Origin: Herbiconiux sp.
Lineage (GTDB): Bacteria; Actinomycetota; Actinomycetes; Actinomycetales; Microbacteriaceae
Length of the DNA: 43,337 nt
Direction of reading: 5' to 3'
Assembly (NCBI RefSeq): GCF_023264855.1
Contig: NZ_JAHFUW010000041.1
Coordinates: 1-43,337, forward strand
The translations under genes were made by a program, and so were the position numbers. Under the pieces are notes generated by a model that saw only the letters and a program-made list of their open reading frames with translations, did not search any database and had not been told where the DNA came from. Position 1 is the stretch's first letter. Each line of letters begins with the position of its first letter. Below, piece by piece: positions 1 to 43,337 of the stretch.

Positions 1-257
1 TCACCGACGAGCTCACCGAGCGGGAGCACGAGGTCGCCCTGCTGGTGGCGCGGCACCTCAGCAACAAGCAGATCGCGCAGGCGCTGTTCCTCTCGGTGCG
101 CACGGTGGAGTCGCACGTCTACTCGGCCCGCGGCAAGCTCGGCGCCCGCACCCGCCGCGAGCTCGGGCGGCTGGTCGGCGAGGCCGGCGACCCGGGCGGG
201 GGCGCCGGGCCGGATGCGGGTGCCGGGCAGGGCGGGAGCTTCGGGACGGTAGACTGA
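1..257 (+). CDS. LuxR-type regulator, C-terminal fragment
   Basis: This is the last 84 codons of a gene that begins before the window. They are read in the frame starting at base 3 and end at TGA 255-257. The visible part opens with [11 protein letters not shown] and continues through [20 protein letters not shown], the four-helix LuxR/GerE DNA-binding domain with its usual recognition helix (VRTVESHV). After the helix-turn-helix comes a roughly 30-residue Gly/Ala/Pro-rich tail. The N-terminal domain lies off the window, so I cannot say whether this is a response regulator, a LAL-type ATPase regulator or another LuxR class. Only 38 bases separate its stop from purS, but the functions look unrelated. 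Confidence 0.85.
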
Positions 258-295
258 TCGGGTCTTCCCGTCCCCGTCCAAGCGCAGGAGCAGCC

Positions 296-589
296 GTGCC
301 GAAGATCGTCGTCGACGTCATGCCCAAAGCCGAACTTCTCGACCCGCAGGGCAAGGCGGTGGCCGGAGCCCTCGCCCGCCTCGGCGAAGCCGTCTTCACC
401 GACGTGCGCGTCGGCAAGCGCTTCGAGCTCACCGTCGACGGCCCCGTCGACGAGGCGGTGCTCACCAGCGTGCGGCGCATCGCCGACGACCTGCTCTCCA
501 ACTCGGTGATCGAAGACGTGGTGAACATCACCGTGGTCGACGGCGCCGGCTCGCACAGCGCGGATGCGGCATCCGGAGCCCTGGCATGA
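296..589 (+). CDS. purS: phosphoribosylformylglycinamidine synthase subunit PurS
   Basis: PurS is the small subunit of FGAM synthase. It docks glutaminase PurQ onto synthetase PurL in purine step 4 and helps pass ammonia. The protein has 97 residues. It starts [20 protein letters not shown], the PurS beta strand and hallmark DPQG, and continues [20 protein letters not shown] and [10 protein letters not shown]. The last 15 or so residues extend beyond the roughly 80-85 of typical PurS and look like a disordered tail. The GTG start at 296 is chosen because AGGAG at 286-290 sits five bases upstream and the protein then begins at the conserved strand. The stop overlaps the purQ start as ATGA, so the two are probably translationally coupled. 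Confidence 0.93.
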
Positions 590-1284
590 CGCGTGTCGGA
601 GTCATCACCTTCCCGGGTTCGCTGGACGACCGCGACGCCCAGCGCGCGGTGCGCATCGCCGGCGCGGAAGCCGTGGCCCTCTGGCACGGCGACCACGATC
701 TGCAGGGCGTCGACGCCGTGGTGCTGCCCGGCGGGTTCAGCTACGGCGACTACCTGCGCTGCGGCGCCATCGCCTCGCACTCGCCGATCATGCGCGAAGT
801 GGTCGCGGCGGCCGAGCGCGGTGTGCCGGTGCTCGGCATCTGCAACGGCTTCCAGATGCTCACCGAGGCGAAACTGCTGCCCGGCGGATTGATCCGCAAC
901 GACCACGGCAGCTTCATCTGCCGCGACCAGGTGCTGCGGGTCGAGAACACCGCCACGGCGTGGACCTCGGCGTACGACCAGGGCCAGGAGATCACCATCC
1001 CGCTGAAGAACGGCGAGGGCGGCTACATCGCCTCGGCCGAGACGCTCGCGCGCCTCGAAGGCGAGGGCCAGGTGGTCTTCCGCTACGTGGGCGTGAACCC
1101 GAACGGCTCGCTCGACGACATCGCGGGAGTCACGAACGCGCGCGGCAACGTGGTGGGGCTCATGCCGCACCCCGAGCACGCGGTCGAGGCCGGCTTCGGC
1201 CCCGACACCGCCGCCGCGATGCGCTCGGGCGTCGACGGGCTGGCGATGTTCCGCTCGGCGATCAGCGCGCTGCTGGCCGTCTGA
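586..1284 (+). CDS. purQ: phosphoribosylformylglycinamidine synthase glutaminase PurQ
   Basis: PurQ is the class I glutamine amidotransferase subunit of FGAM synthase. It hydrolyses glutamine and supplies ammonia to PurL. It has 232 residues, the normal PurQ length. The nucleophile is Cys86 in VLGICNGFQ, and the His/Glu part of the triad is in [10 protein letters not shown] (His195, Glu197 or the adjacent His). The oxyanion region [13 protein letters not shown] near residues 48-60 is typical. The ATG at 586 overlaps the purS stop. purL does not follow: the next gene encodes an unrelated secreted protein with its own promoter, so the synthetase subunit must be elsewhere. Confidence 0.96.
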
Positions 1285-1307
1285 GTCGCGCCATAATTCG
1301 AGGTTTC

Positions 1308-1336
1308 TTCACTTAGCCGGCGTTTTCCGGTACGAT
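1308..1336 (+). promoter_or_regulatory. promoter of the secreted Ig-like protein gene
   Basis: TTCACT (1308-1313), a 17-base spacer and TACGAT (1331-1336) form a plausible vegetative promoter. The AT-richer patch just upstream (ATAATTCGAGGTTTCTT) stands out in this GC-rich DNA. Transcription would start near 1343, giving a leader of about 35 bases to the ATG at 1379. Confidence 0.55.
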
Positions 1337-1378
1337 CTTCCCGGGAACGGGCGATCCGCCTACTGGAAGAAGCCTTCG

Positions 1379-2035
1379 ATGCACCGCTCTGCCCGCTCCC
1401 TGTCTCTGGCCGCCGCCGCCCTGCTCCCCCTGGCGGCGCTCACCGCCGTCGCCCCCGCCGCGTTCGCGGTCACCGGGCCGATCCAGCCGCCCGTGTGCAG
1501 CTACGCCGATTCGGATGACGGGCCGATGCAGACGGTGATCTCCGGTGTCAGCGCACACCTGCGCACCTTCTGCCATGGCACGACCGCACGGATGATTGCT
1601 ACGGCCGCGCACGGAGACGTCAGTATCGCGAGCTCGGGCGCCCTGACCTACCGGTCCGACCCCACGTTCACCGGAGTCGACACGATCACCGTCACGGCGG
1701 TCATCACGCGCGTGAGCACCGGCCCCACCAGCACCTTCGACGTCACCGTCGCCGGGATGGCCGAGACGGTCGACGACGAGTTCACACTCGACAGCGCCGG
1801 CGTGCTCACCGACCGCAGCGTGCTCGAGAACGACGTGCTCTCGGGAGGACAGTGGCGCATCCAGGCCGGGGTCACGCCGCCCGCGCACGGAACCATGACG
1901 CTGGATCCCGCCACCGGCGCCCTCGAATACCGCCCGAGCGACGGGTACGTCGGCGACGACGGCTTCCTCTACCGTCTGAACGGCCCCGACGGAGCCACCT
2001 CGAACATCGCCAAGGTGACCTTCCACGTGCAGTAG
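1379..2035 (+). CDS. secreted Ig-like/cadherin-like domain protein
   Basis: This 218-residue protein has a clear Sec signal peptide: RS residues, a Leu/Ala hydrophobic core, and likely cleavage after AFA near residue 30. The mature part looks like two beta-sandwich repeats of the bacterial Ig/cadherin-like type. The first contains HGDVSIASSGALTYRSDPTF and GVDTITVTAVI. The second contains SVLENDVL, PAHGTMTLDPATGALEYRPS and GYVGDDGFLYRL. The pattern 'ENDVL...hGt.....G...Y.P...y.G.D.f.Y' is that of repeats in large bacterial adhesins, but here there are only two copies and no LPXTG or transmembrane anchor. A secreted, loosely wall-associated or free protein is likely, with unknown ligand. GGAAGAAG about seven bases before the ATG serves as ribosome site. 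Confidence 0.75.
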   Translation: MHRSARSLSLAAAALLPLAALTAVAPAAFAVTGPIQPPVCSYADSDDGPMQTVISGVSAHLRTFCHGTTARMIATAAHGDVSIASSGALTYRSDPTFTGVDTITVTAVITRVSTGPTSTFDVTVAGMAETVDDEFTLDSAGVLTDRSVLENDVLSGGQWRIQAGVTPPAHGTMTLDPATGALEYRPSDGYVGDDGFLYRLNGPDGATSNIAKVTFHVQ

Positions 2036-2043
2036 CCGCAGCG

Positions 2044-2049
2044 TAGGGT
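2044..2049 (+). promoter_or_regulatory. -10 box, leaderless start of macrodomain gene
   Basis: TAGGGT ends seven bases before the ATG at 2057, so transcription would begin at or next to the start codon. No convincing Shine-Dalgarno is present. Confidence 0.4.
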
Positions 2050-2056
2050 CGGGCGC

Positions 2057-2572
2057 ATGACGCACTCGCTGAGCGCCCGGCAGGGGGACATCACCACGGT
2101 CGAAGCCGACGCGATCGTGAACGCCGCCAACAGTTCGCTGCTCGGCGGCGGCGGGGTCGATGGTGCGATCCACCGGCGGGGCGGCCCGGCCATCCTCGCC
2201 GAGTGCCGGGAGGTGCGGCGCACGCGGTGCCCCGAGGGGATGCCCGCGGGCGACGCCGTGGCCACGACCGCGGGCGAGCTGCCCGCACGCTGGGTCATCC
2301 ACACGGTCGGGCCGGTGTACTCCGCCCGCGAAGACCGCTCGGCGGTGCTGGCGTCGGCGTACAGCCGCTCGCTCGAGGTGGCGGCCGAGCTGGGCGCGGC
2401 ATCCGTCGCCTTCCCCGCGGTGAGCGCCGGGGTCTACGGCTGGCCCGCGGCGAGCGCCGCCCGCATCGCGGTCGACACCGTGCGCGCCAGCCCCTACTCG
2501 GGAGACGTGGTCTTCGCGCTGTTCAGCGCGGAGATGCTCGCGGAGTTCGAGCGCGCCCTGGCCGCATCCTGA
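2057..2572 (+). CDS. macrodomain protein (ADP-ribose/O-acetyl-ADP-ribose hydrolase type)
   Basis: This is a single-domain, 171-residue MacroD/YmdB-like protein. The N-terminal GDITTVEADAIVNAANSSL and the following LGGGGVDGAIHRRGG are the ADP-ribose binding and catalytic loop of macrodomain hydrolases. The Asn-Asn pair and the GVDGAIH segment are intact. Later motifs, VIHTVGPVY and SVAFPAVSAGVYGWP (the diphosphate-binding loop), complete the fold. Family members remove ADP-ribose from proteins or deacetylate O-acetyl-ADP-ribose; which applies here cannot be read from sequence. It stands alone and converges on the sugar operon's last gene across 54 bases. Confidence 0.92.
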   Translation: MTHSLSARQGDITTVEADAIVNAANSSLLGGGGVDGAIHRRGGPAILAECREVRRTRCPEGMPAGDAVATTAGELPARWVIHTVGPVYSAREDRSAVLASAYSRSLEVAAELGAASVAFPAVSAGVYGWPAASAARIAVDTVRASPYSGDVVFALFSAEMLAEFERALAAS

Positions 2573-2626
2573 CCCCAGCGCCTGCCACGGGCCGCCATCC
2601 GTCTACCGCCGGCTGAGGGGGCTCGG

Positions 2627-3652
2627 TCAGGTCGATGCCCCGAGCAGCCGGGCGGGGTTGGCCACGAGCATGGTGTCGCACTGCTCGTCGGTCACTCCCC
2701 GTTCCCGCAGCAGCGGGAGGAACGACTCGATGAGGTAGTTGTAGCCCTGCCGGCCGTGCGTGCCGGGATTCATCCAGACCTCCGCACCCGTGAGATCGGA
2801 GGCGAGGAACACGGAGTCGACGCGCCCGTCGGCCACGAGCGCCGCGACCATGTCGGCCCGCTTCGCGTCGGCGCGGTGGAACGCGTTCTTCACGAACGCC
2901 CCGTCGGCGGGATCGCGTTCCGGCGGGCCGACGAAGAACTCCCAGGTCTCCTTGCCGATCGTGTCGATCGCCACGGCGACGCCCCGGTCGGCCACCGAGC
3001 GCACGAAGTCGATGCTCAGCTGCGTGTCCAGGTGGCCGATCACCACACCGCCGAGCTCCGCGCCCTCGGATTCGAGGATGTCGATCTGTTCGTGCGCCAT
3101 GGTGCCGTGGGTGGTGTGCGTCATGATGCCGAGACCGGTCTCGCGCGAGGCGCGGGCGCTCGCCCGCAGGCACTTCTCCTCGTGCGGTGTGATCTCGCCG
3201 AGGCTCGTGGCCTGCTCACCGAGCACACCGGCCCGCACCCCGGATGCTCCGATGCCGGTCGTCGCATCCGCCACGAAGCGCGCAGTGAGCTCGTCGAGGG
3301 TCGCCTCGAGGGCCCAGCGCGGCGAGTAGGACTCGAGGTAGACGGCGGTGCCCGAGACGATGTGCAGACCCGTCCGCTCCGCGATCTCGCGCAGCAGCAC
3401 CGCGTTCGACCCGTCGTCGTCGCGGCCGACCACGCCGTAGGGGCTGATGTCGACGACCGTGCCCACACCCACGCCGGCCAGCGACGACAGGGCGCGTACT
3501 GCGAGGTCGACCTGATCGTCGGCCGCTCCTCCGCTGAGCCACGGGCCCGGTACGAGCGACAGCAGGTGCTCGTGCACCATCACGCGGCCGAGGGCGTCGG
3601 CCGGCACAGGGCCGAGCACGGTCTGGACGGTTGCGGCGGACTGATCGGACAT
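2627..3652 (-). CDS. phosphotriesterase-family hydrolase (COG1735, probable sugar-lactone lactonase)
   Basis: This is a TIM-barrel amidohydrolase of the phosphotriesterase/Php family, 341 residues from the ATG at 3652; an in-frame TTG nine bases earlier is less likely. The binuclear metal site is complete: His27 and His29 in VMVHEHL, Glu146 in VLGEQATS (bridging ligand of the Php subtype instead of carboxylated Lys), His179 in IMTHTTHG, His207 in VIGHLD and Asp286 in LASDLTG. Characterised COG1735 members of this subtype hydrolyse phosphorylated sugar lactones, so a lactonase step is the best guess. It is the last gene of the sugar operon, ten bases after the SIS gene. E. coli php (yhfV) sits in an operon with yhfX, the same pairing as here. 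Confidence 0.85.
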   Translation of the reverse strand: MSDQSAATVQTVLGPVPADALGRVMVHEHLLSLVPGPWLSGGAADDQVDLAVRALSSLAGVGVGTVVDISPYGVVGRDDDGSNAVLLREIAERTGLHIVSGTAVYLESYSPRWALEATLDELTARFVADATTGIGASGVRAGVLGEQATSLGEITPHEEKCLRASARASRETGLGIMTHTTHGTMAHEQIDILESEGAELGGVVIGHLDTQLSIDFVRSVADRGVAVAIDTIGKETWEFFVGPPERDPADGAFVKNAFHRADAKRADMVAALVADGRVDSVFLASDLTGAEVWMNPGTHGRQGYNYLIESFLPLLRERGVTDEQCDTMLVANPARLLGAST

Positions 3653-3662
3653 GCGGGCCAAC

Positions 3663-4775
3663 CTAGTGCGTTCTCGTGACCTTGTTGAGGCCGGCGGGCT
3701 GATCCGGGTTCAGCCCCCGCTCGAGGGCGAGCGCGAGCGCGAGCTGCTGCAGCGGCAGGATCTCGATCAGCGGGATGAGCTCGTCGGGCACTCCGGCCGG
3801 TGAACGGCCGTCCCCGTCGAGACCGGTCAGCGCGATGCGCGAGCGCACGGGCACCGACGCGTCGAGCCCGTTCTCGCCGATCACGATGAGCTCGGCGCCC
3901 AGGGCGGCGGCGGCCGCACCGAAGGTGGCGACGGATGCCCGCCCGCCCGGGCTCGCCGCGAGCACCACCACGGGCGTGCCGGCGACGACCTGCCCCAGGG
4001 GGCCGTGCGTCGCATCCGCCACGCTCCAGCCCGAGGCGGCGATGGCGTTGGTCTCCATGAGCTTGAGGGCGCCCTCCTTGGCCGACGACATCGAGTAGCC
4101 GCGGCCGACCACCAGGATGCGCTGCTCGTCGCGGAGCTCGGTCGCGAGTGCCCGGCACGGCTCCCACCCGTGCAGGATGGTGCTCTCGCCCGCGGCGGCG
4201 GCGGCCTCGACCGCTCGTGCGAGCTCGCCCCACTCCGCACCCTGCGCACGGGAGAGCACGAGGTACAGCGCGAGGAGCTCGGCCGTGTAGGTCTTCGTGG
4301 CGGCGACCGAGAGCTCAGGGCCCGCGGCGAGCGGCACGTGCACCTCGCTCAGGCCGGCGAGGGTGCTCGACTCGTCGTTGGTGAACGCGATCACGGCCAC
4401 CCCGGCGGCCTGGGCCGAGCGCACGGTCTCGAGCAGGTCGGGCGACTCGCCCGACTGCGAGACGGCGAGCATCACCGAGCTCGGGTAGCTCAGCGTCACC
4501 CCGAACGCGCTCGCGGTGGCCGGGGTGGCCAGCATCGCCGGGATGAGCAGCAGGTTGTGGGCCAGGTACTGGCCGTACTGGGCGGCGTGGTCGCTCGAGC
4601 CCCGCGCCGCGAAGACGATCAGCTCCGGGTCTGTGCTGCGGATGAGCTCGGCGGCGGCGTCGACGGCCTCGCGCTGGAACGCGAGCAGATCGCGCCAGCG
4701 GGCGGGCTGCTCGGCGATCTCGGAGCGCAGGTGCTCGCCGGGGGCGGTGGCGGTGGTGGGGGCGGTGGGGTTCAT
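3663..4775 (-). CDS. tandem SIS-domain aminosugar-phosphate isomerase/deaminase
   Basis: This 370-residue protein carries two sugar-isomerase (SIS) domains, roughly residues 40-180 and 205-350, like the C-terminal half of GlmS, NagB-II or AgaS but without the glutaminase domain. Motifs: FAARGSSDHAAQYGQYL (sugar-phosphate P-loop), AVSQSGESPD (SxSGxxxD), AATKTYTAEL, VVGRGYSMSSAKEGALKL and ATHGPLGQV. Such proteins isomerise or deaminate hexosamine 6-phosphates. It starts at the ATG at 4775, which overlaps the ATPase stop as ATGA. Placement downstream of a transporter and ROK kinase suggests action on the phosphorylated imported sugar. Whether it releases ammonia or only isomerises is unknown. 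Confidence 0.85.
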   Translation of the reverse strand: MNPTAPTTATAPGEHLRSEIAEQPARWRDLLAFQREAVDAAAELIRSTDPELIVFAARGSSDHAAQYGQYLAHNLLLIPAMLATPATASAFGVTLSYPSSVMLAVSQSGESPDLLETVRSAQAAGVAVIAFTNDESSTLAGLSEVHVPLAAGPELSVAATKTYTAELLALYLVLSRAQGAEWGELARAVEAAAAAGESTILHGWEPCRALATELRDEQRILVVGRGYSMSSAKEGALKLMETNAIAASGWSVADATHGPLGQVVAGTPVVVLAASPGGRASVATFGAAAAALGAELIVIGENGLDASVPVRSRIALTGLDGDGRSPAGVPDELIPLIEILPLQQLALALALERGLNPDQPAGLNKVTRTH

Positions 4776-5554
4776 GAGGTGAGTCCTGTGATCATGGCGA
4801 CGAGTTCGTTGTGGCTGGTGTCGGCGAGCACGCGCGTGCCCACCTGGGTGCCGCGGCGCAGCACCGAGACGCGGTCGGCGATGCGGAACACCTGATCCAT
4901 GTTGTGGCTCACGATCAGGATGGCCGCGCCCCGCGCCTTGAGCTTGAGGATGAGCTCCTCCACCTTCGCGGTCTCGGCCACACCGAGCGCGGCGGTCGGC
5001 TCGTCGAGCAGCACGAGGCTCGAGGCCCAGTGGGTGGCCCGGCAGATGGCGACGCCCTGGCGCTGCCCGCCCGAGAGGTCGCTCAGGGTGGCCTTGGCGG
5101 AGGGGATGCGCACGTCGAGCGCGTCGACGAGCTGCTGCGTCTCGGTCGCCATGCGCTTGCGGTCGAGGATCTTGAAGGGCCCCGTCGTGAGCTCCCGGCC
5201 CAGGAACATGTTCATGTACACGGGCTGGTCGACCACGAGCGCGAGGTCTTGGTAGACGACCTCGACCCCCTTCGCCCGGGCATCCGAGGCGTCGCGGAAG
5301 TTCGCCGGCTGCCCGTCGAGCCAGATCTCGCCCTCCGTCGGCTGGTAGAGCCCGGAGATGATCTTGATCAGGGTCGACTTGCCGGCGCCGTTGTCGCCCA
5401 CGAGCGCCACGATCTCACCGGCCTGCACGTCGAGGTCGAACCGCTTGATGGCGACGACGCCGCCGAAGTTCTTGTGGATGCCCACGAGGCGCAGAGGGGT
5501 CTGGGCGGGCGACCCGGATGCCACCGGGTCGGGGAGTGCTGTTTCGCTCGGCAT
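4772..5554 (-). CDS. sugar ABC transporter ATP-binding protein (FrcA-type single domain)
   Basis: This is the ATPase of the carbohydrate (CUT2) importer, 260 residues from the ATG at 5554; a TTG four codons upstream is possible but weaker. Walker A is GDNGAGKS (53-60), Q-loop at YQD (101-103), signature LSGGQ (160-164), Walker B VLLDEP (181-186) and switch His217. RbsA/XylG ATPases of this transporter class have two fused domains of about 500 residues. This is a half-size protein like FrcA, so a homodimer is expected. It overlaps the SIS gene by four bases and follows the YhfX-like gene after 26 bases, so the enzyme gene is interposed between permease and ATPase. Confidence 0.93.
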   Translation of the reverse strand: MPSETALPDPVASGSPAQTPLRLVGIHKNFGGVVAIKRFDLDVQAGEIVALVGDNGAGKSTLIKIISGLYQPTEGEIWLDGQPANFRDASDARAKGVEVVYQDLALVVDQPVYMNMFLGRELTTGPFKILDRKRMATETQQLVDALDVRIPSAKATLSDLSGGQRQGVAICRATHWASSLVLLDEPTAALGVAETAKVEELILKLKARGAAILIVSHNMDQVFRIADRVSVLRRGTQVGTRVLADTSHNELVAMITGLTS

Positions 5555-5580
5555 GGTGGATTCCAATCTGAGAGTGCGGG

Positions 5581-6795
5581 TCAGGAGTTCGGGAGGGTGA
5601 GAGGCGCCGAGCCGTCGGCGGCCCAGATCCCTTCCACCCGGTGGGCGCCCGTGCCGATGCCGGACACGGCGGCGGTGCTCGCGCGGGTCACGAACACCTG
5701 GGGGCGGAAGCCGAAGATCACGGTGTCGCCGACCGCCACGTCGGTGCGGCCGTGCAGCGGGATGGTGGCGTAGTAGTCGATCGCCTCGGGCGCCGGCATC
5801 TCCACGGGCAGCGCGTCGAGCTCGGCCACGTGCGCGGCGGATCCGTCGGCCGGCACGACGATCGCCGAGGTCGCGACGTCACCCAGCACGGGATCGACGT
5901 ACAGACCGCCGCCGAACACGTAGGCGCGATCGTTCCAGAGGTGGGACACCTCGGAGACGTAGGCGATCGCGGGCTCCTCCACGAGGTCGGAGACCGCGTG
6001 GGCGGGAGTCGTGCCGGTGAGGCCGTGGCCCGGTTCCACCTGGGTGGCGCCGGCCTCGGCGAGCGCCTCGAGCACCGAGATCGAGGTGGTGCCGGGCGCG
6101 TTCACCTCGATGTCGATGCGGCCGGCCGTCTCGAGCAGGCGCACGGCCTCGGTGAGGGTCGACCGGTTCGGTGTCGCCCCCGCGGTGCCGCTCCCGGCGT
6201 CGAAGAGCGTGGCGGGGAAGGTGGTGATGCCGGCGAACCGCACGCCGGGGATGCCATCGACGAGGTCGGCCGCCGCCACGATCTGCTCGAGCGGGAAGCC
6301 GCCCTCGTGCCCCGTGTAGAACCGGTCGCCCTCCTGCACGACGCGCAGCAGCACATCCTGCACCCGGCCCCGGCGGAGCGCGGCGGCACCGGCCTCGCGG
6401 GCCTTGGTCTCGTTGAACACCGTCCAGTAGAGCGGTTCGAGCGCGGCGGCCGTGTCGGCCTCGTGCCGCGGGATCTGCACCAGGTGGCCGAGGTGGCCGA
6501 TCCGCAGCCCACCGGAGGCCGCCGCGATGGCGCACTGCAGGTCGACGCCGACGGCGTGGGTGATTCCGGATGCGGCGAGCACCCGCGACACGTCGGGATT
6601 GCGGCCGAGCTGCTTGGTCATCGCGAACGGCCGGAGGCCGAGCCGGCCGGTCGCCTCCACGAAGGCGGTGGCGTTGCGGCCTACTGCGTCGAGGTCGATC
6701 GCGTAGGTGTTGGCCGGCAGCGCGCCCTCGCGGTGCAGGGCCGCGATGGCGTCGAGGAAGCCGGGATTGCGCCGGCGGAGGAGGTCGAGGAACAT
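5581..6795 (-). CDS. YhfX-family PLP-dependent enzyme (alanine racemase fold)
   Basis: This 404-residue protein matches the YhfX family: an alanine-racemase-like N-terminal TIM barrel and a C-terminal beta domain. The start is the ATG at 6795, with AGAAGGG a few bases upstream. The PLP lysine is Lys61 in AMTKQLGRNP. Other family marks are LGHLVQIPRHEADTA, NAPGTTSISVLEALAEAGAT, EPGHGLTGTTPAHA and the closing FGFRPQVFVTRA. YhfX of E. coli is usually listed as a probable amino-acid racemase of unknown substrate and lies beside php, encoding a phosphotriesterase homologue. Here too the homologue of php is in the same operon. The substrate could be an amino sugar or amino acid derived from the imported compound; I cannot specify it. 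Confidence 0.85.
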   Translation of the reverse strand: MFLDLLRRRNPGFLDAIAALHREGALPANTYAIDLDAVGRNATAFVEATGRLGLRPFAMTKQLGRNPDVSRVLAASGITHAVGVDLQCAIAAASGGLRIGHLGHLVQIPRHEADTAAALEPLYWTVFNETKAREAGAAALRRGRVQDVLLRVVQEGDRFYTGHEGGFPLEQIVAAADLVDGIPGVRFAGITTFPATLFDAGSGTAGATPNRSTLTEAVRLLETAGRIDIEVNAPGTTSISVLEALAEAGATQVEPGHGLTGTTPAHAVSDLVEEPAIAYVSEVSHLWNDRAYVFGGGLYVDPVLGDVATSAIVVPADGSAAHVAELDALPVEMPAPEAIDYYATIPLHGRTDVAVGDTVIFGFRPQVFVTRASTAAVSGIGTGAHRVEGIWAADGSAPLTLPNS

Positions 6796-6806
6796 CGCGG
6801 GCCCTT

Positions 6807-7784
6807 CTAGCTGTTCTTCTTGCCGCGGAGCGAGAACGACACCGCGATGAGGATGATGGCGCCGCGCACGATCATCTGCTGCGACACGTTGAGGCCGGAG
6901 AGGATGAGCCCGTTGTTGATCATGCTCATCAGCAGGCTTCCGATCAGCGCGCCGATGACGGTGCCCTTGCCGCCGAAGAGGCTCGTTCCGCCCACGATCG
7001 CGGCCGCGATGACCGTCATCAGGTCGGTCTCGCCGAGCGTGTACCGCGCGCCTTGAAGGCGGCCGGCGTAGAGCAGGCCGGCGAGGGCCGCCGTCATGGC
7101 GCTGCCCACGAACACCATGAGCCGCACCCGGTTGACCTTGATGCCGCTCACCCGGGAGGCCGCCGCGCTGTTGCCCACGGCGAGCACGTGCGCTCCGTAG
7201 CGGCGCTGGCGCAGCAGGTGCCAGCCCACGAGAACGGCGGCGGCGGTCCACCACACCATGATCGGCAGGCCGAGCAGGTTGCCTCCGCCGAAGATCCAGA
7301 CGAAGACCTTGTCGGTGACGGGCACCGACTGCAGGTCGGTGATCTGGCGGGCGAGACCGGCGACGAGCCCCATGGTGGCGAGCGTCACCAGGAATGAGGG
7401 CAGCCGCACCCAGGTGATGAAGATGCCGTTCACGAGTCCCACGACGGCGCCGATCGCGAGGCCGGCGAGGGCGGCGAGCCACCACTGGCCCGTGCCTTGC
7501 AGCACGACGCCGGCCGTGAGCGCCGAGAGCGCAACGGTGGAGCCGATCGAGAGGTCGATCTCGCCCGTGCTGAGCACGAAGACCATGCCGATCGCCATGA
7601 TCGTGATCGGCGCGGCCTGGATGACGATGTTGGTGAGGTTGGTGGCGTTCAGGAAGTACTGCGTCTGGGTGACGGCGAAGAACACGAACACCAGCACGAA
7701 GCCGATGTAGACGACGTAGTTGCTCCACTTCACCGTGGCGAACCGGCCGAGAAGGCCCGGCTCGGTCTGGGTGGGAGTGCTCAT
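6807..7784 (-). CDS. sugar ABC transporter permease (RbsC/FrcC type)
   Basis: This is the membrane subunit of a CUT2-class carbohydrate importer, 325 residues with about eight to ten hydrophobic helices. Recognisable family segments are VLSTGEIDLSIGSTVALSA in the first third, GLVNGIFITWVRLPSFLVTL, and near the C terminus VIAAAIVGGTSLFGGKGTV (the EAA-like coupling loop region) followed by GALIGSLLMSMINNGLIL. The ATG at 7784 overlaps the ROK kinase stop as ATGA. It ends 11 bases before the YhfX-like gene. With the lipoprotein at 8769-9887 and the ATPase at 4772-5554 it forms a complete importer. Confidence 0.93.
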   Translation of the reverse strand: MSTPTQTEPGLLGRFATVKWSNYVVYIGFVLVFVFFAVTQTQYFLNATNLTNIVIQAAPITIMAIGMVFVLSTGEIDLSIGSTVALSALTAGVVLQGTGQWWLAALAGLAIGAVVGLVNGIFITWVRLPSFLVTLATMGLVAGLARQITDLQSVPVTDKVFVWIFGGGNLLGLPIMVWWTAAAVLVGWHLLRQRRYGAHVLAVGNSAAASRVSGIKVNRVRLMVFVGSAMTAALAGLLYAGRLQGARYTLGETDLMTVIAAAIVGGTSLFGGKGTVIGALIGSLLMSMINNGLILSGLNVSQQMIVRGAIILIAVSFSLRGKKNS

Positions 7785-8764
7785 CGGGAGAGACCTTTCT
7801 GCGCCGCGGCGGCGGCGTCGATGGCGATGGCGGCGGCGCCGATCACGGGGGCGAGCGGGCCGAGAAGGCTGGTGCGGACGGGGAGATCGGGCTGCCCGTA
7901 GCGGGCCAGCCAGGAGGTGATGCGCGGCACGAGATCCGGCCGGGAGCCGATCCCGCCGCCGAGGATCACCAGTTCGGGGTCGAGGACGGCCGTGACGGCC
8001 ACGATGCCGGCGGCGAGCCAGCGCGCCTCGTCGTCGACGGCGAGGAGGGCGTGCTCGTCGCCGTCGGCGGCCCGAGCGAAGACCTCTTCGGGCGAGAGCG
8101 CCGAGCCCGCGCCGAGCAGGAACCGGCCGGAGACGGCGTCACCGGCGGTCACCTCCTCGAGCGCACCGCGCACGTGGTTCGCCGGGTCGAGCGGATCGGC
8201 CCCCAGCGGGAGGAAGCCGATCTCGCCCGCGGCGCCCTTGGCTCCCCGCAGCAGCACGCCGTTGGCGATGATGCCCATCCCGATGCCGGTGCCGACCGAG
8301 ACGAACACGAAGTCCGAGTGCCCCCGCCCGAGCCCGGCGACCAGCTCGCCGACCGCCGAGACGTTGACGTCGTTCTCGATCACGACGGGGTGGCCGAGGA
8401 GTTCCCCGAGCCGGCCGGCGAACGGCGTGCCGCCGAGCGCCGTGAGGTTGGGGGCGAGGTCGAACGACGCACCCGTCGCATCCGGCACACCGGCGCCGCC
8501 GACCCCGGTGGCCGCGATCCTGTCGATCGCGACCCCGGCGGTGGCGCAGAGTTCGAGTACGAGGGCGTGGATCTGCTCGATCGCCTCGGAGCCGTCGCTG
8601 CTGGTGCGGATGCGCTTCTCGGCGAGCAGCTCGCCCGCGGTCGTGGCGATCCCGGCGTGGATCTTCGTTCCGCCGAGGTCGACCCCGATCACGTGGTCGC
8701 GCGACGGGATGCCGCCCGCCCGCCCGTCGTCGCGGCGCTCGGTGCGCTGTGTCGTGCTCGTCAC
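7781..8764 (-). CDS. ROK-family sugar kinase
   Basis: This is a 327-residue ROK (repressor/ORF/kinase) protein without a DNA-binding domain, so a probable sugar kinase. The ATP loop is GVDLGGTKIHAG (residues 27-38). The sugar and catalytic block is VIENDVNVSAVGEL, with Asp as general base, and the second phosphate loop is VSVGTGIGMGI. The usual ROK zinc signature (GHxxxx...CxCGxxGC) is absent: the equivalent stretch is AAGEIGFLPLGADPLD. The GTG at 8764, four bases after the binding-protein stop, is preferred from operon spacing, but no good Shine-Dalgarno is visible. A GTG 24 codons on (just before IGVDLGG) is possible. It would phosphorylate the imported sugar before the SIS and lactonase steps. 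Confidence 0.85.
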   Translation of the reverse strand: MTSTTQRTERRDDGRAGGIPSRDHVIGVDLGGTKIHAGIATTAGELLAEKRIRTSSDGSEAIEQIHALVLELCATAGVAIDRIAATGVGGAGVPDATGASFDLAPNLTALGGTPFAGRLGELLGHPVVIENDVNVSAVGELVAGLGRGHSDFVFVSVGTGIGMGIIANGVLLRGAKGAAGEIGFLPLGADPLDPANHVRGALEEVTAGDAVSGRFLLGAGSALSPEEVFARAADGDEHALLAVDDEARWLAAGIVAVTAVLDPELVILGGGIGSRPDLVPRITSWLARYGQPDLPVRTSLLGPLAPVIGAAAIAIDAAAAAQKGLSR

Positions 8765-8768
8765 CTGA

Positions 8769-9887
8769 CTACTCGGCGCTGACGGGTGCCGCGGTGCCGT
8801 AGTCGAGCATCCAGCCCTCGTCGAGGTTGTCCTTGGTGACGGCGATGGGCTCGGAGGCGACGAGCTCGGGCGCCTGCTTGTCGAGAACACCGTAGGCCCC
8901 GGCGATCGCGAGACCCTTTCCGATGCCGATCGCGCCGTTGCCCACCATGCCGATCACGGGGCCGTCGGCCGCCATGTCGGCGGCCAGGGTGGCGTCGAGG
9001 TCGTTCGTCACGACCTTGACGTCGCTGCGCCCCGCATCGCGCAGCGCTGCGAGCACACCCTGGGCCGCGGTCGCCCACGGCACATAGATGCCCGTGATGT
9101 CGGGGTTGCGGGCGATCAGGGCCGCGGCGATCTCCTGGGTCTTCGCCTCGTCGGCGAAACCCTCCTCGGCGGCGATCTCGATGTCGGGGTAGAGGAACGA
9201 CATCCAGGCCTTGAACGACTCGTCGCGCTGGTTCGTGAACCAGAAGTCGGCGTCGTGGTACATGTAGGCGATCTTGCCGCTGCCGCCCAGGGCGTCGCCG
9301 AGCAGCTCGGCGTTGATCTTGCCCGCCGCGGCGAGGTCTTCGGTGACGATCGACACGTACTGGTCGCCGGCCTTGTAGTCGGCGGGCGGCGTGGTCATGA
9401 TCACGAGCTTGACTCCCGCATCGACCGCGGGCTGGAAGGTGGCGGCGGCCGAGACGGCGTCGACGGCCGTCGTGACGATGATGTCGGGGTTCAGGGCCAG
9501 CACGGTCTGCAGGTTGTTCGCCTGGGTGGCCGAGTCGAAGTTGGCCTGCGTGCTCGCCACGACCTCGATGCCCAGGTCGTCGAACTCGGCCGTCGCGCCT
9601 TCCTCCACGGCGGAGACGAACTCCGATGAGGTGTGCCAGACGAAGGCGGCCGTGAACTTGCCGTCCTTGACCGTGGTGGTCTCTTCATCCGTCAGCGACA
9701 GCTCGCTGAGCGCACCGGGGGTCTCCCCGCCGGGGCCGACGAATTCGAGGCTGGGCTCGGCCGCGGGGGTCGAGGGGGTGCTGCCGCCGTCGGCGGAACC
9801 GGAGCCCGCCGAGCAGCCGGTGAGAACCAGGGCGGAGGCGGCAGCGATGACCAGCAGTCGTGAGCCGGGTGAGATCGTGCGTTTCAT
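8769..9887 (-). CDS. sugar-binding lipoprotein of ABC importer (Peripla_BP_4)
   Basis: This 372-residue substrate-binding protein is the first gene of the minus-strand sugar operon. It has a lipoprotein signal with lipobox LTGC (Cys25) followed by a Ser/Gly/Pro-rich linker. The mature part is a two-lobe RbsB-like fold, with VKDGKFTAAFVWHTSSEFV, GIEVVASTQANFD, LNPDIIVTTAVDAV and ARNPDITGIYVPWATAAQGV. It belongs to the CUT2 set with the RbsC-like permease. The ATG at 9887 has AGGACA about eight bases upstream. Expression should come from the promoter within the inverted repeat at 9968-10004. Ligand unknown; ribose-like or branched sugars are usual for this family. Confidence 0.92.
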   Translation of the reverse strand: MKRTISPGSRLLVIAAASALVLTGCSAGSGSADGGSTPSTPAAEPSLEFVGPGGETPGALSELSLTDEETTTVKDGKFTAAFVWHTSSEFVSAVEEGATAEFDDLGIEVVASTQANFDSATQANNLQTVLALNPDIIVTTAVDAVSAAATFQPAVDAGVKLVIMTTPPADYKAGDQYVSIVTEDLAAAGKINAELLGDALGGSGKIAYMYHDADFWFTNQRDESFKAWMSFLYPDIEIAAEEGFADEAKTQEIAAALIARNPDITGIYVPWATAAQGVLAALRDAGRSDVKVVTNDLDATLAADMAADGPVIGMVGNGAIGIGKGLAIAGAYGVLDKQAPELVASEPIAVTKDNLDEGWMLDYGTAAPVSAE

Positions 9888-9967
9888 TGGGGTGTCCTAT
9901 CCACGTGAGCGTGCGGTCCGGTCGGAGGGCCCGTGGAGCTCAGGGGGCGCCGTCGTCTTCGACCTCG

Positions 9968-10004
9968 TTGACTTATTTTGATTTCATCGCGCAATCAAAG
10001 TCAA
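9968..10004. promoter_or_regulatory. operator-like inverted repeats between sugar operon and ROK repressor
   Basis: Two overlapping inverted repeats sit in the divergent gap. TTGACTT (9968-9974) pairs with AAGTCAA (9998-10004). Inside it, TTTGATT (9977-9983) pairs with AATCAAA (9993-9999) around a nine-base spacer. Both are perfect and lie in the most AT-rich patch of the region. The two centres differ by two bases because the left half carries four extra bases between TTGACTT and TGATT. A ROK-repressor binding site is the natural reading. Confidence 0.7.
9975..10004 (-). promoter_or_regulatory. promoter of the sugar operon
   Basis: On the minus strand TTGACT (10004-9999), an 18-base spacer and CAAAAT (9980-9975) give a near-consensus -35 and a fair -10. 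It would drive the lipoprotein gene with a leader of roughly 80 bases. Both boxes are inside the inverted repeat, so a bound repressor would block it. Confidence 0.55.
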
Positions 10005-10015
10005 GACGCAGTTGT

Positions 10016-10021
10016 TACGAT
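10016..10021 (+). promoter_or_regulatory. -10 box of ROK repressor gene
   Basis: TACGAT is a good actinobacterial -10 hexamer about 104 bases before the ATG at 10125. Its -35 region would fall on the right arm of the operator, which would allow autoregulation. No strong -35 sequence is visible. Confidence 0.4.
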
Positions 10022-10124
10022 TGTGTTTCGCCCCGGAAAGACGGCACGGAAAGTCGCGGCGGCGGGATGCGATAGAACTCACCGTGAACTGAAATACTGT
10101 CGGGGCGAGGATCGAAGGGGCGGC

Positions 10125-11327
10125 ATGGTGCAGGACATCCGGGAGCTGAACCGCTCCGCCGTGCTCACGGCGCTGATGATCCAGCGCCCCGCCACCCGCA
10201 AGCAGATCGCGGAGTCGACTGGGATCTCCGCCGCGACGGTGACGAGGGCGATCGACCAGCTGATCGTCGACGGCATCGTCTCGGAGGTCTCCGAGGTGGT
10301 CGTGGAGAAGCGCGGCCGGCGCGCCATCCTGCTCGATCTGGTGGCGGCGAGAGCCCTCGTCATCGGTGTCGACCTCGGAGCGTCGAGCACGCGCATCATC
10401 GCGAGCGACCTGCTCGCCACTCCCCTGGTGGCGATCGAGATCCCCACGCCCGCCGACCTCGGAGCGGCGGAACTCGCCCTGTGGCTGGCGGAGCAGGCGA
10501 AGGCGGCGATGGGCGACCGCTGGGACGCGGTCGCCGGAGTGAGTCTCGGCCTCCCCGGCGCGGTGAATCAGAGCGAGCGATCGGTGTCGAACGCCCCGAA
10601 CCTCCGGCAGGTGGAGGATCCGGCGTTCTTGGCGGTGTGCGAACTGGCCCTCGGCCTTCCCCTGCACGCCGACAACGACGCCAACCTGGCACTGCTCGGC
10701 GAACTGCGCTTCGGCGCCGCGCGGCACACCCCGTACGCGGCGATGCTGAGCCTGGGCGCCGGTCTCGGAGTCGGCATCGCCATCGACGGGGCCATCCTGC
10801 GCGGCCGGCACGGCCTCGTCGGCGAGTTCGGCCAGATCCCGGTCGGCACGCGCGGTGAGCGCCTCGAGAGCTTCACCACCGGCCCGGCGCTGATGGCCCG
10901 GGCGGCAGCAGCAGGGGTGCGCCTGGAGTCGCCGGCCACGCTCTTCGCCGAGCCGGCGGCGGGAACGGATCCCGCGACCCGGCACGCGACGGCCGAGCTG
11001 CGGGCCGACTTCGACCGGGCCCTCGTGACCGCGCTCACCGCCATCGCGGTGTCGAGCGAACCCGAGACGATCGTGCTCGGCGGGGGCATCGCGAAGTCGC
11101 TGACCGCCGATCTCGGCGCCTATCAGGAGCGTCTCGAGCAGACCATCCGCATCGCCCCCACCCTCACGCGGGCGGAACTGGGAGACTTCTCCGGAGCCGC
11201 CGGCGGCCTCGTGGTCGCCCTCCACGCGATCTATCTCTCCCTGGGAGTCGACCCCGCCGCACTGGCGACTCTCCCCCAGTCCACCGCGCTGACCCCCGAG
11301 CGAATCCTCCAGATAGCCGCGACCTGA
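10125..11327 (+). CDS. ROK-family transcriptional repressor of the sugar operon
   Basis: This is a 400-residue NagC/XylR-like regulator. The N-terminal winged helix-turn-helix covers about residues 8-70 (AVLTALMIQRPATRKQIAES, ISAATVTRAIDQLIVDGIV). It is followed by a ROK sugar-binding domain with GVDLGASSTRII, HADNDANLALLGEL and SLGAGLGVGIAID. The zinc motif typical of ROK proteins is missing: the stretch reads LVGEFGQIPVGTRGERLES. The ATG at 10125 is chosen because AAGGGG lies about five bases upstream and the HTH begins immediately; an upstream GTG-type extension would add unrelated residues. Divergence from the importer operon over an inverted repeat makes it the likely local repressor, released by the sugar or its phosphate. 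Confidence 0.88.
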   Translation: MVQDIRELNRSAVLTALMIQRPATRKQIAESTGISAATVTRAIDQLIVDGIVSEVSEVVVEKRGRRAILLDLVAARALVIGVDLGASSTRIIASDLLATPLVAIEIPTPADLGAAELALWLAEQAKAAMGDRWDAVAGVSLGLPGAVNQSERSVSNAPNLRQVEDPAFLAVCELALGLPLHADNDANLALLGELRFGAARHTPYAAMLSLGAGLGVGIAIDGAILRGRHGLVGEFGQIPVGTRGERLESFTTGPALMARAAAAGVRLESPATLFAEPAAGTDPATRHATAELRADFDRALVTALTAIAVSSEPETIVLGGGIAKSLTADLGAYQERLEQTIRIAPTLTRAELGDFSGAAGGLVVALHAIYLSLGVDPAALATLPQSTALTPERILQIAAT

Positions 11328-11353
11328 GCTCCGCGAGGGCTCGGGCGGGAGGG

Positions 11354-12793
11354 TCAGTCGCCCTTCTCCACCGCGCTGAGCGCCTGCGTGTCGAGGGCGG
11401 CGGGGCCACCGTAGCCGCGCGAGCGGCGGTGCAGGAACGTGATCACCCAGAGCACGAGGCCGAGCACCAGCAGGATGCCCGCGATCGTGTACTGCGCGGC
11501 CGGGCGACCCGAGGTCCACGGCAGCACGAGGGCGAGGCAGGCGACGGCCCCGATGATCGGCAGTGCCGTCGGCGTGCGGAAGTGCTTGTGATCCACGGTC
11601 TTGCGCCGCAGCACCAGCACGCACACGTTCACCACGGCGAACACCGCGAGCAGCAGCAGCGACGTGGTGCCGCCGAGCAGCACCGCGATCGGGTTCGCCG
11701 GGTCGATCGACACGTAGGCGGTGAGCCCCAGCGCGATCACGGTGGTGAACAGGATGGCGGCCCACGGCGTGCGCCGCTTGGGGAGCACCTTCGACAGGAA
11801 CGGCGGCAGCACCCCCTGCTTGCTCATGCCGTAGAGGAGGCGGCTGGCCATCATCATGTTGATCAGCGCCGAGTTGGCCACGGCGAACAGCGAGATGAAC
11901 GGGATGAGCGCCGAGATCGGGAAGTCGGGGGCCGCCGTCTGCACCACCGTCACCAGCGGGGTGTCGTTGCCGGCCAGCTCGCCGACGGGCACGATCGCCA
12001 CCGAGACGATCGAGATGATCACGTACACCACGGCCGTGATGCCGAGCCCGGTGAGCATCGTGCGCGGGAAGATCTTCGTGGCGTCCTTGGTCTCCTCGGC
12101 CATGTTCACCGAGTCCTCGAAGCCCACCATCGCGAAGAAGGCGAGCGAGGTGGCGGTCGAGATGGCCAGGAACACGTTCTTGTCGTCGGGCGTCGCGAAC
12201 GCGACCACCCGCGAGAAGTCGGCCTGCCCGCCGAAGATGGCGAAGAAGCTGATGAAGATCACCAGCAGCAGGCCGGAGAGCTCCACCAGGGTGAGCACCA
12301 CGTTCAGCCCCACGCTCTCGGCCACGCCGCGCAGGTTCACCACCGCGATCAGCAGCATGAAGGCCAGCGCGATCACGAGGGCGAGACCCGGCCCCTTGCC
12401 GAGCCCGAAGCCGATCGCGAAGTTGCTCGCGAACGCGCCGGCCGCTGCCGAGGCCGAGGTGATGCCGGAGGACATCACGGTGAAGCAGATCAGGAAGGTG
12501 ACGATGTGGATGCCGAAGGCCTTGTGCGCGTAGAGCGCGGCGCCGGCGGCCTGCGGATACTTCGTCACCAGCTCGAGGTACGAGCAGGCCGTGATGGTGG
12601 CCACCACGAAGGCGACCAGGAACGGCAGCCAGGCCGCCCCGCCCACCTCGGCCGCCACCTGGCCGGTGAGGGCGTAGATCCCGGTGCCCAGGATGTCGCC
12701 GATGATGAACAGCAGCAGGAGCTTGGGGCCCATCACCTTCTTGAGTTCTGGCTGCGTCTCCGAGGTACCGGTCGACGTCGACGTCGTGGTCAT
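11354..12793 (-). CDS. APC-superfamily amino acid permease
   Basis: This is a 479-residue integral membrane protein of the amino acid-polyamine-organocation family with about 12 transmembrane helices. TM1 contains IIGDILGTGIYALTGQVA, the unwound Gly-rich substrate site of APC carriers. FAMVGFEDSVNMAEETKDA in the middle is the TM6 hallmark (usually F.GFD...aEE..nP). The C terminus has AQYTIAGILLVLGLVLWVI and a charged tail. The ATG at 12793 is preferred over an upstream in-frame start 12 codons earlier, because the protein then begins with a short Thr/Ser-rich cytoplasmic tail as is usual. Substrate unknown. It converges on the ROK regulator gene with a 26-base gap and is probably monocistronic. 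Confidence 0.9.
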   Translation of the reverse strand: MTTTSTSTGTSETQPELKKVMGPKLLLLFIIGDILGTGIYALTGQVAAEVGGAAWLPFLVAFVVATITACSYLELVTKYPQAAGAALYAHKAFGIHIVTFLICFTVMSSGITSASAAAGAFASNFAIGFGLGKGPGLALVIALAFMLLIAVVNLRGVAESVGLNVVLTLVELSGLLLVIFISFFAIFGGQADFSRVVAFATPDDKNVFLAISTATSLAFFAMVGFEDSVNMAEETKDATKIFPRTMLTGLGITAVVYVIISIVSVAIVPVGELAGNDTPLVTVVQTAAPDFPISALIPFISLFAVANSALINMMMASRLLYGMSKQGVLPPFLSKVLPKRRTPWAAILFTTVIALGLTAYVSIDPANPIAVLLGGTTSLLLLAVFAVVNVCVLVLRRKTVDHKHFRTPTALPIIGAVACLALVLPWTSGRPAAQYTIAGILLVLGLVLWVITFLHRRSRGYGGPAALDTQALSAVEKGD

Positions 12794-12842
12794 GAGCCCA
12801 GCATGGCCCCGAGCGGATGCGACGGCCACCCGGCCGCCCGGC

Positions 12843-13361
12843 TCACTCCCCCGTCGCCCCGTCGAGCAGCTCGCGCAGCACGTCGATGTGGCCGAGGTGG
12901 CGCGCGGTCTCCTCGGTGAGGTGCAGCAGGATCCAGCGCAGCGTGTACCGGCCGTCTTCGGCCACCGATCGGTCGTCGAGGTCGAACTGCGCGGCGACCT
13001 CCCGGGACTCGGCGCAGGCCGCCTCGTAGTCGCCGATGATCTCGGCCAGGCTGTCGTTCTCGGTGACCCGGAATTCGCCGTCGGGATCGTCTTCGCTCCA
13101 CCGGGAGCGCACCAGGGTCTCTCCGGCCATGTCTTCTCGCATCCACGACCGCTCCACGTCGGCGAGATGCCGGATCAGCCCCGAGACCGTGGTGAGGCTC
13201 GGCAGCGGCCGGCGCGCCGCATCCGCATCGCTCAGCCCCGTGGCCTTGTAGACGATGGAGGCTCGCTGCCAGTCGAGGAATCCCTCGATGCTCGCCCGCT
13301 CGCCGCCGCGCTCGGGTGCCTGAAGCCGTTCGTCGGGGGGAAGCGCGCCGCTGCTGCTCAT
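12843..13361 (-). CDS. DinB/DUF664-family protein
   Basis: This 172-residue protein is a four-helix-bundle DinB-like protein of the DUF664 (mycothiol-dependent transferase-like) group. Potential metal ligands are in the expected places: His in LTTVSGLIRHLADVERSWM and the HxxxH-type pair in LLHLTEETARHLGHIDVLRE. Related proteins in mycothiol-making actinobacteria act as thiol S-transferases or metal-dependent hydrolases. No substrate can be inferred. The ATG at 13361 has no Shine-Dalgarno, but TAGCGT sits six bases upstream, consistent with a leaderless message. It precedes the permease gene by about 50 bases on the same strand; co-transcription is possible. Confidence 0.85.
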   Translation of the reverse strand: MSSSGALPPDERLQAPERGGERASIEGFLDWQRASIVYKATGLSDADAARRPLPSLTTVSGLIRHLADVERSWMREDMAGETLVRSRWSEDDPDGEFRVTENDSLAEIIGDYEAACAESREVAAQFDLDDRSVAEDGRYTLRWILLHLTEETARHLGHIDVLRELLDGATGE

Positions 13362-13367
13362 GCTCCG

Positions 13368-13373
13368 ACGCTA
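13368..13373 (-). promoter_or_regulatory. -10 box, leaderless start of DinB-like gene
   Basis: On the minus strand TAGCGT is followed by six bases and then the ATG at 13361, placing the start site on the initiation codon. Confidence 0.45.
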
Positions 13374-13415
13374 CTCCCACCCCCGCTCCCTCCGTCGAGA
13401 AGCCGCAAATGGCCC

Positions 13416-14546
13416 CTATGACCGACCCGTGGCGGCCATGTGCGACGTTTCGATGACGGCGGTGGCCGCGGGAGGGTTCGGGGCGGGGGCGGCGTGCGGG
13501 GTCGAGGGCTGCGCGCGGGCGAAGACGAGTCGGCGCTGGAGGAGGAAGCCGGCGACGGAGAGCAGGGTGTCGGTCGAGAGCTTGGCGGCGAGCAGCGGCA
13601 TCCCGATGCCCGTGGCGAGGTCGAGCAGGCCGTAGCTCGCGCTCAGCAGCACCACGGCGAGAGCGGCGTACCGTAGCGCGTCGCGGGCGACCGGGCGTCG
13701 TCGGCGCGCCCGGAACACCAGCTGCCGGTTCACCACGAAGTTCACCGCGGCGCTCGCGAGCCGCGCGCCGACCACCGAGAGCAGCAGCGAACCGGTGGCC
13801 GAGAACAGCACCACGAGCAGGATCGCGTCGATCAGGAAGGCCGCCAGCGAAGAGGCCGCGTAGCGCAGGAAAGGCCGCATCACCAGCAGCGAGTCGCGCA
13901 CCGGCCGGAAGTGCGACGACGCATTGTGGTCGAGGTACACCGTCTCGATCGGCAGCTCCCGGATGCCGTAGCCGGCCGCGCCGGCTCCGAGCAGCGCGTT
14001 GAGCTCGTACTCGAACCGCTCGCCCTTCACCTCGAGCAGCCAGGGCAGCATCCCGGGCGGGTACCCGCGGAGGCCCGTCTGGGTGTCACCGACCTCGAGG
14101 CCGCTGGCCATCCGGAAGCTGCCGCGTGCCACGGTGTTGCCCAGCCGGCTGCGCAGCGGCACCCGCCCGGTGAACCGCCGCCCGCCGATCACCATCACCG
14201 AGCCGGGCACTCCCTCGGGCACCGTGCCCGCCAGCTCGGCGGCCACGCGCAGGATGTCGGCGGTGCGGTGCTGGCCGTCGCTGTCGGCGCACACCACCAC
14301 CTCGCCCGGATGCCGCTCGAGCACCTGCGCGAACCCCGTCTTGAGCGCGTGCCCCTTGCCCCGGTTCACGGCGTAGCCGATCACCTCGGCGCCGGCCGCG
14401 CGCACCACGTCGAACACCACGGCGTACTCGCTGCCGCTGCCGTCGTCGACCACGAGCACCGAGGCCTCCGGAGCGGCGGCGCGCAGCTCCCGCACCACGT
14501 CGACGAGCCGCGCATCCGGCTCGTACGCGGGGATGAGCACGATCAC
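13416..14546 (-). CDS. GT2 glycosyltransferase fused to GtrA-like membrane domain
   Basis: This 376-residue fusion has a cytosolic family 2 glycosyltransferase domain (about 1-230) with VLIPAYEPDARL, VLVVDDGSGSE, NRGKGHALKTGF and the metal-binding DxD in VCADSDGQH. A GtrA-type domain with four transmembrane helices follows (about 240-350), including LRYAASSLAAFLIDAILL and FVVNRQLVFRA, the family's NFxxNR.xxF motif. GT2 enzymes of this kind make polyprenyl-phosphate sugars, and GtrA proteins are linked to their translocation. Here the two steps are joined in one chain. The GTG at 14546 overlaps the upstream stop as GTGA, so it is coupled to the phosphodiester glycosidase. A GTG two codons on is an alternative start. 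It probably feeds an extracellular polymer. Confidence 0.88.
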   Translation of the reverse strand: MIVLIPAYEPDARLVDVVRELRAAAPEASVLVVDDGSGSEYAVVFDVVRAAGAEVIGYAVNRGKGHALKTGFAQVLERHPGEVVVCADSDGQHRTADILRVAAELAGTVPEGVPGSVMVIGGRRFTGRVPLRSRLGNTVARGSFRMASGLEVGDTQTGLRGYPPGMLPWLLEVKGERFEYELNALLGAGAAGYGIRELPIETVYLDHNASSHFRPVRDSLLVMRPFLRYAASSLAAFLIDAILLVVLFSATGSLLLSVVGARLASAAVNFVVNRQLVFRARRRRPVARDALRYAALAVVLLSASYGLLDLATGIGMPLLAAKLSTDTLLSVAGFLLQRRLVFARAQPSTPHAAPAPNPPAATAVIETSHMAATGRS

Positions 14547-15598
14547 GAGCCCGCCGCCGATCCGCTCGCCGCGCCGTCCGTGGCGTCCGTCGCCGTCGCC
14601 GACTCGTCCTCGATGTAGAGGATGTCGGAGGTGCCGCGCTCCGTGCCGGTGCCCAGTGGATCGTTCACGAGCGATCCGTCGAAGTACATGGTGGACGATC
14701 CGCCGCCGTCGAGGTTGTAGGCGGTGGTGGCGCCGAGCGACTGCATGATCTCGGCGAGGCCCGTCATCGTGACGCCCGCGCTGTAGCCCGGGCTGCGGCC
14801 GTCGACCACCACGAACACCAGGTGGTTCGTGTCGATCACGCCCACGGCGGTGCGCGGCTGCTCGCCCTGGATGGAGTGGTTGCCGATGTTGGTGTCGACC
14901 TCGACGTCTTCGATGCCGTCGACGATCGTGCCGTCTTCCACGATCGCCGGGCCGAAGCTGAGGGTGTTCCAGACGCCGTCGGCAACCAACTGGTCGGCGG
15001 TCGTTGCCGTCTCGTCGTACACCTCGACGGTGCCGTCGCGATAGAAGGCCAGGCCTTCGCGGGCACCCTCGTCGCGGTAGACGACCCCGTTGCGGATGAC
15101 GATCCCGGTGTCGCGGAAGCCGTAGTAGTCGCCGTTGATCGCGAAGATCGCGTTGTTGTCCTCCGCCGTGTCGGAGGTGGTCTCGGTGATGTTCTCGCCG
15201 AACGAGTTCTGGGCGAAGGCCGAGCGCAGCACGGTCGCATCCGTCAGCGTCACGTCGGCCACGTAGTAGGTGACGGTGTCGTCGCCGCTGCCCGTGGTGA
15301 CGGTCGAGATCTGGATGCCGGCGTCGTCGGAGCTGTAGCTCGTGCCGCTCGTGACCACGCCGGTTCCGGATGCCGCGTCGGTGGCCGTCGCGCCGGTTCC
15401 GGATGCCGCGGCCGAGGCTCGCGCCGACTGCTCGGCCTCGTAGGCGTCGACGTCGGAGATCGCCACGTGCGCGATCACGTAGCGCTCGAGCGCCCACGTG
15501 GTGCCCACGCCGAGGGTGAGCGCCACGCCGAGCGCCGACGCGATGATGACGTTGCGGCGGCGGAACCACCGCCTCTTCCTGGTCTCTGTGTTTCGCAT
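14543..15598 (-). CDS. phosphodiester glycosidase (NAGPA/DUF2233-type) membrane-anchored protein
   Basis: This 351-residue protein has a basic N terminus (RKRRWFRRR) and one transmembrane helix at about 17-36, then an Ala/Ser/Thr/Gly-rich linker. The outer domain is of the NAGPA family, named for the enzyme that removes GlcNAc from GlcNAc-1-phosphodiesters. Key segments are AIFAINGDYYGFRDTG, QPRTAVGVID, FVVVDGRSPGYSAG and TAYNLDGGGSSTMYFDG. Bacterial members are often called exopolysaccharide biosynthesis proteins. The ATG at 15598 is the only usable start because an in-frame TAG lies three codons upstream. Unusually the AGGGAGG ribosome site abuts the ATG. It is coupled to the GT2-GtrA gene, suggesting joint work on a cell-surface glycan. 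Confidence 0.88.
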   Translation of the reverse strand: MRNTETRKRRWFRRRNVIIASALGVALTLGVGTTWALERYVIAHVAISDVDAYEAEQSARASAAASGTGATATDAASGTGVVTSGTSYSSDDAGIQISTVTTGSGDDTVTYYVADVTLTDATVLRSAFAQNSFGENITETTSDTAEDNNAIFAINGDYYGFRDTGIVIRNGVVYRDEGAREGLAFYRDGTVEVYDETATTADQLVADGVWNTLSFGPAIVEDGTIVDGIEDVEVDTNIGNHSIQGEQPRTAVGVIDTNHLVFVVVDGRSPGYSAGVTMTGLAEIMQSLGATTAYNLDGGGSSTMYFDGSLVNDPLGTGTERGTSDILYIEDESATATDATDGAASGSAAGS

Positions 15599-15691
15599 CC
15601 TCCCTTGCTACGCGCGCATCACAGGCGTGCGGTTCACGGGAGGTTGCCGAGCCCTATGACTTCCTATGCGCTCGCCATGAGCGCTCGAGCG

Positions 15692-16120
15692 CTACTCGGT
15701 GGGGCTGTCGGGCGTGCCGCCGCCGTTCACCATCCAGTTGATGCCGAACTTGTCGGTGAGCTGCCCGAAGTAGTCGCCCCAGGGCGCCTTCTCCATCGGC
15801 ACGAAGATCGTGGCGCCCTCGGAGAGCCGGTCGAAGTAGCCGCGCAGTTCGTCGACGTCGTCGCCGCTCAGCGAGACCGTGATGTTGTTGCCGGGCGTGA
15901 GGTCCATCTTGGCCGGCACGTCGGAGATCATCAGCACGAGGCCGCCGTCGGTGACCAGCTGCGAATGCATCACGAGCCCCTCCTCGCCGGGCTCGACGGG
16001 CATCCCGAAATCGGCGAAGGTGCTGCGCGTGATGGTGCCGCCGAGCACCGACCGGTAGAAGTCACCGGCCTCGGCCGCCTGGCCGCGGAAATTGATGTAC
16101 GGGTTCAGGTTCGTGGTCAT
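15692..16120 (-). CDS. VOC-superfamily PhnB-like protein
   Basis: This 142-residue protein of the glyoxalase/bleomycin-resistance/dioxygenase (VOC) fold belongs to the PhnB-like group. The start is LNPYINFRGQAAEAGDFYRS, then GGTITRSTFADFG, VMHSQLVTDGGLVLMISD and at the end KAPWGDYFGQLTDKFGINWM, the conserved tail of this group. PhnB-like proteins are cytosolic dimers of mostly unknown function. The ATG at 16120 has GGAGGAG about seven bases upstream on the minus strand. It is a single-gene unit between the glycan genes and the metallophosphoesterase. Confidence 0.88.
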   Translation of the reverse strand: MTTNLNPYINFRGQAAEAGDFYRSVLGGTITRSTFADFGMPVEPGEEGLVMHSQLVTDGGLVLMISDVPAKMDLTPGNNITVSLSGDDVDELRGYFDRLSEGATIFVPMEKAPWGDYFGQLTDKFGINWMVNGGGTPDSPTE

Positions 16121-16309
16121 GGCGGGCTCCTCCGGTCGATGATGAGCCCACGGTAACAGAGGATGTGGACGGTGTACACATGCCTCCGCGATTTGCCACT
16201 ACCACCCCCGAAATGGGAGCCCGACCGCAGGGGATCCGCGCGATACGATCGCCTCATCGCGCCGCGGAACCACCCGCCCCGACGGCCCGGACACCCCAGA
16301 GGAATCGCC

Positions 16310-18172
16310 ATGCCAGGTCTGTCGCGCCGCCAGTTCGTGACGCGGATCGGTGCACTCGCGGCCGCCTGGGGGCTGAGCCCCGCGCTGCTCGGCTCGGCCG
16401 TCTCGGCGCAGGCCGATCGGGCCGCGCGGCTGGGCTCCGGAGCGGGCGAGGCGGCGATTCAGGATGCCGCGGCCGGAGCATCCGGATCGGCGGGTTCGAC
16501 CCTCGCCCGCACCGTGCTGCAGAGCGCCTCCGGCACCGGCGCGGGATCCGGCCGGTACCGCACTCTCGCCGAGGGGGCGGGCGAGCCGTACATCCCGAGG
16601 CTCGACGTTCTGCGCCGAACCCCGGGGGCCGGCCGCGCGGGCGCCCGCCGCTCCCTGCTCTACCTCGGCCATCTCTCCGACCTGCACGTGATCGACGCCC
16701 AGTCGCCCGGCCGGATCGAGCCGATGATCGTGCAAGACCACTCCGCCTGGGGATCGGCGTTCCACCCCCAGGATCCGCTCACCGTGCACGTCACCGCTGC
16801 CATGGTGAAGACCTTCGCCGACGTGCGGATCAGCCCGCTCACCGGCGCGCCGATGGGCGCGGCGATCGTCACCGGCGACAGCGCCGACATGCACTCCACC
16901 CACGAGCTGCGCTGGTACATCGACATCCTCGACGGCAAGCCGGTGCGGGCGAACAGCGGATCCCCGTCATCCTTCGACGGCGTGCAGGCCTGGCCGGAGG
17001 CGCAGTGGGCGTACCGGCCGGGCGACCCCGCCGGCGGCGACTTCGGCGACCACGGGTTCCCACGTCTGCCCGAGCTGTTGGCCCAGGCCATCGCCGAGCC
17101 CGTGCCCTCCGTGGGTCTGCCGGTGCCCTGGTACGCGGTCTACGGCAACCACGACACCCTCCTGCTCGGCACCTTCGGCCTCAGCTCGCAGCTGGGCGCC
17201 CTCGCCGTGGGCGCGCAGAAGTCGTACACGCTGGAGGCCACGGCCGGCGCGGCGCTCGCGGGTTACGCGGCGACCGCCAGTCCGTTCCAGCGGATGATCG
17301 ACGCCCTCGGACTGCAGGGCGGCTTCCGCTCCGGTTTCCGGGACGTGCCCGCCGATCCGGCCCGCCACCTGTTCGAGCAGCGCGACTTCATGGCCGAGCA
17401 CTTCGTGACCGAGCCGGCGCCGGGCCCGATCGGCCACGGCTTCACGCAGCACAACCTCGACAGCGGCGAGACCTGGTGGCAGGCCGACCTCACCCCCACG
17501 ATCCGGGCCTTCGGACTGGACACCTGCAACCAGGTCGCCGGACCCGACGGCGCAGTTCCCGACGACCAGTTCCAGTGGCTGAAGGGCGAGCTGGAGAAGG
17601 CGCAGGCCGAGAAGAAGCTGGTGCTGATCTTCAGCCACCACAACAGCCTCACCCTGGAGAACCGCGCGCAACGGCCGGGCGAGAACCAGGTGCTGCACGG
17701 GGCGGAGGAGTTCATCGAGCTGCTGCTGGGCTACCCGGTGGTGATCGGCTGGCTGAACGGGCACACGCACCTGAACCAGATCCTCGCGCACACGGCGGGT
17801 TCCGGCGGCGGGTTCTGGGAGATCACGACCGCCTCCTGCATCGACTTCCCGCAGCAGCAGCAGGTCGTCGAAGTGGTCGACAACCAGGACGGCACGCTCT
17901 CGCTGTTCACCACGGTGCTCGACCACGCCTCGCCGATCGAGCCCGGCACATCCGGCGGCTATCTCGACCTGGCATCCCGCAGCCGCGAGCTGGCCGCCAA
18001 CGACTGGGCCGAGACACCGCTGATGCGCCGCGGATCGCCGCTGGACCGCAACACCGAACTGCTGCTGCCGGCTCCCTTCGACCTCTCCGTCGTCACCCCG
18101 GCGATGCTCGAGGCGCAGCACACCACCGAGCGGGCGCGGCTGGTGGCGTACGAGAACCGGGTCGCCTCATGA
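16310..18172 (+). CDS. Tat-exported metallophosphoesterase (TIGR03767-like)
   Basis: This is a 620-residue calcineurin-type phosphoesterase with a twin-arginine signal (SRRQFVTRIGALAAAWGLSP). All five metal motifs are visible in order: LGHLSDLHVID (DxH), VTGDSADMHS (GD), YAVYGNHDTLLLG (GNHD), FSHHNSLTLE (H) and WLNGHTHLNQI (GHxH). It resembles the actinobacterial TIGR03767 family, whose substrate is not established. The ATG at 16310 has AGAGGA about seven bases upstream and places the RR motif at residues 6-7. The Tat signal implies folding and metal loading in the cytoplasm before export. Its stop overlaps the next start as ATGA, forming an operon with a lipoprotein and a membrane protein. 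Confidence 0.9.
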   Translation: MPGLSRRQFVTRIGALAAAWGLSPALLGSAVSAQADRAARLGSGAGEAAIQDAAAGASGSAGSTLARTVLQSASGTGAGSGRYRTLAEGAGEPYIPRLDVLRRTPGAGRAGARRSLLYLGHLSDLHVIDAQSPGRIEPMIVQDHSAWGSAFHPQDPLTVHVTAAMVKTFADVRISPLTGAPMGAAIVTGDSADMHSTHELRWYIDILDGKPVRANSGSPSSFDGVQAWPEAQWAYRPGDPAGGDFGDHGFPRLPELLAQAIAEPVPSVGLPVPWYAVYGNHDTLLLGTFGLSSQLGALAVGAQKSYTLEATAGAALAGYAATASPFQRMIDALGLQGGFRSGFRDVPADPARHLFEQRDFMAEHFVTEPAPGPIGHGFTQHNLDSGETWWQADLTPTIRAFGLDTCNQVAGPDGAVPDDQFQWLKGELEKAQAEKKLVLIFSHHNSLTLENRAQRPGENQVLHGAEEFIELLLGYPVVIGWLNGHTHLNQILAHTAGSGGGFWEITTASCIDFPQQQQVVEVVDNQDGTLSLFTTVLDHASPIEPGTSGGYLDLASRSRELAANDWAETPLMRRGSPLDRNTELLLPAPFDLSVVTPAMLEAQHTTERARLVAYENRVAS

Positions 18173-18555
18173 GGAGGATCGCCGCCGTGCCGCTGACGGT
18201 GGCCCTGGCCACCGCGCTCGCCGGCGCCCTGAGCGGATGCTCGCAGATCGACGCCCTGGCCCCGGTGGGCGGCGACACCCTCGCCGAGGTGCGCTTCGCG
18301 GCGAACGACGTGCTCGTCGCCTCGGGGGTCGAGGTGCTGACGGCCCCGGTCTGCGTGGCGAGCACCACGGCGATCACCTGCGAGGGCGCCACGGCCGAGG
18401 AAGCCGCGATCCTGGTGAAGACCACGTCGGCGGACGAGACATCGCTCGAGGTGACCGTGGGCGGGACGACGCTCTACTCCGGATCGCTGCAGGACGTGCT
18501 CGACGACGCCGCGACGGCCGGCACCTCCCCTGCCACCTCGGAGCCGAGCCCGTGA
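18169..18555 (+). CDS. small lipoprotein of unknown function
   Basis: This 128-residue protein has a lipoprotein signal: Arg-Arg start, hydrophobic stretch, and lipobox LSGC near residue 24. The mature part contains two Cys in APVCVASTTAITCEG, likely a disulfide, followed by short beta-rich segments (LEVTVGGTTLYSGSLQDVL) and a Ser/Pro tail. I recognise no family with certainty; the layout resembles DUF4333-like secreted domains. It overlaps the phosphoesterase stop (ATGA) and the next start (GTGA), so it is produced together with both and probably works beside them at the outer face of the membrane. Confidence 0.82.
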   Translation: MRRIAAVPLTVALATALAGALSGCSQIDALAPVGGDTLAEVRFAANDVLVASGVEVLTAPVCVASTTAITCEGATAEEAAILVKTTSADETSLEVTVGGTTLYSGSLQDVLDDAATAGTSPATSEPSP

Positions 18556-19145
18556 GCGGCCGGCAGGCGGCGGGAACCGTGGCGGCGGCCGTACTCGCGA
18601 ACGCCGCCGTGCAGACGCTGCTGCTGATCGGCGACCCGGTGCCGGCCGTCGACGCCTGGTTCGCCGTGGCGCTCGCGCTCTCGATCACGGCGCTCGTGGT
18701 CGCCGTCGCGGGCGTGACCGCGGGCGTCTCCGGCACCGGGCGCGGTCACCTGCGCGCCTGGCCGCGCGTCGGGCTGCTCGGCTGGGCGCTGGTGCTCACG
18801 GTGGTGACGGCGGCATCCGCGGTGCTCTCCCCGCCGCTCGCGCTGGTTCCGCTGCTGGCCGCCGTCGTTCTGCTGCCCGCCGCGGCGGTGGCTCCTGGAG
18901 TCGGCGCCGCATTCCGGCTCGCCGCGCGGGTGTTCCGGCGAGCGCCCGTGCGCGCCGCGTTCACGCTGCTCGGCGCCGTCGTTCTGCTGGGCCTGGCCTG
19001 GCTCGCGGCCTTGCTGCTCGGCTTCTTCGTCACCGGCTGGCCGGCTTCGCTGGCCACCTGGATCGTGTTCGGCGCCCTCGGCGCGCTGCTGCTGCACCTC
19101 GGCGCCCGGCTGGTGCACCGGGCCGGAGCGCTCGCGACCGCCTAG
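18552..19145 (+). CDS. hypothetical multi-span membrane protein
   Basis: This 197-residue, very hydrophobic Ala/Leu/Val-rich protein has about five to six predicted transmembrane helices and short loops. I recognise no family. The GTG at 18552 overlaps the lipoprotein stop as GTGA, so it is the third gene of the metallophosphoesterase unit. Its TAG stop shares bases with the stop codon of marP on the other strand, leaving no room for a terminator between the convergent genes. Confidence 0.8.
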   Translation: MSGRQAAGTVAAAVLANAAVQTLLLIGDPVPAVDAWFAVALALSITALVVAVAGVTAGVSGTGRGHLRAWPRVGLLGWALVLTVVTAASAVLSPPLALVPLLAAVVLLPAAAVAPGVGAAFRLAARVFRRAPVRAAFTLLGAVVLLGLAWLAALLLGFFVTGWPASLATWIVFGALGALLLHLGARLVHRAGALATA

Positions 19146-20335
19146 CCCGTGCAGGCTCCGGATGCCACCGGCGTGGTGGACCCGGCCGCTGCGAGCACCG
19201 GCGCGATCTCGTCGAGCGTCATGGCGTAGCCGGTCTCGGAGTCGATGGTCGAGCGGGCGAAGACCACTCCCACGACCTGGCCGTCCGCGTCGAACAGCGG
19301 CCCGCCGGAGTTCCCGGGGCGCACGGTCGAGCGCAGGGAGTAGATCTCGCGGGTCACCGCATCCTGTTCATAGATGTCACGGCCCACCGCATCGACCACC
19401 TCGCGCACCCGCGAGGGCACCACCGTGTAGGCGCCGTTCTCGGGGAAGCCGGCCACGACCGCCGAGTCGCCCGAGGCGAGCTCGGTGCCGAGCGGCAACG
19501 GGTCGAGCCCGAGATCCGGAACGTCGAGCACAGCCAGATCGCGATCCGGATCGAAGACCACGAGCGTCGCCTCGAGCAACTCGCCCACTCCGCTCGGCTG
19601 CACGTAGAGCTGCTCGGATCCGGCCACGACGTGCGCGTTGGTGACGACGCGGTCGCCGGCCACCACCCAGCCGCTGCCCTCGGCGTCGGATCCGCAGCCC
19701 GGGGCGGAGGAGAGGATGCGCACGACGCCGTCGGCGGCCGCGTTCACGGCGGCGGGCACGTTCGGGTCGGGTTCGGCCGCCCCCTGGATGGTCTCGGAGC
19801 CGAACGCGAACACCTCGGGGAACCCGGAGTCGTCGAGCGTGTCGCCGATCGCGGCGAGCGCGGTGGAGGAGGGGATCGGCGAGAGGCTGTTCAGCGTCGA
19901 CACCACGCGGGAGGATGCCACGAGCTGGGTCACCGGCATCAGCCCGGTGGTCTGCAGGAAGCCGGCCAGCAGCCACACCACCACGCCCCAGGTGACGAGC
20001 CCGAGCACGGCGCCGCCGAGCGAATCGATGCCGCGCCCGATCCGGACCACGCCGATCACCCGCCGCAGCAGCCGCGCCACGACGCTGAGCAGGGCGATCG
20101 CGAGCGACATGCACAGCAGCAGCACGACCCCCGCGGCGACCGCCCGCTGAATCGGGTCGGCCCAGCCGAGCCCCGCCAGCCAGCTCACGATCGGCGGCGC
20201 CACGGCCGTGGCCAGCCACGCCCCCGCCACGATCCCCACGAGCGACGCCGCGGTCACCAGGGCGCCGCGCCGCCAGCCGCCGAGCACGGCCAGCAGGGCG
20301 ATCACGATCAGCACGATGTCGACGACGATCTCCAT
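19142..20335 (-). CDS. marP: MarP-like membrane serine protease (CvpA + trypsin fold)
   Basis: This 397-residue protein has four CvpA-type transmembrane helices at the N terminus (about 1-140) and an extracytoplasmic chymotrypsin-like protease domain from about 195. The triad is His235 in VVTNAHVV, Asp in DPDRDLAVLD (264 or 266) and Ser343 in RPGNSGGPLF. Cys214 and Cys395 can form the disulfide that tethers the two ends of the domain. Length, Ser and Cys positions coincide with those I recall for Mycobacterium tuberculosis MarP (Rv3671c), which protects cells in acid by processing wall enzymes such as RipA. The ATG at 20335 follows TAGCCT by nine bases, suggesting a nearly leaderless message. 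Confidence 0.92.
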   Translation of the reverse strand: MEIVVDIVLIVIALLAVLGGWRRGALVTAASLVGIVAGAWLATAVAPPIVSWLAGLGWADPIQRAVAAGVVLLLCMSLAIALLSVVARLLRRVIGVVRIGRGIDSLGGAVLGLVTWGVVVWLLAGFLQTTGLMPVTQLVASSRVVSTLNSLSPIPSSTALAAIGDTLDDSGFPEVFAFGSETIQGAAEPDPNVPAAVNAAADGVVRILSSAPGCGSDAEGSGWVVAGDRVVTNAHVVAGSEQLYVQPSGVGELLEATLVVFDPDRDLAVLDVPDLGLDPLPLGTELASGDSAVVAGFPENGAYTVVPSRVREVVDAVGRDIYEQDAVTREIYSLRSTVRPGNSGGPLFDADGQVVGVVFARSTIDSETGYAMTLDEIAPVLAAAGSTTPVASGACTG

Positions 20336-20344
20336 AGACCGCCC

Positions 20345-20350
20345 AGGCTA
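20345..20350 (-). promoter_or_regulatory. -10 box close to marP start
   Basis: On the minus strand TAGCCT lies nine bases before the ATG at 20335, giving a leader of only two or three bases. Confidence 0.35.
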
Positions 20351-20412
20351 GCCGCCGCGCATTTCGCCCGGCTGGGAAAGGCCGGGACGGCCGCCGCCTG
20401 CCGCCTGCCGCC

Positions 20413-20916
20413 TCAGTAGCGGGGCACGACCCGGCGAGTCGCACCGGCTCGGCCCGCGATGTGCTGGAGGCCGCGCGCGACCGCCCAGCCCAGGCAGGCT
20501 CCCGCGGTGTTCGTGATGACGTCGTTGATGTCGGCCGTGCGGCCGAGGTCGGTGAGGTACTGCGTCGTCTCGATGACGAGGGTGAGCGCGAGGGCCAGCG
20601 CGAACACGCTGCGTAACCGTATGCCGGTGAGGGCCAGCAGCAGGCCCAGCGGCACGAACACGATGACGTTCAGCACGGCGTCGAGAGCGGATGCGGGCCC
20701 GTCGACGATCAGCGGAACCAGGTTCAGCCGCACCCCCAGCCCGGTGCCCGGCCGCAGTGTCATGAACAGCACCGCGGCCGCCCAGAGGAGCGCGAGGGGC
20801 ACGATCGCCCGCGCCCGGGCGGGCCGCGGATCGAACGCCCGCACCACGGCCACCACCACGAGCGTGCCGAGCACCCCCGCGAACAGGAGGTTGAGCAGCA
20901 GCGTGAAGGAGATCAT
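20413..20916 (-). CDS. VanZ-like family membrane protein
   Basis: This 167-residue protein has four to five transmembrane helices and the VanZ-like motif pattern: FMTLRPGTGL, VRLNLVPLIV, DAVLNVIVFVPLGLLLALTG, VIETTQYLTDLGRTADINDV and NTAGACLGWAVARGL. The IE.tQ......R..diNDvi.NtlG core is diagnostic. VanZ itself gives low-level teicoplanin resistance, but most family members have unknown roles. The ATG at 20916 is preceded by GAGGGGA at good spacing, and a longer upstream reading would add only basic low-complexity residues. Monocistronic. Confidence 0.88.
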   Translation of the reverse strand: MISFTLLLNLLFAGVLGTLVVVAVVRAFDPRPARARAIVPLALLWAAAVLFMTLRPGTGLGVRLNLVPLIVDGPASALDAVLNVIVFVPLGLLLALTGIRLRSVFALALALTLVIETTQYLTDLGRTADINDVITNTAGACLGWAVARGLQHIAGRAGATRRVVPRY

Positions 20917-21098
20917 GGTCCCCTCAGCCTGCCAGGACCTCCCGCGCACACCCTGAGCGCGGCCAGTGCCCCGCCTATGAGCGCCCCCTCCCCACCGACG
21001 ACCCAAAGTCTCAGGCCGTACTCGCTGACCCAGGGTGAGCGTGTGGCCGAGGGATGCGACCGAAGGCCGCGTCCCTCGACCGCGCGCTCACATGTCGC

Positions 21099-21125
21099 GG
21101 CTCGCCGGGCAGGGACCGGCGAGCC
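21099..21125 (-). terminator. hairpin downstream of the DUF4232 gene
   Basis: GGCTCGCCGG (21099-21108) and CCGGCGAGCC (21116-21125) form a perfect ten-pair GC-rich stem with a seven-base loop, 57 bases after the stop of the minus-strand gene at 21182. No T run follows. It fits an actinobacterial terminator or RNA-stabilising hairpin. The rest of 20917-21181 shows nothing else coding. Confidence 0.5.
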
Positions 21126-21181
21126 CCGGGAGCGACGAGCGAAGCCCGGCGCCCCCGGCAGAATACCCACCACCACACCCC

Positions 21182-21832
21182 TCAGTTCTGCTGCACGGCT
21201 CCGATCTTCAGCAGCTCGGTGCCCGTGTTCGTGCAGGCCGTGTAGTCGGTGGTGGGCACGAAGATCGCGCCCGAGTCGTTCGGCGGGAAGACGCGGAAGC
21301 CGTTGGCCGCCGAGGTGTCGCAGTCCGGGAAGTTCTCGGCGACCTCGACGGTGAGCGGCGCCTGCAGCGAGTCTCCGGTGGCCAGGTCGAACGAGGCGAC
21401 GGCGCTCGTGCTGTCGGGCACGGCCGCCGCGCCCAGCTGGGTACCGTTGTCGTCGCCGACGAACGCCACCTGCGGGAATCCCTGCATCGTGCATTCGGCA
21501 CCGGTGTTGGTGAAAATCAGCGGCACCTGTGTCGAGCCCGCGGCGCCGCCGGCCTCTCCGAGGGTCACGGTGAGCTGGCCGGCGGGACACGCGGCGAGCG
21601 GGACGGCGGTCGGCGTCGGGGTGGGAGTCGCCGTCTGCGTGACGGTCACGGTCGGCGCAGGCGTGCTCGCGGCATCCGGACTCCGGCCGCCGAGCGCGCT
21701 CACGATGCCCCAGACGACCGCACCGATGAGGGCGAGGGCGGCGATGATCGCCAGCACGATGAAGCCGGTGCGCCACGGGTTAGCCGGCCGGGCCCCGCCC
21801 GCACCCGCCGGACCGGTGCTGTAGTGCGCCAT
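21182..21832 (-). CDS. DUF4232 domain membrane-anchored protein
   Basis: This 216-residue protein has a short cytoplasmic Gly/Ala/Pro stretch, one transmembrane helix (about 23-47, TGFIVLAIIAALALIGAVVW), a Thr/Pro-rich linker (TVTVTQTATPTPTPTAVP) and an extracellular DUF4232 domain. The domain starts CPAGQLTVTLGE and contains VPLIFTNTGAECTMQGFPQV, AVASFDLATGDSL and DYTACTNTG. The Cys residues (CPAG, ECTM, DCDT, ACTN) probably make two disulfides. DUF4232 is a secreted beta-sandwich common in actinobacteria, with unknown function. It is divergent from the glutathione peroxidase gene. Confidence 0.88.
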   Translation of the reverse strand: MAHYSTGPAGAGGARPANPWRTGFIVLAIIAALALIGAVVWGIVSALGGRSPDAASTPAPTVTVTQTATPTPTPTAVPLAACPAGQLTVTLGEAGGAAGSTQVPLIFTNTGAECTMQGFPQVAFVGDDNGTQLGAAAVPDSTSAVASFDLATGDSLQAPLTVEVAENFPDCDTSAANGFRVFPPNDSGAIFVPTTDYTACTNTGTELLKIGAVQQN

Positions 21833-21930
21833 CGCGAACCCCCGACCTCGCCGGAGCCCGTCACGACCACCTCCGGATGCTGCCAGTAAAGCAGGAGATC
21901 GCCAGGAACGCAGGCGAACACGAGCGTAGA

Positions 21931-21955
21931 GTTCTGGCGTGCCGCGACCCAGAAC
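21931..21955 (+). promoter_or_regulatory. inverted repeat in the glutathione peroxidase leader
   Basis: GTTCTGG (21931-21937) and CCAGAAC (21949-21955) are a perfect seven-base inverted repeat with an 11-base spacer. It lies just after a TAGAGT hexamer (21927-21932) that could be the -10 box and 20 bases before the chosen start. It could be a regulator site or a leader hairpin. Confidence 0.4.
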
Positions 21956-21975
21956 GCGGCGAGAAGGACGTGACC

Positions 21976-22479
21976 GTGACCGCGACTCCCACCCCCACTC
22001 CGGCTCTGGAGCAGATTCCCCTCACCACCATCGACGGCGGCACCTCGACGCTCGCCGACTACGCCCCCGTGAAGCTGATCGTGAACGTGGCATCGCGCTG
22101 CGGGCTGGCCCCGCAGTACGAGAAGCTCGAAGAGCTGCAGAAGACCTACGGCGACCGCGGGTTTACGGTGCTCGGCTTTCCGAGCAACCAGTTCCTGCAG
22201 GAGCTCTCCGACACCGACAAGATCAAGGAGTACTGCTCCCTCACCTGGGGAGTCACCTTCCCGATGTTCGACCGCATCAAGGTGAACGGGCGCTCGGCGC
22301 ATCCGCTCTACCAGGAGCTCACCAAGGCTCCGGATTCCGCCGGCAAGGCCGGGCGCGTCAAGTGGAACTTCGAGAAGTTCGTGGTGACCCCGGATGGCGC
22401 GGTGCACCGTTTCCGGCCGACCGTGCAGCCCGACGACCCCGAGATCGTCGCGCTGATCGAGGCCTCGCTGCCGGCGTGA
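21976..22479 (+). CDS. glutathione peroxidase-family thiol peroxidase
   Basis: This 167-residue peroxidase uses Cys, not selenocysteine. The peroxidatic residue is Cys42 in NVASRCGLAPQYEKLE. GFPSNQF supplies the catalytic Gln, with Ser in place of the usual Cys of FPCNQF, and KWNFEKFVV gives Trp and Asn of the tetrad. Cys87 in EYCSLTWGVTFPMF is the probable resolving Cys, implying recycling by thioredoxin or mycoredoxin in an organism without glutathione. Of two in-frame GTG codons (21970, 21976) I chose 21976 because AGAAGGA lies seven bases upstream. It ends in a GTGA overlap with the methyltransferase gene. Confidence 0.92.
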   Translation: MTATPTPTPALEQIPLTTIDGGTSTLADYAPVKLIVNVASRCGLAPQYEKLEELQKTYGDRGFTVLGFPSNQFLQELSDTDKIKEYCSLTWGVTFPMFDRIKVNGRSAHPLYQELTKAPDSAGKAGRVKWNFEKFVVTPDGAVHRFRPTVQPDDPEIVALIEASLPA

Positions 22480-23276
22480 CCTCGGCCGACGACGTGCCGG
22501 CCGACGGCGTGGTGCCCGACGACCTGGTCACGCGGCTGCGCGCCGCGGGCTGCGTGTTCGCCGAAGACGAGGCCGCCCTGCTGGTCGAGGCCTCGGCCGG
22601 CGACGGGGGCGAACTCGAGCGGATGCTCGCCCGGCGCGTCGCGGGCGATCCGCTCGAGCACATCCTGGGCTGGGCGGAATTCCGGGGGCTGCGGATCGCC
22701 GTCGGCCCCGGGGTCTTCGTCCCCCGGCAGCGCACGGGCTTCCTCGTCGAAACCGCCTTGCGCGACCTGCCGGCGAAGGCCGTGGTGCTCGACCTCTGCT
22801 GCGGATCCGGAGCCGTCGGCGCGGCCATCGCCGCCGAGGCGCCGGGGTGCATGGTCTATGCAGCGGAGCTCGACCCGGCCGCCGTCGCGAGCGCCCGCCG
22901 GAATCTGCCGCCGGAGCGCGTCTTCGAAGGCGATCTCTATGCCGCCCTGCCGAGCGCGCTGACCGGGCGCGTCGACGCTCTCGTGGTGAACGCCCCCTAT
23001 GTGCCCACGGAGGCGATCGCCACGATGCCGCCCGAGGCCCGTCTGCACGAGGCGCGGCTGGCGCTCGACGGCGGGCACGACGGACTCGACGTGCAACGCC
23101 GCGTGGTCTCCGGCGCCATCGAGTGGCTCGCGCCGGGAGGCCGGCTGCTGATCGAGACGAGCGAACACCAGGCCCCGCTCACGGCGGCGCTCTTCGAGGC
23201 CGCGGGTCTGCATCCGCAGATCGCCCGCTCAGAAGACCTCGACGCCACGGTGGTCACCGGCTCGCGTCAGGTATGA
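22476..23276 (+). CDS. putative protein N5-glutamine methyltransferase (PrmC-related, TIGR03704-like)
   Basis: This 266-residue SAM-dependent methyltransferase is related to release-factor methyltransferase PrmC. The N-terminal helical domain (about 1-75) resembles PrmC's substrate-binding part, with PLEHILGWAEFRGLRI and VFVPRQRTGFLVE. The SAM site is VLDLCCGSGAVGAAIA. The catalytic motif reads NAPYVPT instead of the NPPY of PrmC, a change characteristic of the actinobacterial paralogue group. Target protein unknown; the true PrmC should be encoded elsewhere. The GTG at 22476 overlaps the peroxidase stop as GTGA. Confidence 0.88.
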   Translation: MTSADDVPADGVVPDDLVTRLRAAGCVFAEDEAALLVEASAGDGGELERMLARRVAGDPLEHILGWAEFRGLRIAVGPGVFVPRQRTGFLVETALRDLPAKAVVLDLCCGSGAVGAAIAAEAPGCMVYAAELDPAAVASARRNLPPERVFEGDLYAALPSALTGRVDALVVNAPYVPTEAIATMPPEARLHEARLALDGGHDGLDVQRRVVSGAIEWLAPGGRLLIETSEHQAPLTAALFEAAGLHPQIARSEDLDATVVTGSRQV

Positions 23277-23284
23277 CCGGGGTG

Positions 23285-23389
23285 TTAGCCCTTGTAGGGC
23301 GCCTTGATCATGGCGACGACCGCCATCACACCGAGAACGCCGACGACCGCCGAGAACAGTCCGACGGCACCGAGCAGCACTTCTGCCAT
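23285..23389 (-). CDS. 34-residue hydrophobic small protein
   Basis: This short gene encodes 34 residues beginning MAEVLLGAVGLFSAVVGVLG and ending MIKAPYKG: one transmembrane helix over about residues 4-27 with a short basic cytoplasmic end. Support comes from GGGGAGA five bases before the ATG (23389), an uninterrupted hydrophobic helix, and a gap that otherwise has no function. It converges on the methyltransferase gene (8-base gap) and is divergent from the EAL gene. No homologue recognised. Such single-helix peptides often bind larger membrane complexes, but no partner is indicated. Confidence 0.65.
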   Translation of the reverse strand: MAEVLLGAVGLFSAVVGVLGVMAVVAMIKAPYKG

Positions 23390-23463
23390 GAGGTCTCCCC
23401 ACAATTCGAGTCGCTCCACCCTACCAAGTCCCCCGGGCGACACATGTGGGACAAGATGGCGGC

Positions 23464-24684
23464 ATGACCCTGTCGCCGCACCGAGACATCACACTCGTCG
23501 GGACCCTCTTCCAGCCGATCGTCGACATCGCCACCGGTCGCGTGGTCGCGCACGAGGCGCTGTCGCGGTTCGCGGACGGCACGGGCGCGGTCGCCCCCGA
23601 CCTCGCGCTGCAGCAGGCCTACGAGGCCGGCTCCATCGAAGACGTCGATGCCGAGTGCATCGGCCGGGCCGTCGCCGCCGCCGGGGTGATGGGCGGGCGC
23701 CGCGCCCACGACCTGTTCGTCAACGTCGAGCCCCCGACGCTCTGGCGCGAGAACCTCCCCTCCGGCCTCACGAGCGGGTTGCCCCTCACGGTGGAGATCA
23801 CCGAACGCGCTCTCGGGCGCGACACCGGGCGGTTGCTCGCGGCCATCCGGCGACTGCGCGATCTGGGCCACGCGATCGCGGTCGACGATCTCGGTGCCGA
23901 ACCGGCGACCCTGGCGCTTCTGCCGCTGATCGCCCCCGACGTCATCAAGCTCGACATGGGCCTGATCCGCCAGCAGCCCGACCAGAACGTGGCCAGGATC
24001 ATGACGGCGGTCGCCGACTACGCCGCCCACTCCGACACCTTCGTGCTCGCCGAAGGCATCGAGAACGACCGCCACGAAGTCATGGCGCAGGCTCTCGGTG
24101 CGACCTTGGGGCAGGGCTGGCACTACGGCAGGCCGGGCTCCGCGGAAGACGCGGCCGCGGCCGAGAACACCGTCGAGGCCCGAACGGACTTCCGCGCTCG
24201 CGTCGCCCGTTCGGCCTCGGCGGCCACACCCGCCGCAGGCACGCCGTTCGAGATCGTCAGCGCCGCCGTCGAGCCCCGGCGAGGCGGCCGGGAACTGCTG
24301 GTGCAGGTGAGCAAGTTCCTCGAGGAGCGGGCTCGGGCCGGTGGAGACAGCGCGGTCGTGCTCGCGACCTTCCAGCACGACTCGAACGTCACTCCCGCCA
24401 CGGCCAGCCGTTACCAGCGCCTCGCCGACAGCGGCTGCCTCCTCACCGTCTACACCGTGGGGGCCGCCTCAGCCCTTCCGGCGGAAAGCCACAGCAAGGT
24501 CATCGCGGCCGACGATCCGCTCGCCAGGGAATGGGACGTGATCGTCTTCACGGCCGATCATGCCGCCGCCCTCACCGCGCGCGAGATCGACGCGTCCCGG
24601 CACGCCGAGGGGTTCTACGACTTCGTGCTCACCACCGACCGCACCCTCGTCACCCAGGCGGCGCGGGCACTCCTGGCCCGCTGA
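23464..24684 (+). CDS. EAL-DICT protein (probable c-di-GMP phosphodiesterase)
   Basis: This 406-residue cytosolic protein has an EAL domain at about 10-240 and a DICT sensory domain at about 255-400. All usual EAL catalytic motifs are there: AHEALSRF (EAL 31-33), LFVNVEPP (Asn), VEITERA (Glu), IAVDDLGAE (DD), VIKLDM (Lys), LAEGIEN (Glu) and LGQGWHYGRP (Gln). It should therefore hydrolyse c-di-GMP if it dimerises. The C-terminal block (PFEIVSAAVEPRRGGRELLV to LTTDRTLVTQAARALLAR) fits the DICT domain, thought to be a light- or ligand-response module. The ATG at 23464 is preferred; a GTG six codons upstream is possible. No GGDEF gene is nearby. Confidence 0.88.
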   Translation: MTLSPHRDITLVGTLFQPIVDIATGRVVAHEALSRFADGTGAVAPDLALQQAYEAGSIEDVDAECIGRAVAAAGVMGGRRAHDLFVNVEPPTLWRENLPSGLTSGLPLTVEITERALGRDTGRLLAAIRRLRDLGHAIAVDDLGAEPATLALLPLIAPDVIKLDMGLIRQQPDQNVARIMTAVADYAAHSDTFVLAEGIENDRHEVMAQALGATLGQGWHYGRPGSAEDAAAAENTVEARTDFRARVARSASAATPAAGTPFEIVSAAVEPRRGGRELLVQVSKFLEERARAGGDSAVVLATFQHDSNVTPATASRYQRLADSGCLLTVYTVGAASALPAESHSKVIAADDPLAREWDVIVFTADHAAALTAREIDASRHAEGFYDFVLTTDRTLVTQAARALLAR

Positions 24685-24765
24685 CCGCCCTGCGGAAGAT
24701 TGCGCGCCTGTTTCGGATGCCTGTCGATGTTCCGCAGAATCTGGGCGCGCGCGGGGCGGGCACCA

Positions 24766-24771
24766 TAGGGT
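24766..24771 (+). promoter_or_regulatory. -10 box, leaderless start of amidoligase operon
   Basis: TAGGGT is followed by exactly six bases and the ATG at 24778, so transcription would begin at the start codon. No -35 consensus is visible. Confidence 0.45.
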
Positions 24772-24777
24772 GTGGCC

Positions 24778-27372
24778 ATGGCTGCGGTGTTGACGCTTGG
24801 CGCGGAAGAAGAGCTCCACCTGATCGATCTCGAGAGCGGGAAGCTGTCGGCGCGCGCGCCGCAGATCCTGTCGAGGCTGCCCGGCGAGAACTATTCGGCC
24901 GAGATCCAGCGCACGACCGTCGAGACCAACACCGACGTGGTCACGAGCCTCGACGGCCTGCGGCAGGAGATCCTGCGGCTGCGCAAGGGCGTGATCGACG
25001 CGGCCGCTCCCGAGGGAATCGGCATTGCCTGCGTCGGCACGGCACCCCGCAGCGAGTTCGCCGACTTCGAGCTCACCACCAGCGGGCGGTACGGGCGGAT
25101 GCAGGAGCAGTACCGGCTGCTGGTCGACGAGCAGCTCATCTGCGGCACCCAGATCCATGTGGGCGTCGCCGATCGCAACATGGCCGTCGACATCGCCCAA
25201 CGGATCTCCCGCGATCTGCCCACCCTGCTCGCCATCTCGGCCAGCTCGCCCTACTGGAACGGGCACGACACCGGGTACTCCAGCATTCGCTCCATCATCT
25301 GGCAGCGCTGGCCGAGCGCCGGCGCCACCGGAGACATCGGCTCGGCCGCCGAGTACGACGAACTGCTCACCGACCTCATCGCCACCGGGGTGATCGCCGA
25401 CTCGAAGATGGCCTACTTCGAGGTGCGACCCTCCTCGCACGCGCCCACCCTGGAACTGCGGGTGTGCGACGCCTGCCCGATCGTCGACGACGCCGTGCTG
25501 ATCGCCGGTCTCTTCCGCGCCACCGTGCGCGCCGCCGAGCTCGACATCGAGGCCGGCCGGCCGTACCACCCGCAGGCCGCCCCCATCCACCGCGCCGCCA
25601 TGTGGCAGGCCGCGCGTTCTGGCCTCACGGGCGACCTGCTCGACGACACCGTGCATCCGCGGCCCACCGCCGCCGCCCACGCCGTGCGGCACCTCATCCG
25701 GCGCCTCCGCCCGCAGCTCGAAGAACTGGGCGACTACGACGAGGTCGTCGACCTGGCCGACACCCTCCTGGCCCGCGGCAACTCGGCCGACCGGCAGCGC
25801 GCCACGTTCGCCGAACGCGGCGAGATCGACGCGGTGGTGAAGCTCGTCGTCGCCGAGACGCACGGCCCCGCCGGAGGGCTCGCCCCGGCCGCTCCCGCTC
25901 TGCGCAGCTACCGCACGCGTGCCGGCGACGAGGCCGTCGGCCCCGGGTCGCGCCCCCGCCCCGCCTACGAGCAGATCGTGCGGCACGTCGAAGAGCTGAG
26001 CCCGCACCAGGTCGGCGAGCGGATGCGCGCGAGCCGCCGGTGGGCGAGCGAGCACGAGCTGACCTTCGGCGTCGACGGCGAGCTGCGGCCGTTCGAGGTC
26101 GACCTGGTGCCGCGCATCATCACGGCGCACGAGTGGAGCGACATCGCGGCGGGCCTCACCCAGCGGGCTCGGGCTCTCGAGGCCTTTCTGCAAGACGTCT
26201 ACGGGCGGCAGCGCATCCTGACCGACGGTGTGATCCCCCGTGGCGCGGTCGAAGGCGCCCCCGGCTGGCAGGACGACGCCCGCCGGCTGCCCGAGGGGAC
26301 CGTGCGCTCGGCCGTGTTCGGCTTCGACCTCGTGCGCAACGAGTTCGGCGGCTGGCGGGTGCTCGAAGACAACGTGCGCAATCCCAGCGGGGCCGCCTAC
26401 GCCCTGGCCATCCGGCAGCTGATGGATGCCGTGGCCGCCGACGTGCCGCGGCCGGCGGGCATCCTCGACCCCGTCACCGCCTTCGCGGCTCTGCGCCGCG
26501 CACTGCTGGCGGGTGCGCGCCGAGCCGGTGCGCCGACCGACGATTCCTCCCGCGCCCCGGTGCTGGCGCTTCTGAGCAGCGGGCCCGACAGCACCGCGTG
26601 GTTCGAGCACCGGCTGCTCGCCGAGGGAGCCGGGCTGCTGCTGCTGACGCTCGACGAGATCGAGGTGCACGACGGGCGGGTGGTGTCGCGCGAGGGCCGC
26701 ACGCCGGTCGACGCCCTCTACCTGAGGCTGGACACCGAGCTCCCGGATGCCGTGGACGGGTCGGGCGCGCCGATCGGACGCGACGTCATGTCGGTGGCCG
26801 CCGCGGGCCAGGTGTTCCTGGGGAACGCCCCGGGCAACGGGATCGCCGACGACAAGGCGATGTACTGCAACGTGCCGAGCCTGATCACCTACTACCTCGA
26901 CGAGCGCCCGCTGCTGGAGCAGGTTCCCACCTACCGCACCAGCGACGAGACGGAGCGCCGCGGCGTGCTCGAACGGGTCGGTGAGCTGGTCACCAAGCCG
27001 GTCGACGGGCACGGCGGCGAGGGCGTGCTGATCGGCCCGGCCTCGGGTGCGGCGGCCGTGGCCGAGCGGCGGGCCGAGATCGCGGCCGATCCGGAGAACT
27101 GGGTGGCGCAGGAGGTGGTGGCACTGTCGTCGCATCCGACGTTCGTGGTGCCCGACGAGGGCGAAGACGCGGTCGCCGACGACGGCGGCACCGTGCTGGA
27201 GCCCCGTCACGTCGACCTGCGCGTGTTCGTCTACGCCACCGGCGACGGCGAGTACGGCCTGAGCGTGGCCGACCTCGCTCTCACCCGGGTCGCACCGGCC
27301 GGGAGTATGGTGGTCAACTCCTCCCGCGGCGGGGGCTCGAAAGACACCTGGATCCTGCCCGCCAAGCGGTAG
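24778..27372 (+). CDS. GCS2-type carboxylate-amine ligase fused to circularly permuted ATP-grasp ligase
   Basis: This 864-residue fusion joins two amide-bond-forming enzymes. Residues about 1-360 are a glutamate-cysteine-ligase family 2 (YbdK-like) domain: LTLGAEEELHLIDLESGKL, SAEIQRTTVETNTDVV, GTQIHVGVADRN and HAPTLELRVCDACPIVDDAV. From about 396 on comes a type 2 circularly permuted ATP-grasp domain (COG2308-like): FEVDLVPRIITAHEW, GFDLVRNEFGGWRVLEDNVR, NAPGNGIADDKAMYCNVPSL, KPVDGHGGEGVLIGP and PRHVDLRVFVYA. The first should join an amine to glutamate's gamma-carboxyl; the second should extend or modify the product. An Ala/Pro/Arg linker at about 360-395 separates them. GTG 24772 is an alternative start. 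The product is presumably handed to the amidotransferase 48 bases downstream. Confidence 0.88.
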   Translation: MAAVLTLGAEEELHLIDLESGKLSARAPQILSRLPGENYSAEIQRTTVETNTDVVTSLDGLRQEILRLRKGVIDAAAPEGIGIACVGTAPRSEFADFELTTSGRYGRMQEQYRLLVDEQLICGTQIHVGVADRNMAVDIAQRISRDLPTLLAISASSPYWNGHDTGYSSIRSIIWQRWPSAGATGDIGSAAEYDELLTDLIATGVIADSKMAYFEVRPSSHAPTLELRVCDACPIVDDAVLIAGLFRATVRAAELDIEAGRPYHPQAAPIHRAAMWQAARSGLTGDLLDDTVHPRPTAAAHAVRHLIRRLRPQLEELGDYDEVVDLADTLLARGNSADRQRATFAERGEIDAVVKLVVAETHGPAGGLAPAAPALRSYRTRAGDEAVGPGSRPRPAYEQIVRHVEELSPHQVGERMRASRRWASEHELTFGVDGELRPFEVDLVPRIITAHEWSDIAAGLTQRARALEAFLQDVYGRQRILTDGVIPRGAVEGAPGWQDDARRLPEGTVRSAVFGFDLVRNEFGGWRVLEDNVRNPSGAAYALAIRQLMDAVAADVPRPAGILDPVTAFAALRRALLAGARRAGAPTDDSSRAPVLALLSSGPDSTAWFEHRLLAEGAGLLLLTLDEIEVHDGRVVSREGRTPVDALYLRLDTELPDAVDGSGAPIGRDVMSVAAAGQVFLGNAPGNGIADDKAMYCNVPSLITYYLDERPLLEQVPTYRTSDETERRGVLERVGELVTKPVDGHGGEGVLIGPASGAAAVAERRAEIAADPENWVAQEVVALSSHPTFVVPDEGEDAVADDGGTVLEPRHVDLRVFVYATGDGEYGLSVADLALTRVAPAGSMVVNSSRGGGSKDTWILPAKR

Positions 27373-27420
27373 GACCGAGCGCCGGGCCAGGCCGGACCAT
27401 CGACGGAAGAGGCGAACGCG

Positions 27421-29205
27421 ATGTGCGGAATAGCGGGCGAGATCCGTTTCGACCAGCGGGTGGCCGACGGCGACGCCGTGCAACGGATGACCGGCTGTCA
27501 GAGTGATCGCGGGCCCGACGGATCGGGGTTCTGGGCCCACGAGCACGTCGCACTCGGCCACCGCCGCCTCGCCATCATCGATCTCTCGGAGGCCGGCGCG
27601 CAGCCGATGGTCGACACCGATCTCGGCCTCTCGATCGTGTTCAACGGCTGCATCTACAACCACCACCAGCTCCGTGCCGAGCTGCAGGGCCTCGGCCACC
27701 GCTTCTTCTCCACCTCCGACACCGAGGTGATCGGCAAGGCGTATGCCGAATGGGGCATGGACTGCGTCGGCCATCTGCTGGGCATGTTCGCGTTCGTGGT
27801 CGTGGAGCACGCCTCCGGGCGCGTGATGATGGCCCGCGACCGCCTGGGCATCAAGCCGCTCTACCTCGACGAGCGTCCCGACCGCCTGCGCTTCGCCTCG
27901 ACCCTGCCGGCCCTCCTCGCCGCGGGCGACGTCGACACCTCGATCGACCGCACCGCCCTGGAGTACTACCTCACCTTCCACTCGGTGGTGCCCGCGCCCC
28001 GAACCATCCTGAACGGCGTGCGCAAGCTGCCGCCGGCGACGGTGCGGATGATCGAACCCGACGGCCGCTTCACCGAGCACGTCTACTGGACGCCCGCGTT
28101 CGAGCGCGACGCCTCCCGTGCCGACTGGGACGACGCCGACTGGCAGGAGGCCCTGATCGGCAGCCTCCGCACCGCGGTCGAGCGCCGCATGGTGGCCGAC
28201 GTGCCCGTGGGGGTGCTGCTCTCGGGCGGGATCGACTCGAGCCTCGTGGTGGCGCTGCTGGCCGAGGCCGGGCAGAGCGACCTGGCCACCTTCAGCATCG
28301 GCTTCGACTCGGCGGGCGGGGAGTCCGGCGACGAGTTCGAGTACTCCACCCTCGTCGCCGAGCATTTCGGCACCGATCACCACCGCATCGCGATCGACAG
28401 CGGACGACTGCTGCCCGGCATCGACGGCACGGTCGCCGCGATGAGCGAGCCCATGGTGAGCCACGACTGCGTGGCGTTCTACCTGCTCTCCGAAGACGTC
28501 TCGCAGAGCGTGAAGGTGGTGCAGTCGGGACAGGGCGCCGACGAGGTGCTGGGCGGCTACGACTGGTATCCGCCGCTCGCCTCCGTGCCGCGCGACCAGG
28601 CCGTGGAGGCGTACTCCCGTGTGTTCTTCGACCGCCGCCGGCCCGCGCTGGAGAAGCTGCTCAACCGCGCCTGGCTCGACGAGACGGATGCGCCGACCGC
28701 GTTCATCCGCGCCCGCTTCGCCGAGCCCGGCGCCGAGACGGCGGTCGACGCCGCCCTCCGCAACGACACCACCGTGATGCTCGTCGACGACCCGGTGAAG
28801 CGGGTCGACAACATGACGATGGCCTGGGGCCTGGAGGCGCGGGTGCCCTTCCTCGACCACGAGTTCGTGGAACTGGTGGCCGCGATCCCGCCCGAGCTGA
28901 AGTTGTCCGACGGCGGCAAGGGCGTGCTGAAGCGAGCCAGCCGCGGCCTGGTTCCGGATGCCGTGATCGACCGCACCAAGGGCTACTTCCCGGTGCCCGC
29001 CATCCGCCAGCTCGAGGGCCCGTACTTCGAGCGCGTGCGCGCGGCACTCACCGACCCGGCCGCGCGCCGTCGCGACCTGTTCGACGCCGGCACGGTGGAG
29101 TCGATGCTCGCCGCCCCGAACGAGACCCGCACCACGCTCGGCTCGAACGCGCTCTGGCAGCTCGCCCTGCTGGAGATGTGGCTGCAGGAGAACGGCATCC
29201 GATGA
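27421..29205 (+). CDS. asparagine-synthase-like amidotransferase, probable N-acetylglutaminylglutamine amidotransferase type
   Basis: This is a 594-residue class II amidotransferase. Cys2 of MCGIAGEIRF is the N-terminal nucleophile. The glutaminase domain runs to about 190 (RGPDGSGFWAHEHVALGHRR, LSIVFNGCIYN). The AMP-forming synthetase domain has the PP-loop VLLSGGIDSSLVVALLAE and SGQGADEVLGGYDWYP. MSEPMVSHDCVAFYLLSE and the overall sequence resemble the amidotransferase of N-acetylglutaminylglutamine amide (NAGGN) synthesis (PA3459-like, TIGR03104) more than AsnB. It should therefore amidate a peptide carboxyl group, not aspartate. GGAAGAGG about eight bases before the ATG is the ribosome site. 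Its stop overlaps the peptidase start as ATGA. The GNAT/ATP-grasp partner of the known NAGGN pathway is absent here, replaced by the GCS2/ATP-grasp fusion. Confidence 0.85.
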   Translation: MCGIAGEIRFDQRVADGDAVQRMTGCQSDRGPDGSGFWAHEHVALGHRRLAIIDLSEAGAQPMVDTDLGLSIVFNGCIYNHHQLRAELQGLGHRFFSTSDTEVIGKAYAEWGMDCVGHLLGMFAFVVVEHASGRVMMARDRLGIKPLYLDERPDRLRFASTLPALLAAGDVDTSIDRTALEYYLTFHSVVPAPRTILNGVRKLPPATVRMIEPDGRFTEHVYWTPAFERDASRADWDDADWQEALIGSLRTAVERRMVADVPVGVLLSGGIDSSLVVALLAEAGQSDLATFSIGFDSAGGESGDEFEYSTLVAEHFGTDHHRIAIDSGRLLPGIDGTVAAMSEPMVSHDCVAFYLLSEDVSQSVKVVQSGQGADEVLGGYDWYPPLASVPRDQAVEAYSRVFFDRRRPALEKLLNRAWLDETDAPTAFIRARFAEPGAETAVDAALRNDTTVMLVDDPVKRVDNMTMAWGLEARVPFLDHEFVELVAAIPPELKLSDGGKGVLKRASRGLVPDAVIDRTKGYFPVPAIRQLEGPYFERVRAALTDPAARRRDLFDAGTVESMLAAPNETRTTLGSNALWQLALLEMWLQENGIR

Positions 29206-31208
29206 GCGGCGCGACGATCCGTTCGATGGCAGGCCCCGCAGGCGCACCGATGACCCCGCGCGCACCCGGTTCCCCGGGGGCGGACGGCGGTGACCTGGCC
29301 GCGCAGCTCGTGGGTGCCTGGGGCAGCTGGGGCCCGTCGATGACCCCGGATGCGCGCCGCGTGGCCTTCGTCAGCGACCGCGGCGGCTCGCCCGAGGTCT
29401 GGGTGCAGGACGTGCCCGAGCCCGGCGCGACCGACATCCCCGAGGCGCAGCGCGTGCGGGTCTCCGACGACCCGGTCATCGCGGTGAGCTGGTCGGCCGA
29501 CAGCGCCTGGCTCGCCTGCGCCGTCGCGACCGACGGCGGCGTGCGCACGCAGGTCTGGGTGGTGCGGCCCGACGGGAGCGACGCCTGCCGCATCTCGGGC
29601 GACCCCGAGCGGCACGCCGAGCTCGGGCCTTGGACCCGCAGCGGGCACCGCGTCATCCTCACCGTGCCCGCGACGGCGCCCGGGGAGCGCACCCGCGCGT
29701 TCCTGGCCGATCCGCTCACCGGCGCGCTCGAACCACTGGCCGAGGGCGCGCTGATCCACGTGCTCGACCTCTCGGCGGGCGAGCGGATGCTGGTGATGCG
29801 CGACGGCCCGCGCGGCCACGAGTTCTGTGTGGTGGTCGACCGCGAGACCGATCGCGATCACGCCGTGATGCCGCATCCGGCCACCGGGGGCACCGATGTG
29901 GCGTTCATCCGGCCCGCGCCTCCCGGGGAGAGCGCTCCCGCGGTCGTGTACGCCGCCACCGAGGTGGGGCTGCCCCGGCGGCAGCTGGTGGCCATTCCCG
30001 TCGATCCCGCCGACTGGGGGCGGGCACCGAGGGTGCTCGCCGACCGGGCAGACGCCGAGCTGGAAGCGCTCGACGCCGACGATGCCGGGCGCCTGCTGCT
30101 GCTCGTGTGGAACGTGGCGGGACGCAGCGAGCTCGAGCTCTACGACACGGTGACCGGGCGGTTCGAGCCCGTGCCGGGGCTACCGGGCGCCGTGGCCACG
30201 AGCCCGGTGCTCAGCCGCGACGGGTCGAGCGTGCTGCTGGCGGTGGAAGGCCCGCAGCGGCCGCGCGAGATCTGGCGGCTGGACACCGCCGGCTTCGCCT
30301 GGACGCGCGTGACCGCGGTGCCCGAGCTGCCGGCGGCGCGACTCGTGGTGCCGACCCTGGAGACCTACCGCTCGCTCGACGGACTCGAGATCACGGGCTG
30401 GCTGTACCGGGCGGCGACGACGGATGCGACGGACACGGGCTCGGGCCTGGGCATCGAGACCGTTTCTGCCCGTGCGGGGGCTTCGCGCTCGGGACCGTGG
30501 CTGCTCCCCGCGCCGGCGGAGCCCGTTCCCGGCCCCGCGATGCTGCACCTGCACGGCGGGCCCGAGTCGCAGGAACGGCCCACGTTCAGCCCGCAGCATC
30601 AGGTGCTCGCGGCATCCGGCATCGCCGTGTTCGCGCCGAACGTGCGCGGCTCGTCCGGATTCGGGCGGGAGTTCGGCCACGCCGACGACGTGCGCGGCCG
30701 GCAGGGCGCCTTCGACGACGTCACGGCGGCCGCGCAGTTCCTGGTCGCCGCGGGCATCGCCGATCCGGGCCGGATCGCGGTGACGGGCCGCTCGTACGGC
30801 GGGTACCTCACCCTCGCGGCGCTGGCCTTCACGCCCGGCGTCTTCGCGGCGGGCGTCGACGTCTGCGGCATGTCCGACCTGCACCACTTCTATGCCGAGA
30901 CGGAGCCGTGGATCGCGGATGCCGCCGTCACCAAGTACGGGCATCCGGTCGACGACGCTGAGTTCCTGGCCACGATCTCGCCGCTCGGGAGTGCCGCGCG
31001 CATCCGGGCCCCCCTGCTCGTGGTGCACGGCGAGCTCGACACCAACGTGCCGATCGGCGAGGCGCACCGCATCGTCGCCGCCCTGCGTGCCCTCGACCGC
31101 CCGGTCGACTACCTCGAGCTCGCCGGCGAGGGCCACGAATACCGCCGGGCCGACTCCCGCCTGCGCCTGATCGCCGCGATGCGCGACTTCCTCGCCCGGG
31201 AGCTCTGA
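29202..31208 (+). CDS. S9C-family acylaminoacyl-peptidase-like serine peptidase
   Basis: This 668-residue cytosolic prolyl-oligopeptidase-family protein has an N-terminal beta-propeller (about 35-380, e.g. MTPDARRVAFVSDRGGSPEV, AVSWSADSAWLACAV) and a C-terminal alpha/beta hydrolase. The triad is Ser531 in TGRSYGGYL, Asp613 in HGELDTNVP and His645 in GEGHEYRR. HLHGGPESQ gives the oxyanion region. S9C enzymes release N-acylated amino acids from short peptides. No signal peptide is present. Translational overlap (ATGA) with the amidotransferase suggests it recycles or trims the peptide made by the operon, as the M42 peptidase is thought to do in proteobacterial NAGGN operons. Confidence 0.88.
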   Translation: MSGATIRSMAGPAGAPMTPRAPGSPGADGGDLAAQLVGAWGSWGPSMTPDARRVAFVSDRGGSPEVWVQDVPEPGATDIPEAQRVRVSDDPVIAVSWSADSAWLACAVATDGGVRTQVWVVRPDGSDACRISGDPERHAELGPWTRSGHRVILTVPATAPGERTRAFLADPLTGALEPLAEGALIHVLDLSAGERMLVMRDGPRGHEFCVVVDRETDRDHAVMPHPATGGTDVAFIRPAPPGESAPAVVYAATEVGLPRRQLVAIPVDPADWGRAPRVLADRADAELEALDADDAGRLLLLVWNVAGRSELELYDTVTGRFEPVPGLPGAVATSPVLSRDGSSVLLAVEGPQRPREIWRLDTAGFAWTRVTAVPELPAARLVVPTLETYRSLDGLEITGWLYRAATTDATDTGSGLGIETVSARAGASRSGPWLLPAPAEPVPGPAMLHLHGGPESQERPTFSPQHQVLAASGIAVFAPNVRGSSGFGREFGHADDVRGRQGAFDDVTAAAQFLVAAGIADPGRIAVTGRSYGGYLTLAALAFTPGVFAAGVDVCGMSDLHHFYAETEPWIADAAVTKYGHPVDDAEFLATISPLGSAARIRAPLLVVHGELDTNVPIGEAHRIVAALRALDRPVDYLELAGEGHEYRRADSRLRLIAAMRDFLAREL

Positions 31209-31210
31209 GC

Positions 31211-31447
31211 TCAGGACTCCGGGTCGGGTGCTCGCTGAGCCTGCGTCCACGCGGCGAACGCGGTCTGCGGGCTGGACTGGTCGTCGAACTCCTGCGGGCT
31301 CGCGTGCTGTCCGCCCTGCTCGGGCTCGCGCGTCGACCAGGAACCCGAGGCCTCGCGGGCGATCGTGGCCCGGAGCGCACCGGCGGGCTTGTCGTGGATG
31401 GCGAACTCGTGCAGCTCGGTCTGTGTCAACTTGTAGTCGCTGTCCAT
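31211..31447 (-). CDS. hypothetical 78-residue protein
   Basis: This is a small, polar protein (MDSDYKLTQTELHEFAIHDK start) with an acidic N-terminal half and a Gln/Pro/Ser-rich C-terminal half ending DPES. No transmembrane helix or recognised domain. The gene is supported by normal GC-rich third positions and a unique, non-low-complexity N terminus; only a weak ribosome site is visible. It ends two bases from the peptidase stop on the other strand. Function unknown. Confidence 0.6.
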   Translation of the reverse strand: MDSDYKLTQTELHEFAIHDKPAGALRATIAREASGSWSTREPEQGGQHASPQEFDDQSSPQTAFAAWTQAQRAPDPES

Positions 31448-31476
31448 GCCCGGAGACTACTCCCCGCCCCTGGGCA

Positions 31477-31511
31477 CCCCGCGACTTGCCACAACTTCTG
31501 GCAAGTCGGGG
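31477..31511. repeat. intergenic hairpin
   Basis: CGACTTGCC (31482-31490) and GGCAAGTCG (31500-31508) form a perfect nine-pair stem with a nine-base loop. It is extended by three C-G pairs past a single bulged G at 31481. It lies between two minus-strand genes, 50 bases past the XRE gene stop, so it could end that transcript. No T run is present. Confidence 0.55.
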
Positions 31512-31523
31512 CGGAAGGCGGCG

Positions 31524-31536
31524 ACTTCTGAGAAGT
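31524..31536. repeat. palindrome ACTTCTGAGAAGT
   Basis: This is a perfect six-base inverted repeat around one G. The half ACTTCTG also occurs in the loop of the hairpin 30 bases to the left (31494-31500), so the two elements look related, as in REP-like units. It lies 21 bases from the XRE gene stop. Confidence 0.5.
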
Positions 31537-31557
31537 GGCAGGTCTGCGGTCACCCGC

Positions 31558-32400
31558 TCAGCCGGCGGCCACCACCTGGGCGCCGAGCACCACGAGCAGC
31601 GCGAGCTTGTCGGCACTGGGAGACCCGGGGGTGGCCGTGAACACGAGCAGCGACTGCGCCTGGTCGGGGTCGTAGACCACCTGGCAGTAGAGCGAGAGCT
31701 CGCCGACCTCCGGATGCGCGAAGCGCTTCTCCTCGGTGTACCGCAGGCCGACCTCGCTCTCGGCCCACAGCGCCGCGAAGTCGGGGCTCTGGGCCAGCAG
31801 GTGCTGCACCATCTCGGCGGCCTCGGAATCCGGTCCGCGCTGGGCGGCGGCGCGGCGCAGCTGGGCCACCTGCACGCGGGCGTGCCGCGGCTGGTCCTCG
31901 CGCGGATAGATGTCCCGCGAGGCGGGATCGGCGAACCAGCGGTAGGTCGAGCTGCGCATCCGGCCCGTGTGCCGCGTCTGGTCGCCGAGCAGCGCGACCG
32001 CGGGCGGGGTCTGCACGATCGTCTCGCCGAGCGAACCCATGATCTGCGCGGGGGTATCGGCGAGGCGGTCCAGGATGCGCATCAGCCCCGGGCTGACATG
32101 CTCGCTCGACGCGGCCCGGCCGGGTGGGCGCAGGCCCGCCAGCAGGAACAGGTGGTCGCGCTCGTCGATCGTGAGCCGGAGCCCGCGGGCGATCGCCGCC
32201 ACCATCTGCTCGGAGGGCTGCGGCCCGTCGCCGCGCTCGAGCCGGGCCAGGTAGTCGGCCGACATGTCCGAGAGCTCGGCGACCTCCTCGCGGCGCAGGC
32301 CGCTGGTGCGCCGCCGGCTGCCGCGGCGAAGGCCCACGTCTTCGGGCTGCAGCGCCTCACGGCGGGTGCGGAGGAATTCTCCGAAAGCCGTGCGATCCAT
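31558..32400 (-). CDS. XRE-family regulator with MmyB-like ligand domain
   Basis: This 280-residue transcriptional regulator has an N-terminal helix-turn-helix of the XRE type (about 8-70; FLRTRREALQPEDVGL, GLRREEVAELSDMSADYLARLERG). The longer C-terminal domain is typical of MmyB-like regulators (GSLGETIVQTPPAVALLGD, YRWFADPASRDIY, SEVGLRYTEEKRFAHPEVGELSLYCQ), thought to bind a small lipid-like ligand. The ATG at 32400 has AGGAG about eight bases upstream; the basic extension upstream is rejected as start. It is divergent from an SDR gene across a 31-bp inverted repeat, the classic arrangement of such regulators with the dehydrogenase they repress. Confidence 0.92.
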   Translation of the reverse strand: MDRTAFGEFLRTRREALQPEDVGLRRGSRRRTSGLRREEVAELSDMSADYLARLERGDGPQPSEQMVAAIARGLRLTIDERDHLFLLAGLRPPGRAASSEHVSPGLMRILDRLADTPAQIMGSLGETIVQTPPAVALLGDQTRHTGRMRSSTYRWFADPASRDIYPREDQPRHARVQVAQLRRAAAQRGPDSEAAEMVQHLLAQSPDFAALWAESEVGLRYTEEKRFAHPEVGELSLYCQVVYDPDQAQSLLVFTATPGSPSADKLALLVVLGAQVVAAG

Positions 32401-32483
32401 CGGCGCTCCTCGCCTCTCCCGCCGCATCCGGCGCCTGCCGCGGCGCATCCGGCCGCCCCTCCACTCTGACGGGTCGGCGCGCG

Positions 32484-32514
32484 CTTATCCACTGCCTGGC
32501 ATTCAGTGGATGAG
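32484..32514. promoter_or_regulatory. operator-like inverted repeat between XRE regulator and SDR gene
   Basis: CTTATCCACTG (32484-32494) and CAGTGGATGAG (32504-32514) match at 10 of 11 positions as inverted arms around a nine-base spacer. It sits centrally in the 156-base divergent gap. A dimeric XRE regulator bound here would control both genes. Confidence 0.7.
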
Positions 32515-32556
32515 CGTGTCCTGGTGCGCCCTCGCCGGCCGGAGTGGACTACCGGC

Positions 32557-33315
32557 ATGGACATCACCGGAAACACCCTCTTCATCCCCGGCGCGACCTC
32601 GGGCATCGGCCTCGGTCTCGCGCTCCGCTTCCAGGCCGCCGGCAACACGGTCATCGTGGGCGGCCGTCGCCGCGCACTGCTCGAGCAGATCGCCGCCGAG
32701 CATCCCGGCATCGGCACGGTCGAGGTCGACATCACCGACCCGGCATCGATCCTGGCCGCCCGCGACGAGGTGCTCGCGGCGCATCCGCAGCTCGACGCCG
32801 TGATCGCGATGGCCGGCATCATGCTGCCCGAAGACCTCACCGAACCCGCCTCGCTCGAGATCGCCGAGCGCACCGTCACCACGAACCTGCTCGGGCCGAT
32901 CCGCCTGGCCTCGGCCTTTCTGCCGCAGCTGATCGCCCGCGCCTCGGCCGGTGCCCGCCCCGCCTTTGTGACGGTCTCCTCGGGCCTGGCCTACGTTCCG
33001 CTGCCGGCCACGCCCACCTACAGCGCCACGAAGGCCGCCATCCACTCGTTCACGGATGCGATGCGCGTGCAGCTGCAGGGCACCGGCGTGCAGGTGGTCG
33101 AGCTGGTTCCCCCGGCGGTCGGCACCACTCTGATGGGACTGGACCAAACCGACTACGCGATGCCGCTCGAGCAGTTCCTCGACGAGGTGATGGCCCTGTT
33201 CGCGGCCGACCCCGCCGCCGAGCAGATCGTCGTCGACCGCGTGCGCTGGCAGCGGTTCGCCACCGCCGAGGGCCGCTACGCCGAGGTGCTCGAGGCCCAG
33301 TCCGCCCGTCACTGA
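32557..33315 (+). CDS. short-chain dehydrogenase/reductase (DltE-like)
   Basis: This is a 252-residue classical SDR. The nucleotide-binding motif is FIPGATSGIGLGLALRFQ, the NNAG-equivalent is AMAGIM, catalytic Ser is in FVTVSSGLAY and Tyr/Lys in TYSATKAAIHSF. The sequence resembles COG3967 (DltE-like) oxidoreductases, often paired with MmyB-like regulators. Arg at GGRRR after the second strand suggests NADP(H). The ATG at 32557 is preferred because it starts just before the first strand (MDITGNTLFIPGA). Substrate unknown; regulation by the adjacent XRE protein is likely. Confidence 0.9.
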   Translation: MDITGNTLFIPGATSGIGLGLALRFQAAGNTVIVGGRRRALLEQIAAEHPGIGTVEVDITDPASILAARDEVLAAHPQLDAVIAMAGIMLPEDLTEPASLEIAERTVTTNLLGPIRLASAFLPQLIARASAGARPAFVTVSSGLAYVPLPATPTYSATKAAIHSFTDAMRVQLQGTGVQVVELVPPAVGTTLMGLDQTDYAMPLEQFLDEVMALFAADPAAEQIVVDRVRWQRFATAEGRYAEVLEAQSARH

Positions 33316-33331
33316 CGCTGACGCTGACGCT
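33312..33331 (+). repeat. CTGACG short tandem repeat
   Basis: Three and a third copies of CTGACG begin in the last codon of the SDR gene and fill the start of the convergent gap. Another CTGACG follows near 33342. Possible slippage site; no function implied. Confidence 0.6.
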
Positions 33332-33351
33332 CCCCCTCTCGCTGACGCGAC

Positions 33352-34581
33352 CTACGGCGAGCTGGCCGGGACCGGCGCGGGGGGCGTGCGGCCGGGCATC
33401 CGGAGGGCGAAGAGGGAGGCGGCGGCCATGAGCACGAAGGCCGAGGCGAAGGCGGCCTCGTAGGAGAAGGCGTCGACGAGGAGGCCCGCGACCAGCGGGC
33501 CGGCGATGGCACCGGCATCCGCCACCGCCTGGAAGACCGCGACGGGCTGCCCGCCGCGCCCGCCTGCGGCATCGCCCACCGAGGCGGCCGGCGCCGTGCC
33601 CATGAACGCCGCGGCCACGCCGTAGATGCACAGCAGCACGATCAGCAGCCAGAGCGAGGTGACCAGCGGGATGGCGAGCATCACGACGGCTCCCACCGCG
33701 AAGGCGCCGACGATGGCGGGCTTGCGGCCCACCGAGTCGACGAAGCGGCCGGCCGGCAGCAGCGCGAGGGTCTGGGCCACGGCGGCGACCGCGAAGGCGA
33801 TGCCCGTCCAGGCGGGCTCGCCGTGCAGCACCTCCACCACGAGCACCGGGATCAGGGCGCTGCGCACCCCGAGGGCCGACCAGCCCTGGGCGAGGTTCGC
33901 CAGCAGCGCCGACTGGTAGCGGCGGTCGCGCAGCACCTCCCGGAACGGCTTGGGCGGCTCGGGCGGGGGCGCCGCCGGGTCGTGCATGCGCCGCTCGAGC
34001 AGCACCAGCCCGACGGTGCCGGCGATCACCAGGGTGCCCGCGTAGAAGAAGAACGGGGCGTGCAGCGAGATGCCGGCGAGCAGTCCGCCCACCGCCGGGC
34101 CCGCCATTCCGCCGATCAGGAAGCCGCCCTGATAGAAGCCGACGGCCCGGCCGCGCACCGCGGGGTCGACGGAGCCGAGCAGCAGGCTCATGGCCGACAC
34201 CGAGAACATGGCCGATCCGACCCCGCCGGCTCCGCGCAGCAGCAGTACCTGCGGGTAGGTGTCGGCAAGGCCCACGAGCGCGCTGGAGAGCGCGACGATG
34301 CCGATGCCCACGGCCAGGATCACGCGTTCGCCGCCGAGGTCGATCAGCTTGCCCACGAAGGGGTTGGCGACCAGCCGCATCACGGCGAACGCCGACACGA
34401 CGGCGCCCACTTCGAGGTAGCCCACACCGAAGCTGCGCACGTAGACGGGCAGCACGGGCACCACCACGCCGAAGCCCAGCATCACGAAGAACGCCACGAC
34501 GCCGAGCACGATCACGTCGCGCGGCAATCCGGCGCCGCGTCCCCACAGCGCACGGCGAAGGGTGTCGGATGCGCGGCTCAC
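33352..34581 (-). CDS. MFS transporter (drug/metabolite efflux type)
   Basis: This is a 409-residue major-facilitator permease with 12 predicted helices in two halves joined by a charged loop (LERRMHDPAAPPPEPPKPFR). The loop after TM2 reads NPFVGKLIDLGGERVIL and its counterpart in the second half LPAGRFVDSVGRKPAIVG, the DHA-type MFS signature. Motif C-like Gly-rich sequence GGFLIGGMAGPAVGGLLAG in TM5 points to a proton-driven exporter. The start is the GTG at 34581, with TACGCT six bases upstream and no Shine-Dalgarno. Substrate unknown. Monocistronic. Confidence 0.9.
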   Translation of the reverse strand: MSRASDTLRRALWGRGAGLPRDVIVLGVVAFFVMLGFGVVVPVLPVYVRSFGVGYLEVGAVVSAFAVMRLVANPFVGKLIDLGGERVILAVGIGIVALSSALVGLADTYPQVLLLRGAGGVGSAMFSVSAMSLLLGSVDPAVRGRAVGFYQGGFLIGGMAGPAVGGLLAGISLHAPFFFYAGTLVIAGTVGLVLLERRMHDPAAPPPEPPKPFREVLRDRRYQSALLANLAQGWSALGVRSALIPVLVVEVLHGEPAWTGIAFAVAAVAQTLALLPAGRFVDSVGRKPAIVGAFAVGAVVMLAIPLVTSLWLLIVLLCIYGVAAAFMGTAPAASVGDAAGGRGGQPVAVFQAVADAGAIAGPLVAGLLVDAFSYEAAFASAFVLMAAASLFALRMPGRTPPAPVPASSP

Positions 34582-34587
34582 CGAACA

Positions 34588-34593
34588 AGCGTA
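34588..34593 (-). promoter_or_regulatory. -10 box, leaderless start of MFS gene
   Basis: On the minus strand TACGCT, six bases, then the GTG start at 34581. Confidence 0.45.
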
Positions 34594-34638
34594 GTTCGCT
34601 CGTGAGCGCAGGTGGTCACTGTGGCCGCCAGGAGAAGG

Positions 34639-34693
34639 GTGTGATGCGCGCGGCGAGCTCGGGGGCGCTCAGGGTGAGCCGCGCGCATCACAC
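34639..34693. repeat. long perfect inverted repeat (16-bp arms)
   Basis: GTGTGATGCGCGCGGC (34639-34654) and its exact complement (34678-34693) enclose a 23-base G-rich loop that can itself pair GAGC with GCTC. There is no T run. It lies about 45 bases upstream of the MFS promoter, so it is not a terminator for that gene. It could be a REP/MITE-like element or part of a structured RNA. Confidence 0.75.
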
Positions 34694-34696
34694 TAA

Positions 34697-34716
34697 CGAC
34701 ATCCGGGTAGATGTCG
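34697..34716. repeat. second hairpin, CGACATC/GATGTCG
   Basis: Perfect seven-base arms (34697-34703, 34710-34716) with a six-base loop, only three bases after the long hairpin. The two stems probably belong to the same element. Confidence 0.55.
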
Positions 34717-34995
34717 CGGGCCGCCGTTCGGGTGGGTGATCCGCAGCTCGGTCTTTGGGGTACCGGCGCGGCCCGTTCGGGGCGGTTGAAACATTACCCG
34801 CACTGCACCGCCGCGCAAACGGGCGTGTCGCGTGGCCGGCCCCCGGTCACCCACTCCGAATCGCTACACCTGACCAGGCATTTCTCGTGCCCCGACTGTC
34901 TGTTGCCGGCCCTGATTCTTGAGCAAGAACTGAGGTAGTCCTGCGCTGACGATGAGGTGAGCCCCTGAGGCCTGAGCCCCGGGGGCCGCAGCCCC

Positions 34996-35001
34996 TACGA
35001 T
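34996..35001 (+). promoter_or_regulatory. -10 box for AI-2E-family transporter gene
   Basis: TACGAT lies 31 bases before the ATG at 35033, allowing a leader of about 25 bases with GGAGAAG as ribosome site. The -35 region is weak. Confidence 0.35.
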
Positions 35002-35032
35002 GGGCATCGACGGCCTGATGATCGGAGAAGCA

Positions 35033-36102
35033 TGGCGAACGACGAACCCCGGCGGATCGCCCTGCTGAGCGGAGGACCGTTCCGGGTGGCGTTCGTCGCC
35101 ACCCTCGGCGTGCTGCTGGCTCTGCTGCTCGGCGCCGCGGTCGCCTCGCTGAGCACCGCGCTCACGCTGATCTTCGTGGCCTTCTTCGTGTGCCTCGGGC
35201 TCTACCCGACGGTGCGCTGGCTGGAGGCCCGCAAGTTCTCCCGCACCGGCGCCGTGCTCACCGTGATCGCCGGCTTCATCGTGGTGGTGGCGCTGCTGGC
35301 CTGGCTCGTCATCCCGATCGTGGTCGACCAGCTCACACAGCTGTTCACCTACCTGCCCAAGGGCTTCGGCGACATCCAGGACCAGCAGTGGTTCATCGAC
35401 GCCAACGACTCCTTCGGCGGAGCGCTCACGCCCGCGCTGGACTGGGTGCGCACCACCGTCACGAACCCCGACACCTGGTTCGCGGTCGGCGGCGGTGCGC
35501 TCAAGGTGGGCGCCGGCATCCTGAACGGCGTCTTCGGCGTGATCTTCGTGATCGCGCTGACGATCTACTTCGTGGCCGGGCTGGAGACCATCAAGACGAG
35601 CCTGTACTCGCTCGTGCCGGCCTCGCGCCGGGCCGGCGTGATGGAGCTCGGCGAGACCATCATGGAGTCGGTCGGCAAGTACCTCGGCGGGATGGTGATC
35701 CTGGCGGCCATCAACGCGGTGTTCACCTTCATCCTGCTCACGATCGCCGGGGTGCCGTTCGCCCCGGTGCTCGCCGCGCTCGCCTTCCCGATCACGCTCA
35801 TCCCGCTGGTCGGCAGCGTGATCAACCTCATCATCGTGACCATGGTGTCGCTGTTCGCCGGGCCGGAGACCGCACTCACGGTGGGCATCGTGATGCTCGT
35901 CTACGTGCAGTTCGAGGCCTACTTCCTCACCCCGCGGATCGTGGGCAAGGCGATCAGCATCCCGGGTTCGCTGGTGCTGATCGGCGCCATGGTGGGCGGT
36001 ACGCTGCTGGGGCTGCTGGGCGCGCTGATCGCCTGCCCGGTGACCGCCTCGGTGCTGCTGATCATCAAGAAGGTGGTCGTTCCGCGGCAGAACGCGGCAT
36101 GA
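35033..36102 (+). CDS. AI-2E/PerM-family transporter
   Basis: This is a 356-residue membrane protein of the AI-2E transporter (UPF0118/PerM) family with seven to eight helices. There is a helix pair at 22-60 (LLALLLGAAVASLSTALTLI, FVAFFVCLGLYPTV), a helix near 77-102, a soluble segment at about 105-150, and the conserved C-terminal block LAALAFPITLIPLVGSVINL, QFEAYFLTPRIVGKAI and PGSLVLIGAMVGGTLLG. The family includes AI-2 exporter TqsA and Na+/H+ antiporters, so substrate is open. GGAGAAG before the ATG is a good ribosome site. Its stop overlaps a 14-codon ORF leading to the cardiolipin synthase gene. Confidence 0.92.
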
Positions 36103-36143
36103 TCCGGATGCTGCGGCTGCGGCCGGCCGGGGCGACCGCGTGA
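36099..36143 (+). CDS. 14-codon bridging ORF (possible coupling peptide)
   Basis: The frame MIRMLRLRPAGATA starts at an ATG overlapping the transporter stop (ATGA, 36099-36102) and ends with a TGA overlapping the GTG of the next gene (GTGA, 36140-36143). Ribosomes could pass from one gene to the next by two successive overlaps. The peptide is basic with no recognised function. It may be coincidental, but both junctions are exact. Confidence 0.35.
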   Translation: MIRMLRLRPAGATA

Positions 36144-37603
36144 CGCCGCTGGAGACCGGCGAGACCCTGGCGCTCGTCCTGCTGGCCGCGCACATCGTGC
36201 TCGGCTTCGTCGCCACGGTGGCCGTCTCGGCGAACCGGCGGCCGTCGGCGGCGATCGCCTGGGTGCTCACCATCGTGTTCATCCCGTTCCTCGGCACGAT
36301 CGCCTTCCTGCTGGTGGGCCGGAGCCGGCTGCCCGAGCGGCGCCGTGCGCAACAGCGCTCGATCGACGCGCATTTCGCGGCGCAGACGTCGACGGCGGCG
36401 CTTCCGCCGGATCCCTCCGCGACTCCGGTGTGGCTGCCCTCGATCGTGCGGCTGAACACCTCGCTCGGGGCGCTGCCCCTGGTCGGCGGCAACACCGCGC
36501 GGCTCATCGAGGGCTACACCGAGTCGTTCGACGCGATGATCGAGGCGATCGATGCGGCGCACGTCCGCGTGCACGTGGAGTTCTACATCCTGGTGCTCGA
36601 CGACTCGACGCGCCCGTTCTTCGAGGCGCTGGCCCGGGCATCCGCTCGCGGCGTCGAGGTGCGGGTGCTGGCCGACCACCTCTCGGGCTTCCTCTACCCG
36701 CACCGGCGCGAGACACAGGAGTTCCTGGCCGCGGCGGGCTGCTCCTTCCGCGCGATGCTGCCGCTGCGGCCCCTGCGCGGCCAGTGGCAGCGGCCGGATC
36801 TGCGCAATCACCGCAAGCTCGTGGTGGTCGACGGCGCCGTCGCGTTCACCGGGTCGCAGAACCTCATCGACGAGACGTACCTGAAGCCGTCGAACGTGAA
36901 GCGGGGACTGCACTGGGTCGAGCTCATGATGCGGATCGACGGACCGGCCGCGCGCGAGCTCGACGCGGTGTTCATCACGGACTGGGCGGCGGAGGGCGGT
37001 GAGCTGCTGCCGTTCCTCGAGGTTCCGGATGCGGCCGCTGCAGCCGGGGCATCCGTCGCCCTGCAGACCGTGCCGAGCGGGCCGAGCTTCGACAACGACA
37101 ACAACCTCAAGCTGTTCGCGGCGCTGATCCACAAGGCGGAGCACCGCATCAGCATCACGAGCCCGTACTTCGTGCCGGAGGAGTCGATCCTGCTGGCGCT
37201 GGTCACGGCGGCCTCCCGCGGCCTGGACATCGAGCTGTTCGTCTCGGAGATCGGCGACCAGAAGCTGGTCTACCACGCGCAGCGCTCCTACTACGAGGCG
37301 CTTCTGCGGGCCGGGGTGCGCATCCACCTCTACCGGGCACCGGCGGTGCTGCACTCGAAGCACTTCACGATCGACGACGACGTGGCGATCGTGGGCTCGA
37401 GCAACATGGACATCCGCTCGTTCAGCCTGAACGCCGAGGTGTCGATGCTCGTGCACTCCCGCCCTTTGGTCGACCGGATGCGCGAGGTGGAAGACCGCTA
37501 CCGCTCGCTCAGCCGCGAGCTCACGCTCGAGGAGTGGCTGCGCCGCCCGCTCGGCGAGAAGACCTGGGACAACCTGGCGCGCCTCACCTCGTCCCTGCAG
37601 TGA
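36140..37603 (+). CDS. cls: cardiolipin synthase (phospholipase D type)
   Basis: This 487-residue enzyme joins two phosphatidylglycerol molecules, or a related pair, into cardiolipin at the membrane. Two N-terminal transmembrane helices are at about 8-30 and 38-60 (LALVLLAAHIVLGFVATVAV and a second). Both HxK(x)4D phosphatidyl-transfer motifs are intact: His224/Lys226/Asp231 in RNHRKLVVVDG and His405/Lys407/Asp412 in LHSKHFTIDDD, each followed by the usual GSxN (FTGSQN, VGSSNMD). The start is the GTG at 36140, seen as GTGA with the bridging ORF. No independent ribosome site is evident, which supports coupling. It converges on the GntR gene with an 18-base gap. Confidence 0.93.
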   Translation: MTPLETGETLALVLLAAHIVLGFVATVAVSANRRPSAAIAWVLTIVFIPFLGTIAFLLVGRSRLPERRRAQQRSIDAHFAAQTSTAALPPDPSATPVWLPSIVRLNTSLGALPLVGGNTARLIEGYTESFDAMIEAIDAAHVRVHVEFYILVLDDSTRPFFEALARASARGVEVRVLADHLSGFLYPHRRETQEFLAAAGCSFRAMLPLRPLRGQWQRPDLRNHRKLVVVDGAVAFTGSQNLIDETYLKPSNVKRGLHWVELMMRIDGPAARELDAVFITDWAAEGGELLPFLEVPDAAAAAGASVALQTVPSGPSFDNDNNLKLFAALIHKAEHRISITSPYFVPEESILLALVTAASRGLDIELFVSEIGDQKLVYHAQRSYYEALLRAGVRIHLYRAPAVLHSKHFTIDDDVAIVGSSNMDIRSFSLNAEVSMLVHSRPLVDRMREVEDRYRSLSRELTLEEWLRRPLGEKTWDNLARLTSSLQ

Positions 37604-37621
37604 CCGCCGCGCCGGCGACGC

Positions 37622-38275
37622 TCAGGGGGCGGCGGCGAGGGCTGCTATCAGGCGGTCGCTGGCGCGGGTGAGGTGGCCGTGCAGGCACTGCACGGCGGCG
37701 TCGGCGTCGCCCGCGGCGATGTGGTCGAGGATCTGCTGGTGCTCGTCGGCGATCTGCTGCACGTCGAGCAGGCGGCGGCCCTGCACCTGCGCCATGCACA
37801 GGCGCACCTCGTCGACCAGGGAGAGGTACATCCGCTCCAGGCGCGGGCTCTCCAGGGCGACGACGAGCGCCGCGTGGAAGCGCATGTCGGGTTCGACCGA
37901 GTCGATGGATGCCGCCGCCCCGGTGGCGCGCACCCGGGCGTTCGCCTCGGTGGCGGCCGGCGGAACCGAACGCGCCGCCGCCAGTTCGCGGATCGCCTCG
38001 CTCTCCAGGCGCATCCGGGTGCGGTAGACGTCGCGCACGTCGTCGGCGTCGAGCACGGGCACCCGGGCCGGCTTGTGGGCGTCGCGCTGCAGCAGGCCCT
38101 CGGCGGTGAGCTTCTCGATCGCGGCCTTGGCCGTGGAGCGGGACACCCCGTACTCCTCGGCGACGATCGCCTCGGTGAGCGCCGTTCCACCCACCAGTTC
38201 CCCCGCGAACAGGCGCCCGCGGATGTCGTCGCCGACCGCCTCGACCACCGACACCGCTTCGATTCGCCGAACCAT
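37622..38275 (-). CDS. GntR-family (FCD/FadR subfamily) regulator
   Basis: This 217-residue regulator has an N-terminal winged helix (about 10-75; DIRGRLFAGELVGGTALTEA, YGVSRSTAKAAIEKLTAEGL) and a C-terminal FCD helical ligand domain (about 80-210) with metal-binding residues in PDMRFHAALV, ADEHQQILDHI and CLHGHLTRA. FCD proteins of this group bind carboxylates such as lactate or glycolate. It is divergent from the 2-hydroxyacid dehydrogenase gene, and the gap holds a site fitting the FadR/LldR operator pattern, so it very likely controls that gene and itself. The ATG at 38275 has GGGAGGG upstream. Confidence 0.92.
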   Translation of the reverse strand: MVRRIEAVSVVEAVGDDIRGRLFAGELVGGTALTEAIVAEEYGVSRSTAKAAIEKLTAEGLLQRDAHKPARVPVLDADDVRDVYRTRMRLESEAIRELAAARSVPPAATEANARVRATGAAASIDSVEPDMRFHAALVVALESPRLERMYLSLVDEVRLCMAQVQGRRLLDVQQIADEHQQILDHIAAGDADAAVQCLHGHLTRASDRLIAALAAAP

Positions 38276-38345
38276 CTGCCGCCCTCCCGCATCCGACCAC
38301 CGGATCGTTCCATCCTACTGGCGTCGACTCGTCATCTATGTAAAC

Positions 38346-38356
38346 TTGTCGGACAA
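38346..38356. promoter_or_regulatory. FadR-type operator TTGTCGGACAA
   Basis: This is a perfect palindrome matching TnGTnnnACnA, the general site of the FadR subfamily of GntR regulators. It lies 17 bases before the dehydrogenase start and next to the AT-rich TATGTAAAC stretch (38338-38345) that could be its -10 region. Binding would block transcription or translation start. Confidence 0.72.
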
Positions 38357-38373
38357 CGGCGAGAGGAACGTCC

Positions 38374-41334
38374 ATGGCGCAACGAGGCGCATCCGCACCC
38401 CCGGCAGCGAGGCCGAACGACGCGAACCTGCACGGCACGACGGTGGCCGAGCTGTTCCGCGAGGGCGTGGCCGACCCCGCCCGGGTGAGCACCCGCGCCA
38501 TCGACCTGCACGCCAACGCGCACGACGCCTCGCACTTCCTGCTGGTGCCGCAGGCCTTGGTGATCGCGAGCGATGCCGCCGAGGTGGGCCGGCTGCTGCG
38601 CACCGGCACGCGCACGGGCACCCCCGTCACCCTGCGCTCCGGTGGCACGAGCCTCAGCGGCCAGGCCGTCACCGACGGCGTTCTCGTGGACGTGCGCCGC
38701 AACTTCCGCCGCATCACGGTGCTCGACGACGGCCTGCGCGTGCGCGTGCAGCCCGGCGCCACCGTGCGCCAGGTGAACGCGCGTCTGGCCCGCTTCGGCC
38801 GCAAGCTCGGGCCCGACCCGGCGAGCGAATCGGCCTGCACCATCGGCGGCGTGGTCGCCAACAACTCCAGCGGCATGGCCTGCGGCACCACCGGCAACAC
38901 CTACCAGACCCTCGAGTCGATGACGATCGTGCTGCCGAGCGGCACCGTCGTCGACACGGGTGCTGCGGATGCGGATGCCCGGCTCCGGCACGACGAACCG
39001 GCTCTCTTCGAGGGCCTCCTCCGCCTGCGCGACCGCGTGCGCGGCAACCCGGAGTCGACCCGCATCCTGCGCCACCAGTTCTCGATGAAGAACACCATGG
39101 GCTACGGCCTGAACGCCCTGCTCGACCACGACGACCCGGCGCAGATGCTTGCCCACCTCGTGATCGGCAGCGAGGGCACGCTCGGCTTCGTGGCCGAGAC
39201 GGTGTTCCGCACGCTGCCGCTGCACGCTCACGCGGCGACCGGGCTCGTGCTCTTCGACGACCTGCTGGCCGCCAACGAGGCGCTGCCGGGAATCGTCGCC
39301 ACCGGCGCCTCCGCCGTGGAGCTGATGGATGCGACCTCCCTGCGCGTGGGCAAGCAGGAGGCCGACGCGCATCCGCTCATCCGCGATCTCGTGGTCGACC
39401 GGCAGGCCGCGCTGCTCGTGGAGTACCAGGCGGCGACGCCCGAGGAGCTGGCCGGCCTGCAGGCCGGCGGCGAGCGCGAGCTCGGCGGGCTGCGACTGCA
39501 GGCTCCGGCCGTGCTCTCCAGCGACGCGGCGACCCGCGCCTCGCTCTGGCACCTGCGCAAGGGCCTGTACGCGACCGTCGCGGGCGCGCGCCCCTCGGGC
39601 ACGACCGCGCTGCTGGAAGACGTGGTGGTGCCGGTGCCGAACCTGGCGCGCACCTGCGAAGAGCTGATCCGACTGTTCGAGGCCTACGAGTACGAGAACA
39701 GCGTGATCTTCGGGCACGCGAAAGACGGCAACATCCACTTCATGCTCACCGACCTGTTCGAGGGCGCGGGCCTGGCGCGCTACTCCGCGTTCACCGAGGA
39801 CATGGTCGACCTCGTGCTCGGCGAGGGCGGTTCGCTGAAGGCCGAGCACGGTACCGGCCGCGTGATGGCGCCGTACGTGCGGCGGCAGTACGGCGACGAG
39901 CTGTACGCGGTGATGCGCGAGGTGAAGGCGCTCTGCGACCCGGGCGGGATGCTCAACCCCGGCGTGATCATCACCGACGACCCTCAGGTGCACCTGAAAG
40001 ACATCAAGCGCACGCCGACCATCGAGGTGGAGGCCGACCGCTGCGTGGAGTGCGGCTACTGCGAGCCGGTGTGCCCGAGCCGCGACCTCACCCTCACGCC
40101 CCGGCAGCGGATCGTGGTGAAGCGCGCGATCGCCACCGCGACCGCCGACGGCGACACCGCCCTGGCCGCCGAGCTGGAGAAGGACTACACCTACGACGGC
40201 GTGCAGACCTGCGCCGTCGACGGCATGTGCCAGACGGCGTGCCCCGTGCTGATCAACACCGGCGACCTCGTGCGGCGGCTGCGCAAGACCGAGCACTCCG
40301 GCGTGGAGAAGACGGTGTGGAAGACGGCCGCGCAGCACTGGGACGCGACCACCCGTCTCGCGGGCGCGGCGCTGACCGTGACCGCGAAGCTGCCGGCCGC
40401 GGCGGCCCCGCTGCTCACCGGGCCGAACCGGCTCGCGCGCGCGGTCGTCGGCGACGACGTGCTGCCGTTGTGGTCGCCGGAGCTGCCGGGCGGGGGCGGC
40501 AAGCGCTCGCGTTCGACATCGCTCGGGCGGACGGATGCTGCGCCCGGCGCCGCCCGGTCGGCCGAGGCATCCGGCACCCCCGCCGCCCCCTCCGCCCCCT
40601 CAGCCGCCTCAGCCGCCGGTCTCGTTGAGGCGGTCTACGTGCCCGCCTGCGTCAACACCATGTTCGGGCCGGCCGGCGGCGGCCCCGGCGTGCAGCAGAG
40701 CTTCGAGGAGCTCTGCGAGCGCGCGGGCGTGGCCATCACCGTGCCCACCGACATCGACTCGCTCTGCTGCGGCACCCCGTGGTCGTCGAAGGGCCTCCCC
40801 GAGGGCGCCGTGATCATGCGCGACCGTGTGCTCGCGTCGCTGCGCCGGGCCACCCGCGACGGCGAGCTGCCGATCGTCAGCGACGCCTCCTCGTGCACCG
40901 AGGGCTTTCTGCACATCGTCGAGGCCGACACCGCCCTGCCCCGGATGCGCGTGGTCGACGCGATCTCGTTCGTGGCCGAGCGCATCCTGCCCGCCCTGCC
41001 CGAGCACGAGAGGCTCGAGTCGCTCGCCGTGCACCCCACCTGCTCGTCGACCCGTCTCGGCATCAACGGCGCTCTGAACGCGGTGGCCGGGGCGGTGGCC
41101 TCGACCGTGCTGATTCCGGAGGACTGGGGATGCTGCGCTTTCGCCGGTGACCGCGGCATGCTGCATCCGGAGCTCACCGAATCGGCCACCCGCGTGCAGG
41201 CCGCCGAGGTGCGCGCCGCGAACGCCTCGGCCCACGCCAGCTGCAACCGCACCTGCGAGCTCGGCATGACCCGCGCCACCGGCGAGCAGTACCAGCACGT
41301 GCTCGAGCTGCTCGCCGAGGCGACCCGCGGCTAG
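38374..41334 (+). CDS. FAD/Fe-S 2-hydroxyacid (D-lactate/glycolate-type) dehydrogenase, three-domain fusion
   Basis: This is a 986-residue fusion. A GlcD/Dld-like FAD oxidase covers about 50-540 (PVTLRSGGTSLSGQAVTDGV, CTIGGVVANNSSGMACGTTG, IGSEGTLGFVAETV, HAKDGNIHFML, KAEHGTGRVMAPYV). Two 4Fe-4S clusters follow at about 555-620 (CVECGYCEPVCPSRDL, CAVDGMCQTACPV). The C-terminal domain has paired CCG motifs (about 750-980; YVPACVNTMFGP, LCCGTPWSSKG, HPTCSSTRLG, GCCAFAGDRGM) that bind a non-cubane cluster and pass electrons on, probably to quinone. An Ala/Ser/Pro-rich linker at about 710-750 precedes the CCG part. The gene order and FCD regulator suggest oxidation of D-lactate, glycolate or a similar acid. 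AGAGGAA before the ATG is a good ribosome site. Confidence 0.92.
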   Translation: MAQRGASAPPAARPNDANLHGTTVAELFREGVADPARVSTRAIDLHANAHDASHFLLVPQALVIASDAAEVGRLLRTGTRTGTPVTLRSGGTSLSGQAVTDGVLVDVRRNFRRITVLDDGLRVRVQPGATVRQVNARLARFGRKLGPDPASESACTIGGVVANNSSGMACGTTGNTYQTLESMTIVLPSGTVVDTGAADADARLRHDEPALFEGLLRLRDRVRGNPESTRILRHQFSMKNTMGYGLNALLDHDDPAQMLAHLVIGSEGTLGFVAETVFRTLPLHAHAATGLVLFDDLLAANEALPGIVATGASAVELMDATSLRVGKQEADAHPLIRDLVVDRQAALLVEYQAATPEELAGLQAGGERELGGLRLQAPAVLSSDAATRASLWHLRKGLYATVAGARPSGTTALLEDVVVPVPNLARTCEELIRLFEAYEYENSVIFGHAKDGNIHFMLTDLFEGAGLARYSAFTEDMVDLVLGEGGSLKAEHGTGRVMAPYVRRQYGDELYAVMREVKALCDPGGMLNPGVIITDDPQVHLKDIKRTPTIEVEADRCVECGYCEPVCPSRDLTLTPRQRIVVKRAIATATADGDTALAAELEKDYTYDGVQTCAVDGMCQTACPVLINTGDLVRRLRKTEHSGVEKTVWKTAAQHWDATTRLAGAALTVTAKLPAAAAPLLTGPNRLARAVVGDDVLPLWSPELPGGGGKRSRSTSLGRTDAAPGAARSAEASGTPAAPSAPSAASAAGLVEAVYVPACVNTMFGPAGGGPGVQQSFEELCERAGVAITVPTDIDSLCCGTPWSSKGLPEGAVIMRDRVLASLRRATRDGELPIVSDASSCTEGFLHIVEADTALPRMRVVDAISFVAERILPALPEHERLESLAVHPTCSSTRLGINGALNAVAGAVASTVLIPEDWGCCAFAGDRGMLHPELTESATRVQAAEVRAANASAHASCNRTCELGMTRATGEQYQHVLELLAEATRG

Positions 41335-41356
41335 CGGACTCGGCCGTCAGGCCGAC

Positions 41357-41393
41357 CCGTCGGGCAGCTCGGCGCCGCGCCGCTGCCCGACGG
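41357..41393. terminator. bidirectional terminator hairpin
   Basis: CCGTCGGGCAGC (41357-41368) and GCTGCCCGACGG (41382-41393) make a perfect 12-pair stem with a 13-base loop in the 64-base gap between two convergent genes. No T run, as common in high-GC actinobacteria. Confidence 0.75.
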
Positions 41394-41398
41394 CGGGG

Positions 41399-41695
41399 TC
41401 AGGCAGAGGTGGAATGCACCAGCAGCCAGAAGAAGGCGGCGAACGACACCACGCCGAGCGCGGCGCCCACGATCGACAGCACCAGGCTGAACCGCACCCA
41501 GGGGGCGCCGGGCTCCCGGCTCATCCGGATGCCCTGGGCCGCGAACAGCAGCGGCACGAAACACGCCAGCACCGAGAACGTCCACTGCCCACCGTCGCGG
41601 GCCGTCGAGCTCACGAGGTAGAGCGAGAAGGCGGCGGTCAGCACACTCAGGATGGCGCAGGCCCGGGCGGAGATGGGCTGGTTCTTCGCAGTCAC
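41399..41695 (-). CDS. small three-helix membrane protein
   Basis: This 98-residue protein has three hydrophobic segments at about 11-27, 39-53 and 69-93 (ACAILSVLTAAFSLYLV, FSVLACFVPLLFAAQ, FSLVLSIVGAALGVVSFAAF) and short polar loops. No family recognised. The start is the GTG at 41695, six bases after TAGCCT, fitting a leaderless message. It converges on the dehydrogenase gene across a strong hairpin. Confidence 0.72.
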   Translation of the reverse strand: MTAKNQPISARACAILSVLTAAFSLYLVSSTARDGGQWTFSVLACFVPLLFAAQGIRMSREPGAPWVRFSLVLSIVGAALGVVSFAAFFWLLVHSTSA

Positions 41696-41701
41696 CTCAG
41701 C

Positions 41702-41707
41702 AGGCTA
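41702..41707 (-). promoter_or_regulatory. -10 box, leaderless start of small membrane protein
   Basis: On the minus strand TAGCCT, six bases, then the GTG at 41695. Confidence 0.45.
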
Positions 41708-41895
41708 GAGGGTCCGCGGCCGCCGCGGTGGTGACACCGCCGGTCCGGTCGCGATCGCCCCCCGGGGGCGGAACGGAGCGTCATCTGCGGAGCGGCCGGG
41801 CTCGGATCGGCATAGGCTCGCGAGCGAACGGCTCCCTGGGGGCCGCTGTCCGCCGAACGGCCCGTCATCCGGCCGCCATCCGAAGGAGAATCCGC

Positions 41896-42111
41896 ATGAG
41901 CAACCGCACCTACCGCATCACCGAGATCGTCGGAACCTCGCCCGAGGGCACCGACGCCGCCATCCGCAACGGCCTCGCCCGCGCCACCAAGACCCTGCGC
42001 AACGTCGACTGGTTCGAGGTCGTCTCCACCCGCGGCGAGCTCGAAGACGACCAGATCTCCTACTTCCAGGTGACCCTGAAGGTCGGCTTCCGTCTCGACG
42101 ACGAAGACTGA
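41896..42111 (+). CDS. dodecin family flavin-binding protein
   Basis: This is a 71-residue dodecin, a hollow dodecamer that stores or buffers flavins or CoA. The sequence begins NRTYRITEIVGTSPEGTDAA. Trp39 in NVDWFEVVSTRGEL stacks on the flavin and Gln58 in QISYFQVTLKVGF hydrogen-bonds it; both are the usual positions. AAGGAG eight bases before the ATG is a strong ribosome site. A TAGGCT hexamer near 41815 could be its -10 box. The neighbouring LLM oxidoreductase downstream also uses flavin, which may be meaningful. Confidence 0.93.
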   Translation: MSNRTYRITEIVGTSPEGTDAAIRNGLARATKTLRNVDWFEVVSTRGELEDDQISYFQVTLKVGFRLDDED

Positions 42112-42135
42112 CGCCCGCCGGCGGCGCAGCGGTCC

Positions 42136-42141
42136 TAGGCT
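42136..42141 (+). promoter_or_regulatory. -10 box, leaderless start of LLM oxidoreductase gene
   Basis: TAGGCT, six bases, then the GTG at 42148. No Shine-Dalgarno present. Confidence 0.45.
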
Positions 42142-42147
42142 GAGCGG

Positions 42148-43236
42148 GTGAGCGAACTCCCTGCGAACCGGCCGCTGCGCCGGCTGGGCTTCTTGACCAT
42201 CGGGGTGTTCGATCCCGCCGATCCGGTCGCCGGCCACGAGAGCACGCTGGAGACGATCGTGCTCGGCGAGCGCCTCGGCTTCGACAGCGCCTGGCTGCGC
42301 TCCCGGCATCTGCAGTACGGCATCTCCTCCCCCGCCACCGTGATGGCCGCCGCCTCGCAGCGCACCTCGCGCATCGAGCTCGGCACGGCCGTGGTGCCGA
42401 TCGGGCTGGAGAACCCGTTCCGGCTGGCCGAAGACCTCGGCACCGTCGACCTGCTCTCGCACGGCCGCATCAACCCGGGGTTCTCGGCGGGCCGGCCCAT
42501 GAACGTCGACCGGTTCAAGGACGCCATCTACCCGCACACCTTCGAGCAGGAGGACTTCGACTACGCGCGCCTGCTGCGCTTCCGTGACTTCGTGCGCGGC
42601 GACGTCATCTCCGACTTCAAGGGCACGCAGGGCATCGAGGTCTTCGCCGACACCGTGCAGCCGCATTCGCCGGGACTGGTGGATCGCCTCTGGTACGGGG
42701 CGGGCAGCATCCGCTCGGCCGAGTGGGCCGGGGCGAACGGATTCCACCTGCTCACCTCCAGCGTGGTGCAGGGCGAGCACGGCGACGACTTCGCCGAGAA
42801 CCAGTACCGGACGGTGCAGGCCTACCGGGCCGCGCATCCGGCGGGCGAGGCAGCCCGGGTGTCGCAGGGACTCGTGGTGGTGCCCACCGATTCCGCGAGT
42901 GCGGCCCAGCGCGCGACGTACGAGGCGTACGGCGCGAGCCGGGCGGGCCGCGTCGGTGTTCCGCAGGGCCCGAAGCGGATGCTGTTCGCCGCCGACCTGA
43001 TCGGCACCTCGGAGCAGATCGCCGAGCAGCTGCTGGCCGATCCGGCGTTCCGGAGCGTGGAGGAGGTGGCGTTCGCGCTGCCGTTCTCGTTCGAGCCCGA
43101 GGACTATGTGCAGCTCCTGCACGACATCGCCGAGCGGCTCGCGCCACTGCTCGGCTGGACCCCGGCCGCCGCCGCTTCCGCAGCGGGCTCCACCGGCACG
43201 ATCCCGGGCGAGGACGCCCAGGAGGGACGACCATGA
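42148..43236 (+). CDS. LLM-class flavin-dependent oxidoreductase
   Basis: This is a 362-residue luciferase-like TIM-barrel monooxygenase or reductase. Family marks are ETIVLGERLGFDSAWLRSRH, SPATVMAAASQRTSRIELGT, VPIGLENPFRLAEDLGTVDL, SHGRINPGFSAGRP and LWYGAGSIRSAEWAGANGFH. It uses FMN or F420; the sequence alone does not decide. The C-terminal 30 residues are an Ala/Gly-rich tail. The start GTG at 42148 fits the leaderless pattern. Its stop overlaps the next ATG as ATGA. Confidence 0.9.
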   Translation: MSELPANRPLRRLGFLTIGVFDPADPVAGHESTLETIVLGERLGFDSAWLRSRHLQYGISSPATVMAAASQRTSRIELGTAVVPIGLENPFRLAEDLGTVDLLSHGRINPGFSAGRPMNVDRFKDAIYPHTFEQEDFDYARLLRFRDFVRGDVISDFKGTQGIEVFADTVQPHSPGLVDRLWYGAGSIRSAEWAGANGFHLLTSSVVQGEHGDDFAENQYRTVQAYRAAHPAGEAARVSQGLVVVPTDSASAAQRATYEAYGASRAGRVGVPQGPKRMLFAADLIGTSEQIAEQLLADPAFRSVEEVAFALPFSFEPEDYVQLLHDIAERLAPLLGWTPAAAASAAGSTGTIPGEDAQEGRP

Positions 43237-43337
43237 CCGAGCAGTTCCCGCCACCCACGCCGCCCTCGGGACAGCCGTGGTCGCACCAACCCCCGCCCCA
43301 GCAGCACCGCTCTGCCGGCGCATCCCAGAGCCCGCCG
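43233..43337 (+). CDS. N-terminal fragment of a proline/glutamine-rich protein
   Basis: The first 35 codons (MTEQFPPPTPPSGQPWSHQP start, then PPPQQHRSAGASQSPP) run off the end of the window. The composition is that of the disordered cytoplasmic tail that precedes membrane domains in many actinobacterial proteins (DUF4190, CPBP or RDD types), but no domain is visible. Coupled to the LLM gene by ATGA. Confidence 0.7.
   Translation, partial: MTEQFPPPTPPSGQPWSHQPPPQQHRSAGASQSPP

Follow-up and report, generated by a model that had tools for sequence, protein, structure and literature searches.

A gene of Herbiconiux sp. that present database labels assign to the N-acetylglutaminylglutamine amide (NAGGN) pathway, i.e. 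the pathway of another, known osmoprotectant, lies between a gene for two fused ligase domains and a gene for an S9 peptidase. The question raised by this locus is whether these three genes make NAGGN or a different product. They were analysed within a stretch of 43,337 nucleotides, here called the window, and within the genome it comes from (4.37 Mb, 97 contigs, 95% complete). The three-gene set is a real conserved operon, which works like the NAGGN operon and is not a member of it; we infer its product and role from the comparisons given below.

Gene layout and domain content

The original prediction had described three coupled genes with an ATGA overlap and a leaderless start. Open reading frames are present at the positions it gave (Table 1), with the start of the peptidase gene overlapping the stop of the amidotransferase gene (ATGA, 29202-29205), and a spacer of 48 bp between the fusion gene and the amidotransferase gene. 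The fusion gene starts at ATG 24778, and a second in-frame candidate, GTG, is found at 24772. The leaderless start agrees with the -10-like element, which ends 6 bp upstream of ATG 24778, and TANNNT occurs 5-7 bp 5' of a possible start in 28 of 56 fused loci (a raw count without a shuffled control), including 9 of the 10 named Microbacteriaceae loci. These 56 loci were chosen for strong matches to both domains of the fusion.

Table 1. Features of the three-gene operon in the window
Feature	Position	Strand	Evidence
-10-like element TAGGGT, spacing fits a leaderless transcript from ATG 24778	24766..24771	+	read in sequence
Fusion gene: GCS2 / circularly permuted ATP-grasp, two ligase domains in one chain	24778..27372	+	ORF, Pfam, structure model
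GCS2 domain, YbdK-type carboxylate-amine ligase	24796..25626	+	PF04107 E 1.2e-49; TIGR02050 260.2 bits, cut-off 176.4
Circularly permuted ATP-grasp domain	26110..27294	+	PF14403 E 4.5e-105; 3n6x E 2.1e-131 with profile A1
Amidotransferase gene: TIGR03104-type glutamine amidotransferase / AsnB-fold synthetase	27421..29205	+	TIGR03104 937.1 bits, cut-off 570.1; structure model
C-terminal motif TRTTLGSNALWQ, residues 569-580 with Arg570	29125..29160	+	alignment against the LTPLRGNKLWQ motif of Ngg-linked enzymes
Peptidase gene: S9-family serine peptidase, prolyl oligopeptidase fold	29202..31208	+	PF00326 E 1.1e-44

The Pfam matches place both predicted ligase domains in one chain, GCS2 in residues 9-285 and the ATP-grasp domain in residues 447-841 (numbering from 24772). 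The ATP-grasp assignment stood, with the added detail that the domain is circularly permuted and has a glutathione-synthetase-like fold. The score of the GCS2 domain against TIGR02050 assigns it to the GCS2 / YbdK carboxylate-amine ligases, and the N-terminal half of the fusion matches the YbdK structure 1r8g in sequence (E 3.2e-42). A confident AlphaFold2 model of the fusion (pLDDT 91.0, pTM 0.79) was compared with known structures by Foldseek, and among the matches listed 3n6x (fold score 0.87), YbdK (TM by target 0.85-0.86) and the Salmonella homologue of YbdK rank first. These were followed, again among the matches listed, by human, plant and yeast glutathione synthetases, plant glutamate-cysteine ligase (GCL; TM by target 0.61-0.63), homoglutathione synthetase and E. 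coli GspS; within the best 50 matches the glutathione synthetases score 0.55-0.68 and GspS 0.38-0.43 by fold. Which half of the fusion fits which fold was decided from the sequence matches and from the permuted fold of eukaryotic glutathione synthetase. As its fold relatives are GCL/YbdK on the one hand and glutathione synthetases on the other, the fusion is laid out like a two-step glutathione synthetase. Its closest named relative, among the best 80 loci, is in Herbiconiux moechotypicola (74%), in keeping with a probable origin of the window from the Microbacteriaceae, and a second copy of the ATP-grasp domain, 44% identical, is found elsewhere in the window's own genome (C26).

The amidotransferase contains Asn_synthase and GATase domains in Pfam, and a confident AlphaFold2 model of it (pLDDT 89.4, pTM 0.90) matched TsnB9, AsnB and beta-lactam synthetase in Foldseek. 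It is the only gene over the TIGR03104 cut-off in its genome. The peptidase, a putative S9C acylaminoacyl-peptidase, belongs to the S9 family by its Pfam domain, and its best solved relatives by sequence comparison are 5l8s and acylamino-acid-releasing enzymes. Both of the usual NAGGN partners had been said to be replaced, and this is what was found: the place of Ngg is taken by the fusion, with a best score of 23.7 bits for the Ngg model TIGR03103 (cut-off 569) anywhere in the genome, and the place of the M42 peptidase is taken by the S9 peptidase, with no profile match to an M42 peptidase in the 24-kb part of the window that was scanned.

Partners of the amidotransferase in other actinobacteria

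TIGR03104 was searched in 396 genomes of the phylum, 46 of which had a match, all over the cut-off, and in 198 genomes of the order, which gave 40 loci in 36 genomes; the window is the only positive common to both samples. Partners were labelled by profiles built from seed proteins. In the phylum sample, Ngg was the partner in 31 genomes, the fused GCS2/ATP-grasp protein with S9 in 4, GCS2 with S9 and no ATP-grasp in 4, and an ATP-grasp/DUF1028 type in 4 (one of these loci reaching a contig end before any DUF1028), with one genome each for GCS2 only, S9 only and a contig-end case. The 40 loci of the order comprised 24 with Ngg, 13 with the fusion and S9, 1 with GCS2 and DUF1028, and 2 with neither. 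Roughly one third of the actinobacterial genes that pass the NAGGN-amidotransferase model have no Ngg neighbour (15 of the 46 phylum-sample genomes, one of the 15 being at a contig end, and 16 of the 40 order-sample loci), and for these genes the curated equivalog name of TIGR03104 is misleading.

When named genomes were searched with the fusion alone, 39 of the best 80 loci had both domains. They come from Microbacteriaceae, Micromonosporaceae, Pseudonocardiaceae, Streptosporangiaceae, Williamsia, Microlunatus, Pseudofrankia and others; one locus is labelled Nevskia, perhaps through a binning error. The order fusion, amidotransferase, S9 is kept in 33 of these 39, the remaining six being L105, L106, L130 (no S9), L133 (contig end), L134 (no amidotransferase) and the Planobispora locus L139, whose parts are at two places, with the amidotransferase and S9 elsewhere in the genome (L200). 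Whole-genome searches gave no TIGR03104 match at E 1e-100 for L105, L106 and L134, so that the fusion occurs without this amidotransferase in a Herbiconiux, in Subtercola boreus and in a Corynebacterium MAG (L134 being from a MAG). At L053, a NAGGN pair is followed by the fusion, S9 and M42, without a second amidotransferase.

Across the 56 fused loci, both domains always share one frame, with under 400 bp between them; the full order fusion-amidotransferase-S9 is seen in 49, with median gaps of 53 and 23 bp between the profile matches. The 49 include L120 and L141 (2.5 and 1.6 kb separate the amidotransferase from the fusion), L152 (amidotransferase broken over two frames) and L136 (contig end within S9). 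The predicted co-occurrence of the three genes in relatives is thus borne out. Because of this linkage, and because AsnB is not the best-scoring model for the amidotransferase, two of the three outcomes that had been named as speaking against the original prediction did not occur. The fusion as a fixed partner holds for most relatives, and some lineages that retain the other parts have no ATP-grasp domain.

This shorter form, with an unfused GCS2, was found in Streptomyces fungicidicus, Embleya and four genomes grouping with them, and in Microbispora and Nonomuraea. It is nested within the fused form at two places in both the amidotransferase and the GCS2 tree; the latter, made by a quick method and with long branches for L027, L079 and L201, was used for this placement only. 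No copy of the ATP-grasp domain was detected at E 1e-20 in 5 of 5 short-form genomes, one of them that of Microbispora rosea, which rejects a substitute ATP-grasp at that threshold; the genomes of the window, the Herbiconiux and the Subtercola have two copies each. Therefore, gamma-glutamyl ligation and amidation seem to be the core, and ATP-grasp seems to be an extension that was lost in the Streptomyces-like genomes and Microbispora.

No Ngg over the cut-off was detected anywhere in 24 genomes with a non-Ngg arrangement (G344 was left out of this check), the nearest being one partial match of 181 bits in G466, and the same check recovered 4 of 4 genomes bearing both kinds. NAGGN synthesis through an Ngg hidden elsewhere was rejected on these results and on that for the window's own genome. 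The four genomes with both are G505, G407 and G561, where both operons are complete, and G437; therefore, Ngg and the fusion are not strict alternatives. In 61 genomes of Micromonospora, the genus of Micromonospora noduli, whose centre genome was picked for having the fusion, 11 had the fusion, 43 Ngg, none both and 7 neither (Fisher value 7.6e-8, ignoring shared ancestry, the counts not being corrected for kinship). The fusion search matched 12 of these genomes, 11 with both domains (in one of them divided between two frames), whereas G607 had ATP-grasp only. TIGR03104 is present in 61 of 61 and adjoins the fusion in 11 of 11, the TIGR03104 gene being partial in two. A blastn comparison of 2 fusion loci against 6 Ngg loci and 1 further fusion locus, out of 14 Micromonospora loci, gave the amidotransferase as the only match between the kinds. 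The operons are at different sites in the loci compared, and replacement at the same chromosomal site was rejected. In two publications, the NAGGN clusters of Micromonospora are regarded as conserved and as producing NAGGN (PMC11537254, PMC12915310). For Micromonospora species with the fusion and without Ngg, this view needs another look.

The probable product and its alternatives

We lean towards the reading that the operon is a dedicated module for the synthesis and turnover of a small di- or tripeptide, gamma-glutamyl and amidated, with a use like that of NAGGN. The GCS2 domain would activate the gamma-carboxyl of glutamate with ATP and couple an amino acid to it, and the permuted ATP-grasp domain would then add one more residue, as glutathione synthetase does; where the ATP-grasp step is missing, the product would be one unit shorter. 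The TIGR03104-type enzyme would amidate the C-terminal carboxylate using glutamine, in the manner of AsnO in NAGGN synthesis; the residue amidated may once more be a C-terminal glutamine, since much of its core is common with the NAGGN enzymes. Finally, the peptide could be degraded by the S9 peptidase. For the short form, gamma-Glu-Gln-NH2 would be the simplest candidate, which is net neutral like NAGGN, and by analogy the likeliest use would be as an osmolyte, a compatible solute that replaces NAGGN or accompanies it. If this is true, it would be a new class of actinobacterial solute or redox peptide, findable in culturable Curtobacterium, Rathayibacter, Pseudonocardia, Actinoplanes and Micromonospora.

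A wider and more tentative reading is that TIGR03104-type amidotransferases are a plug-in amidation module for a family of actinobacterial peptide amides. The interchangeable front ends would be GNAT/ATP-grasp, GCS2/permuted ATP-grasp, GCS2 alone, and a weak GCS2 gene paired with a separate permuted ATP-grasp; the interchangeable hydrolases would be M42, S9 and DUF1028. The products would be small and neutral, and one of them, an amidated gamma-glutamyl peptide, would replace NAGGN as a major compatible solute.

The product could instead be an amidated analogue of glutathione, in which GCS2 makes gamma-Glu-Cys, ATP-grasp adds the third residue and the amidotransferase caps it, for thiol redox or detoxification and not as an osmolyte. 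The fold matches of both domains to glutamate-cysteine ligases and to glutathione and homoglutathione synthetases fit this, as does the score of the GCS2 domain against NF010041, named glutamate-cysteine ligase (354.8 bits, cut-off 332). However, the name of the subfamily model NF010041 does not stand for a tested function, the cut-offs of the EgtA model TIGR03444 (19.6 of 370.8 bits) and of cyanobacterial GshA (33.5 of 249) were missed, no thiol-handling gene recurs in the flanks of the 56 loci, and the amidotransferase is related to the enzyme of the NAGGN pathway. Mycothiol is also the main thiol in most of these bacteria. A glutathione analogue is therefore unlikely.

The flanks of the 56 loci bear on another possibility, that the peptide built by the fusion is attached to a protein, the cell wall or a secondary metabolite, and that the amidotransferase and S9 edit the attachment. 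Circularly permuted ATP-grasp proteins were reportedly proposed to act in peptide tagging in the 2009 amidoligase survey of Iyer et al., and fusions are also found without the amidotransferase. Against this, no carrier, tag, transporter or precursor gene recurs at the fused loci, and the relative of the amidotransferase acts on a free dipeptide, which makes attachment improbable. By a rough gene call, no further partner recurs across distant lineages in these flanks, and no pointer to osmotic control was detected there. The widest families are ABC ATPases (12 loci), protein kinases (7) and ABC permeases (5), the others being genes of close kin, and a fifth conserved partner was rejected on these counts. 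A protein kinase lies directly downstream in four Pseudonocardia loci.

NAGGN itself could be made by another route, with the fusion in place of Ngg and the acetylation coming from elsewhere. In an alignment of 56 Ngg-linked with 56 GCS2-linked amidotransferases, 110 invariant columns are common to both sets, including the PP-loop SGGxDSS, and together with the pass against TIGR03104 and the exclusion of Ngg and fusion in Micromonospora this favours such a route. However, neither ligase domain is an acetyltransferase and none recurs in the flanks of the 56 loci, both complete operons in G505, G407 and G561 would be redundant, and the GCS2-linked amidotransferases are a separate clade with an altered C-terminal motif, so that this route is more doubtful still. 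In an 81-row amidotransferase tree made by a quick method, the 49 GCS2- and/or S9-linked rows (38 fused, 8 GCS2 with S9, 3 S9 only) form one branch (SH-aLRT 100), outside which are 23 Ngg-linked rows, 3 ATP-grasp/DUF1028 rows and L027, L079, L076, L080 and L201; only the unrooted grouping was used, because the outgroup is very distant. By this grouping away from the Ngg-linked rows, and by its motif, the window's enzyme is outside the NAGGN-type AsnO clade.

Only one column is conserved but different (at least 88% in both sets), at residue 570, which is Arg in 55 of the 56 GCS2-linked enzymes and Leu in 53, Ile in 2 and a gap in 1 of the Ngg-linked enzymes, with Arg in 0 of 56. The tail is approximately R-T-x-L-G-[SA]-N-A-L-W-Q in the former and L-T-P-L-R-G-N-K-L-W-Q in the latter. 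Arg570 is also present in the S9-only rows L017 and L019 and absent in the other seven unclassed rows. As the alignment with 7ylz reaches profile position 561 only, the role of Arg570 relative to the active site is a guess. The common core suggests that the same kind of C-terminal residue would be amidated in both enzyme kinds, and the changed tail may fit a different remainder of the peptide, perhaps a gamma-glutamyl group with its alpha-carboxylate free. Two kinds of amidotransferase with a like core and a different short C-terminal motif offer a natural comparison for studying the adaptation of such an enzyme to a new peptide.

That the enzyme is an ordinary asparagine synthetase, its ligase and peptidase neighbours being unrelated, is hardly credible, and this reading was rejected. 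The AsnB model TIGR01536 is also passed (431.5 bits, cut-off 267.1), but the TIGR03104 score is more than twofold higher, TIGR03104 is over its cut-off in 0 of 14 control genomes, and the genes are linked in 49 of the 56 fused loci.

Comparison with known systems

No paper on this gene combination was found in the literature searched, and an earlier mention, e.g. in the 2009 amidoligase survey, may exist. The N-terminal half of the fusion is like YbdK and plant-type glutamate-cysteine ligase in sequence and fold, whereas in the window GCS2 is joined to another ligase in one chain and linked with an amidotransferase. The ATP-grasp domain is like 3n6x, eukaryotic-type glutathione synthetase and GspS by fold, and like 3n6x also by sequence, but it is fused to GCS2, and the likeness is one of sequence and fold only. 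GshF also has a gamma-glutamyl ligase and an ATP-grasp ligase in one chain, which the fusion matches in layout only; it is instead made from GCS2 and a permuted ATP-grasp, a make-up from which the GshF family differs, and the GshF structures 3ln7 and 3ln6 gave a weak whole-chain match (TM by target 0.36-0.38, among the matches listed).

On plasmid p1 of S. fungicidicus (L016), the order GCS2, amidotransferase, S9-type hydrolase is like that of the window and the amidotransferase is of the same clade, but the ATP-grasp domain is absent, and the record names the amidotransferase N-acetylglutaminylglutamine amidotransferase. The NAGGN operon itself (asnO, TIGR03104; ngg, TIGR03103; M42; compare L102) is present as an annotated trio in Azospirillum, and Ngg pairs too can be without M42, e.g. 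in S. meliloti (L015). For Pseudomonas, one paper describes a NAGGN pathway of an asparagine synthase, a GNAT protein and a peptidase with osmotic phenotypes (PMC8070244). The window shares with the NAGGN operon an amidotransferase family, over its cut-off, and the plan of combining a peptide ligase, an amidotransferase and a peptidase within one operon. It differs in having the GCS2/permuted ATP-grasp fusion and S9 in place of Ngg and M42, and an amidotransferase of a separate clade with another C-terminal motif.

Genes beside the operon and partial sets elsewhere

Genes flanking the operon in the window are listed below, together with genes from loci compared in other genomes (L numbers, coordinates within each locus).

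Flanking genes and incomplete or additional gene sets
Feature	Position	Strand	Context
EAL-domain protein with DICT sensory domain	23446-24684	operon's strand	immediately upstream of operon
Regulator with MmyB-like ligand-binding domain	31558-32448	minus	downstream of operon
Short-chain dehydrogenase	32506-33315		adjoins the regulator gene
Lone fusion gene	L105:7989-10634 and L106:7989-10607		Herbiconiux and Subtercola boreus
TIGR03104 gene	L076:8597-10381		no ligase or peptidase partner recognised in vicinity
TIGR03104 gene	L080:8619-10430		no ligase or peptidase partner recognised in vicinity
Additional TIGR03104 copy	L201:2652-5595		Micromonospora noduli; divergent GCS2 gene opposite, on other strand

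Neither an amidotransferase nor an S9 gene neighbours the lone fusion genes, and their two genomes gave no genome-wide TIGR03104 match at E 1e-100. A second TIGR03104 copy, scoring lower, was present in many Micromonospora genomes.

Both ligase systems in one locus

In L053 (8553-19001), the NAGGN amidotransferase and the N-acetylglutaminylglutamine synthetase (Ngg) are followed by the fusion, S9 and M42 genes. The locus has no second amidotransferase, and the two ligase systems may share a single one.

A fourth arrangement

Besides the arrangements with Ngg, with the fusion and S9, or with GCS2 and S9 without ATP-grasp, TIGR03104 was found with a permuted ATP-grasp and a DUF1028 protein (L026, L032, L099 and L197; L197 is a cut locus in which DUF1028 was not seen). 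A GCS2 gene, weak or separate, occurs in L032, L099 and L197, and the three full amidotransferases of this arrangement form their own branch in the amidotransferase tree.
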